Source: Nitrososphaeraceae archaeon
Lineage (GTDB): Archaea; Thermoproteota; Nitrososphaeria; Nitrososphaerales; Nitrososphaeraceae
DNA length: 37,763 bases
Reading direction: 5' to 3'
Assembly: GCA_019246625.1 (NCBI GenBank)
Contig: JAFAQB010000210.1
Location: 1-37,763, forward strand
This document shows, one piece after another, positions 1 through 37,763 of the stretch (position 1 is the first letter of the stretch; each line of letters starts with the position of its first letter). A program made the translations under genes and the position numbers. A model generated the notes under the pieces. That model worked only from the letters and a program-made list of their open reading frames with translations. It made no database searches and was not told the origin of the DNA.

Positions 1-251
1 CCAAGAGCATAGAGGTAAAGAAGATGTGTTAGTGTATCAAGGGAGAAGTAAAACTCTCCAAGATAAGTTCTTGTGAACTCTCCAAATTTGTACCTGCAAC
101 GTTTGCATCCAAATCTTTCATCTCTAAGATAGTATAACAAACGGTATCCACATCTAGGACATTGTCTCCTTCCCTTCCATCTGGCATGACGAAAATATGT
201 CCAACTTTTTGTCACACTTCCAGCTAGTTTTATTGGATGAATTCCACGCAT
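1..251 (-). CDS. IS1595-like transposase, N-terminal part (runs off the window)
   Basis: The minus strand reads open from an ATG at 249-251 to the window edge (83 codons). The start is MRGIHPIKLAGSVTKSW. It is followed by a zinc ribbon, CPRCGYRLLYYLRDERFGC plus KRC, with four cysteines in two CxxC pairs, and then a segment ending FSLDTLTHLLYLYAL. This arrangement of an N-terminal zinc ribbon before the catalytic domain is typical of IS1595-family transposases. The DDE domain lies outside the window, so completeness and activity cannot be judged. The bases just upstream (249-271) contain the direct repeat CATGCGT-AATT-CATGCGT as read on the minus strand, possibly near the element's end. The family assignment rests on the zinc-ribbon pattern only. 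Confidence 0.72.
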   Translation of the reverse strand, partial: MRGIHPIKLAGSVTKSWTYFRHARWKGRRQCPRCGYRLLYYLRDERFGCKRCRYKFGEFTRTYLGEFYFSLDTLTHLLYLYAL

Positions 252-668
252 GAATTACGCATGGGCCTATTGAAGCTAATTCTTATTTTCTGTTCCAAAT
301 TCTTAGGTATTACCTAACTTTATGACAAGAATAATAATTATAACAATGAGTACTACAATCAGAGCGCAAATAGCCAACACTAACAACAACAACAACAACA
401 CAGCTAGCTGCTACAATTGCAACTCCACTTGTAATACAGGCAGGCACTCCATATCCGTAGGCCTTTCAATTTGACAGCTACGTTCTTTAAAAATCCAATC
501 GTAATGCCTCATATCCCGTCTATTGCGCTAGACATATTGGCCCTTTTTTGTTATCAAAAGCCATCCAGAACGAAATATTATTAGGCGAGTCGCAAAACCC
601 TTCCCTTCCCTAGTCTTTAGAAAATGTAAATAGGCCTAGAGTGGTGTGCATCATGTATAGATTGGCAA
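252..668. other. Intergenic region with an AAC repeat
   Basis: This 417-bp AT-rich spacer lies between the transposase start and the winged-helix gene. It holds an (AAC)n run at about 382-400. I see no credible ORF and no RNA gene in it. Confidence 0.6.
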
Positions 669-1028
669 ATGGCAGTCAATATGGATAACGTTGAACAAGT
701 TCTAGAATCAGAGTTAAAGATAGCAAAAGAGGAAGCAGAATTATTTGTTTTACTCATATTTAATGGTAAACTAGACAACATAAAGGCTGCTAGGCTTCTA
801 AACTGGACTGTAGATAATACTGATAGAGTGGCAAAATCACTAGTTAATAAAGGAATGATCATTGATATTACCAAAACAGAATACGAGTCACTCCACCCCA
901 GGTTTGCCGTCACTAACCGATATAGAAATCGATGTGTGGAAGATAACATGGTTTTTAAAAAAAACCTAAAAGTTGACAATATTGGGATTTTATTGGAAGG
1001 CCCTTATAATGATGCAAGAACTAAATAA
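669..1028 (+). CDS. Predicted winged-helix (TrmB-like) protein
   Basis: A 119-residue protein. Residues 8-60 look like a winged helix: a helical start (VEQVLESELKIAKEEAELF), then AARLLNWTVDNTDRVAKSL and a basic/hydrophobic wing. This resembles the N-terminal helix-turn-helix of archaeal TrmB-type regulators, but no effector domain follows. The C-terminal half (ESLHPRFAVTNRYR) has no recognised fold. An alternative start is ATG at 681 (Met5). It is the first gene of a tight same-strand trio (26-bp gap, then a 4-bp overlap), which suggests one transcript. Its target and inducer are unknown; the DNA-binding role is inferred from the helix pattern. Confidence 0.7.
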   Translation: MAVNMDNVEQVLESELKIAKEEAELFVLLIFNGKLDNIKAARLLNWTVDNTDRVAKSLVNKGMIIDITKTEYESLHPRFAVTNRYRNRCVEDNMVFKKNLKVDNIGILLEGPYNDARTK

Positions 1029-1054
1029 GGCGTTTGTTTCCAACAACCGAGTGA

Positions 1055-1486
1055 ATGGCTACTACCGCTAAGGGTTCGGAGGTCAAGGATGACAAGGTTG
1101 TATATTTTGGTGTAATTAATATTAACGAAGATACGAGAACTATTGGAGCAGTAGATATCTGGCGTAGCATAATTACCAAGACAATGTTTTGCGAAGAAAA
1201 ACGATTAGGAGTTCTAGAAATCTCTGAAAACATAGGGATGCCTACAATTGACATGGATAAAAAATGGGCAGTTGCTATAAGTAGAACAAAAGCTGGCAAG
1301 GATAGATGGAAGTTGATTAAATTAGTCAAAGAAGGCAAATTCAAATTTACTGATACAGATGATGAAAGTATTGTAGAAGTTGATGTTAAGCAACATCGAA
1401 TCATTGATCCTGAATGGTGGAGTTTCCTAGTCGAGAATAACGTAAATCGCAACATAGACATAAATAATGAGCGGAATGCAAAATGA
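1055..1486 (+). CDS. Conserved-looking protein of unknown function, middle gene of a trio
   Basis: A 143-residue soluble protein with no signal peptide or membrane span. It has alternating beta-like stretches (KVVYFGVININEDTRTIGAV) and a conserved-looking centre (EISENIGMPTIDMDKKWAVA). I do not recognise a family. It starts at an ATG 26 bp after the winged-helix gene and its TGA overlaps the next gene's ATG (ATGA, 1483-1486). Translational coupling and a shared function with the flanking genes are therefore likely. The C-terminus is rich in Asn, Asp and Arg and probably disordered. Confidence 0.72.
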   Translation: MATTAKGSEVKDDKVVYFGVININEDTRTIGAVDIWRSIITKTMFCEEKRLGVLEISENIGMPTIDMDKKWAVAISRTKAGKDRWKLIKLVKEGKFKFTDTDDESIVEVDVKQHRIIDPEWWSFLVENNVNRNIDINNERNAK

Positions 1487-1815
1487 AAATTAGAGATGCT
1501 ACTGATGAGAGTAACAACAATAACAACAATAACAACAGCGATATCCAAGTTATTGTTTTTGTGACAAATGCTAGAGGAAGCGAGATAGCAAGCAAGCTAA
1601 CAGGTTATTTTGTTATTAAAGGTCAACAATTCAATTTTACGGCAATTGCGTTTGGGAGGATTGGAGGACATAACATAAGCCTCAAGATATCAAAAAAAAC
1701 ATTAGAAAAAATTAAAAAAATGGGAGTAGATACAGAAGTCTTGCAACTGACTATTCAACGCAAATTGATAGAGGGAGACATAATTCTCCCAGAGAGATTA
1801 AAAATACCAAAGTAG
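1483..1815 (+). CDS. Unknown protein with an eight-asparagine tract
   Basis: A 110-residue protein. Residues 11-18 are eight consecutive asparagines encoded by a mix of AAC and AAT codons (1513-1536). The body (from residue 19) starts with a beta-like DIQVIVFVTNARGSEIASKL and ends with a basic helix-rich region (KISKKTLEKIKKMG). It shares a 4-bp overlap with the gene before it and stops 12 bp from the convergent mtnP gene. I cannot assign a family. The asparagine tract looks like replication-slippage expansion and would form a flexible linker before the folded part. Confidence 0.7.
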   Translation: MKIRDATDESNNNNNNNNSDIQVIVFVTNARGSEIASKLTGYFVIKGQQFNFTAIAFGRIGGHNISLKISKKTLEKIKKMGVDTEVLQLTIQRKLIEGDIILPERLKIPK

Positions 1816-1827
1816 ATAAAGAACGTC

Positions 1828-2631
1828 CTACAGCACTGCTCCTTCCAATGCGTTTCCACAATTGCACTTGATCCTATCGACAGAAATTACAGGTATTAAT
1901 TCTGAGATGAGCTTTTTTGTTTTCTCAACATTTTTGTTTAACACTTCTATAACCTCCATAGAACTTACAGGTGAATTGGCCCATACATCATAATCTGTGA
2001 CTGTTCCAATTGATACATAGCAAATTTCTAGTTCCCTAGCAAGTGGACATTCAGGGACAAGAGTCATACCGATAATATCCGCCTTTAGCACATCTCTAAA
2101 AAATTGAGACTCGGCCCTCGTTGAAAATCGCGGTCCTTGCACACATACGTATGTTGCTTTATCATGTATAGCATACTTTAGCATATTCCCATGATGTAAC
2201 ACAATATCACGAAGTTCAGGACAGAAGGGGTCTGCGACAGATATATGACAAACCTTGCCACCATCATAGAATGTATATTCTCGTCCTTTAGTAAAGTCAA
2301 CAAACTGATCTAGAATAGCAATATCGCCAGGCCGGTATTCATATCTCATGCTTCCAACTGCAGTTGGAGCAATTATTCTCTTTACTCCCAACTCTTTTAA
2401 TGCCCACATATTTGCACGATTATTGATTCTATGGGGAGGTATTCGGTGGCCTTTTCCGTGTCTTGGAATGAAAGCTACTTTTTTACCAGCATATTCTCCA
2501 ACTGAGATAATGTCGGATGGATCTCCGAATGGAGTATATACTTTAATCTCTTGCTTGTCGCTAAAAAGTCCAGGATCGTAAACCCCTGTACCTCCGATAA
2601 TTCCGATCTCTGCAAAATGCTTAGTAGGCAT
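1828..2631 (-). CDS. mtnP: S-methyl-5'-thioadenosine phosphorylase
   Basis: A 267-residue member of the PNP/MTAP family 2, which cleaves methylthioadenosine with phosphate to adenine and methylthioribose-1-phosphate. Visible motifs: GGTGVYDPGLF (13-23), the phosphate-binding RHGKGH (57-62), NRANMWALKELGVKRIIAP in the middle, VQGPRFSTRAESQFF, and IGMTLVPECPLARELEICY leading to TDYDVW. The aspartate in TDYD is the residue that favours 6-aminopurines in MTAP-type enzymes. The tail carries a CxC (KCNCGNALEGAVL), as in archaeal thermostable homologues where such cysteines form disulfides. The apt gene lies 112 bp upstream on the same strand, so the adenine made here can be reused directly. Confidence 0.95.
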   Translation of the reverse strand: MPTKHFAEIGIIGGTGVYDPGLFSDKQEIKVYTPFGDPSDIISVGEYAGKKVAFIPRHGKGHRIPPHRINNRANMWALKELGVKRIIAPTAVGSMRYEYRPGDIAILDQFVDFTKGREYTFYDGGKVCHISVADPFCPELRDIVLHHGNMLKYAIHDKATYVCVQGPRFSTRAESQFFRDVLKADIIGMTLVPECPLARELEICYVSIGTVTDYDVWANSPVSSMEVIEVLNKNVEKTKKLISELIPVISVDRIKCNCGNALEGAVL

Positions 2632-2743
2632 TATTTAACGACGCTCCGAGTCATTAGGTATAGAGTGCGGTAGAGCCAAATAGGAGGAGAGAAACGTTTT
2701 CAAACGATATCCAATGGCATATACTTTTGGCATAATTTCCAAT

Positions 2744-3346
2744 TTAATTATACACCACCAGCGAATGGACATGATATCCCATTTTCCTTAGCTTATCTGC
2801 TCCATCCATCGATGCCAATTCTATCACAAATGCAAAACCTGCAACTCTGCCACCCAATTCCTCCACTAAGCTGGCGGCAGCAATGGCACTACCTCCTGTT
2901 GCCACTAGATCATCTGCGATCAAAATACTCTGTTCAGGTTTTATCGCATTATCTTGAAGCTCCATTACTGATTTACCATACTCGATATCATATGATTTCT
3001 TGATAGTCTGTCCTGGGAGCTTCCCTATCTTACGTATCATAACCATGCCCTTTCCGAATTTCAGCGCTAATGCAGTAGCTATTACAAAGCCTCTTGATTC
3101 AATTCCACCAATATAATCGAGTTGCAAACTACCAAACCTAGAATAAAATTCATTTGAAATATGATTCAGAGCCGCATTATCGCGATAAACTGGATTAATA
3201 TCTCTGAATAGAATTCCCTGCTTTGGAAAATTCGGATATTCATGTATCAATTTATACAGATCAATTTTGGTTGTATGCACATGCGGTGGTAGCTTGGCTT
3301 GGGTATTAAAGTATATTAGATTAGGCTGCCTCGAAGAGATGGTCAT
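2744..3346 (-). CDS. apt: Adenine phosphoribosyltransferase
   Basis: A 200-residue purine phosphoribosyltransferase converting adenine and PRPP to AMP. The PRPP-binding loop is ILIADDLVATGGS (141-153). The N-terminal core YPNFPKQGILFRDINPVYRD and the IGGIESRGF segment are standard for Apt. The family usually begins near residue 27 here (KIDLYKLIHEYPNF), so the first 20-25 residues may be an extension or the real start may be an internal GTG (Val23). It is transcribed towards mtnP, the enzyme that releases adenine from methylthioadenosine. The two genes form a salvage pair and may be one operon. Confidence 0.95.
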   Translation of the reverse strand: MTISSRQPNLIYFNTQAKLPPHVHTTKIDLYKLIHEYPNFPKQGILFRDINPVYRDNAALNHISNEFYSRFGSLQLDYIGGIESRGFVIATALALKFGKGMVMIRKIGKLPGQTIKKSYDIEYGKSVMELQDNAIKPEQSILIADDLVATGGSAIAAASLVEELGGRVAGFAFVIELASMDGADKLRKMGYHVHSLVVYN

Positions 3347-4026
3347 AAATCGATAGTAGGATTTTGATTTGGAAAATGTCTTCGTTGCTCTCTGGTAGAC
3401 AATTTAAGAATAGATTATGCTCGAGTAAATTTATGTAAATGTATGCGATTGGCACTCGTAGACAATATAATCGTATAATAAACAGTGTAAAAATAAACAG
3501 TTCGAGGTAGCCAGATGCGCTTGGACTTTATTGTTTAGACATGGGTGTAAAGAGGTATAAAGCGCAAATTGATTAGACTTAATTCAATGCAGAGCAACCT
3601 TCCCTAATTTACAAGTGATAATAATATCCTGTCCACTAACTTAGGCCGTTGCCAAATAGTCATTCTGATACGATATTGTAAAGAGGCTTTGTATTAGACG
3701 CAGTAGGAAGAAAGAGTCAAAACCTATAGATTAGTGTAATTCTTATTTGTCCATGGTATTAGCACCTACTCAGTTAGTTAATTATGATACTTGTGATACT
3801 ACGTTGATGACCAAAGATATCTGATGTTTATTTCCATTTTTCTTTCAAATCATCACAATGCAAATTCTTTAATACTACAATGACAGCAGGACTACCTAGA
3901 TGTACGTTATGGCATGCAAACTATGTGTATATTTATCTAATGTTAGGTAAACTCTTTGAGAAGATTGTTTTATTTTGAATAACCTCTAATAATATATAAA
4001 TAAGATTGCTAACATAATAAAATCGT
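3347..4026. other. Long intergenic region between apt and 4-HB-CoA dehydratase
   Basis: A 680-bp AT-rich spacer separating divergent genes. Only very short chance ORFs occur (for example 20 codons near 3376). The recognisable element is the TATA box just before 4027. I see no tRNA or obvious structured RNA. Confidence 0.6.
3993..4001 (+). promoter_or_regulatory. TATA box of the 4-HB-CoA dehydratase gene
   Basis: TATATAAAT lies about 30 bp before the ATG at 4027. With the usual archaeal spacing of about 25 bp, transcription would start within a few bases of the ATG, so the mRNA should be leaderless or nearly so. Confidence 0.65.
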
Positions 4027-5538
4027 ATGCCTATAAAAAACGGTGCAGAATATATTCAAAGCTTGAGAGGTAGAAATCTTAAGGTTTACCTATTTGGCAA
4101 TCTAGTAAAGGAGCCTGTGGATCATCCACTGATTCGTCCCTCTATTAATGCAGTTGCAGAAACTTACGATATAGCAAACGACGGCTCAGATATTGCCTCT
4201 GCACAATCATCTCTAACTGGCATGAAGGTAAATAGATTTTTACATATTGTTGAGAATAGCATGGATTTGGTAAACCAAAATAAAATGCAAAGAAAATTAG
4301 GCCAGATCACTGCAACTTGCTTCCAGCGATGTGTAGGTATGGATGCTCTTAACTCATTATATTCTACAACTTTTGAAATTGATTCAAAGCATGGCACTGT
4401 ATATCATAAACGTCTAATTGAGTTTATTAAAAAGATTCAACATGAAAACCAAGTGATAGGGGGTGCAATGACAGACGTAAAGGGCGACCGTAGCTTATCA
4501 CCATCTCAACAAGAAGATCCTGACATGTTCGTCCATGTAGTAAAAAGAGATGAAAACGGTGTATACATTACAGGCGCCAAAGCACATCAGACAGGTTGTA
4601 TTAACTCTCATTGGATTATTGTTATGCCAACTATGAGACTCCGTGAGGAAGACAAAGACTATGCCATAGTTGGTGCTGTACCGGCAGATGCCAAAGGAAT
4701 TACTTATGTTTACGGCAGGCAATCATGTGATACAAGAAGTATGGAGGGAGGAGATCTGGATGCAGGAAATGCCAAGTTCTCCGGACAAGAGGCTATGATT
4801 ATGTTTGACAATGTATTCATACCAAATGAATTAATTTTTATGCACGGTGAATATGAATTTGCTTCAATGTTGATTGAACGGTTCACTTGCTATCATAGAA
4901 GGAGCTATGTTTGTAAGACAGGTCTTGGAGACGTCCTCATTGGAGCAGCAGCTGCTATTGCAGATTACAATGGTATTGCAAATGCCTCTCATATCAAAGA
5001 TAAGCTAGTGGAGATGACTCATTTAAATGAAACAATATTTGCTGCAGGAATTGCGTCATCGTATCAATCACACAGGACCGCTTCCGGTAATTATCAAAAT
5101 GATGACATGCTGGCAAATGTTTGTAAGCATAACGTGACAAGATTCCCATATGAAATTAGCAGACTTGCACAAGATATAGCTGGCGGATTGATGGTAACAA
5201 TGCCATCAGAAAAAGATTTTAGAAGCCCTGAAATAGGACCACTATTGGAAAAATACCTTAAAGGCAGGAAAGGTGTTTCCACTGAAAATAGAGTGCGGGT
5301 ACTCAGGTTAATTGAAAACATGACAATGGGGAGAAATGCGGTTGGGTATCTTACGGAATCGATGCATGGCGCTGGATCCCCTCAGGCACAAAGAATTCAA
5401 ATTGCTCGCCAGATGCAGCTTGAATATAAAAAGAAATTGGCAAAGAATCTTGCCAATGTTGCAGAAGGCGAAGCAAATGAACTTAATCGAGAGCAATCTG
5501 AATATTTTGATAGGATATTTGACAAAAAAACCGCCTAA
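4027..5538 (+). CDS. 4-hydroxybutyryl-CoA dehydratase (3HP/4HB cycle)
   Basis: A 503-residue radical flavoprotein that dehydrates 4-hydroxybutyryl-CoA to crotonyl-CoA, a key step in thaumarchaeal CO2 fixation. [4Fe-4S] ligand candidates are C98 and C102 (ATCFQRC) and H290 and C296 (CYHRRSYVC). T189 (KAHQTG) and Y294 match catalytic positions described for Clostridium AbfD. The GDRSLSPSQQEDPDMFVHVV segment, continuous at 153-172, is typical of the family. The spacing H290-x5-C296 is one residue shorter than the clostridial H292-x6-C299. The gene stands alone behind a strong TATA box, and the next gene is convergent. It is homologous to the 4-hydroxyphenylacetate 3-monooxygenase/HpaB fold, but the cluster ligands separate it from monooxygenases. 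Confidence 0.96.
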   Translation: MPIKNGAEYIQSLRGRNLKVYLFGNLVKEPVDHPLIRPSINAVAETYDIANDGSDIASAQSSLTGMKVNRFLHIVENSMDLVNQNKMQRKLGQITATCFQRCVGMDALNSLYSTTFEIDSKHGTVYHKRLIEFIKKIQHENQVIGGAMTDVKGDRSLSPSQQEDPDMFVHVVKRDENGVYITGAKAHQTGCINSHWIIVMPTMRLREEDKDYAIVGAVPADAKGITYVYGRQSCDTRSMEGGDLDAGNAKFSGQEAMIMFDNVFIPNELIFMHGEYEFASMLIERFTCYHRRSYVCKTGLGDVLIGAAAAIADYNGIANASHIKDKLVEMTHLNETIFAAGIASSYQSHRTASGNYQNDDMLANVCKHNVTRFPYEISRLAQDIAGGLMVTMPSEKDFRSPEIGPLLEKYLKGRKGVSTENRVRVLRLIENMTMGRNAVGYLTESMHGAGSPQAQRIQIARQMQLEYKKKLAKNLANVAEGEANELNREQSEYFDRIFDKKTA

Positions 5539-5618
5539 TGAACGACCACAAGAATTTTTCATAGGAGATGGCGCTCATTATCAAGAAGAATCAGCGCCAG
5601 TAAAGGCCAAGCATATTA

Positions 5619-6128
5619 TTACTTTTTACTATTCCTTGATACCCTTTGTGCGCGATGCTTTGTGGGCTTTGCTTCCTTTAGGATAATCTCTTTTTCTTTT
5701 GCTTGGTTTTCTGATGATGGATTGTTGTACTGCTGTTCTAATTGCTGCCGATGTGAGTTATTGGAAGTATGGAACGAAAGTAATGCCCAATCTTCAATCA
5801 AATTGCAATTATTAGGGCTGTAGTCGGATTCAACTGAGCACATGTGCTCTACAGGACAGGTTAAACACGGCACTTGGTCTAGACACCGCGTACTAGCAGG
5901 CAAATGAACAGCAAAAAGTCTATAAGTCCATCGTCCATCCAAGAGAATTTTCTCGCGTTTGATTAGAGAACGCTTCTCAAGTTGCATTGTAAGGCGAGAA
6001 CCATTGCGACTGCTCAGATCAAGCTTCTTCCAAAGTTTGGATTGTAATATTCCATCTTTTCCATTACCAATTATGATCCTAAATGTCTTGTCAGTTAAAT
6101 TTTTCGCCTCAGCTTTACTCAACTTCAA
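5619..6128 (-). CDS. Transcription factor TFE-beta / Rpc39 (RPC34)-like protein
   Basis: A 169-residue homologue of archaeal TFE-beta, related to the RNA polymerase III subunit hRPC39/Rpc34. Residues 1-75 form a winged helix (SKLWKKLDLSSRNGSRLTMQ, then a basic wing ending RWTYRLFAV). Residues 88-108 hold the FeS motif C88-x2-C91-x5-C97-x10-C108 in CLTCPVEHMC...SPNNC, followed by IEDWALL. This is the 4Fe-4S signature of RPC39/TFE-beta. The C-terminus (120-169) is polar, probably disordered, and basic at the end. TFE-beta pairs with TFE-alpha to help open promoter DNA. The start is a TTG at 6126-6128. Transcription is convergent with 4-HB-CoA dehydratase and divergent from rlmE. Confidence 0.85.
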   Translation of the reverse strand: MKLSKAEAKNLTDKTFRIIIGNGKDGILQSKLWKKLDLSSRNGSRLTMQLEKRSLIKREKILLDGRWTYRLFAVHLPASTRCLDQVPCLTCPVEHMCSVESDYSPNNCNLIEDWALLSFHTSNNSHRQQLEQQYNNPSSENQAKEKEIILKEAKPTKHRAQRVSRNSKK

Positions 6129-6325
6129 TATTAAATCACATTAACAACTATAATATTGGTTGAACTTATAAATAATCGTTTTCTACTTTTAACTGACGAT
6201 GGGTCATGATCAACGGTTTATGTTTGTAAAGAGAGGTCGCAGGACGCATTAACGATTATCCGTATAGTTTATTCATTTACATTCGATGTTATTATATATT
6301 CATTTAGGAACGAAGACAGGATATA

Positions 6326-6336
6326 TTATATAAATA
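6326..6336 (+). promoter_or_regulatory. TATA-rich promoter of rlmE
   Basis: TTATATAAATA, embedded in a long TA-rich run. From its position transcription should begin near 6356, which argues for the GTG at 6383 rather than the TTG at 6350 as the start codon. Confidence 0.5.
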
Positions 6337-6382
6337 TATATATATTTCATTGAATATTTGTAGGATAAAAGCAGAGATAAAT

Positions 6383-6982
6383 GTGAAGTTATCTGATGCA
6401 AAAAAGGATTACTACAGAAAATTAGCAAAGGAGGAAGGCTATCGTAGCAGATCGGCCTACAAACTCGAACAGATGAATAATTCTTACCGCATATTTAGGC
6501 CTTCAGACAGAGTGGTTGATCTAGGCTGCGCTCCAGGAGGTTGGCTACAAGTAGCATCAAAAGAGATTGGCCATCATGGCAAACTTATTGGAATAGATCT
6601 TCAGGAAGTGAAGCCCATTGAAGGTGCGATAATTTTGCATGATAATATAGAGGATTATATGATAGTGGACAGAATCCTGGCACTTTTGAATTGCAAGGCA
6701 GATGTAGTGTTATCTGATGTTGCTCCGAACATAAGTGGAATTTGGGAATTGGATCATGCTAAGCAAATCTTACTTGCTAGAAGAGCATTCTACGTTGGAG
6801 CGAAGGTTTTAAGACGCGGCGGGATTGCACTTCTCAAAGTGTTTGAAGGGGAGTTGTTAAATGAATTTAAGATGGAGTTAAAGCATAATTTTGAGAGAGT
6901 TTTGTTGAGTAAACCTGAAGCTAGCAGGCAAAAAAGCAGCGAGATTTATCTTGTATGTTTGAAATTCAAAGGCCAGAATTAA
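6383..6982 (+). CDS. rlmE: 23S rRNA (uridine-2'-O)-methyltransferase RlmE/FtsJ family
   Basis: A SAM-dependent 2'-O-methyltransferase of 199 residues from the GTG at 6383. An in-frame TTG at 6350 would add 11 residues (NICRIKAEINV-type) that the family does not need. The K-D-K-E catalytic tetrad is visible: K27 (RSRSAYKLEQ), D112 (VLSDVAPNISG), K152 (LLKVFEGE) and E187 (SSEIYLVCLK). SAM motif I is VVDLGCAPGGWLQVAS (44-59). It acts on the large-subunit rRNA A-loop in bacteria; archaeal FtsJ proteins may act on rRNA or tRNA. The gene is single, divergent from TFE-beta. Confidence 0.92.
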   Translation: MKLSDAKKDYYRKLAKEEGYRSRSAYKLEQMNNSYRIFRPSDRVVDLGCAPGGWLQVASKEIGHHGKLIGIDLQEVKPIEGAIILHDNIEDYMIVDRILALLNCKADVVLSDVAPNISGIWELDHAKQILLARRAFYVGAKVLRRGGIALLKVFEGELLNEFKMELKHNFERVLLSKPEASRQKSSEIYLVCLKFKGQN

Positions 6983-7022
6983 ACCAAGGATAAATATTAT
7001 ATTATAACATCAGATTAGCCGC

Positions 7023-7043
7023 AATAATAATAATAATAATAAT
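7023..7043. repeat. (AAT)7 microsatellite
   Basis: Seven perfect AAT units downstream of rlmE, in non-coding DNA. It is one of several trinucleotide runs in the window. Confidence 0.9.
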
Positions 7044-7236
7044 TCTGAGCGAATGTTGTAGAATTTGTTAAAATAGTGGAGCACTACTGTATAGTTGTTC
7101 ATAAAGATATGGAGCAGCAGTAGCATATATACAACAGATCCCTCTGGACACAACTCAACATAATTCACAAGTTCCCCTCATCAATAATTCTACAAAACAC
7201 ATGGTGGTGCTGAAGTGACTTGTTTCAGTTGCTCTT

Positions 7237-8091
7237 CTATGGACCCTTTTCGCTATAGAGTAGCTTTAATTCTTCAAAGCTTAGTTTTGATCCGGATTTA
7301 AATTTTTTCTTTGCAGATTCTTTTACTTCAAAAAGGGCGTCACGGGGGTGCCCGTATCCATATTCTTGGCGTTGTCTTTGTCTCATTTCAGCCATCATGT
7401 CTAGACGTGCGTTTACTTTATCCAGCTGGCTTGCAATTTGGTTGTATTGGTTTAGATACTTTTCACGATCTGTCGAAAGGTTTCGCCTAGCATCAAAAAG
7501 TCTGTTAATTGAATTGTTGATATCCGCAATCTTAATCTGTATACTTTGCTGTTCTTCCTCAAGGAGTTTTAGGGATTTGCTAATATTTTCCGATTCTGAC
7601 CCGAGACTTGTTAATTGATCTCTGACAACTTTGGTTGCTTTTATTGCTTCAAGTTTCATTGAAGCATCTTTTACCAGTGTAAGGATCTCGCTCTTTTCTC
7701 TCTCATTTTTGTAATTCTTCTGATCGAGTAATTTTTGATTGGATTGTAAAATTTGAAGCAAATGATCTTGTTTTTCAGATGGCAGTCTGTATTCCATCAA
7801 ACCAAGAAAGTTCTTGGACTGCGAGATCTTTTCGCTTATAGAAAGTAGCTTGGAGTTATTGATTTGAATTTCTGTTCGAATTTGCTTTGAGCGCTGTATC
7901 AAGCTATTAAGCATGTCTTTTTCCTTATGAATACTGTCGTTAATATATCGAAATTGGTTTCTTTCGACATCTACAAGACTAGAGGTCAATCCTTTAATGT
8001 ATGTAGATAATTTCCTTTTTATCAAGACCAAATCATCCCATCCTAAAGATTCTAAATTGCGAGTCAGATCCTCGCTTATATTATCACTCAT
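7237..8091 (-). CDS. Coiled-coil protein of unknown function
   Basis: About 284 residues from the ATG at 8091 (MSDNISEDLTRNLESLGW). The frame stays open to an ATG at 8175, but the extra 28 residues are hydrophobic and aromatic and look untranslated. Residues 20-240 are nearly continuous heptad-like coiled coil rich in Lys, Glu, Gln and Leu. The end, ALFEVKESAKKKFKSGSKLS then FEELKLLYSEKGP, is a short motif I associate with archaeal coiled-coil proteins. There are no cysteines, membrane spans or enzymatic motifs. It could be structural, cytoskeleton-like or an adaptor; no function can be assigned. It stands alone. Confidence 0.75.
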   Translation of the reverse strand: MSDNISEDLTRNLESLGWDDLVLIKRKLSTYIKGLTSSLVDVERNQFRYINDSIHKEKDMLNSLIQRSKQIRTEIQINNSKLLSISEKISQSKNFLGLMEYRLPSEKQDHLLQILQSNQKLLDQKNYKNEREKSEILTLVKDASMKLEAIKATKVVRDQLTSLGSESENISKSLKLLEEEQQSIQIKIADINNSINRLFDARRNLSTDREKYLNQYNQIASQLDKVNARLDMMAEMRQRQRQEYGYGHPRDALFEVKESAKKKFKSGSKLSFEELKLLYSEKGP

Positions 8092-8450
8092 CCCAAAGTA
8101 CCCTATAATAGAATAATGCGAAATCATTGCATAAAAATATACTGCAAAATGGTGGAGTTGGATAAACACGGTCATATTTTAATTGAAAGTTAGTTAGGTA
8201 GGTAGGTAGTTTTAACTTCCTCAGCCCACAAGCCCCGGAGCAAATGTCAGCGACTTTAATTCATTTGCATTACAGTATATAATAATGGTGTAGGGCTGAC
8301 CGATATTCTATCTACTTCCTCAATAACATGAATAATAATATTTCTCAATTTGAGAAAAATGCGCTTGATATATGTATCTGCTGAATTGTAGATAGACAAG
8401 TTAACATAAGTTACGCAAAGGAAAACTATGAAAGAAATAAATCATCGAAA
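8092..8450. other. Intergenic region with TAGG tetranucleotide repeat
   Basis: A 359-bp spacer. It contains (TAGG)n at about 8195-8209 on the + strand and no convincing gene. Confidence 0.55.
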
Positions 8451-9548
8451 TTAGCAAGAATATATAAATTTTTTCTCAGCCTCCACCAATTTCTCCTTAT
8501 CTCCGCAGTGATAAATTAATTCAGCTAATTTTTTCTGAGGTTTTTCCTCTTTTATAGCAGATCTTGCTATTTCGACTCCTTCCCTAAAGTCTTTTGCAAT
8601 TTTCCCGATCACAAGCGCGGCAGAAGCATTCAAAACTACGATGTCTTCTTTCTCCTGGCTGGCAATGCCATAGATAGATTGAAGGGTATCTCTGATTGAA
8701 CCCTCCTTAGAATATACAAACAGTTGCTCGGGCTTGGCAACCTGTATATTTACGTTATTGGGATGTAGCCGTGTTCGTTTAATTTGCCTTTTGACAAGCC
8801 ATACAATATCGTTTTCACATGTATTAGATAACTCGTCAAAACCATCAAAAGCGTGTATAACCATTGCCTCCCCTGCCAAACCGTTTTCGTATGCGTCTTG
8901 CAAAGCAACAGGAATAGTTTCAAGTAAAGAACGTTCAAAAACACCTACAAGCTGGGCAGAAATATTAGTACAAGGATTACATAATGGGCCAACGATATTG
9001 AATACAGTTCTTATACCTATTGTTTTCCTTGCAGAAGCGGCGTTTCTCATGGCAGGATGAAATCTAGGAGAATAAAGAAAGCCTATGCCAGTTTTTTCAA
9101 TGACTTGTCTAACATTTGCAGGATTAGAATTCAGATCCAATCCAACATATTCTAGAAAGTCAGCGCTACCGCAGTATCCAGAAAAAGACCTATTTCCATG
9201 TTTCGCCACTTTACCCCCGGCTGAGGATGCAACTATCGCTGCAGCGGTACTTATGTTAAATGATTTGATTGCGTCTCCCCCGGTTCCGCAAGTGTCAATT
9301 AATGTGCCATTAACTTTAGGTGTTATTTTTATCGCGTGTTCATTAACAGTTTGAAGAATTGCCTTAATTTCTTCGGCAGTTTCTCCTTTCATTGCAAGAC
9401 CTACCAAAAATGATGCAATTGATGCATCTGAAGCTTCTCCTCGGAGTATTGAATTTACTGACTGACGAATTTCATTTTCAGTTAAATTTATCCTAGAAAC
9501 TAACTTACGAATCACTGGCCCAAGGTCAGCAAAATTTGTGCTGGACAA
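8451..9548 (-). CDS. trpD: Anthranilate phosphoribosyltransferase
   Basis: A 365-residue enzyme transferring phosphoribose from PRPP to anthranilate, the second step of tryptophan synthesis. It has the PRPP glycine loop CGTGGDAIKSFNIST (87-101) and KHGNRSFSGYCGSADFLE (116-133), both diagnostic of TrpD. The start is a TTG at 9546-9548; a GTG at codon 12 is the alternative, and family alignments would place the start anywhere before VIRKLVSRINL. It follows trpG by only 9 bp, so the two are co-transcribed. No trpE or other trp gene is next to the pair in this window. Confidence 0.95.
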   Translation of the reverse strand: MSSTNFADLGPVIRKLVSRINLTENEIRQSVNSILRGEASDASIASFLVGLAMKGETAEEIKAILQTVNEHAIKITPKVNGTLIDTCGTGGDAIKSFNISTAAAIVASSAGGKVAKHGNRSFSGYCGSADFLEYVGLDLNSNPANVRQVIEKTGIGFLYSPRFHPAMRNAASARKTIGIRTVFNIVGPLCNPCTNISAQLVGVFERSLLETIPVALQDAYENGLAGEAMVIHAFDGFDELSNTCENDIVWLVKRQIKRTRLHPNNVNIQVAKPEQLFVYSKEGSIRDTLQSIYGIASQEKEDIVVLNASAALVIGKIAKDFREGVEIARSAIKEEKPQKKLAELIYHCGDKEKLVEAEKKFIYSC

Positions 9549-9557
9549 ATTATTTAT

Positions 9558-10145
9558 TTATTTCACCATGGAAATAAAATTCCGAAATATCCTAGATCCT
9601 TCTGCAGTCAATACAGATTCTGGGTGAAACTGTACTCCTTCTATTAAATATCTCTTATGTCTTACTCCCATTACCTCGCCATCGTCTAACGCCTTCGCAG
9701 TCACTTCAAGGCATTCTGGAATTTTTTTTGAATTTGCAACTAGAGAATTGTAACGGGTAGCCTTGAATGGATTGCTAACACTCTCAAACAACATAGCGCC
9801 AGGTCTATATTTAATAATGCTTGTTTTTCCATGCCGTACAACCTTGGCATTAACTACTTCACCGCCGAAGGCATTAACGATCCCTTGATGTCCAAGGCAG
9901 ACTCCAAGAGTAGGTATCCTTGGACCAAGCTCAGTTATTATGTCATTGCAAATTCCAAAATGTTTGCGATCCGCTGGATGTCCAGGACCTGGAGAAATGA
10001 CTATAGCGTCTGGAGAGATTTTTCGAATTTCTGATATTGTTATTTTGTCGTTCCTAATGACCATCGGGTTAGTTTTAAGTTCACCTATTAGGTGCGCAAT
10101 ATTATACACAAATGAATCATAATTGTCTATAATCAGCACCTTCAT
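9558..10145 (-). CDS. trpG: Anthranilate synthase component II (glutamine amidotransferase)
   Basis: A 195-residue class I glutamine amidotransferase. The catalytic triad is visible: C83 in GVCLGHQG, and H174 and E176 in VQFHPESVLT. SPGPGHPADR (51-60) forms the oxyanion region. It supplies ammonia to TrpE to form anthranilate and may also serve p-aminobenzoate synthesis, because TrpG and PabA cannot be separated by sequence alone. The gene leads a two-gene operon with trpD. A TATA box about 30 bp before the ATG predicts a leaderless message. Confidence 0.93.
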   Translation of the reverse strand: MKVLIIDNYDSFVYNIAHLIGELKTNPMVIRNDKITISEIRKISPDAIVISPGPGHPADRKHFGICNDIITELGPRIPTLGVCLGHQGIVNAFGGEVVNAKVVRHGKTSIIKYRPGAMLFESVSNPFKATRYNSLVANSKKIPECLEVTAKALDDGEVMGVRHKRYLIEGVQFHPESVLTAEGSRIFRNFISMVK

Positions 10146-10171
10146 TTAGTTATACCAGCTTTGTTACCAGG

Positions 10172-10179
10172 CTTATAAA
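10172..10179 (-). promoter_or_regulatory. TATA box of trpG-trpD
   Basis: TTTATAAG on the minus strand, about 30 bp before the trpG ATG at 10145. It shares a 219-bp divergent intergenic region with the gap promoter. Confidence 0.6.
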
Positions 10180-10311
10180 AACATCATGATGCTACAGAGC
10201 ATCACCGCATACCTTGTCCTTCTTCCAGGGACTTAAACCCAACCCATCCCGCTAAAAGACGAAATCATATTTAAAAGTATAGGTCCTTCAGGGCAGATAT
10301 TAGAATAAGGA

Positions 10312-10322
10312 ATATATATATA
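10312..10322 (+). promoter_or_regulatory. TATA-rich promoter of gap
   Basis: A run of ATATATATATA about 45 bp before the TTG start at 10365. This would leave a leader of about 20 bases containing AAGAGG close to the start codon. Confidence 0.5.
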
Positions 10323-10364
10323 ATAATAAAACTACTGTGCTCATTTAAGTCTAGGGATAAGAGG

Positions 10365-11408
10365 TTGATTAAGGTATTTATAAATGGTTATGGTAACATT
10401 GGCCGGCGGCTTGCCACTGCGCTTTCATCTGATAAAGAAATAGAATTTATTGGCATTGCAAAATATACTGCTGATGACAAAACTAAAGAAGCTTTGGAAA
10501 ATGGATTTGACATTTATGTTCCAAATGGAACTGTAAAACAATTCAAGGATAAGGGCTACGACGTAAGAGGTATAATTTCCGAAGCTATTCTGAAAAGTGA
10601 CATTGTGGTCGATGCTGCCAGAGAAGGTGGCGGGTTTGATAATAAAAAGAACCTGTATGAGCCGATGAATAAGGCGGCTATTTTTCAAGGTGGAGAGGAA
10701 AGGCATGGCGAACGCTCTGTAGCTGATATGATTCATAACTCTCGAGTAAATTATGCAAAGGCAGCAGGCAAAACCTATGTTATTCAGGGTAGTTGCAACG
10801 TCTCAGGTATGGGGAGGATAATGCAGCCCTTAATTGAAAAGTTTGGAGACAAGATAAGAAGATATGATGTTACACTGATCAGAAGGTGGGCCGATCTTGA
10901 GGATTCAAAGGAAATTAAAGATTCTATTGAATGGGATAAAAACCCTCATCATCAGGATGACGTTAAAGATTTCATTCCCACATCTAACCTCTATGTTGAT
11001 GCTTACAAGGTTCCTTCTAGGATGATGCATTTGCACCAAATGGTTATTCGATTTAATGGGAAAGCTCCAAGCAAGGATAAAATAATCGAAACATTTCGTA
11101 CGGAGTTTGGAGTGGCCATACTAAATTCTGCGAAAGGAACAGCTGCAATTAGGAAAAAAGCAATGGAGCTTGGCTTTCAACATGGTGATACCAATATGGT
11201 ACATATACATCAAGAAGTACTCAAAGTTCAAGATGATATAATTAAGATTGCATATTCTGATGATCAAACAGGCATGGTAATACCAGAGAATCATTTGCTA
11301 ATACAATCAATGATATTTAGGCGTCCGAGACACGAAGCAATCAAAAAGTCCGATCGATTGTTTCAAATGACAAAGAAAAGAATGATATTGGAAGAAGAAT
11401 TTGGTTAG
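10365..11408 (+). CDS. gap: Archaeal glyceraldehyde-3-phosphate dehydrogenase (type II)
   Basis: A 347-residue tetrameric dehydrogenase of the archaeal class, interconverting glyceraldehyde-3-phosphate and 1,3-bisphosphoglycerate with NAD(P). The Rossmann start is IKVFINGYGNIGRRLATAL. The active cysteine is C144 in QGSCNVSGMG. The segment RRWADLEDSKEIKDSIEW and the C-terminal MIFRRPRHEAIKKSD are typical of the archaeal class. The start is TTG: the reading MIKVFINGYG matches the family's usual N-terminus exactly and no ATG is available. In ammonia oxidisers it is expected to act mainly in gluconeogenesis. It is divergent from the trp pair. Confidence 0.95.
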   Translation: MIKVFINGYGNIGRRLATALSSDKEIEFIGIAKYTADDKTKEALENGFDIYVPNGTVKQFKDKGYDVRGIISEAILKSDIVVDAAREGGGFDNKKNLYEPMNKAAIFQGGEERHGERSVADMIHNSRVNYAKAAGKTYVIQGSCNVSGMGRIMQPLIEKFGDKIRRYDVTLIRRWADLEDSKEIKDSIEWDKNPHHQDDVKDFIPTSNLYVDAYKVPSRMMHLHQMVIRFNGKAPSKDKIIETFRTEFGVAILNSAKGTAAIRKKAMELGFQHGDTNMVHIHQEVLKVQDDIIKIAYSDDQTGMVIPENHLLIQSMIFRRPRHEAIKKSDRLFQMTKKRMILEEEFG

Positions 11409-11639
11409 GACCTAAATGTTTTGTATTATGGTTTATCTTGTTGGTGCTAGCAAGTAGGGCATATATCTATATTTATGCATACCTTACGCTTTGAAGTGCA
11501 AGAGACATCCAGCTTATTTTGAATAGATAATATTTTTGAACTCAAGGATTTTCTTACTTTGGATTTGATATCGCGAAAGACGCTTGTGCGGTATTATAAC
11601 CAGTTTGGATTCTCGGATAGATAAATACTCAAAGACTGC

Positions 11640-12272
11640 TCAATTTCTTGCATGTGGCATATTCCAGTTATACTTCATTGCAACGACGCGAATAGCCGTT
11701 ACTACCATTATAGCAGGAATAGAGGCTAAAGTTAAGTTAACACCTAATGAAAGCATGATAAAAAGTACAATAACTCCTAAGAAACTCGCTGAAGCATAGA
11801 ACTCTTTAGTAAACACTAGTGGTATTTCATTAACAAATACATCTCTTAAAATCCCACCTCCAACCGCAGTAAGCACGCCCCCAAAGGACATGGCGAGAAA
11901 ATTCAGACCAAATACATCATATGCGGAAGCAGAGCCAATCAGCGTAAATACACCAAGACCTAATGCATCAAATTTTAAGAATAAATTCCAGTGCTTCCTT
12001 AGTATTGGATAGAGAAAAAAAATTACCATGCCAGAACTTACAGTTATTATAATGTAGAGAGAATTTACGACAGCGGTAGGCGGGAATTTCCCAAAAATTA
12101 TGTCACGCATTACTCCGCCGGCAAGTCCTGTAATTGTGGAGAGAATCACAATACCTACTATGTCAGAGTTGTGCTCAATTGCCTTGAAGGCACCCGTCAC
12201 CGCAAAGGCCATTGTACCAAAAAGATCCAGAATCTGGATAAGCATGTTAATCGATATATTTGAATCAGGCAT
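11640..12272 (-). CDS. TRIC/UPF0126 family membrane protein
   Basis: A 210-residue integral membrane protein with about seven spans. It has the duplicated UPF0126/TRIC signature: GLAGGVMRDIIFGKFPP (49-65) and AVGGGILRDVFVNEIP (136-151), each a GGxxRD at a helix break, reflecting two repeats of three helices. Prokaryotic TRIC proteins are trimeric monovalent cation channels, and some UPF0126 members have been linked to glycine uptake, so the substrate here is open. The start is ATG at 12272 and the gene stands alone. Confidence 0.88.
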   Translation of the reverse strand: MPDSNISINMLIQILDLFGTMAFAVTGAFKAIEHNSDIVGIVILSTITGLAGGVMRDIIFGKFPPTAVVNSLYIIITVSSGMVIFFLYPILRKHWNLFLKFDALGLGVFTLIGSASAYDVFGLNFLAMSFGGVLTAVGGGILRDVFVNEIPLVFTKEFYASASFLGVIVLFIMLSLGVNLTLASIPAIMVVTAIRVVAMKYNWNMPHARN

Positions 12273-12725
12273 ATGTACATCATGTACGATGTAATCTCAA
12301 AATATAAGTGGCACTAAGATATCTTTTCTATGTTTGTTATTTCTCTTACTCTCTGACGCCCCTTGTTTGTATAAAAAAGATTAATACTGCTAGAAGAATT
12401 TATACTGCGGACAATATTTTCTTGTAGCTGATATATTTTAGGTCACTGAGCAACATATTAGATAAAAAATAGGAAGTGATCGTCCCCTAGAATAATGTGG
12501 AAAAGAACCAAAGCCTGTACATTTGACAAGTGAAGAGTCATGTAAAAATTCACGAATCAACAGCATGCATTGAATGGAAAAGTGATAAAACAACTATTCT
12601 GCACGCATATATTGCGAGATGTGTATATCATAATAGAATTAGTTATAGAATAAAATAAAACTCTTAGTTTACATGTATCAACGATTGACAAAACTTAAAT
12701 TTGTTAAACTCATTTCGCTATACAT
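12273..12725. other. Intergenic region before rpoP
   Basis: A 453-bp AT-rich spacer. A 42-codon GTG frame (12530-12658) is the only open stretch and I do not call it. A TATA-like CTTAAATT at about 12694-12701 lies about 29 bp before rpoP. Confidence 0.5.
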
Positions 12726-12893
12726 ATGACAAGTTCAGAAATACTTGGAGGTGTAACATACGAATGCATGAGATGTGGAACAACAGTAACGGTCGAAGAA
12801 TTGTCTAGGCTGCCAGAGATTAAATGTATCTGTGGATTTCGAGTTTTTCGTAAATCTAGACAACCAATCGTCAAACAACTGAAGGCAATTTAG
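12726..12893 (+). CDS. rpoP: DNA-directed RNA polymerase subunit P (Rpo12)
   Basis: A 55-residue zinc protein, counterpart of eukaryotic Rpb12/ABC10-alpha, which sits on the polymerase near Rpo3/Rpo10. The pattern YECMRCGTTVTVEELSRLP, then IKCICGFRVFRK, then QPIVKQLKAI is diagnostic. Zinc ligands are C14, C17, C34 and C36. The second pair is CxC rather than the usual CxxC, so one residue is missing in that knuckle. It is preceded by a TATA-like element at leaderless distance. The usual archaeal neighbour eL43 (rpl37ae) is not next to it here. Confidence 0.92.
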   Translation: MTSSEILGGVTYECMRCGTTVTVEELSRLPEIKCICGFRVFRKSRQPIVKQLKAI

Positions 12894-12970
12894 TATTTGG
12901 ATACTCCAGATGGTTATTGATAGTTAGTTAGTATATATTGCTCCATACGCCGATGCTTAAATATGAAAAC

Positions 12971-12979
12971 TTTTATAAC
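12971..12979 (+). promoter_or_regulatory. TATA box of the 55-residue zinc-ribbon gene
   Basis: TTTTATAAC centred about 25 bp before the ATG at 13000, consistent with a leaderless transcript and supporting the reality of this short gene. Confidence 0.55.
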
Positions 12980-12999
12980 TTGGACTCCTGATATTTTAT

Positions 13000-13167
13000 A
13001 TGAAAATAGTTTGTCCTGATTGCCATTATACCGCAGAATTGTCGGATGATTTCACGTCTGTAAAATGCGCGAATTGTTCTCTGGATATAACATATGGCGA
13101 GTACGTTAAACATGTAGCATATAAAGACAAAAGATATCGCAACATACTGAGCGACTACAAGCTTTAA
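13000..13167 (+). CDS. Small zinc-ribbon protein, unknown function
   Basis: A 55-residue ORF starting MKIVCPDCHYTAELSDDF. Two CxxC knuckles (C5/C8 and C23/C26, in VKCANCSLDI) define a rubredoxin-like zinc ribbon. The rest is a basic, tyrosine-rich helix (YKDKRYRNILSDYKL). Such mini zinc ribbons are frequent in archaea and may bind RNA, DNA or a larger protein. No exact family is recognised. It has its own TATA box and follows rpoP by 106 bp on the same strand. Confidence 0.78.
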   Translation: MKIVCPDCHYTAELSDDFTSVKCANCSLDITYGEYVKHVAYKDKRYRNILSDYKL

Positions 13168-13180
13168 CATTATAAATAGT

Positions 13181-13226
13181 TATTATTATTCTGTATGTTA
13201 ATTATTACTATTATTATTATTATTAT
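13181..13226. repeat. TTA-rich trinucleotide repeats
   Basis: Two TTA/TAT runs (13181-13190 and 13210-13226) just downstream of the zinc-ribbon gene, in non-coding DNA. Confidence 0.8.
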
Positions 13227-13438
13227 GTTATGACCCCTGTGTCAGACATCAATAGCATCTACAAATTGACCACTACCTCAGCAGGCTGTGATGTTTAGTT
13301 GTTAGAACCGAAAAACTTCTATAATCAAATAATAATATTATGACAATCCAATGAAAATCAACTAAATTGTCAAAATATGCAGAAGATGGAATCAAACTGT
13401 CTTCCGTGAACTAACTGGAAAATTTGTTTTCTTCCCTC

Positions 13439-13540
13439 CTACTGATCGTCTAATTCCTCAACTTCATTCTCATCGATATCCAAATCTTCTTCAAAGTCAT
13501 CTTCATATTCGTCAATATTGTTCTGGCCAGTTTCAGACAT
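13439..13540 (-). CDS. Acidic mini-protein (33 residues) downstream of atpF
   Basis: The ORF reads MSETGQNNIDEYEDDFEEDL followed by DIDENEVEELDDQ. It is extremely acidic with no lysine or arginine, so it is probably disordered. A TATA-like AATATATC on the minus strand lies about 25 bp before the ATG, a distance that fits a leaderless gene. It lies about 100 bp downstream of atpF on the same strand. Short acidic ORFs can arise by chance, but promoter position and composition make a real gene plausible. No function is known. Confidence 0.45.
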   Translation of the reverse strand: MSETGQNNIDEYEDDFEEDLDIDENEVEELDDQ

Positions 13541-13643
13541 ATGGTATTTGGCTCTGAAATTGATATATTAGTCTTTTTGAATCATCTCCAATTTTTGGAC
13601 TTGTCAACTTGAATTATCCAAGATTCAAATAACGTTGTGAACT

Positions 13644-13940
13644 TCATACACCTAGAATCTGTTTTAGAAGAGCCCTGTAGTCAACATTCTCTTTTGTGCT
13701 CCCCGGTGACGGAAGTTCAAAAATCAGGGGAATTGGCCTCCTTGTCCTTATATCGGTTAGGTTATATCGAATTTTTTTACCTATGTCGTCACTTAAAAGC
13801 ACCAAGCCTACATCATTAGCGCCACCAATCTTGTTAATCTCAGAAAGTGCCTCTGCGGGAGAATCAGCTTTGATCCCTTGAACCCCTGCGAGCTTAAAAC
13901 TCGTGATAAATACACGGCTTCCTATGGCTATGACCCGCAA
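13644..13940 (-). CDS. atpF: A-type ATP synthase subunit F
   Basis: A 98-residue protein of the A/V-type ATPase central stalk (subunit F, NtpG/Vma7 family). The N-terminus RVIAIGSRVFITSFKLAGVQ, the middle DVGLVLLSDDIGKKIR and the segment PIPLIFELPSPGST are the standard subunit F signatures. The start is TTG at 13938-13940, at the expected family position. The other ATP synthase subunits are not in this window, so the gene is separate from them or the operon was split. An IS6-like element sits 54 bp upstream of its start codon, leaving only a short native promoter (TATA-like TTAAAAAG about 31 bp upstream on the minus strand). Confidence 0.88.
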   Translation of the reverse strand: MRVIAIGSRVFITSFKLAGVQGIKADSPAEALSEINKIGGANDVGLVLLSDDIGKKIRYNLTDIRTRRPIPLIFELPSPGSTKENVDYRALLKQILGV

Positions 13941-13994
13941 CTTTTTTCAAAGTCCTTTGATTTCAATCCCTTTTTAACCTTTTTGAGGTAAACG

Positions 13995-14011
13995 AGGACG
14001 TGTTAAGTTAA
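13995..14011 (+). repeat. Left terminal inverted repeat of the IS
   Basis: 17 bp, perfectly complementary to 14690-14706. Confidence 0.92.
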
Positions 14012-14050
14012 GGCGATAGAGCTATAGCTGCTGATGTACTCTCGCATTCT

Positions 14051-14608
14051 ATGGCCATAGTTCAACGCGAGAGGACATTTGCTGAGATAGTGATGTATGC
14101 TTTGTACTTATATTTCCTAGATTTGAGTTTCAGGAATACAGTTAGAGCTTTAGAACCATTTGCAGAAAGAAGTCACGTAGCAATATGGGAATGGGTACAG
14201 AAGTTTGACCCAAAACAGGTCTATCCATGTAAAAGTAGAGCTGCATTCTTGATTGATGAAACGCAGATGCAAATAGGTGGTAATGAAGCATGGCTTTGGG
14301 TTGCAATCGAACCAATCCATAGATCTATTCTTGGAGTTTATGTCTCAAGACATAGGAATATGCTGGTAGTGGAAGCTTTGCTTAAGTCCTTAATAGAGAT
14401 TTATGATAGACACATAGTATATTCTGATGGTGGTACGTGGTATCCTGAAGCATGTAGTTCTCTAGGCCTTGAACACCGGTTGCATTCATCGTATGAAAAG
14501 AGCCTTATTGAACGAGTTGTAGAGTGTCTAAAGGACAGACCTGAAGGTTTAGATCCATGCATGAAAGAAGAATGTGAATTAGAACATGTCTATAAATGGA
14601 CAGAGTAG
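14051..14608 (+). CDS. IS6-like DDE transposase, possibly cut short at the C-terminus
   Basis: A 185-residue transposase. An N-terminal helix-turn-helix (FRNTVRALEPFAERSHVAIW) is followed by the DDE core: D69 (FLIDETQMQIGG), D126 (VYSDGGTWYPEAC) and E154 (LIERVVECLKDR) with K161 seven residues on. The end reads LEHVYKWTE then TAG. The next codons (FVCFHV, then a second stop) still match the family's usual ending (W-x-x-x-F-V-x-x-H/Y), so the first stop looks like a point mutation removing about the last ten residues. The catalytic triad is intact, so activity is uncertain rather than excluded. Confidence 0.9.
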   Translation: MAIVQRERTFAEIVMYALYLYFLDLSFRNTVRALEPFAERSHVAIWEWVQKFDPKQVYPCKSRAAFLIDETQMQIGGNEAWLWVAIEPIHRSILGVYVSRHRNMLVVEALLKSLIEIYDRHIVYSDGGTWYPEACSSLGLEHRLHSSYEKSLIERVVECLKDRPEGLDPCMKEECELEHVYKWTE

Positions 14609-14689
14609 TTTGTTTGTTTTCATGTATAATGCAGTACGATCCCATATCAAATTTAGATTGCTAACCCGTTTGATCGGAGGTGATAGACG

Positions 14690-14706
14690 TTAACTTAACA
14701 CGTCCT
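14690..14706 (-). repeat. Right terminal inverted repeat of the IS
   Basis: TTAACTTAACACGTCCT, the exact complement of 13995-14011. Confidence 0.92.
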
Positions 14707-15096
14707 AAAACGAAGACATCATCCTGCTGATTTTGCTTCAAATACCAAAATACTTTCAAACAAATCATCTCTTCGCTATCGCATATAGAAGTACATAGTT
14801 GCAGAAAAGGCAAAAATATTTGTGAAATGATCCGACGGAGAAGAAAGCAGATAAAGTCCATAATGAAATAAACCATCATTAAAGACATCAGAAAAGACAA
14901 AAGCAACTACAATAGCACAACAACTAACTGAACCTATTACTACTGCTGCTGTCAGTCATAATAAAGAAGGCATTGCAACATCCACAAGAGACAAATACAT
15001 TAAAGTATACGTTAAATGAGTAGGAGACAGCCCATGAACACTATCTGATTGTAATAATTGTATTTCTTTTTATAACATGAATATTGTACCATAATA
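14707..15096. other. Intergenic region right of the IS
   Basis: A 390-bp stretch. A frame open for 50 codons without a start codon (14867-15019, ending TSTRDKYIKVYVK) looks protein-like and could be the tail of a lost gene. Nothing else is recognised apart from the promoter at its right end. Confidence 0.4.
15067..15075 (+). promoter_or_regulatory. TATA box of the small membrane protein gene
   Basis: TTTTATAAC centred 26 bp before a TTG start at 15097. It predicts a leaderless message beginning with UUG. Confidence 0.55.
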
Positions 15097-15333
15097 TTGG
15101 CTGCACAGAAAAGACAGCTCAGAATTTTATTTACCATCGCATTGAGCATTGGGGCGCTAGGCATTGTACTCTCCGCGCTGTTGGCGTCATTTGCATTTCT
15201 GATATTTTCAATGCCGAATTTGAGCTTAGCCGCTTTCTTTGGTTACAAGTATTATACATATGATAAAAAAATCCAACAGTATGAAGAGCGAAAAAGAAGA
15301 AGAAGCAACGATAGTAGCAGAAAAAAACGCTAA
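15097..15333 (+). CDS. Small membrane protein with basic tail
   Basis: 78 residues starting at a TTG. Residues 9-51 form two closely spaced hydrophobic helices ([19 protein letters not shown] and [19 protein letters not shown]). A strongly basic cytoplasmic tail follows ([17 protein letters not shown]). No family is recognised. Its stop codon overlaps the stop of the convergent J-domain gene. The basic tail could contact nucleic acid, ribosomes or lipid headgroups; this is only a suggestion from charge. Confidence 0.7.
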
Positions 15334-15761
15334 AGAAGAAGCATTATAAATATCACAATAGCTGCAAGGCACCCAAATAAAATCATCGTGGCTTTCCACA
15401 TTCCGACACTTGCAGTTTCGCTAATATCCCACATTCCACCTCCGATACCTGCATGTCTATATGCTCTCTTGATCTCTGCATAGCTATAGATTCTATCAAA
15501 GTCTGCAGGCGGAGTCCATTGTCGTTGTATTGGAGTTTTATCATAATGACTGTAATAGACAATACTGTCATACTTTTTTCTTGCCTGTTCGTCAGAAAGA
15601 ACCTCATAAGCTTCAACGATCTGCATAAATTTCTGCTTTGCTTCTTCAGAATTTTTATTTCGATCAGGATGATATTTTAATGCCAAAGCGCGAAAGGATC
15701 GTTTTATATCCGTCTGAGAGGCAGTATTGCCTACTCCCAATACTTTGTAGTGGTCTATCAC
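15330..15761 (-). CDS. Membrane-anchored J-domain (DnaJ-like) protein
   Basis: 143 residues. Residues 4-66 form a J domain: [20 protein letters not shown], the HPD motif at 31-33 ([17 protein letters not shown]), then [18 protein letters not shown]. It lacks the Gly/Phe linker and zinc domains of true DnaJ, so it is a class III J protein that would stimulate an Hsp70. A C-terminal hydrophobic segment ([18 protein letters not shown]) anchors it in the membrane with the J domain inside the cell. The start is GTG at 15759-15761, which matches the family's N-terminus. It overlaps the convergent membrane gene by 4 bp. Confidence 0.88.
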
Positions 15762-15864
15762 TTTTATTTATCTACCTATTGTTTAATAACTAACACTACA
15801 ACCCGGTAAATAACATTTTTATTAACAATTAACATAATATGGCGTTAAGCGGTTATTCCTGCGT

Positions 15865-16410
15865 TTGGAAGATATTTACTTAATCGTAATATACATTGCA
15901 ATGGTAGGGCCCTCTCTGCTACTAGCAAGGGAAACAAAGAGGAGGCTTTTGAATTTAAAAACCGGAGCTAAGGCACTTATCTTTTTGCCACTAACAGTTG
16001 GCTTGTTAATGATTTATGTTATTTTTGCAAGAAATTTAGTGTCTCAGATCCCGTTGCTAAATCTCTCCTGGCTTGGATACAACATTTCTCTTGGACCATT
16101 TGGCAATGAGGGTCTGTTTGGCATATTACCCTTTCTACCCATGTTAGTATATACGCTAATTCATGTGAATTACTTTGAGGAATTTTACTTTAGAAAAAAC
16201 ACAAAGCGAGTTATACTCTGGGCATTCCTGCATGTCGCCATGGGGGTAGCAATACATGTTGCACTTGTATTGCTTCCGCTTGGATTTTTCTATCGCAGCA
16301 TATATAACAAATACAGTATTAATCATGCGTACGCTCTGCATTTGGCTACAAATTTAGCACTAATTGGAATATCATTTAGTTCATATTTCCTACTACAATC
16401 TGGTTCCTAA
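15865..16410 (+). CDS. CPBP-family intramembrane protease-like protein
   Basis: 181 residues with about five or six membrane helices. Three CPBP (Abi/Rce1-type) motifs are in order: EExxxR at E105-E106...R110 (NYFEEFYFRK), FLH at 121-123 and HxxxN at H159...N163 (HLATN). The paired glutamates and histidines are the catalytic glutamate-protease residues of this family, which cleaves within or near membranes; archaeal substrates are unknown. The start is TTG at 15865 because the upstream ATG at 15839 is out of frame. A TATA-like element about 27 bp upstream predicts a leaderless start. It is divergent from the J-domain gene. Confidence 0.72.
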   Translation: MEDIYLIVIYIAMVGPSLLLARETKRRLLNLKTGAKALIFLPLTVGLLMIYVIFARNLVSQIPLLNLSWLGYNISLGPFGNEGLFGILPFLPMLVYTLIHVNYFEEFYFRKNTKRVILWAFLHVAMGVAIHVALVLLPLGFFYRSIYNKYSINHAYALHLATNLALIGISFSSYFLLQSGS

Positions 16411-16549
16411 TTCCTGTAATCTTTAACACCGTAATCAACACATATCATTAAATTATATTAACAAGAAGAATATCCTGTCTCACAAGTCCCCCAAGCATAA
16501 TTTGGAACGAGCATTCATAACGTGAAAAAGATAACTCAAACACGGAAGA

Positions 16550-16588
16550 ATATTTTGCTTTATTTTTTCTATTTTTTCTTTTACTTTG
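16550..16588 (+). terminator. T-rich stretch, possible terminator
   Basis: Several T5-T6 runs (TATTTTTTCTATTTTTTCTT) about 140 bp beyond the CPBP gene and upstream of the SIS gene. Archaeal polymerase stops on oligo-T without a hairpin, so this may end the upstream transcript. Confidence 0.35.
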
Positions 16589-16708
16589 CATCAGTTAGTT
16601 AATCGTAGAAAAGAATATCAAAGCATCTTTTTATGAATCCGAAGCATGTAGACTATAAGAGATATAGTAAATGTTTTATTTTTTATTAGGAAACAATAGC
16701 AGAATAGC

Positions 16709-17689
16709 ATGAACTCTATAACCGCAATGGAAAAAGAGATCAGATATCAGATAGATGATTTATCAAAGTTGGATTTGCCTAGCAAAGCTAACTTAGATAA
16801 TTGTCTAATAGTGGGGGCAGGGGATTCTTACGTTGCCGCACTTATCGCAGAATATGTTTCGAATTACAGGACGATATGTTGTAATCCGATGGAGATTGTT
16901 TTCAACCCGGAGATTATAAAGAATCATAGACTATACATAATTTCAGTTTCAGGTAACACTAAATCAAACATACTTGCAGCAAAGATTTCGAAAAAAAAGA
17001 ATATCCCAACAACTGCGATCACTGCAAGACCCGAAAGCAAACTTGCCAAAAATTGCGACGAAATAATACAACTCCGCTACAAAAGTACAGGGATTCCAAC
17101 TTCTGGTACTATAAGTTTCACTTCCAGCTTGTTATGCTGCCTTTCTCTATTAGGCAAGATAAAAAGTTTTGATCACATTAATATGATTTACAAGGAAGCA
17201 TACAATGAAGCTGAAAATATGATTACTACGACCGCTGGTACCTCTTCCTGTTACATTTTTCTAGCCAGTGGACTGTTATTTCCAGTTGCAATTTATGGTG
17301 CATTAAAGATAAACGAGGTCTTTGGGCTGAAGTCCTTTGCGTATCCTTTTGAAGAATTCTGTCATTCTCCTATATTCAGTATTAAAAGCAGTGATAAAAT
17401 AATGATACTCGGAGACAAAGGATACAATGACGATAAGGAATTAAACAGGAGACTACAAAAATTAGGTATCAACTCCTGCTATGTTGATTGTGCAAGAAAT
17501 GACAATAGTAAAACACAATTGACGGACAGACTGATAAAAGCCATCATGTTGTTGCAGTTATATGTGCTTAAAAAAGCTACGTTGGAGAAAGTGAAGAATT
17601 GTTTTTTCTTGGAGAATAAGGAGCTGTTGAAATTGAGTTCCACTTTTATTTATCATAATGATAGACAGACAAAGAGAGAAATATTTTAA
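16709..17689 (+). CDS. SIS-domain protein related to the GlmS isomerase half
   Basis: 326 residues with two SIS (phosphosugar isomerase) domains. The first has CLIVGAGDSYVAALIAEY and the sugar-phosphate loop ISVSGNTKSN. The second begins ASGLLFPVAIYGALKINEVF and continues to FEEFCHSPIFSI, which parallels the GlmS segments around EGALKLKE and the H-G-P loop. There is no N-terminal glutaminase domain, so it would need free ammonia or act only as an isomerase. A role in making hexosamine precursors for glycans is plausible; the exact sugar is unknown. It is cysteine-rich for this family and stands alone. Confidence 0.78.
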   Translation: MNSITAMEKEIRYQIDDLSKLDLPSKANLDNCLIVGAGDSYVAALIAEYVSNYRTICCNPMEIVFNPEIIKNHRLYIISVSGNTKSNILAAKISKKKNIPTTAITARPESKLAKNCDEIIQLRYKSTGIPTSGTISFTSSLLCCLSLLGKIKSFDHINMIYKEAYNEAENMITTTAGTSSCYIFLASGLLFPVAIYGALKINEVFGLKSFAYPFEEFCHSPIFSIKSSDKIMILGDKGYNDDKELNRRLQKLGINSCYVDCARNDNSKTQLTDRLIKAIMLLQLYVLKKATLEKVKNCFFLENKELLKLSSTFIYHNDRQTKREIF

Positions 17690-17929
17690 TAGCACTTTAA
17701 ACTACATAAATTTTGATTCCTGGAGGATAAGTCGACTAGCAGTACATATTGAACCAGACAAAATTCTAATAATACAACGTATTTTATGCAATTATTTTAT
17801 ACAATATTAAAATGGATAAGATTTTAATGTCTTTTATGCCTATTGTGCAAAAAACTAGTTTCTGATAAAACGAATATGAAAAACTTTCAAATCTTTTAAA
17901 TTTGATGCCTGTAAGTGTACTACTTACCC

Positions 17930-18079
17930 ATGCACCCCGATGATTTAAATGCTATTTGGCTATGTCACGAGTGTAAATGCAGCTTTGTTTTTCACTCAGA
18001 CATGGAGGATCATAAGGTAAAGACCGGCCATACACCTATAGAGAAGTATGATCTAGTGTCGGGCGAACTGCTCGCCTAA
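17930..18079 (+). CDS. Mini C2H2-like zinc-finger protein
   Basis: A 49-residue ORF with CHECKCSFVFHSDMEDHKVK followed by TGH. C12/C15 (with C17 also near) and the later histidines H22, H28 and H34 give a C2H2-type pattern. The ATG at 17930 has a TATA-like CTTTTAAAT at 17893-17901, which fits a short or absent leader. Single-finger proteins this small are common in archaea and can bind nucleic acid or partner proteins. No function is known. Confidence 0.75.
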   Translation: MHPDDLNAIWLCHECKCSFVFHSDMEDHKVKTGHTPIEKYDLVSGELLA

Positions 18080-18407
18080 GGCATTTTGAGCTTTATTTTG
18101 CAAACAATAATGATGGATATAGTAGTAGTTGTTGTTATGGTAGTAGTAGTAGTAGTACTACTACTAGAATGTGAGCGAGAAATCCTGGTACGAGTTCCAT
18201 TATGTCTATTACTCTAGTTGCAAGCATCCGAATGCATCATGCTTTGTGGAGCCCTCGTACAATACGTTATAAATCATCTATCGCTAGCGATTTACAGGGT
18301 AGTCTATCGTAAGCTAATAATGCCGTTAACGTAGAAGATATCAATGATGATAGACGAGGGATGAATAGTCCAAATCTATTTATCTGCGAAGAGAACATTT
18401 TATTTCA
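18080..18407. other. Intergenic region with GTA repeats and a palindrome
   Basis: A 328-bp spacer. It holds GTA/TAG trinucleotide runs from about 18119 and the perfect palindrome at 18147-18166. No other gene is seen. Confidence 0.55.
18147..18166. repeat. Perfect 20-bp TAG/CTA palindrome
   Basis: TAGTAGTAGTACTACTACTA is identical to its own reverse complement. It can form a hairpin in RNA or a cruciform in DNA and ends a longer (TAG)n run. Confidence 0.85.
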
Positions 18408-19544
18408 ATGGGCAGATTTTTAGGAAGGAAGCACAATAATAGACTTGACTCTGACAGTCCTTCCGAAAATACGACGCAAAAGGGCTACGTTCTTGACAAC
18501 GTTGACGACATTCAGAAACACGACTTGTACAAGAAAGGTATCGATCAGATGTCAAATGAGAAACTAGAAGATGCCATCCGTAGCTTTGACCTATCCTTAA
18601 GAATTGATCCCAATTATGTTGATGCATGGATCAAGAAAGGATATGCTCATTTTCATTTAGGTGAATACACTGTTGCCATTTCCTCATATGACAAAGCCCT
18701 CGATATTGATCTCAATAACGCAGAAGCCTGGAACTTGAAAGGTCTGGCTTATTACAAAACAAGAAATTATGATGAAGCTATTCGAGCATGTGACAAAGCG
18801 GTCGACATTAACCCTAATGATGCAATGTCATGGTACAATAAGGCGTGCTACCTTGCACTAATTGGTAAGGTGGACGATGCGATGGAAGCCTTAAAACGTT
18901 CAATAGAGATAGATATTTCTTTTGCCAAGAAGGCCGTACGCGACAGAGATTTTGACAATGCTAGAGCAGAGGAAGGCTTTATGCGAATTATTGAAGTCGT
19001 AGTCTTAGAAGCAATAAGACAGGGATATGATTATATCGGCAAAATTGTGTGGATTACCGGCATGAATACGGAAGAGGTAGAAGATGCCATGATGCGGCTA
19101 TCTATGAAAGGTCTAACGCTTAAAAGAGAAAAAAAATCATTTGCAAGTAAAGAAGAATATTATGAACTCACCAAAGACATTGCTGAAAAGGTCGGAACTG
19201 CTAGACGTTCTGGCTTCCTTGGCAAGAGCAAGGAAGTATATGCACCTTTGCAACAGCTAAGAGACATTAGTCAAATAGTTAACAGAGCCAAAGACTCTGT
19301 AGAAAAAGGCGAAGTAGATGCGACTCTTGATAGCTTCGACCAGCTGATCAGTCCTGCTAAACATGGAAGTGCAATGATTGAGCAATTCTTTGACGAACAT
19401 CGGGACCTAAGACTGTTTCAAATCAGATTGAAAGACAAAGGTCAGGAATACCTTAACTCACATAAACCTGATCTAATCAGATTACTTTCGGATATAGATG
19501 CCAAAGTACGAAGCGGTCCAGTCACAAAAAGCAACAAGGATTAA
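18408..19544 (+). CDS. TPR protein with C-terminal winged-helix-like part
   Basis: 378 residues. At least three tetratricopeptide repeats at about 40-145: LEDAIRSFDLSLRIDPNYVD, then WIKKGYAHFHLGEYTVAISS and WNLKGLAYYKTRNYDEAIRA. They form a peptide-binding superhelix. Residues 190-260 look like a winged helix (GMNTEEVEDAMMRLSMKGL), and the C-terminus is helical. This is a soluble adaptor-type protein; the mix of TPR and a helix-turn-helix suggests assembly or transcription-related partner binding. It precedes the secreted protein gene by 35 bp on the same strand, so they may share a transcript. Confidence 0.82.
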   Translation: MGRFLGRKHNNRLDSDSPSENTTQKGYVLDNVDDIQKHDLYKKGIDQMSNEKLEDAIRSFDLSLRIDPNYVDAWIKKGYAHFHLGEYTVAISSYDKALDIDLNNAEAWNLKGLAYYKTRNYDEAIRACDKAVDINPNDAMSWYNKACYLALIGKVDDAMEALKRSIEIDISFAKKAVRDRDFDNARAEEGFMRIIEVVVLEAIRQGYDYIGKIVWITGMNTEEVEDAMMRLSMKGLTLKREKKSFASKEEYYELTKDIAEKVGTARRSGFLGKSKEVYAPLQQLRDISQIVNRAKDSVEKGEVDATLDSFDQLISPAKHGSAMIEQFFDEHRDLRLFQIRLKDKGQEYLNSHKPDLIRLLSDIDAKVRSGPVTKSNKD

Positions 19545-19579
19545 ATTAGATTCTCAAATGCTGACAAAGACGATACAAA

Positions 19580-20542
19580 ATGAAAGTTGGTCAAATGAAA
19601 TATTTTAAGTCAAATTATAGAGTTATAGTTTTTTGTGTAACTCTCACTGCTTTTTTAATTATTCCTGGAGGAATTTTCACTACACTCTCGGCTTCTAGCC
19701 AGCCATTAAAAGTTGCCGCTAATATAATTGAAAACCACAAAAATAGCAGCGGGATCGCGTTTCCTCCAGGTTCGAGATCAGATATATTTGGTATAAAAGA
19801 AATCTACCCAACCAAGCAAGGCGGAAGAGAATGGTATATCAACATGAAGAATCCAGCTAATGATAGTTTATTCACCATTGGTACCGGAAAGGACGACAAT
19901 ATAACTAGGCAAAGTGATGGGTCATGGCGTATTGCTTATCAAAAGGTTAGAATGAGTGTGGATACTCCGCCTGGTACTCCAATGTGGAAGAATGTAGAAA
20001 TAACAGGTTATGCCAAAGTAAACTCATTATTTCCTCACGATAGTAACAGCAAAATTGGCTATACTGATCTTGCATGGTTTGCAAGAGGAGGCAGGCACAC
20101 ACAGAGTAGCCCATGCGGTGGATTGGCGTTGATAGGTGGAATTCATGCTGATGGTACTGTAGGTTGGAAAAAAGAAATATGGTTCACAGGTGGCTATACA
20201 GACGAACTGGGCCAAGCTAAAGTCACGGATTCAATTGTAGGTAGATGGATTGGATGGAAGGTAATAATGTATAACATAAATAATAATAGTGCAGTAAAAA
20301 TGGAGTCTTATCTAGATGACAAGAATAACAACCATTGGGTAAAAGTAACAGATATTATAGATGATGGAGGATGGTTTGCAAATAGTCCTGATAGCATATT
20401 TTATAGCGCAAACTGTGGAAGGGCAAAAGATTACATAATAACTGAGCCCGGCCCGGATGTGGCATTCAGATCAGATAACCTTGTATGGGATTTCAAAAAT
20501 CTAAGTGTCAGGGAGATTCAACCCCCTATTGTCGGTATGTGA
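19580..20542 (+). CDS. Secreted beta-rich protein, unknown function
   Basis: 320 residues. A signal peptide (IVFCVTLTAFLIIPGGIF) is followed by a small-residue cleavage site near SASSQ. The mature part is rich in Trp, Gly and Asn with beta-strand patterns (GREWYINMKNPANDSLFTIG, WKNVEITGYAKVNSLF, FRSDNLVWDFKNLSVREI), like a jelly-roll or concanavalin-type domain of carbohydrate-active or binding proteins. There are only two cysteines (SPCGG and SANCGRAK), which may form a disulfide. No catalytic motif is recognised. The start could also be Met6 (19595). Signal peptidase I is the next gene but one intergenic region away. Confidence 0.75.
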   Translation: MKVGQMKYFKSNYRVIVFCVTLTAFLIIPGGIFTTLSASSQPLKVAANIIENHKNSSGIAFPPGSRSDIFGIKEIYPTKQGGREWYINMKNPANDSLFTIGTGKDDNITRQSDGSWRIAYQKVRMSVDTPPGTPMWKNVEITGYAKVNSLFPHDSNSKIGYTDLAWFARGGRHTQSSPCGGLALIGGIHADGTVGWKKEIWFTGGYTDELGQAKVTDSIVGRWIGWKVIMYNINNNSAVKMESYLDDKNNNHWVKVTDIIDDGGWFANSPDSIFYSANCGRAKDYIITEPGPDVAFRSDNLVWDFKNLSVREIQPPIVGM

Positions 20543-20721
20543 TAAAGCATTTAGCACAGGGTTACGCATCCCTGTATATTTGAGTAGCAATGCACCAAAG
20601 TTTACTAATAAGATGCACATATGATATGGATATAGCTATGGCGGCAAATTCATTTATATGATCTAATCTCCACCAAGGCACAAAAAGTTTCAGTAAGAAT
20701 TATTGTTGTTAAAGCTAATGG

Positions 20722-20731
20722 CTTATATACA
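20722..20731 (+). promoter_or_regulatory. TATA box of the signal peptidase gene
   Basis: CTTATATACA about 30 bp before the TTG start at 20758. Confidence 0.55.
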
Positions 20732-20757
20732 ATAGAAAATAAGGTGAAGGTATAAAA

Positions 20758-21345
20758 TTGTTAGGTAAGGAAAAAAAAAGAAGTTCGAAGGTTCCAATTG
20801 AAATCAAGTGTGTCATAATTGTGATTATTGCCGTCGCAATAATTTGGCTTGGTGTTAGAGCAGTTTTTGGTGTCAATAACCCAGTTTACGTTGTAGCGAG
20901 CGAGAGCATGGTACCCAAACTCAAAGTAGGAGACATGCTGCTCATTAAATATTCTGGCATGGGTTCTGATTCTTCCTCGTTTGACAATTTGAAAATCGGC
21001 GATATTATAGTCTTTGAATCTCCAGGAGTAGTCGAGGATACAGGGCATCGTGAAGTTATTGTACACAGGGTCGCAGAAATTCTGACAGGTTTGCATGGGC
21101 AAAGAATCATCGTAACAAAAGGGGACGCCAATGATGGATCCATTCCAGGGGTTGATTATCCTATTACAGTAAATGATTATAGGGGAAAAGTGGTCTATGT
21201 CATCCCGGGCGTTGGATTAATTGCAAAGACGATAAGCCCTCCAGTAAACTATATCCTTATTGCAATTATTCTAGTAGTACTTTTCTTCTTGCTGCGCAAA
21301 AGAGGAATAGAACAAAGAAAGGAAGGACGACGTCAAGTAGGTTAG
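20758..21345 (+). CDS. Signal peptidase I (archaeal/ER Sec11 type)
   Basis: A 195-residue membrane protease that removes signal peptides from Sec-exported proteins. A hydrophobic segment (17-36) is followed by the catalytic Ser50-Met51 in VASESMVPKLKVGDM, then His103 in IVHRV and Asp123 in TKGDAND. The histidine in place of the bacterial lysine marks the archaeal and ER type (Ser-His-Asp). A second membrane helix closes the C-terminus (LIAIILVVLFFLLRKRG). The start is TTG (MLGKEKKRSS). It lies next to the secreted protein gene, which may be coincidental, as signal peptidase serves the whole cell. Confidence 0.93.
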   Translation: MLGKEKKRSSKVPIEIKCVIIVIIAVAIIWLGVRAVFGVNNPVYVVASESMVPKLKVGDMLLIKYSGMGSDSSSFDNLKIGDIIVFESPGVVEDTGHREVIVHRVAEILTGLHGQRIIVTKGDANDGSIPGVDYPITVNDYRGKVVYVIPGVGLIAKTISPPVNYILIAIILVVLFFLLRKRGIEQRKEGRRQVG

Positions 21346-21479
21346 AACACACATAATCTTCATGCATAAAAGGCAGCATTCATGACATTTATTTTGGTTT
21401 CGCAAAATTGCAAGCGCTATTGGTGTGCATATCTGCCTGCTCATTTGCAAGGGTCAAATATTAACAAGTAATGAGCTAG

Positions 21480-21488
21480 ATATATTAA
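21480..21488 (+). promoter_or_regulatory. TATA box of thi4
   Basis: ATATATTAA about 24 bp before the ATG at 21507, predicting a leaderless mRNA. No TPP-riboswitch-like sequence is visible between the two. Confidence 0.55.
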
Positions 21489-21506
21489 TATCACAAAAAA
21501 GAGAAT

Positions 21507-22316
21507 ATGATATCTATGGCAAAAATTTTCGCTGATGTAAGTGAGAAGGAGATTACAAGAACTATAGCGAATATGTTTAGCGAAACGATGGCGGAATACA
21601 CGGATTCTGATGTAATAATCATTGGAGCAGGTCCAGCAGGATTAACAGCTGGTAGAGATCTAGGAAGAATTGGGGTTAAGACACTCATAATAGAACAGAA
21701 TAATTACATTGGTGGTGGCTATTGGGTAGGAGGATATATGATGAATCCTGTAACCGTCAGAGCGCCGGCCCAGAAAATATGGGATGAGTTAGGAGTGCCT
21801 TATCGCAAAATCAGAGAAGGACTTTATGCAACATGGGGCCCGCACGCTTGTTCGAAACTTATTGCCGCGACATGTGACGCAGGCGTCAGGTTCTTGCAAT
21901 TGACAAAATTCGATGACTTAGTACTAAAAAATAACCGCGTAGGTGGCATAGTTGTTAATTGGATGCCAGTTTCTGCTTTACCAAGAAATGTCACTTGTGT
22001 AGATCCAGTAGCATTAGAAAGCAGGATTGTCATCGATGCATCAGGCCATGATTCGGTTGCCGTGAAGAGGTTAATGGACCGTGGTTATGTAAAATGGAAA
22101 GGTATGGATCCGTTGTGGGTTGAAGGAAGTGAGGATGCAGTAGTCAACTGTACAGGCGAAGTGTTTCCTGGATTGATAGCAACCGGAATGTCTGTAACTG
22201 AAACTCATGGTTTGCCAAGGATGGGTCCAACGTTTGGTTCCATGCTATTGTCTGGCAAGAAAGCAGCAGAAATAGCAGTAAGCAAACTTAAAGAACTGCC
22301 TGTTCACATACGTTAG
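21507..22316 (+). CDS. thi4: Thi4-type thiamine thiazole synthase
   Basis: 269 residues of the Thi4 family, which makes the thiazole moiety of thiamine from NAD and glycine. The FAD/NAD-binding Rossmann motif is VIIIGAGPAGLTAGRDL (36-52), followed by EQNNYIGGGYWVGGYMMN (63-80) and VIDASGHD. C164, in NVTCVDPVAL, aligns with the cysteine that yeast Thi4 (C205, CCMDP) sacrifices as sulfur donor. Methanogen enzymes have histidine there and use free sulfide. This protein is therefore predicted to be a single-turnover, cysteine-donating enzyme. An internal ATG at 21516 is an alternative start. No other thiamine gene is adjacent. Confidence 0.93.
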   Translation: MISMAKIFADVSEKEITRTIANMFSETMAEYTDSDVIIIGAGPAGLTAGRDLGRIGVKTLIIEQNNYIGGGYWVGGYMMNPVTVRAPAQKIWDELGVPYRKIREGLYATWGPHACSKLIAATCDAGVRFLQLTKFDDLVLKNNRVGGIVVNWMPVSALPRNVTCVDPVALESRIVIDASGHDSVAVKRLMDRGYVKWKGMDPLWVEGSEDAVVNCTGEVFPGLIATGMSVTETHGLPRMGPTFGSMLLSGKKAAEIAVSKLKELPVHIR

Positions 22317-22498
22317 ATGATAAACCTTCAAAAAGTCAAAAAGGTTAAGATAGAGACAATAGCATAGAGCATCACATCTAGAAGGGTATATGAATTAAAA
22401 CAACCAGCGTCGTATATATTTTTTCATCCATTCAATTATGGGTTTACTGTAATTGATGCTTATGTCTTCCCAAACCAATTAATATTGATGCAGCTTTT

Positions 22499-22837
22499 CT
22501 ATATCCTGTGTTTTTTATTCCAATGTTTCACAAATGCGGCTATATTCTCTTGCATCTGTGATGACGAGTGTAATAAAAATGAACCTCCAAATCGCCAGCC
22601 CAGTGCATCACATTCTTTACATTCTTTTTGATAAGAGGGGCTATAACTATTGGCTTCTCCAACAATACATTTTGAGGGGTGATCAAGGTCAAAATACCAC
22701 TTTAGCCATGTTATTGATAGCGGAAATGGAAGTTTATTTCTCTCTTCCAATCTTTTTGCCCATTTTGGGGCAATTTCTCTTAAGGTTAATGCTCTTTTCC
22801 TCTCCTCAGTGACAAAACTCGTACTTATGGATTGCAT
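22499..22837 (-). CDS. Unknown Cys/His-rich protein with strong RBS
   Basis: 112 residues. The C-terminal half has C57 (SKCIVGEANSYS), C73/C76 (KECKECDALGW), and spaced histidines H90, H105 and H110 (FVKHWNKKHR), which could bind one zinc. The N-terminal half is basic and helical. I know of similar hypothetical proteins in Nitrososphaeraceae but no function. The ATG has a clear Shine-Dalgarno (AGGAGGA at 22844-22850), which is rare in this window. It sits at the edge of the degraded accessory stretch. Confidence 0.72.
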   Translation of the reverse strand: MQSISTSFVTEERKRALTLREIAPKWAKRLEERNKLPFPLSITWLKWYFDLDHPSKCIVGEANSYSPSYQKECKECDALGWRFGGSFLLHSSSQMQENIAAFVKHWNKKHRI

Positions 22838-22843
22838 AATAAA

Positions 22844-22850
22844 TCCTCCT
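22844..22850 (-). promoter_or_regulatory. Strong ribosome-binding site
   Basis: AGGAGGA, six bases before the ATG at 22837. Most genes here have no Shine-Dalgarno, so this gene's mRNA must carry a leader. Confidence 0.7.
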
Positions 22851-23114
22851 AACCCAGAATATTAAATGTATCTATTATAGTAGTAACTAATGTTATAATA
22901 GTACTAAATTTTTTCATAGCACCTGCACAAGACTTGCTCTCAACAGTCGATATATCTTACTAGCTGTACAAGAAAGGTTACTTTCGATTTAAAATAACCT
23001 ATCACTACAATCTAGGCAACTTCCAATAGATTGCTTATATTACTCCAAAGACACTATCATTAGAGCAGATTTTGGCGTAATTTGGGATGAAATATCAATT
23101 ACTAACAGCTCCAA

Positions 23115-23483
23115 TCATCTATGCTCAACTATTTTATTATAAGAGTCTACGAAACTTTTCGCATACATATTAGCATGTTTCTCAGATCCCCTGTGTACAC
23201 CACCTTTTGTCCTTACATGATGATAAAATTCATGCAATACTACGAAGGGATTGTAAAAGATATCAGAGTTCGTTGCATAAATTCTTCTTTCCTTTTGAAC
23301 ATAGACGGCATACACTGTTCTGCGTTTTCCTTTGACCGTTCCAACAACTATTTCTGGCGGCGTAACATTATAGAATTTGCTCAGCTTTTGCAAGGCATCT
23401 TCTGTTTCCCTGTTAAGAATCATATATACTATTTTTGCTTTGGTCAGATCATCTGGGGGAATGGTAGTGGATGAATGCGACAT
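23115..23483 (-). CDS. Small metallopeptidase-like protein (HExxH)
   Basis: 122 residues. The zinc motif HEFYH is at 84-88 (VVLHEFYHHVR) and a candidate third ligand, E101, lies in a downstream helix (SEKHANMYAK), giving a gluzincin-like arrangement. The preceding strand RTVYAVYVQKERRIYA fits the edge strand before the active helix. It is much shorter than secreted proteases and has no signal peptide, so it is a soluble minimal metallopeptidase, perhaps SprT-like. The substrate is unknown. The start ATG at 23483 has a weak TATA-like GTTTTAAAC about 30 bp upstream. Confidence 0.72.
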   Translation of the reverse strand: MSHSSTTIPPDDLTKAKIVYMILNRETEDALQKLSKFYNVTPPEIVVGTVKGKRRTVYAVYVQKERRIYATNSDIFYNPFVVLHEFYHHVRTKGGVHRGSEKHANMYAKSFVDSYNKIVEHR

Positions 23484-23587
23484 TCTATCACAATACTCTA
23501 TGCCATTTTGGTTTAAAACATATCATCCATTGTAGATCTTCAATCGTTCGTGTTCTAAGATATGCTTCATGTCGTCATGGCTTCCCA

Positions 23588-23928
23588 AAGGTGATTCTAA
23601 TTCTTTTTATTTTAGAGGGATGCATTCACACATTATACAAGTTAAGTTTGAAGTACAATGGCTTTGCCGTAGACGTCTTTAATGATCCTTTGGCGGCATT
23701 TTCTAATTACAGACCTGATGTTTATGATTTGTTACTACTATACCGTAGATATCAGAACGCCAAGAATGAATGGCTTTGAGTTATACAAGAATATTAAAAA
23801 TATAGACCCTAAAGTCAAGGTATGTTTTATCACTTGCATTTGAAGAATATGAACATGATTTTAAGGATTTATATCCAAAATTAGACGTAGATTGTTTTAT
23901 TAGAAAGCCTATAGAAATACATATTTAG
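23588..23928 (+). pseudogene. Frameshifted response-regulator receiver remnant
   Basis: Three frames join into one receiver domain. First KVILILFILEGCIHTLYKLS, then GFAVDVFNDPLAAFSNYRPD and VYDLLLL. After a likely 7-bp insertion (TACCGTA, about 23741-23747) the frame continues DIRTPRMNGFELYKNIKNID (23748 on). After an extra T near 23835-23840 it continues AFEEYEHDFKDLYPKLDVDC and FIRKPIEI. The phospho-acceptor Asp lies in the LLLLDIR junction and the KP motif is present. The N-terminal acidic pair is already lost (LFILEG for VDDE). It is a dead regulator, possibly from a lost two-component pair. Confidence 0.8.
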
Positions 23929-24276
23929 TCAAAAATAGTAAAATCACGGGTAGATTGCAACTAAGGCCGCTGTGCCGATTCTGCCTGCGCCTTAAATTAT
24001 CTCTCGTGAGCATACCATGGAATTGATATGCCGTAATAATAATGATTTACCTTTGTCATCCTTCTGAAATGAATCAATGATGTGATTAGAAACAACGCCT
24101 TTATTTAAGCTAGTTTCATATTAGTTGCGATCTTCAGTATCCTTAATCTAGAGTTTATTGTCTATATTTCAAAAAATTGTTCTGCTGTTCTGCTTGTTCG
24201 CTACCAATGTCTTCTAGTAATAGCAATGCATAGTCATTATGCTTTTATTATCCGTTGTTTATATATTGCCTAGCTT
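23929..24276. other. Non-coding region after the response-regulator remnant
   Basis: 348 bp with no credible ORF. A TATA-like TTTATATATT at 24258-24267 precedes the next small ORF. Confidence 0.5.
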
Positions 24277-24426
24277 ATGCGAAATCAAAGGCGAATTGGA
24301 GAAGCAATTACGATAGCAACTGGTATAGGCATAGCTATAGGCAGTTTTTCTCTAGGAATCATGTTCCTTGCTTATGGAGGATTAGCTATTGCAGGTTTGG
24401 GGGTATTTTCTATATTCTGGCGTTAA
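24277..24426 (+). CDS. Small membrane protein (49 residues)
   Basis: The ORF starts MRNQRRIGEAITIATGIGIA and continues with two glycine-rich hydrophobic segments (IGSFSLGIMFLAYGG and LAIAGLGVFSIFW). The basic N-terminus followed by helices gives a clear inside-positive topology. A TATA-like element is close upstream. It lies inside a decaying stretch, so whether it is expressed is uncertain. No family is recognised. Confidence 0.5.
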   Translation: MRNQRRIGEAITIATGIGIAIGSFSLGIMFLAYGGLAIAGLGVFSIFWR

Positions 24427-25228
24427 CCTCTTAATATAAGGTTGGCTGCTTCTCGAGAGTGCTCAGACAATGTCCAACTAAATATGGTGGTAGTATCCTT
24501 TTTGATTAAATATACATATGAATTCTCTTCTTTTTCTAATTAATAGTAATTATTCACAGCCTTTCTAGTTGTTGCTACTATGTACATAGGGACCAGAGAC
24601 AGCATGGCCCCTTTCTACACATCCAGGCCAACAACTAACAAGCCTTTCCTTATCCAGACAGGCCTGTTAGGACTAGTCATTTGCCTAAATTTGAAAGAAG
24701 TAAAAGTTAGGAACTAGATTAATGCGTGGTGGTATTACTAATGCTCTACAGGCGCAATTTAGAAAATATATGGATGGAAAAATAAGACCTTTCTGTTACG
24801 GAACGACGCAAATAGTAGCTTCTTTTTTCATGCCTATCTATTCAGACACTATTCGAAGATTTCAGAGATGTCTTCAGACGCCATGAGTATTCAACACCAC
24901 GATTATTCCAAGTTTTAGTGATTCCTCCATTAAAGAAGCATAAACGTATCCTATCATAGGAAATCACATGACTCGGACAGACGCATATATACAGTTGAAA
25001 TCGTTATTGTGTATTCAATTACTGCATTGTAATAATACCAATTAGAAAACATATGTTAACTGTGAAATATTGGAATATGAATACATGCATTATATAATAT
25101 AGAAATACATTCCTATCATATATCAAAAAGGCTATAACAAGAGTTATCGAATGTATATTCATGTATATCTCTTCGTAGTTGTGTATAAAATTATGTGGTG
25201 CGATTCTGGAGATCGTTCGTCATACCAA
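24427..25228. other. Long degenerate non-coding region
   Basis: About 800 bp. Two short ORFs (24580-24717, 45 residues; 24722-24886, 54 residues) have no recognisable similarity and are not called. The region sits between remnants and looks like decayed coding DNA. Confidence 0.5.
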
Positions 25229-25639
25229 TCAAGATTCCCTCCTTTTTATTATTATTTCTTGTGGTCTGACATATTCTTTTACATTTTTATTCAATGTGGT
25301 AACAAATTTACTGCAAAATATTCTCCTATATTTGGAAAGCAGGCAGAACCATTTAGTTATACGGCCAAATCCACAACCTAATTCAAGTACAGTTGATGAA
25401 GGGGAAAGTGAACCATTCTTTCTATATACAACTGCCCAGAATTCGTCTTTGATGATTGATGTGTCATAACAGACTCTTCCTTTATCCTTATCACTTTGTT
25501 CAAGTGCATTACTTCGCAGCAGACATAGATAGATATATTTCAGTATCAATGCGCGGATATAATAGTATGTATTCTGTTCTGTAGCATCATTCGGTAATGC
25601 AGTTAGTTTTTTATTGTCAGTATATTTGGGATATGTAAA
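25229..25639 (-). pseudogene. Broken SAM-dependent methyltransferase
   Basis: The minus frame is open from 25639 but has no good start codon. It contains a clear class I motif I: SSTVLELGCGFGRITKWF, preceded by DTSIIKDEFWAVVYRKNGSL. After motif I the homology moves frame: GEYFAVNLLPH (acidic loop region) is in another frame and ends at a stop, then NVKEYVRP returns to the first frame. The C-terminal half of the enzyme is absent. At least two frameshifts and a truncation make this a pseudogene. The original substrate cannot be told. Confidence 0.7.
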
Positions 25640-25651
25640 TTACTACTTGAC

Positions 25652-26998
25652 TTACATTTGGCTATTCTGTGGATTAGTAATTCTTTCTTTTAGAGAGTAT
25701 TTTTTTCTAGTAATTTGAGATAGGTATCCTTCTATCTGTCCTATCATGTGCTCACGTTCACTATTATTTTCTCTTACCTCTTGCTTTAATTGATCCAATA
25801 ATATCTCAAGTTCCTCTAACTGATTATCACTGTTTCCTATTTCGTATTTTAATTCTATTGATTTCTTTGCAACTACCAGATCTTTGTTTTCATACAATAC
25901 ATGCAGTTTGCGATTTATCCCTTTCGCCCTACGCTGATGCTCTGGAAGTGAGTTTAATATGATGTCCATATAATATACAATTTTTTCTGTGTCCTTAAGC
26001 CTAATTTTGCCAGAGTTCACAGCTTTTTGAATTTCAAAAAGAAGCGAACTATAAGCCGAAAAATCGGCATCAAAGATTTTCCATGGTTCTTCAGTCAAAA
26101 CTCTAAGTCGGGCCAAGGCATCTTTGGTCATGCCATAAGAATATCTTGTAAACGCCCTAGATACATGGCTGTATAGATCAAGAATTTCTCTATGGAATTC
26201 TTGCACCTCTTTTTCTGTGGCATCTATTTCTTCAAGGTTGCGATAGGATTTTTTAAATTGATTAGAATTTTCCAAACTAATTAATTGATTCTTAAGCTGG
26301 TCGCGATCGTGCTTCAGGGTCTCTACTTGTCTCCATGTACTTTCAATTTTCTCTTCTCTAGCTTTGGCAGATTCTATTTTCTGAGATAACATATTCAAAA
26401 GACTTATACATTCTACGATAACCGAATTTTCTTCTTCAAACTCAGATGTCACTGATTTTACCTTTTCAAGTAAAGATGAGAGGGTTTCAAATTCTCCCTT
26501 CAGTTTCCCAGCATATTTTTTCATAAATACATTCATAACTCTACTATGTGAACTGCTAACCTCACCAATGCGATCTATTATAGAACCCAATTTTTCTTTG
26601 AATTTTTTTACTTCATGAATAGATTCCAGCATAGGTAAATTAGATGATGCTTCTCTTCTAAGTGAAGATACCACGGTTCTTTTTGAATTTTCTACAATTG
26701 ATTTGAATCTTACCTCTTCAAGTTTTACATCATCTCTCTCTAAGTTATTTACTATTCTTTCTATGGACCCAAGAGACTTTACAACTGACTCTTTAATAGG
26801 TGAAAGATTACTCGCCAAGGTGTTTATTCTTTCTGATTCAATGTGTTGCAATAGTTCAAGTGCCTCTGAAATCGTTAATGAATTTGTAGCATGATGTAGT
26901 TGTCTAGTACTAATATCTTTTTTCATTTCAAAGATATCATTTTTCTTCTTAAAGAGCCCGAAAGGAGGAGACAATAATAATATGTTTATAATCACCAT
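25652..26998 (-). CDS. Large coiled-coil protein of unknown function
   Basis: 448 residues with long heptad regions (about 60-290 and 355-440) around a less charged helical centre (SRAFTRYSYGMTKDALARLR). No nucleotide-binding motif, membrane helix or zinc site is seen, so it is not an intact SMC or Rad50 protein. The first residues (MVIINILLLSPPFGLFKKKN) are atypical; a TTG at 26974 (before SPPFGLF) is an alternative start. A scaffold or DNA/protein-bridging role is possible by shape only. It ends just beyond the methyltransferase remnant and marks the return to intact genes. Confidence 0.78.
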   Translation of the reverse strand: MVIINILLLSPPFGLFKKKNDIFEMKKDISTRQLHHATNSLTISEALELLQHIESERINTLASNLSPIKESVVKSLGSIERIVNNLERDDVKLEEVRFKSIVENSKRTVVSSLRREASSNLPMLESIHEVKKFKEKLGSIIDRIGEVSSSHSRVMNVFMKKYAGKLKGEFETLSSLLEKVKSVTSEFEEENSVIVECISLLNMLSQKIESAKAREEKIESTWRQVETLKHDRDQLKNQLISLENSNQFKKSYRNLEEIDATEKEVQEFHREILDLYSHVSRAFTRYSYGMTKDALARLRVLTEEPWKIFDADFSAYSSLLFEIQKAVNSGKIRLKDTEKIVYYMDIILNSLPEHQRRAKGINRKLHVLYENKDLVVAKKSIELKYEIGNSDNQLEELEILLDQLKQEVRENNSEREHMIGQIEGYLSQITRKKYSLKERITNPQNSQM

Positions 26999-27072
26999 AA
27001 AAAACTGTTATGCTTGAAAAGTGATCATAAACTATCAGTCAGGGTATTTAAATTAATTATTGTATATATATA

Positions 27073-27894
27073 CTAACCGTGGCTGTTAGTAGCAGACTTC
27101 GTAATTACCAATTTCGTTGTCTTATTTAATATCATAGCTATAGTGATCATCAAAAACAATAATCCTATGGTTGTAGATCGAGAAAATTCAGGAATAACAA
27201 CGTATTGGTCTGAGTCAGCTAAAAGTGAATAACTTTTCACTTTATATGTTTGTAATGCTTCAGTCACAGGAAAGTCAAAAGCTGCTTCTGAATGCGATGA
27301 AATGTTTACTGGCTCTGTCTGACCCCTCCCGACAACAACTACTTTTCCATCCTTATCATACAGAGTAGCAATAATCATTGAATTTGTTGCATCACTGGAT
27401 CCTTCATTTACAACCCTACCTTTGATATAATACACCCCTGTTAAATCTAGCTTAGACGAATTAGAAGTGATGCGCAATGCTCTTGCTTTCATTTCAGTCT
27501 GTTGGCCTGTTGCAGACAGCGTATAATTTTTTACATCATTAACAGTTTTGGTATCAATATATAGTACTTCAAAAGGAGATACATCCCCTGGGTTGAGAGT
27601 CCGTAGCTCTGATGAACGTCGGAATTGATTTAGCAGCTTTCCCTTTGAGTCATAGAATGATGCCGTTACTACCACGTCTTTCATGGCCTTGTTTGATAGA
27701 TTTTTCAGTTCTCCATAAACATGCATAAAATTAGTTTCATCCACGAAAGAAGATGATTTTTGAAATGCAAATTGCGTCTGCTGTTGGTGGTTTAATTTCC
27801 CAATTTGCTGTGCTAATACGTCTTCATCTCTCCCCTGTAAAATTGCGATTGACGACAATAGCATAATACTAAGAAATAAAAAGATTTGGAACAC
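27073..27894 (-). CDS. Envelope protein with two FxLYD-like domains and PEF-CTERM anchor
   Basis: 273 residues. An N-terminal signal segment (FLFLSIMLLSSIAI) is followed by two similar beta-domains: FMHVYGELKNLSNKAMKDVV with VTASFYDSKGKLL, and YYIKGRVVNEGSSDATNSMI with ATLYDKDGKVV, both matching FxLYD-type domains. The C-terminus has PEFS (235-238), then a hydrophobic helix (TIGLLFLMITIAMIL) and basic residues. This is a variant of the thaumarchaeal PEFG-CTERM signal recognised by an archaeosortase. The start is GTG at 27892-27894, about 29 bp after a TTAAATATC box. It probably sits on the outer face of the membrane. Confidence 0.78.
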   Translation of the reverse strand: MFQIFLFLSIMLLSSIAILQGRDEDVLAQQIGKLNHQQQTQFAFQKSSSFVDETNFMHVYGELKNLSNKAMKDVVVTASFYDSKGKLLNQFRRSSELRTLNPGDVSPFEVLYIDTKTVNDVKNYTLSATGQQTEMKARALRITSNSSKLDLTGVYYIKGRVVNEGSSDATNSMIIATLYDKDGKVVVVGRGQTEPVNISSHSEAAFDFPVTEALQTYKVKSYSLLADSDQYVVIPEFSRSTTIGLLFLMITIAMILNKTTKLVITKSATNSHG

Positions 27895-28024
27895 GAGCAG
27901 ACTTAAGGGAATTGATATTTAAGCATATTAGAAAGGGACCTAAGTATCAGACATTTTGTTTGACAATCATATATAACTCCACATCCAGATGGGTATGAAA
28001 AATACGAAAGAAAATAAAGCTAAA

Positions 28025-28501
28025 TCAATGAGAGGAGTTAAAAGCAGCAAAGGCATATGTTTCATATCTTAGCGCGTCAGATAAGAGCTGGGTTGACTTG
28101 GCATCTTCGGCTTTGTCTCCGGTAACCAAGAAACTGCGAAAATGCCTGTAGCTTTCTAACTCTGATTGAAATGATTGTATACTCAAGTTTCGAGATTTGG
28201 AGTATTTTCCTGTGGATTGTAATTCTTTTGCTCTATCAATTAATGTTTGAAATTTCGGCAGGTATTGATCAGTAATAGAAATCATAGTGCCATTATTGTA
28301 CTGCTTTGAGTTCCATTTACCTATTTCGGTTTGGTAACTTTGGGTCAATGCCCTTGAATCTGACACAAGCCTGCCATAAGCTTCTTCGAAGGCCTGTTCC
28401 TTCGCATTTTCTAATTGCAAAGATACTAGGAAAGATATTATCAATCCAATTACCACTAATACGGAAAAAATGAAGATTCGCTCCTTTTGCTTTTGTCTCA
28501 T
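28025..28501 (-). CDS. Single-span membrane protein with helical outer domain
   Basis: 158 residues from the ATG at 28501. An in-frame TTG at 28525 adds only eight residues, and a TATA-like element about 30 bp upstream fits the ATG. A basic start (MRQKQKERIF) precedes one membrane helix (IFSVLVVIGLIISFLVSL). The rest is polar and alpha-helical (AKEQAFEEAYGRLVSDSRAL and following), resembling the sensory or four-helix-bundle outer domains of receptors, but no cytoplasmic signalling part follows. Function unknown. It lies between cysS and the FxLYD gene on the same strand. Confidence 0.72.
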   Translation of the reverse strand: MRQKQKERIFIFSVLVVIGLIISFLVSLQLENAKEQAFEEAYGRLVSDSRALTQSYQTEIGKWNSKQYNNGTMISITDQYLPKFQTLIDRAKELQSTGKYSKSRNLSIQSFQSELESYRHFRSFLVTGDKAEDAKSTQLLSDALRYETYAFAAFNSSH

Positions 28502-28566
28502 TAGAAAGTACCCAACTGTTGGCAAGAGTCGTGAAATAAATGTTACAACAACAAATATCTATTTCC

Positions 28567-29967
28567 TTATTTAATAGAGATGTTTTCTACTTTTTTCCAG
28601 ATAGTTCTATCTTTGTGATCCATCAGCTCAACAGAGTATTGGTCAAGTAATTTTTTTCTAATATTATCAGAGCTCTGAAATTTCTTCTCAGCCCTCAACT
28701 TATTACGCTTAGAGATTAACTCCTCAATCTCTTTTTTCTCCGCCTCTGTGGCTTCCATCACTTTAAGCCCAAGAATATTTATGAAAATCTTTAAGACTTT
28801 AAGCGCAGCCTGTGACATTGGTTTTGTAAGTCTATCGGCTGCAGCATAGTGATTTATTTCTGCAACAAACTTCATAAGTGCTGTTAGAGCTAATGTTGTA
28901 TTCATATTATCATCCATTGCAGATTGAAACACCTTCATAGATTCATCAGATAATTTTTGTATAGCTTCAAGTTCCCCAGGTTTTTCTCCGTTGGCAAATA
29001 GTAATTCATATACGCACGTCTCTACCTGGCGCCATCTTCGCATGCATTCTGCAAGCAGCTTCTCTGTGTAATCTAGGGGCTTTGAATACTGTACAGAAAT
29101 AGAATAAATTCTCAAGGTATTCATTCCCCAACGATGAAGAGCTTTTTGTATGCTGACAATATTACCAAGTGATTTTGACATTTTTTCAGAATTGGTGGTA
29201 ACCATTCCTGTATGCAGCCATAGTTTGGCAAATTTTTTTTCAGAAAAAGCCTCAGATTGTGCTATTTCGTTTTCATGATGTGGGAAAACCAAGTCATACC
29301 CGCCGCCATGAATTTCAAAGGTACTGCCAAAATATTTTAGTGCCATTGCAGAGCATTCGATATGCCAGCCAGGCCGTCCTTTGCCCCAAGGACTGTCCCA
29401 CAGTGGTGCATCTGAGTAGAACTTCCACAATGCAAAATCCAGTGGATCCTCCTTAGAGGGATCAAGCTCGACCCTGTAGCCTGATTTTAATTCCTCTACT
29501 GATCTTTTGGATAGATTACCATACCCGGGAAAAGACTTTATACGAAAGTAAATGCCATTACTGGAAACGTATGCGTGACCCTTTTCAATTAGCTTTTCAA
29601 TTAAATTGAGCATCTCTTGTATATTCTCAGTTGCACGAGGATATTGATTGGCTCTCAGGATGTTAAGACAGTCGAAATCTTCGAAATAACTATGGATATA
29701 TTTTGCAGCTATTTCTGCCGGTGTTAATCCTTCTTTTTTTGCTCGACTGATTATTTTGTCATCAACATCTGTGAAATTTTGGATAAAGTTTACATTATAA
29801 CCCTTAAAAAAAAGGTATCTACGTAGAACATCGAACAAAATTATCGTCCTTGCGTGACCTATATGTGCATTATCGTAAACTGTGAGGCCACACAAATAGA
29901 TTCGAATAATATTTCCTGGATGATCCAGTTCTTCTACTAATCTTGTAAGGGTGTTATATAGCCTCAA
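28567..29967 (-). CDS. cysS: Cysteinyl-tRNA synthetase
   Basis: 466 residues charging tRNA-Cys. Class I signatures: AHIGHAR (34-40) and KMSKSLGN in the second half. Zinc ligands include C26 (IYLCGLTVYD), the WHIECSAMA cysteine and the HGGGYDLVFPHHENEIAQSE segment. The C-terminal anticodon-binding helices are present. The start is TTG at 29965-29967, just before RLYNTLTR, the family's normal N-terminus. A strong TATA box at 29991-29999 places transcription almost exactly at this TTG. Confidence 0.97.
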   Translation of the reverse strand: MRLYNTLTRLVEELDHPGNIIRIYLCGLTVYDNAHIGHARTIILFDVLRRYLFFKGYNVNFIQNFTDVDDKIISRAKKEGLTPAEIAAKYIHSYFEDFDCLNILRANQYPRATENIQEMLNLIEKLIEKGHAYVSSNGIYFRIKSFPGYGNLSKRSVEELKSGYRVELDPSKEDPLDFALWKFYSDAPLWDSPWGKGRPGWHIECSAMALKYFGSTFEIHGGGYDLVFPHHENEIAQSEAFSEKKFAKLWLHTGMVTTNSEKMSKSLGNIVSIQKALHRWGMNTLRIYSISVQYSKPLDYTEKLLAECMRRWRQVETCVYELLFANGEKPGELEAIQKLSDESMKVFQSAMDDNMNTTLALTALMKFVAEINHYAAADRLTKPMSQAALKVLKIFINILGLKVMEATEAEKKEIEELISKRNKLRAEKKFQSSDNIRKKLLDQYSVELMDHKDRTIWKKVENISIK

Positions 29968-29990
29968 ATTTGATTAATCTGGGGTTTGGA

Positions 29991-29999
29991 TAATATATA
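29991..29999 (-). promoter_or_regulatory. TATA box of cysS
   Basis: TATATATTA on the minus strand, centred about 28 bp before the TTG start. It predicts a leaderless mRNA starting at or beside UUG. Confidence 0.65.
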
Positions 30000-30031
30000 C
30001 GGATAAGGATGACAGAATATTATAGCAAGCA

Positions 30032-30337
30032 CTAAATGTCTAAATATACATCATTTCCCTTTACATCGACTTTATATGTGGTTAGCTTTACACCAGCCAG
30101 ATAGTCTAGCAATTCACCTGTTCTAATATTATAATGCCACGAATGTAAAGGACATTCGACCACCTCGCCATCAATCTCTCCTGGGGCCAATGACCCATCT
30201 TGATGTCGACAAAGTGCCTCTACTGCATAGAATTTACCGTTGGCATGAAATAAAGCTATTCTTGTGCCGCTAACGTTGATTTCTTTTCCTTTTTTGTCGC
30301 CTATTTCAGATTTATGGGCCACTTTGAGCCACGCCAT
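30032..30337 (-). CDS. Small Rieske-type [2Fe-2S] ferredoxin
   Basis: 101 residues from the ATG at 30337 (MAWLKVAHKSEI), the family's usual start. An in-frame extension to 30409 is hydrophobic and unlikely. The cluster ligands are C43-x-H45 (LCRHQDG) and C62-x2-H65 (ECPLHSWH), the pattern of NirD/BphF-type soluble Rieske proteins. It carries electrons; the partner (oxygenase, reductase or other) is not in this window. It lies about 65 bp upstream of cysS on the same strand, but a separate cysS promoter makes co-regulation doubtful. Confidence 0.92.
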   Translation of the reverse strand: MAWLKVAHKSEIGDKKGKEINVSGTRIALFHANGKFYAVEALCRHQDGSLAPGEIDGEVVECPLHSWHYNIRTGELLDYLAGVKLTTYKVDVKGNDVYLDI

Positions 30338-30849
30338 CTTTGAAAATCTTCTTATGTTATAAGATAGGGTGATATAAAACATTTGCATAAATAAGTGGTG
30401 GATCAGCATTGGCTATAATTTATTTAAGCTATGGCAATGTATTGTGGTGCATTGTTTAGACATTAGAATCTTATTTTATTGCATTCATACAGCGATCGTC
30501 TACTCGTTTTACGCACTTAATTGTATGCATTGACCTATAGCGATGTCTGTTCGAATTCCCGGTGGCACCCAAAAGATAGGAAGTGGTTTCGATGGCGACC
30601 TCGACAAATAGAACCTCCAATACAAACGACAAGCAGCATACTATAACTGCTGCTGAAGGAGGCTTTTGAGAGAAAATTTACATGAGAGATGTAGCCCGAG
30701 ATGACCCATGTGGTTGTCAACTTGTTGATGATGGAACGATCACGTCACGACACTGCAGCAAAGAAGAACAGAATTTATTCAAAATCGATGTTTAACGTTG
30801 CTGGTATTCAAAATAACCATATTATGAGATAACTTAAAATCCATCATGT
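30338..30849. other. Intergenic region, locally GC-rich
   Basis: 512 bp between divergent genes. The part 30540-30770 is richer in G and C than other spacers. It contains a T-loop-like TTCGAAT (about 30549) that does not complete a tRNA, and one possible 37-codon ORF. Confidence 0.45.
30682..30795 (+). CDS. Possible small Cys-containing protein (37 residues)
   Basis: ORF MRDVARDDPCGCQLVDDGTI continuing with SRHCSKEEQNLFKIDV. The C-G-C and H-C pair could bind a metal. It is upstream of metG on the same strand in a locally GC-rich spacer. No clear promoter or ribosome site was found, and chance is a real possibility. Confidence 0.3.
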   Translation: MRDVARDDPCGCQLVDDGTITSRHCSKEEQNLFKIDV

Positions 30850-32592
30850 ATGTGCAACCTACTAATGCGGGGGTCTAGTAAAGAAATCAAGAGCAATAGT
30901 AGGGGCAGGACCAGCAGCAATAAGAGTGCAATAGTTACGAGTGCTCTTCCCTATGCCAATGGCGAAATTCACCTTGGCCACGTCGCTTCTACTTATTTGC
31001 CTGCAGATATTTTTACAAGATTTTTTAGGCTACTAGGGAGAGAAATTTACCATATATGCGCATCTGATGATTTTGGAACTCCTGTATTAATTAAAGCAGA
31101 AAAAGAAAGCAAAACACCTGCAGATTATGTAGATTTATGGAATAAGCGTGACTACGAGGATTTTAAGTCCTTTGGAATATCTTTTGATTTCTTTTACAAG
31201 ACAAGCTCAAAAGAAAATGCTGAATTCGTTCAATATGTTTTCAAAAAACTATATGAAAAGGGCCATATTTACGAACAGGCTGTAATACAGTTTTATTGCC
31301 AATTTGACGAGAAATTTTTGCCCGATAGATATGTAATAGGTACATGTCCTAACTGTGGGGCCGAGAATCAATATTCTGATTTATGTGAGAAATGTGGTCG
31401 AGTTCCGGAGCAGATATTGGAACCAAAGTGTTCCATTTGCGGAAGGCCGCCAGTTAAAAGAAGTAGTAAACATTATTTCTTTAAGCTTTCTAATTTCTCC
31501 CAGCAACTAAAAATATGGCTGAATAATAATGAAAATCTCCAATCTGACATAAGAAACTACGTAATAAATTGGATTAATGAAGGCTTGCAGGACTGGGACA
31601 TAACAAGGGATTTATCATGGGGGGTACCAATCCCAATGCCTGATGCAAAGGGCAAAGTATTCTACGGTTGGTTTGATAATCATCTTTGTTACATATCCAC
31701 TTTAACCACATATCTCCAAAAAAAGTCTCACTCAACTAAAACAGATGGCAAGAAATACTGGAATGACTCGGAGATATATCACTTCATAGGGAAAGATATA
31801 GTTTACCATCATTACTTGTTTCTGCCTGCTATGCGCATGGGCATCGATCAAGAGTACAAATTACCGGATTATATTCCAACAAGGGGGCACTTGATGCTCC
31901 ATAATCAAAAGATCTCAAAGAGTCGAAGTTGGTATATCAGCCTAAGGGATTTTATTGCAGCTTTCAACCCAGATTATTTGAGGTTTTATATTGCATCAGT
32001 TGCACCATATTCTCAGGCAGATGTCAACTTTGACTGGAATGCCTTTTCTGAAAAGATAAATAACGAACTTATAGCAAACGTTGGAAATTTTATAAACCGA
32101 GCACTATTTTTTGTGCAGAAGACATTTGATGGCAAGGTTCCTGAGCCTTCTTCAGAGAACGATGTGGATGATAGAGATAGCATCAAAGAAATAGAAAAAA
32201 TAGCAGACGAAGTTGGTTTTTTATTGTCAGAAAATGAATTAGACAAAGCCTTAAGAAGAATTTTGAAATTTGCAACCCATTTTAATCAATACTTTCAAAA
32301 AAAAGAGCCATGGAGCAACAAGGCAACAGCTAATACTACGCTATTTATAGCCGTGAATGCCGTGAGATCTTTAGCAATTATGCTTGAGCCATTTATTCCG
32401 CTGTCATCTGAGAGGATTTGGTCTCAGCTAGGAATGGATGAGAGTGGTGCAGGCAGTATACATAAGCAACAATGGAAATCCGTATCACAAATTACAATAC
32501 CTTCAGGCCACATCCTTGGAAATGTGGAGCCGATTTTCCGCAAGATTGAGTCAAAGGACATTGATGCACAAAAAGCAAAATTAAGCATGTAA
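30850..32592 (+). CDS. metG: Methionyl-tRNA synthetase
   Basis: 580 residues charging tRNA-Met. Class I motifs: HLGH at 41-44 (GEIHLGHVASTYL) and KISKSRSW as the KMSKS equivalent. Two zinc knuckles sit in the connective peptide: C166/C169 with C179/C182, and C194/C197 (PKCSICGRPP). The C-terminal EMAP/tRNA-binding domain is absent, as in many archaea where it is a separate gene. The first 26 residues are polar and not part of the fold, and ATG at 30865 is an alternative start. nadM follows after 6 bp, so they form an operon. Confidence 0.97.
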   Translation: MCNLLMRGSSKEIKSNSRGRTSSNKSAIVTSALPYANGEIHLGHVASTYLPADIFTRFFRLLGREIYHICASDDFGTPVLIKAEKESKTPADYVDLWNKRDYEDFKSFGISFDFFYKTSSKENAEFVQYVFKKLYEKGHIYEQAVIQFYCQFDEKFLPDRYVIGTCPNCGAENQYSDLCEKCGRVPEQILEPKCSICGRPPVKRSSKHYFFKLSNFSQQLKIWLNNNENLQSDIRNYVINWINEGLQDWDITRDLSWGVPIPMPDAKGKVFYGWFDNHLCYISTLTTYLQKKSHSTKTDGKKYWNDSEIYHFIGKDIVYHHYLFLPAMRMGIDQEYKLPDYIPTRGHLMLHNQKISKSRSWYISLRDFIAAFNPDYLRFYIASVAPYSQADVNFDWNAFSEKINNELIANVGNFINRALFFVQKTFDGKVPEPSSENDVDDRDSIKEIEKIADEVGFLLSENELDKALRRILKFATHFNQYFQKKEPWSNKATANTTLFIAVNAVRSLAIMLEPFIPLSSERIWSQLGMDESGAGSIHKQQWKSVSQITIPSGHILGNVEPIFRKIESKDIDAQKAKLSM

Positions 32593-32598
32593 GAAAAA

Positions 32599-33189
32599 TT
32601 GAAAAGGAATATAACAACAACCCGGGGCCTAATGATAGGCCGTTTTCAACCATTCCACAAAGGACATCTTCAGCTCTCAAAGCAAATCCTTAGAGAATGT
32701 AATGAATTAATAATTGCCATCGGTAGTGCCCAATTTAATTACATCTACAAGGATCCATTTACAGCAGGTGAAAGAGTATTGATGATACATGCAGCGCTAT
32801 TAGAATCGGGATTAGATCTTGCAAAATGCTATATCATACCTATTGCAAATGACGAGAATAATGCAAGGTGGCTTGGCCAACTAAAATCTATGGTTCCTCA
32901 TTTTGATGTTTTATACTCGGGCAACGAGTTTGTCAAAGTTCTAGCACAACAACAGCCGATCCGAGTCAAAAAGCCATTTTTCTCAAAAAAAGATGATTAT
33001 AATGGGACAAACATTCGTAGGCACATGGCAGCAGCTGCTTCTGTTATATCCTCGACGAAACCAAGAAGAAAAAGTCAAAATTGGAAGAGATTAGTTCCAA
33101 ACGCTGTTTCCAGATTAATAGAGGAAATAGATGGAGTCAATAGAATTAAGATACTTCTAAAATCAGACAGCAATCCGCAACGGTGGTGA
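32599..33189 (+). CDS. nadM: Nicotinamide-nucleotide adenylyltransferase
   Basis: 196 residues making NAD from NMN and ATP, archaeal NadM type. The nucleotidyl-transfer motif is GRFQPFHKGH (14-23), and the second signature NGTNIRRHMA matches the family's GTxIR motif. The start is TTG at 32599, six bases after metG, which fits re-initiation by ribosomes finishing metG. The C-terminal 30 residues are basic. A mini zinc-ribbon gene follows after 4 bp, so metG-nadM-ribbon look co-transcribed. Confidence 0.94.
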   Translation: MKRNITTTRGLMIGRFQPFHKGHLQLSKQILRECNELIIAIGSAQFNYIYKDPFTAGERVLMIHAALLESGLDLAKCYIIPIANDENNARWLGQLKSMVPHFDVLYSGNEFVKVLAQQQPIRVKKPFFSKKDDYNGTNIRRHMAAAASVISSTKPRRKSQNWKRLVPNAVSRLIEEIDGVNRIKILLKSDSNPQRW

Positions 33190-33193
33190 TGAT

Positions 33194-33313
33194 TTGGCAA
33201 GGGCCTGTCCAGTTTGCCCTAATTGTGACTCAAAGAAGTTCAAGGTCATAGAGAATACTTTAGAAAGAGTAGTTGTAGAATGCTCGAATTGTGCCAAGAG
33301 AATCCGTCTCTAG
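33194..33313 (+). CDS. Mini zinc-ribbon protein (39 residues)
   Basis: ORF with a TTG start reading ARACPVCPNCDSKKFKVIEN and ending VVVECSNCAKRIRL. Cysteines C5, C8 and C11, with C30 and C33, form a zinc ribbon like those in archaeal translation or transcription factors. It starts 4 bp after the nadM stop, so it is probably translated from the metG-nadM mRNA. Its role is unknown. Confidence 0.68.
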   Translation: MARACPVCPNCDSKKFKVIENTLERVVVECSNCAKRIRL

Positions 33314-33530
33314 CAGAAAGACTGGATGAAGCTATAATATCACGTGAGAAGTATCAGGTAAGTAAACATGTGATGCTCGATTCTGGCCTTCTAGAAGTCT
33401 TTCTTTGGTGGAGCAGGCAGAAATGGTCTTGCAAATACGCCTTCCTGTGAATATATGAAATATCATCAGTATTTTTAGAAAAGTCAGTTAGCTGATTTAA
33501 TCTTAGCGATTGTAAGCAAGGTAATAGCGC

Positions 33531-33540
33531 ATATATATAA
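33531..33540 (+). promoter_or_regulatory. TATA box of ilvC
   Basis: ATATATATAA centred about 25 bp before the ATG at 33560; leaderless transcript predicted. Confidence 0.65.
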
Positions 33541-33559
33541 CGCGGGCTCATTTAGTCTT

Positions 33560-34555
33560 ATGTCCGCCAAAAAATGGTTTGATAATCAAGTAGATATAAT
33601 AAAAGATCAGACAATCGCAGTGATTGGTTATGGTATTCAAGGCCGAGCCCAAGCTAGTAATATGAAAGATTCTGGTATGAAAGTTATTGTTGGTTTAAGA
33701 AAAAATGGAAAAACATGGAAAGTGGCAGAAGATGATGGTCACGATGTCCTAGAGGTGTCCAAGGCTGCTGATAACGCTGATATCATCCACATTTTGATTC
33801 CCGATATGGAGCAGGCAGACATGTATCTCAAGGAAATTGCGCCATATGTGACTGAAGGTAAAGCATTAAGCTTTTCACACGGGGCTGCTATTTACTGGAA
33901 ATGGATAGTCCCTCCAAAAAAAGTCGATGTTTTGATGGTAGCTCCAAAAGGCCCTGGGCAGAGAGTCAGGGAACTGTATCGTGATGGCTTTGGCATACCA
34001 TCACTAGTTGCGGTCCATCAGGATCACACAAAAAAAGCATGGGAAAGAGCATTATCCATCGCTAAAGGCATTGGCAGTACCAGGCCTGGAGTAATTCAAA
34101 CTACCTTCAAAGAGGAGGTCGAAACGGATTGGTTTGGAGAACAAGTTGATTTATGTGGCGGCACTCATGCACTTGTCTTGAATGCATTTGAGACTTTAAT
34201 TGAAGCAGGATACCAGCCCGAAGTTGCATATTATGAATGCCTTCATGAATTAAAACTGATTACAGACCTAATCCACAAATACGGAATTACTGGTATGTAT
34301 AACCGGGTTAGTGAAACGGCAAGATATGGAGGTCTCTCTAGGGGTCCACACATAGTTGATAAGGATTCAAAGAAAAAAATGAAAGATGTATTGAAAGAAA
34401 TCCAATCAGGCCAATTTGCAGAAGAGTGGGTCAGTATTTACAGAAAAGAAGGAAAAGATTCCTTTGGCAGATATATGAAAGGGATCGAAGACCACCAAAT
34501 CGAAAAAATTGGAAAGGAAATTCGCAAAATGATGTGGCCAAATGAGCCCATTTAG
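33560..34555 (+). CDS. ilvC: Ketol-acid reductoisomerase (class I)
   Basis: 331 residues, the second common step of valine, leucine and isoleucine synthesis. The Rossmann motif is VIGYGIQGRAQASNMKDSG. The cofactor loop GLRKNGKTWKVAEDDG suggests NADPH binding through basic residues. The C-terminal knotted domain carries the Mg ligands in EQVDLCGGTHALVLNAFE and the ECLHELKLITDLI segment. The length is that of short class I enzymes. No other ilv or leu gene is adjacent. Confidence 0.97.
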   Translation: MSAKKWFDNQVDIIKDQTIAVIGYGIQGRAQASNMKDSGMKVIVGLRKNGKTWKVAEDDGHDVLEVSKAADNADIIHILIPDMEQADMYLKEIAPYVTEGKALSFSHGAAIYWKWIVPPKKVDVLMVAPKGPGQRVRELYRDGFGIPSLVAVHQDHTKKAWERALSIAKGIGSTRPGVIQTTFKEEVETDWFGEQVDLCGGTHALVLNAFETLIEAGYQPEVAYYECLHELKLITDLIHKYGITGMYNRVSETARYGGLSRGPHIVDKDSKKKMKDVLKEIQSGQFAEEWVSIYRKEGKDSFGRYMKGIEDHQIEKIGKEIRKMMWPNEPI

Positions 34556-35095
34556 TCCAACAATTACTTTGGCAAAGATCCCTTGAGATAGATTTTACGT
34601 GAGCCAGATCGAGCCAACAGATCCAATCTGCTGTAATCTTACATAGTCCATTTTTATCGAGATACCAAATAATAATCAGCTGCTTTTAGGATGAGTTGTT
34701 ACTTTTGCGGAGCTCGAAATTTTTGTAAGAAAATAATAGTTAGTTTGTATTGATAGTTAACTCATGTTATTCTGTGCTGTGCTCCATATATTTGCGTATT
34801 TCCAAAGTGGTTCTCAGTTTTGCTTGGGTCGACCCAAATACTCAATGCACTATTGCCCATTAGTTTTATAGAAATTGGTACCCCTGTAACAGGCCCTTTC
34901 TTTAAACTAGGATAGATGGTCTAAGTAAATAACGTATAAGAAGTTTGTATCCTGATTTAACCAAATAATCATTCAATAGTTTATAGGATTGGTTCTTGAA
35001 TTTAGGGTTTTATCTATATACACCTATGCTATTGCATACATACCTACTAACGTATAATGCTCTTTGTAAAACAATATTTTTACGATTGCTATTTT
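34556..35095. other. Intergenic region between convergent ilvC and HxlR genes
   Basis: 540 bp, AT-rich. Only tiny chance ORFs (such as 20 codons near 34691 with three cysteines) are seen. No RNA gene was recognised. Confidence 0.5.
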
Positions 35096-35557
35096 CTATT
35101 CCTTAGTAACAATTTCAGCAATATCTCTTCCATAAACGTCTTTGAATTCTCGGGGCTTTGCGTCTTTAAATATGTCCTTACTACAATACTTGATAGAGTA
35201 TGCAGCCATCATATCCAAAATTGGTTGCAAGGCCAGACCTTTTTCTGTTGGATAATATTCTATTCTTATTGGTTTTTCATGTGAGTAGACCTTACGCTTT
35301 ATTAACCCAAGCTTTTCCATCTCTCTCAATCTTACTGAAAGAGTTTTAGGATTAGCTTTTTCAATTGAGTTAAGCAATTGGTTAAACCTGTTTTGTTTGC
35401 CATTTATCATATTTCTTAAGATTAAAATTGTAAATTTTTTGCCAATAGTTTTAAAAGTGTTATTAATGGGACAAGACTTCATTTCAATGACAGTATCAGA
35501 GGGATTTATTATTTGTGCAATAGCATTTTTGGCGTTAGCAGGCCTAGCAATTTCCAT
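35096..35557 (-). CDS. HxlR-family winged-helix regulator
   Basis: 153 residues from the ATG at 35557. The frame extends to a TTG at 35605, but that extension covers the TATA box (35580-35590), so it cannot be coding. The HxlR domain starts at MKSCPINNTFKTIGKKFTIL (with the typical N-terminal cysteine, C29), continues NRFNQLLNSIEKANPKTLSV and LREMEKLGLIKRKV, and ends in the dimerisation helix. HxlR proteins respond to aldehydes, redox or disulfide stress. It is divergent from a TFB gene across 133 bp, so it may control that TFB or itself. Confidence 0.9.
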   Translation of the reverse strand: MEIARPANAKNAIAQIINPSDTVIEMKSCPINNTFKTIGKKFTILILRNMINGKQNRFNQLLNSIEKANPKTLSVRLREMEKLGLIKRKVYSHEKPIRIEYYPTEKGLALQPILDMMAAYSIKYCSKDIFKDAKPREFKDVYGRDIAEIVTKE

Positions 35558-35579
35558 AGCTACTATAAAACGCCATCTT

Positions 35580-35590
35580 CTTATATAGTT
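35580..35590 (-). promoter_or_regulatory. TATA box of the HxlR regulator
   Basis: AACTATATAAG on the minus strand, about 27 bp before the ATG at 35557. This position decides the start codon. Confidence 0.65.
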
Positions 35591-35659
35591 ACCTTTGGAT
35601 AGCAAGTAAACTACATGCCGTTGAGTGGCCTGCTAACTAACCAATAAGTAACTTTCATG

Positions 35660-35668
35660 TTTATATAC
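35660..35668 (+). promoter_or_regulatory. TATA box of tfb
   Basis: TTTATATAC about 27 bp before the ATG at 35691; leaderless message predicted. Confidence 0.6.
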
Positions 35669-35690
35669 AATTACTGTGTTATAGTTACTT

Positions 35691-36668
35691 ATGGCAAAAT
35701 ATCCAAATTTAATTTCTGAATTCAATAATAATGATTACAAAACCAACAAGAGTGATTCTTCTCTTAGTCCGCATTTGCAAAAATGTTCCAACTGTAAGAG
35801 CAGTCAAATAATTACAGATATTGAGTCAGGAGAGATTGTTTGTAGCAACTGCGGGCAGGTAATCTCTAATAATGCTCTAGAAGACAACAGGCCAGAATGG
35901 CGCGCTTTTGGTGCAGACGAACAGGCCAACAAAATTAGAACAGGTGTTCCAACCTCTCTTGCAAGACATGACATGGGGCTTGCGACGGTCATTGGGACTC
36001 CAGACAGGGATGCTAGCGGACATAAAATAGATGCATCAATGCGCTCTATGATGGAAAGGTTAAGGACTTGGGATGCAAGGACACAGGCTCATAGTTCTAC
36101 CGACAGGAACCTCAGGCACGCTTTTTATGAACTCGATAGGCTGAAGGATAAACTTGGATTATCAGATACAATAGTTGAGAAAAGCGCGTATATCTATAGA
36201 AAGGCTCAGGAAAGAATGCTAATACGCGGCAGAACGATATCAGGAATTTTAGCTGCCGCAATATACATTGCATGCAGGGAACTGGGAACGCCAAGAACAT
36301 TAAAGGACATAGCTGCAGACAGCGCCATAAAACTCAAAGAAGTTGCTCGAAGCTATAGAATACTCTACTTTGAGCTCGACCTCAAAATGCCATTAGTCGA
36401 TCCGATGAAATGCATTGTCAAAGTTGCAAACAAAGCTAAATTAAGTGAAAAAACGAAAAGACAAGCCGCAGAAATGATGAGGATGGTAAACAAAAGGGAG
36501 TTATCTGCAGGAAAAGATCCTATGGGTCTGGCAGCATCAGTATTATACTTAGCAAGTCTAAGAAATGGCGATAGTATAACCCAGATGGATATTGCTGATG
36601 CAGCTGGTGTGACCGAGGTTACCCTCAGAAACAGAACAAAAGATTTGAGAAATAATTTTTTAAACTAG
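35691..36668 (+). CDS. tfb: Transcription initiation factor B (TFB)
   Basis: 325 residues, the archaeal TFIIB that bridges TBP-DNA and RNA polymerase. The zinc ribbon uses C32/C35 and C51/C54 (KCSNCKSSQI and VCSNCGQVI). The B-reader follows (NRPEWRAFGADEQANKIRTG). Two cyclin folds are present: LRHAFYELDRLKDKLGL to AAAIYIACRELGTPRTLKDI, and IVKVANKAKLSEKTKRQAAE to the helix-turn-helix ITQMDIADAAGVTEVTLRN. Nitrososphaeraceae carry several TFB paralogues, so this may be a specialised one, and its divergent HxlR neighbour supports regulated expression. Confidence 0.96.
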   Translation: MAKYPNLISEFNNNDYKTNKSDSSLSPHLQKCSNCKSSQIITDIESGEIVCSNCGQVISNNALEDNRPEWRAFGADEQANKIRTGVPTSLARHDMGLATVIGTPDRDASGHKIDASMRSMMERLRTWDARTQAHSSTDRNLRHAFYELDRLKDKLGLSDTIVEKSAYIYRKAQERMLIRGRTISGILAAAIYIACRELGTPRTLKDIAADSAIKLKEVARSYRILYFELDLKMPLVDPMKCIVKVANKAKLSEKTKRQAAEMMRMVNKRELSAGKDPMGLAASVLYLASLRNGDSITQMDIADAAGVTEVTLRNRTKDLRNNFLN

Positions 36669-36996
36669 GTCCGAGTCAAGTTCGTCCGCTTGTTTTTTCT
36701 TTTTCTTAGAACCACAATTCAGAACAATATACATGCTCTATAGATACAGAGCTAACAATAATACCATATGCTGCCAGACGGTGAATATGTATGTGGTTGC
36801 TCTTTCGGTGAAGAAATATTATTGGTGTTCTAGCATTTCTTAATACATAACATAGTGTTTGCTAATCTGACGTACCTTGATTCTTTCAATAGGAATATCG
36901 TGTTATGCTCTTACAAAGCTTTGATGGCTTTATTATGAAGGACTGGTTTCTAGTGAGCCGAACAGTAGTTAAATATCATATAAGATATATTAGTAC
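36669..36996. other. Intergenic region between tfb and the phasin-like gene
   Basis: 328 bp. It has the T-rich terminator at the left end and a TATA-like TTAAATATC (36969-36977) at the right end. No ORF of interest is seen. Confidence 0.5.
36692..36707 (+). terminator. T-rich terminator of tfb
   Basis: GTTTTTTCTTTTTCTT begins about 24 bp after the tfb stop codon, the usual oligo-T signal for archaeal termination. Confidence 0.6.
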
Positions 36997-37763
36997 ATGA
37001 GTTTGGGAACAAAAAAGAAAGATAAAGAATCAAACTCTGGCGGCGAAGCAAGTGCTAATTATATGATTGGAGGAAGGAGCGGAGGAGGAAGAAGCGAAAC
37101 TGGAAAAGAAGAACCACCAGAAGCGACAGCAGAGAATAAGGTACCAAACAATCAAGAAGTTGCTATTAGAAAAGAAAAGGTAACAACTGCATTACCACCA
37201 AGGGAAGAGGCACAACCAGATACAATAGCAAAGACAACAACTAAAGATATACTTCGTGACCAAAATCAGGATCAACAGCAATATCAATCACAACAACAGC
37301 ATAGAGGGCACCAACAATCTATTAATGCCGCATTAAATGAGAGCAGGGATAATATTAGAAGACATATAGATGAAGCAAGAAGAGAGATTCCTCGTTATAC
37401 ACAGGCTGCTAATGAATATCAGGAGCAAACTATTCAAGCCTCAAGAGAATTAGCAGATAATTATATAGAATCACAAAAAGAAATTATCAATTCACTACAG
37501 TCAGCATGGCTACCTCAGATAGAAGCAGCAAACAGGCTATTTACTACAAGCTGGGTATCTCCAAGAAATGCGACAGAAATATATGCAAACATGGTTAGCA
37601 GCTTTGCAGATAATATAATCGCTGCAACTAGATTAGTAAATAACATGATGTTTGCGAACATGAATATATTCAAGAATTTGATGCTACAAGCAAAACATAA
37701 TGTAAAGGAATTATCTAGAATAGGAGTTAGTACCGCAAAGACATTTGAGCAGACATCAAGAGA
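36997..37763 (+). CDS. Phasin-like protein, N-terminal part (runs off the window)
   Basis: 255 codons are visible. Residues 1-110 are low-complexity: Gly/Ser-rich (GGRSGGGRSE), then Pro/Glu- and Gln-rich (QNQDQQQYQSQQQ). From about residue 110 there is a long amphipathic alpha-helical region (QAANEYQEQTIQASRELADN, SLQSAWLPQIEAANRLFTTS) resembling phasins, the proteins that coat polyhydroxyalkanoate granules. Nitrososphaeraceae make PHA-like storage polymers, so a granule or PHA-synthase partner role is plausible but rests on helix pattern and taxon. The ATG has a TATA-like box 24 bp upstream. phaC/phaE genes, if near, lie beyond the window. Confidence 0.65.
   Translation, partial: MSLGTKKKDKESNSGGEASANYMIGGRSGGGRSETGKEEPPEATAENKVPNNQEVAIRKEKVTTALPPREEAQPDTIAKTTTKDILRDQNQDQQQYQSQQQHRGHQQSINAALNESRDNIRRHIDEARREIPRYTQAANEYQEQTIQASRELADNYIESQKEIINSLQSAWLPQIEAANRLFTTSWVSPRNATEIYANMVSSFADNIIAATRLVNNMMFANMNIFKNLMLQAKHNVKELSRIGVSTAKTFEQTSR

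Follow-up and report, generated by a model that had tools for sequence, protein, structure and literature searches.

UUG start codons and TATA box placement in a Nitrososphaeraceae archaeon and its relatives

Several genes in a 37,763-nucleotide stretch of archaeal DNA (hereafter the window) appear to begin with TTG, and an earlier note proposed that some of their messages start at or next to this codon. The locus raises two questions: whether UUG is a genuine start codon in these archaea, and where transcription starts relative to it. The window is contig C75 of a 3.96 Mb genome in 461 contigs. It has a GC content of 37% (33% in a sample of the genome), and its archaeal genes encode a TFB-like factor, a 4-hydroxybutyryl-CoA-dehydratase-like protein, TrpG/TrpD and V-type ATPase subunit F, several of them named by eye. 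Rfam gave no match within the window. Comparisons were made within a family set that spans 12 genera and, counting the window's genome, 70 genomes. Two relatives with a GC content of 52–53%, G043 and G026, were used for scans of whole gene sets, and unambiguous start columns were compared among the window's genome, G043 (0–800 kb) and G026 (400 kb).

UUG as a start codon

The nine genes for which TTG had been put forward as the best start encode cysteinyl-tRNA synthetase (cysS), TFE-beta, TrpD, Gap, AtpF, a small membrane protein (15097–15333, hereafter the 15097 gene), a CPBP protein, signal peptidase and NadM (Table 1). In all nine open reading frames, TTG is the first possible start past the upstream in-frame stop. 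Relatives fix the start column for six of them (cysS, trpD, gap, atpF, CPBP and the 15097 gene), leave signal peptidase and nadM unsettled, and agree for TFE-beta at the protein level only. The relatives' start column holds a start codon for all six and for the Rieske-type gene upstream of cysS. Most family alignments of signal peptidase start at residues 5–23 and most of those of NadM at residues 3–10; in one relative (L021), the nadM start lies about five codons further in. In Pfam, the TFE-beta-like gene has a weak MarR match only and the CPBP gene, which keeps the name given in the earlier note, has none at E 0.001. The 15097 gene has a match in 27 of the 70 genomes, its own included.

Table 1. 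Features of the window discussed in the text; offsets of TATA boxes are relative to the start codon
Feature	Positions	Strand	Remarks
TFE-beta-like gene, TTG start	6126..6128	-	alignments from residue 1–2 in 45/64 genomes with a match
trpD, TTG start	9546..9548	-	ATG at same column in G043; 9 nt past trpG stop
gap, TTG start	10365..10367	+	TTG at same column in G043
atpF (V-type subunit F), TTG start	13938..13940	-	ATG at same column in G043; Pfam PF01990
15097 gene, TATA box	15067..15076	+	-30, 9.6 bits; by eye also at -30 in G043
15097 gene, TTG start	15097..15099	+	TTG at same column in G043
CPBP gene, weak TATA-like box	15834..15843	+	-31, 3.6 bits; G043 has, by eye, a TATA-like run at about -31
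CPBP gene, TTG start	15865..15867	+	TTG at same column in G043, 61% identity
Signal peptidase, TATA box	20722..20731	+	-36, 8.0 bits; predicted leader about 6 nt
Signal peptidase, TTG start (not settled)	20758..20760	+	Pfam PF10502; N-terminus poorly conserved
cysS, cysteinyl-tRNA synthetase	28567..29967	-	Pfam PF01406, E 4e-122
cysS, TTG start	29965..29967	-	same protein column in 30/30 family loci
cysS, weak TATA-like box	29990..29999	-	-32, 3.9 bits
Rieske-type ferredoxin gene, upstream of cysS	30032..30337	-	Pfam PF00355
nadM, TTG start (not settled)	32599..32601	+	6 nt past metS stop

TTG accounts for 21/81 unambiguous starts sampled in the window's genome; the corresponding figures are 43/210 for G043 and 38/171 for G026. 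By these samples UUG is an ordinary start codon in the family, predicted at about one-fifth to one-quarter of genes (20–26% of unambiguous starts). AUG/non-AUG status also tends to be kept between the window's genome and G043: among 46 strict pairs, defined by no similarity upstream of the start and with possible false starts at conserved residues ignored, it is shared more often than expected (23 + 13 shared, 5 + 5 changed; p 0.0005). The comparisons indicate that the UUG starts of the window's archaeon and its relatives are mostly real.

Two neighbouring observations concern other genes. The window's genome contains a second TFE-beta-like match (G000:C271:2082-2450, 45% identical), and an open reading frame near atpF, at 14051–14608 of the window, has by eye the look of a DDE-type transposase.

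TATA box spacing differs with the start codon in relatives

The position weight matrix used to score TATA boxes was trained exclusively on G043 genes with ATG or GTG starts, with no TTG genes in the training set. All in-frame codons around gene starts were scanned, every other codon serving as the control, which in G043 is flat at about 0.3–0.4% per position at a 6-bit threshold. The matrix was fitted twice, and the counts from the two fits differ slightly.

TTG starts in G043 are enriched for TATA boxes at positions -35 to -31 (38/523 versus 438/25085 for other codons; ratio 4.2, p 1e-12) and show no excess at -30 (2/523 versus 80/25085, p 0.5). GTG starts, in contrast, show a one-position spike at exactly -30 (16/491; ratio 10, p 4e-11), and the boxes of ATG starts spread over about -36 to -28. 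Pyrimidine-G is found at the start codon in 16 of 17 of the -30 GTG sites (first matrix fit, G043). Since the GTG spike lies at -30 and mostly has a pyrimidine before the G, we set the zero-leader distance at -30. TTG genes carry a pyrimidine-purine step at 30 or 31 nt from the start of the TATA box in 35 of 79 cases, versus 127/484 at 18–28 nt (p 0.001). Of the two placements in the earlier proposal, 'next to' UUG thus agrees with the excess upstream of -30 in G043, and 'at' UUG is not supported by the same scan, where GTG has the -30 peak and TTG does not.

The difference between TTG and GTG spacing has a p value of 1e-6 in G043 and 0.04 in G026; for first starts only, the corresponding Mann-Whitney values are 0.33 and 0.0005. 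None of the 15 TTG-associated TATA hits at -35 to -30 in G026 falls on -30. Among the 210 comparatively fixed starts of G043, 11 TTG starts have a TATA box of at least 5 bits at -38 to -27, and all 11 boxes lie at -35 to -32. Ten G043–G026 pairs in which one or both members start with TTG pass a filter for conserved TATA spacing, seven of them at -36 to -32. Shine-Dalgarno-like 4-mers in G043 occur upstream of 5/39 TTG first genes, 13/103 ATG first genes and 11/25 ATG operonic genes; the motif is rare in first genes.

The signal is weaker in the window's own genome. With the G043 matrix, 18/359 TTG codons have a TATA box at -35 to -31 versus 413/15364 controls (p 0.01), and 4/359 have one at -30 versus 69/15364 (p 0.09). 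A matrix trained on this genome holds little information (2.4 bits) and gives a TTG peak that is not significant (23/359 versus 786/15364, p 0.16, and 5/359 versus 177/15364, p 0.4). TTG and GTG spacings do not differ (4 and 20 versus 1 and 6, p 1.0), and simple motif counts on a first gene-call showed only a faint TATA signal at ATG starts and no clear one at TTG starts. A purine occupies -1 in 17/20 TTG genes with a TATA box at -35 to -31; a slightly different cut gives 16/22 versus 25/39 other TTG genes, a small contrast. Because the TTG signal is weak in this AT-rich genome, the promoter claim rests on the relatives.

Near-leaderless placement of the TATA box, with a predicted start within 5 nt of the codon, is seen genome-wide for TTG in G043 and at the Rieske gene; in the window it is strong only for the 15097 gene. 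The earlier note had described TATA-like boxes 26–28 bp upstream of cysS, the 15097 gene and the CPBP gene. The geometry is right for all three, and the 15097 box alone is strong. There, a pyrimidine-purine step ends at -1 (TA before TTG), and transcription may start one base upstream of the codon. The other named genes are varied. A TATA box is found only at -50 for gap, which would make its message leadered, and none was found at -36 to -27 of atpF in the matrix scan. TFE-beta has a 4.4-bit site at -28 and stronger boxes at -44 to -48. trpD and nadM lie so close to the stop codons of trpG and metS (Table 1) that both are read as operonic.

cysS and the Rieske gene

Protein similarity in cysS begins at one common column in all 30 family loci, where the codon is TTG in 15, GTG in 13, ATG in one and ATT in one. 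The ATT (L182, in G064) has an in-frame stop three codons upstream and may be a genuine AUU start or reflect an error in the assembly. The start is thus non-AUG in 29 of the 30, and ATG is the codon nearest that column in 67 of 78 aligned loci from a wider search, mostly bacterial; the wider contig search returned mostly bacterial loci, with L021, L022 and L027 the only ones that are thaumarchaeal by title. The TTG/GTG state (28/30 family loci) could be considered a candidate regulatory feature. Many of the 70 genomes also encode another CysRS-like protein, shorter at about 390 residues and with 25–41% identity, e.g. at G000:C153:5603-6628; it is possibly an MshC-like ligase.

The promoter evidence points elsewhere for cysS itself. 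A TATA box of at least 5 bits lies at -36 to -27 in only four of the 30 loci and is not conserved. In 24 of the 30 loci, cysS follows the Rieske stop codon at a distance of 12–64 nt, and the Rieske gene has its own TATA box in nearly every locus. These features make us lean towards reading cysS as the second cistron of a Rieske–cysS transcript, in which the UUG would be internal and unrelated to leaderless initiation. The window itself fits this less well, since its intergenic gap is 64 nt and holds the weak box at -32; L188 carries an 8.7-bit box at -33, and the gap is at least 110 nt in six loci. On balance, cysS appears to be a poor example of a near-leaderless UUG gene, among the weakest.

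The clearest candidate is instead the Rieske gene. By comparison, its start in the window is an internal ATG (30335–30337), where relatives often have TTG. Of 33 loci tried, two lay too near a contig edge; the 31 readable ones have TTG in 16, ATG in 14, including the window, and GTG in one, and L021 appears to be a duplicate of L168. The best TATA box of the TTG loci lies at -37 to -30 in 16/16 and at -34 to -32 in 14/16, with a purine at -1 in 15/16. L022 and L027, which by name lie outside the family and by name and identity outside the main genus, are among these TTG loci; because most of the others belong to one genus, the independent TTG events are few.

A proposed reading and its relation to known systems

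The best explanation of these data is, we are fairly confident, that UUG is an ordinary start codon, that UUG messages with their own promoter start on a purine 1–5 nt upstream of it, and that GUG is 5'-terminal. Judging from sequence, transcription would begin some 30 nt from the initial T of the TATA box, at a purine preceded by a pyrimidine. At a GUG start, the G itself would be the initiating purine and the mRNA would have no leader. A UUG start offers no purine, and since the polymerase needs one as its first base in the proposed reading, it would begin 1–5 nt upstream and the message would read (N1-5)UUG. The ribosome and initiator tRNA would load at the triphosphate 5' end and take the first start codon, as in Saccharolobus solfataricus. 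UUG genes lacking such a promoter (trpD, nadM, gap and probably cysS) would be second cistrons or have longer leaders. A more far-reaching version, to which we give slightly less than even weight, is that start codon and transcription start are locked together: GUG would be exactly leaderless with G first, UUG would carry an obligatory purine-first leader of 1–5 nt, the two classes would have been kept apart over long evolution, and UUG would serve as a near-leaderless start of full competence, in contrast to haloarchaea.

The earlier note allowed, for some genes, that the U of UUG is the first base of the message. The 15097 gene, with its box at the zero-leader distance, would fit such a case, as might the 4/359 TTG codons of the window's genome with a box at -30 (p 0.09). 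The pyrimidine-purine step of the 15097 gene nevertheless ends at -1, which would allow a start one base upstream, and neither G043 nor G026 has a -30 excess for TTG, yet GTG does have one; strictly leaderless UUG is accordingly improbable. A more general objection is that TTG and TATA-like runs are so common at 33–37% GC that both starts and promoters have been over-read. Indeed, 10-nt stretches of the window reach 4 bits with the G043-trained matrix 14% of the time, and the scan with the genome's own matrix was not significant. Against this stand the start columns conserved across genera and the strong signal in relatives at 52–53% GC over a flat control of other codons. We regard chance as an improbable explanation overall and, as far as the UUG starts are concerned, as largely refuted.

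The proposed reading, in which UUG follows a short purine-first leader, resembles what is described for S. solfataricus. In that organism, 69% of messages are leaderless, all three start codons are used at any leader length, and messages with 0-nt leaders avoid UUG, a bias that the authors attribute to polymerase signals (PMC7531240). Near-leaderless genes are likewise common there, with little Shine-Dalgarno signal in first genes (PMC7531240, PMC11698992). The 5' ends are mapped in that organism, whereas ours come from sequence and comparison. Haloferax volcanii also has abundant leaderless messages and rare Shine-Dalgarno motifs, but AUG dominates there (PMC4983044, PMC3986360), and in the present archaea UUG is frequent beside the predicted 5' end. 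For Haloferax, the earlier statement of a strong preference for AUG in leaderless initiation does hold: UUG showed no activity in the single leaderless construct examined, and GUG begins 6% of leaderless transcripts (PMC4983044, PMC3986360). A change from AUG to UUG is described as disfavoured across prokaryotes (PMC5622118).

Among the literature matches listed, in a search that largely excluded subscription papers, none dealt with this lineage's leaderless messages or its transcription starts. In mycobacteria, 5'-terminal non-AUG (GUG) starts are reportedly used widely in leaderless initiation, on a bacterial promoter and ribosome that set that system apart; to our knowledge, UUG does not feature there. 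Near-leaderless UUG would thus be a variation on initiation known in other archaea, apparently undescribed in this lineage, and the predicted addition to the known kind is promoter spacing that depends on the start codon. The Haloferax-derived rule that near-leaderless UUG is inactive should not be applied to this archaeal group, and start-site prediction for these archaea could exploit TATA spacing with separate offsets for GTG and TTG. At the Rieske gene, the start alternates among AUG, UUG and GUG while its column stays fixed and the promoter nearly unchanged, and this locus offers a natural test set for the effect of the start codon on near-leaderless translation.

A further feature of the Rieske locus is a conserved element, ATATTTAG(G/A)TGTGGCG or a close variant, that lies a few tens of nucleotides upstream of the TATA box in 14 of the 29 loci L162–L190 and in L021. 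No other occurrence of the pattern turned up in the samples of G043, G026 and the window's own genome, and the element is possibly an operator.
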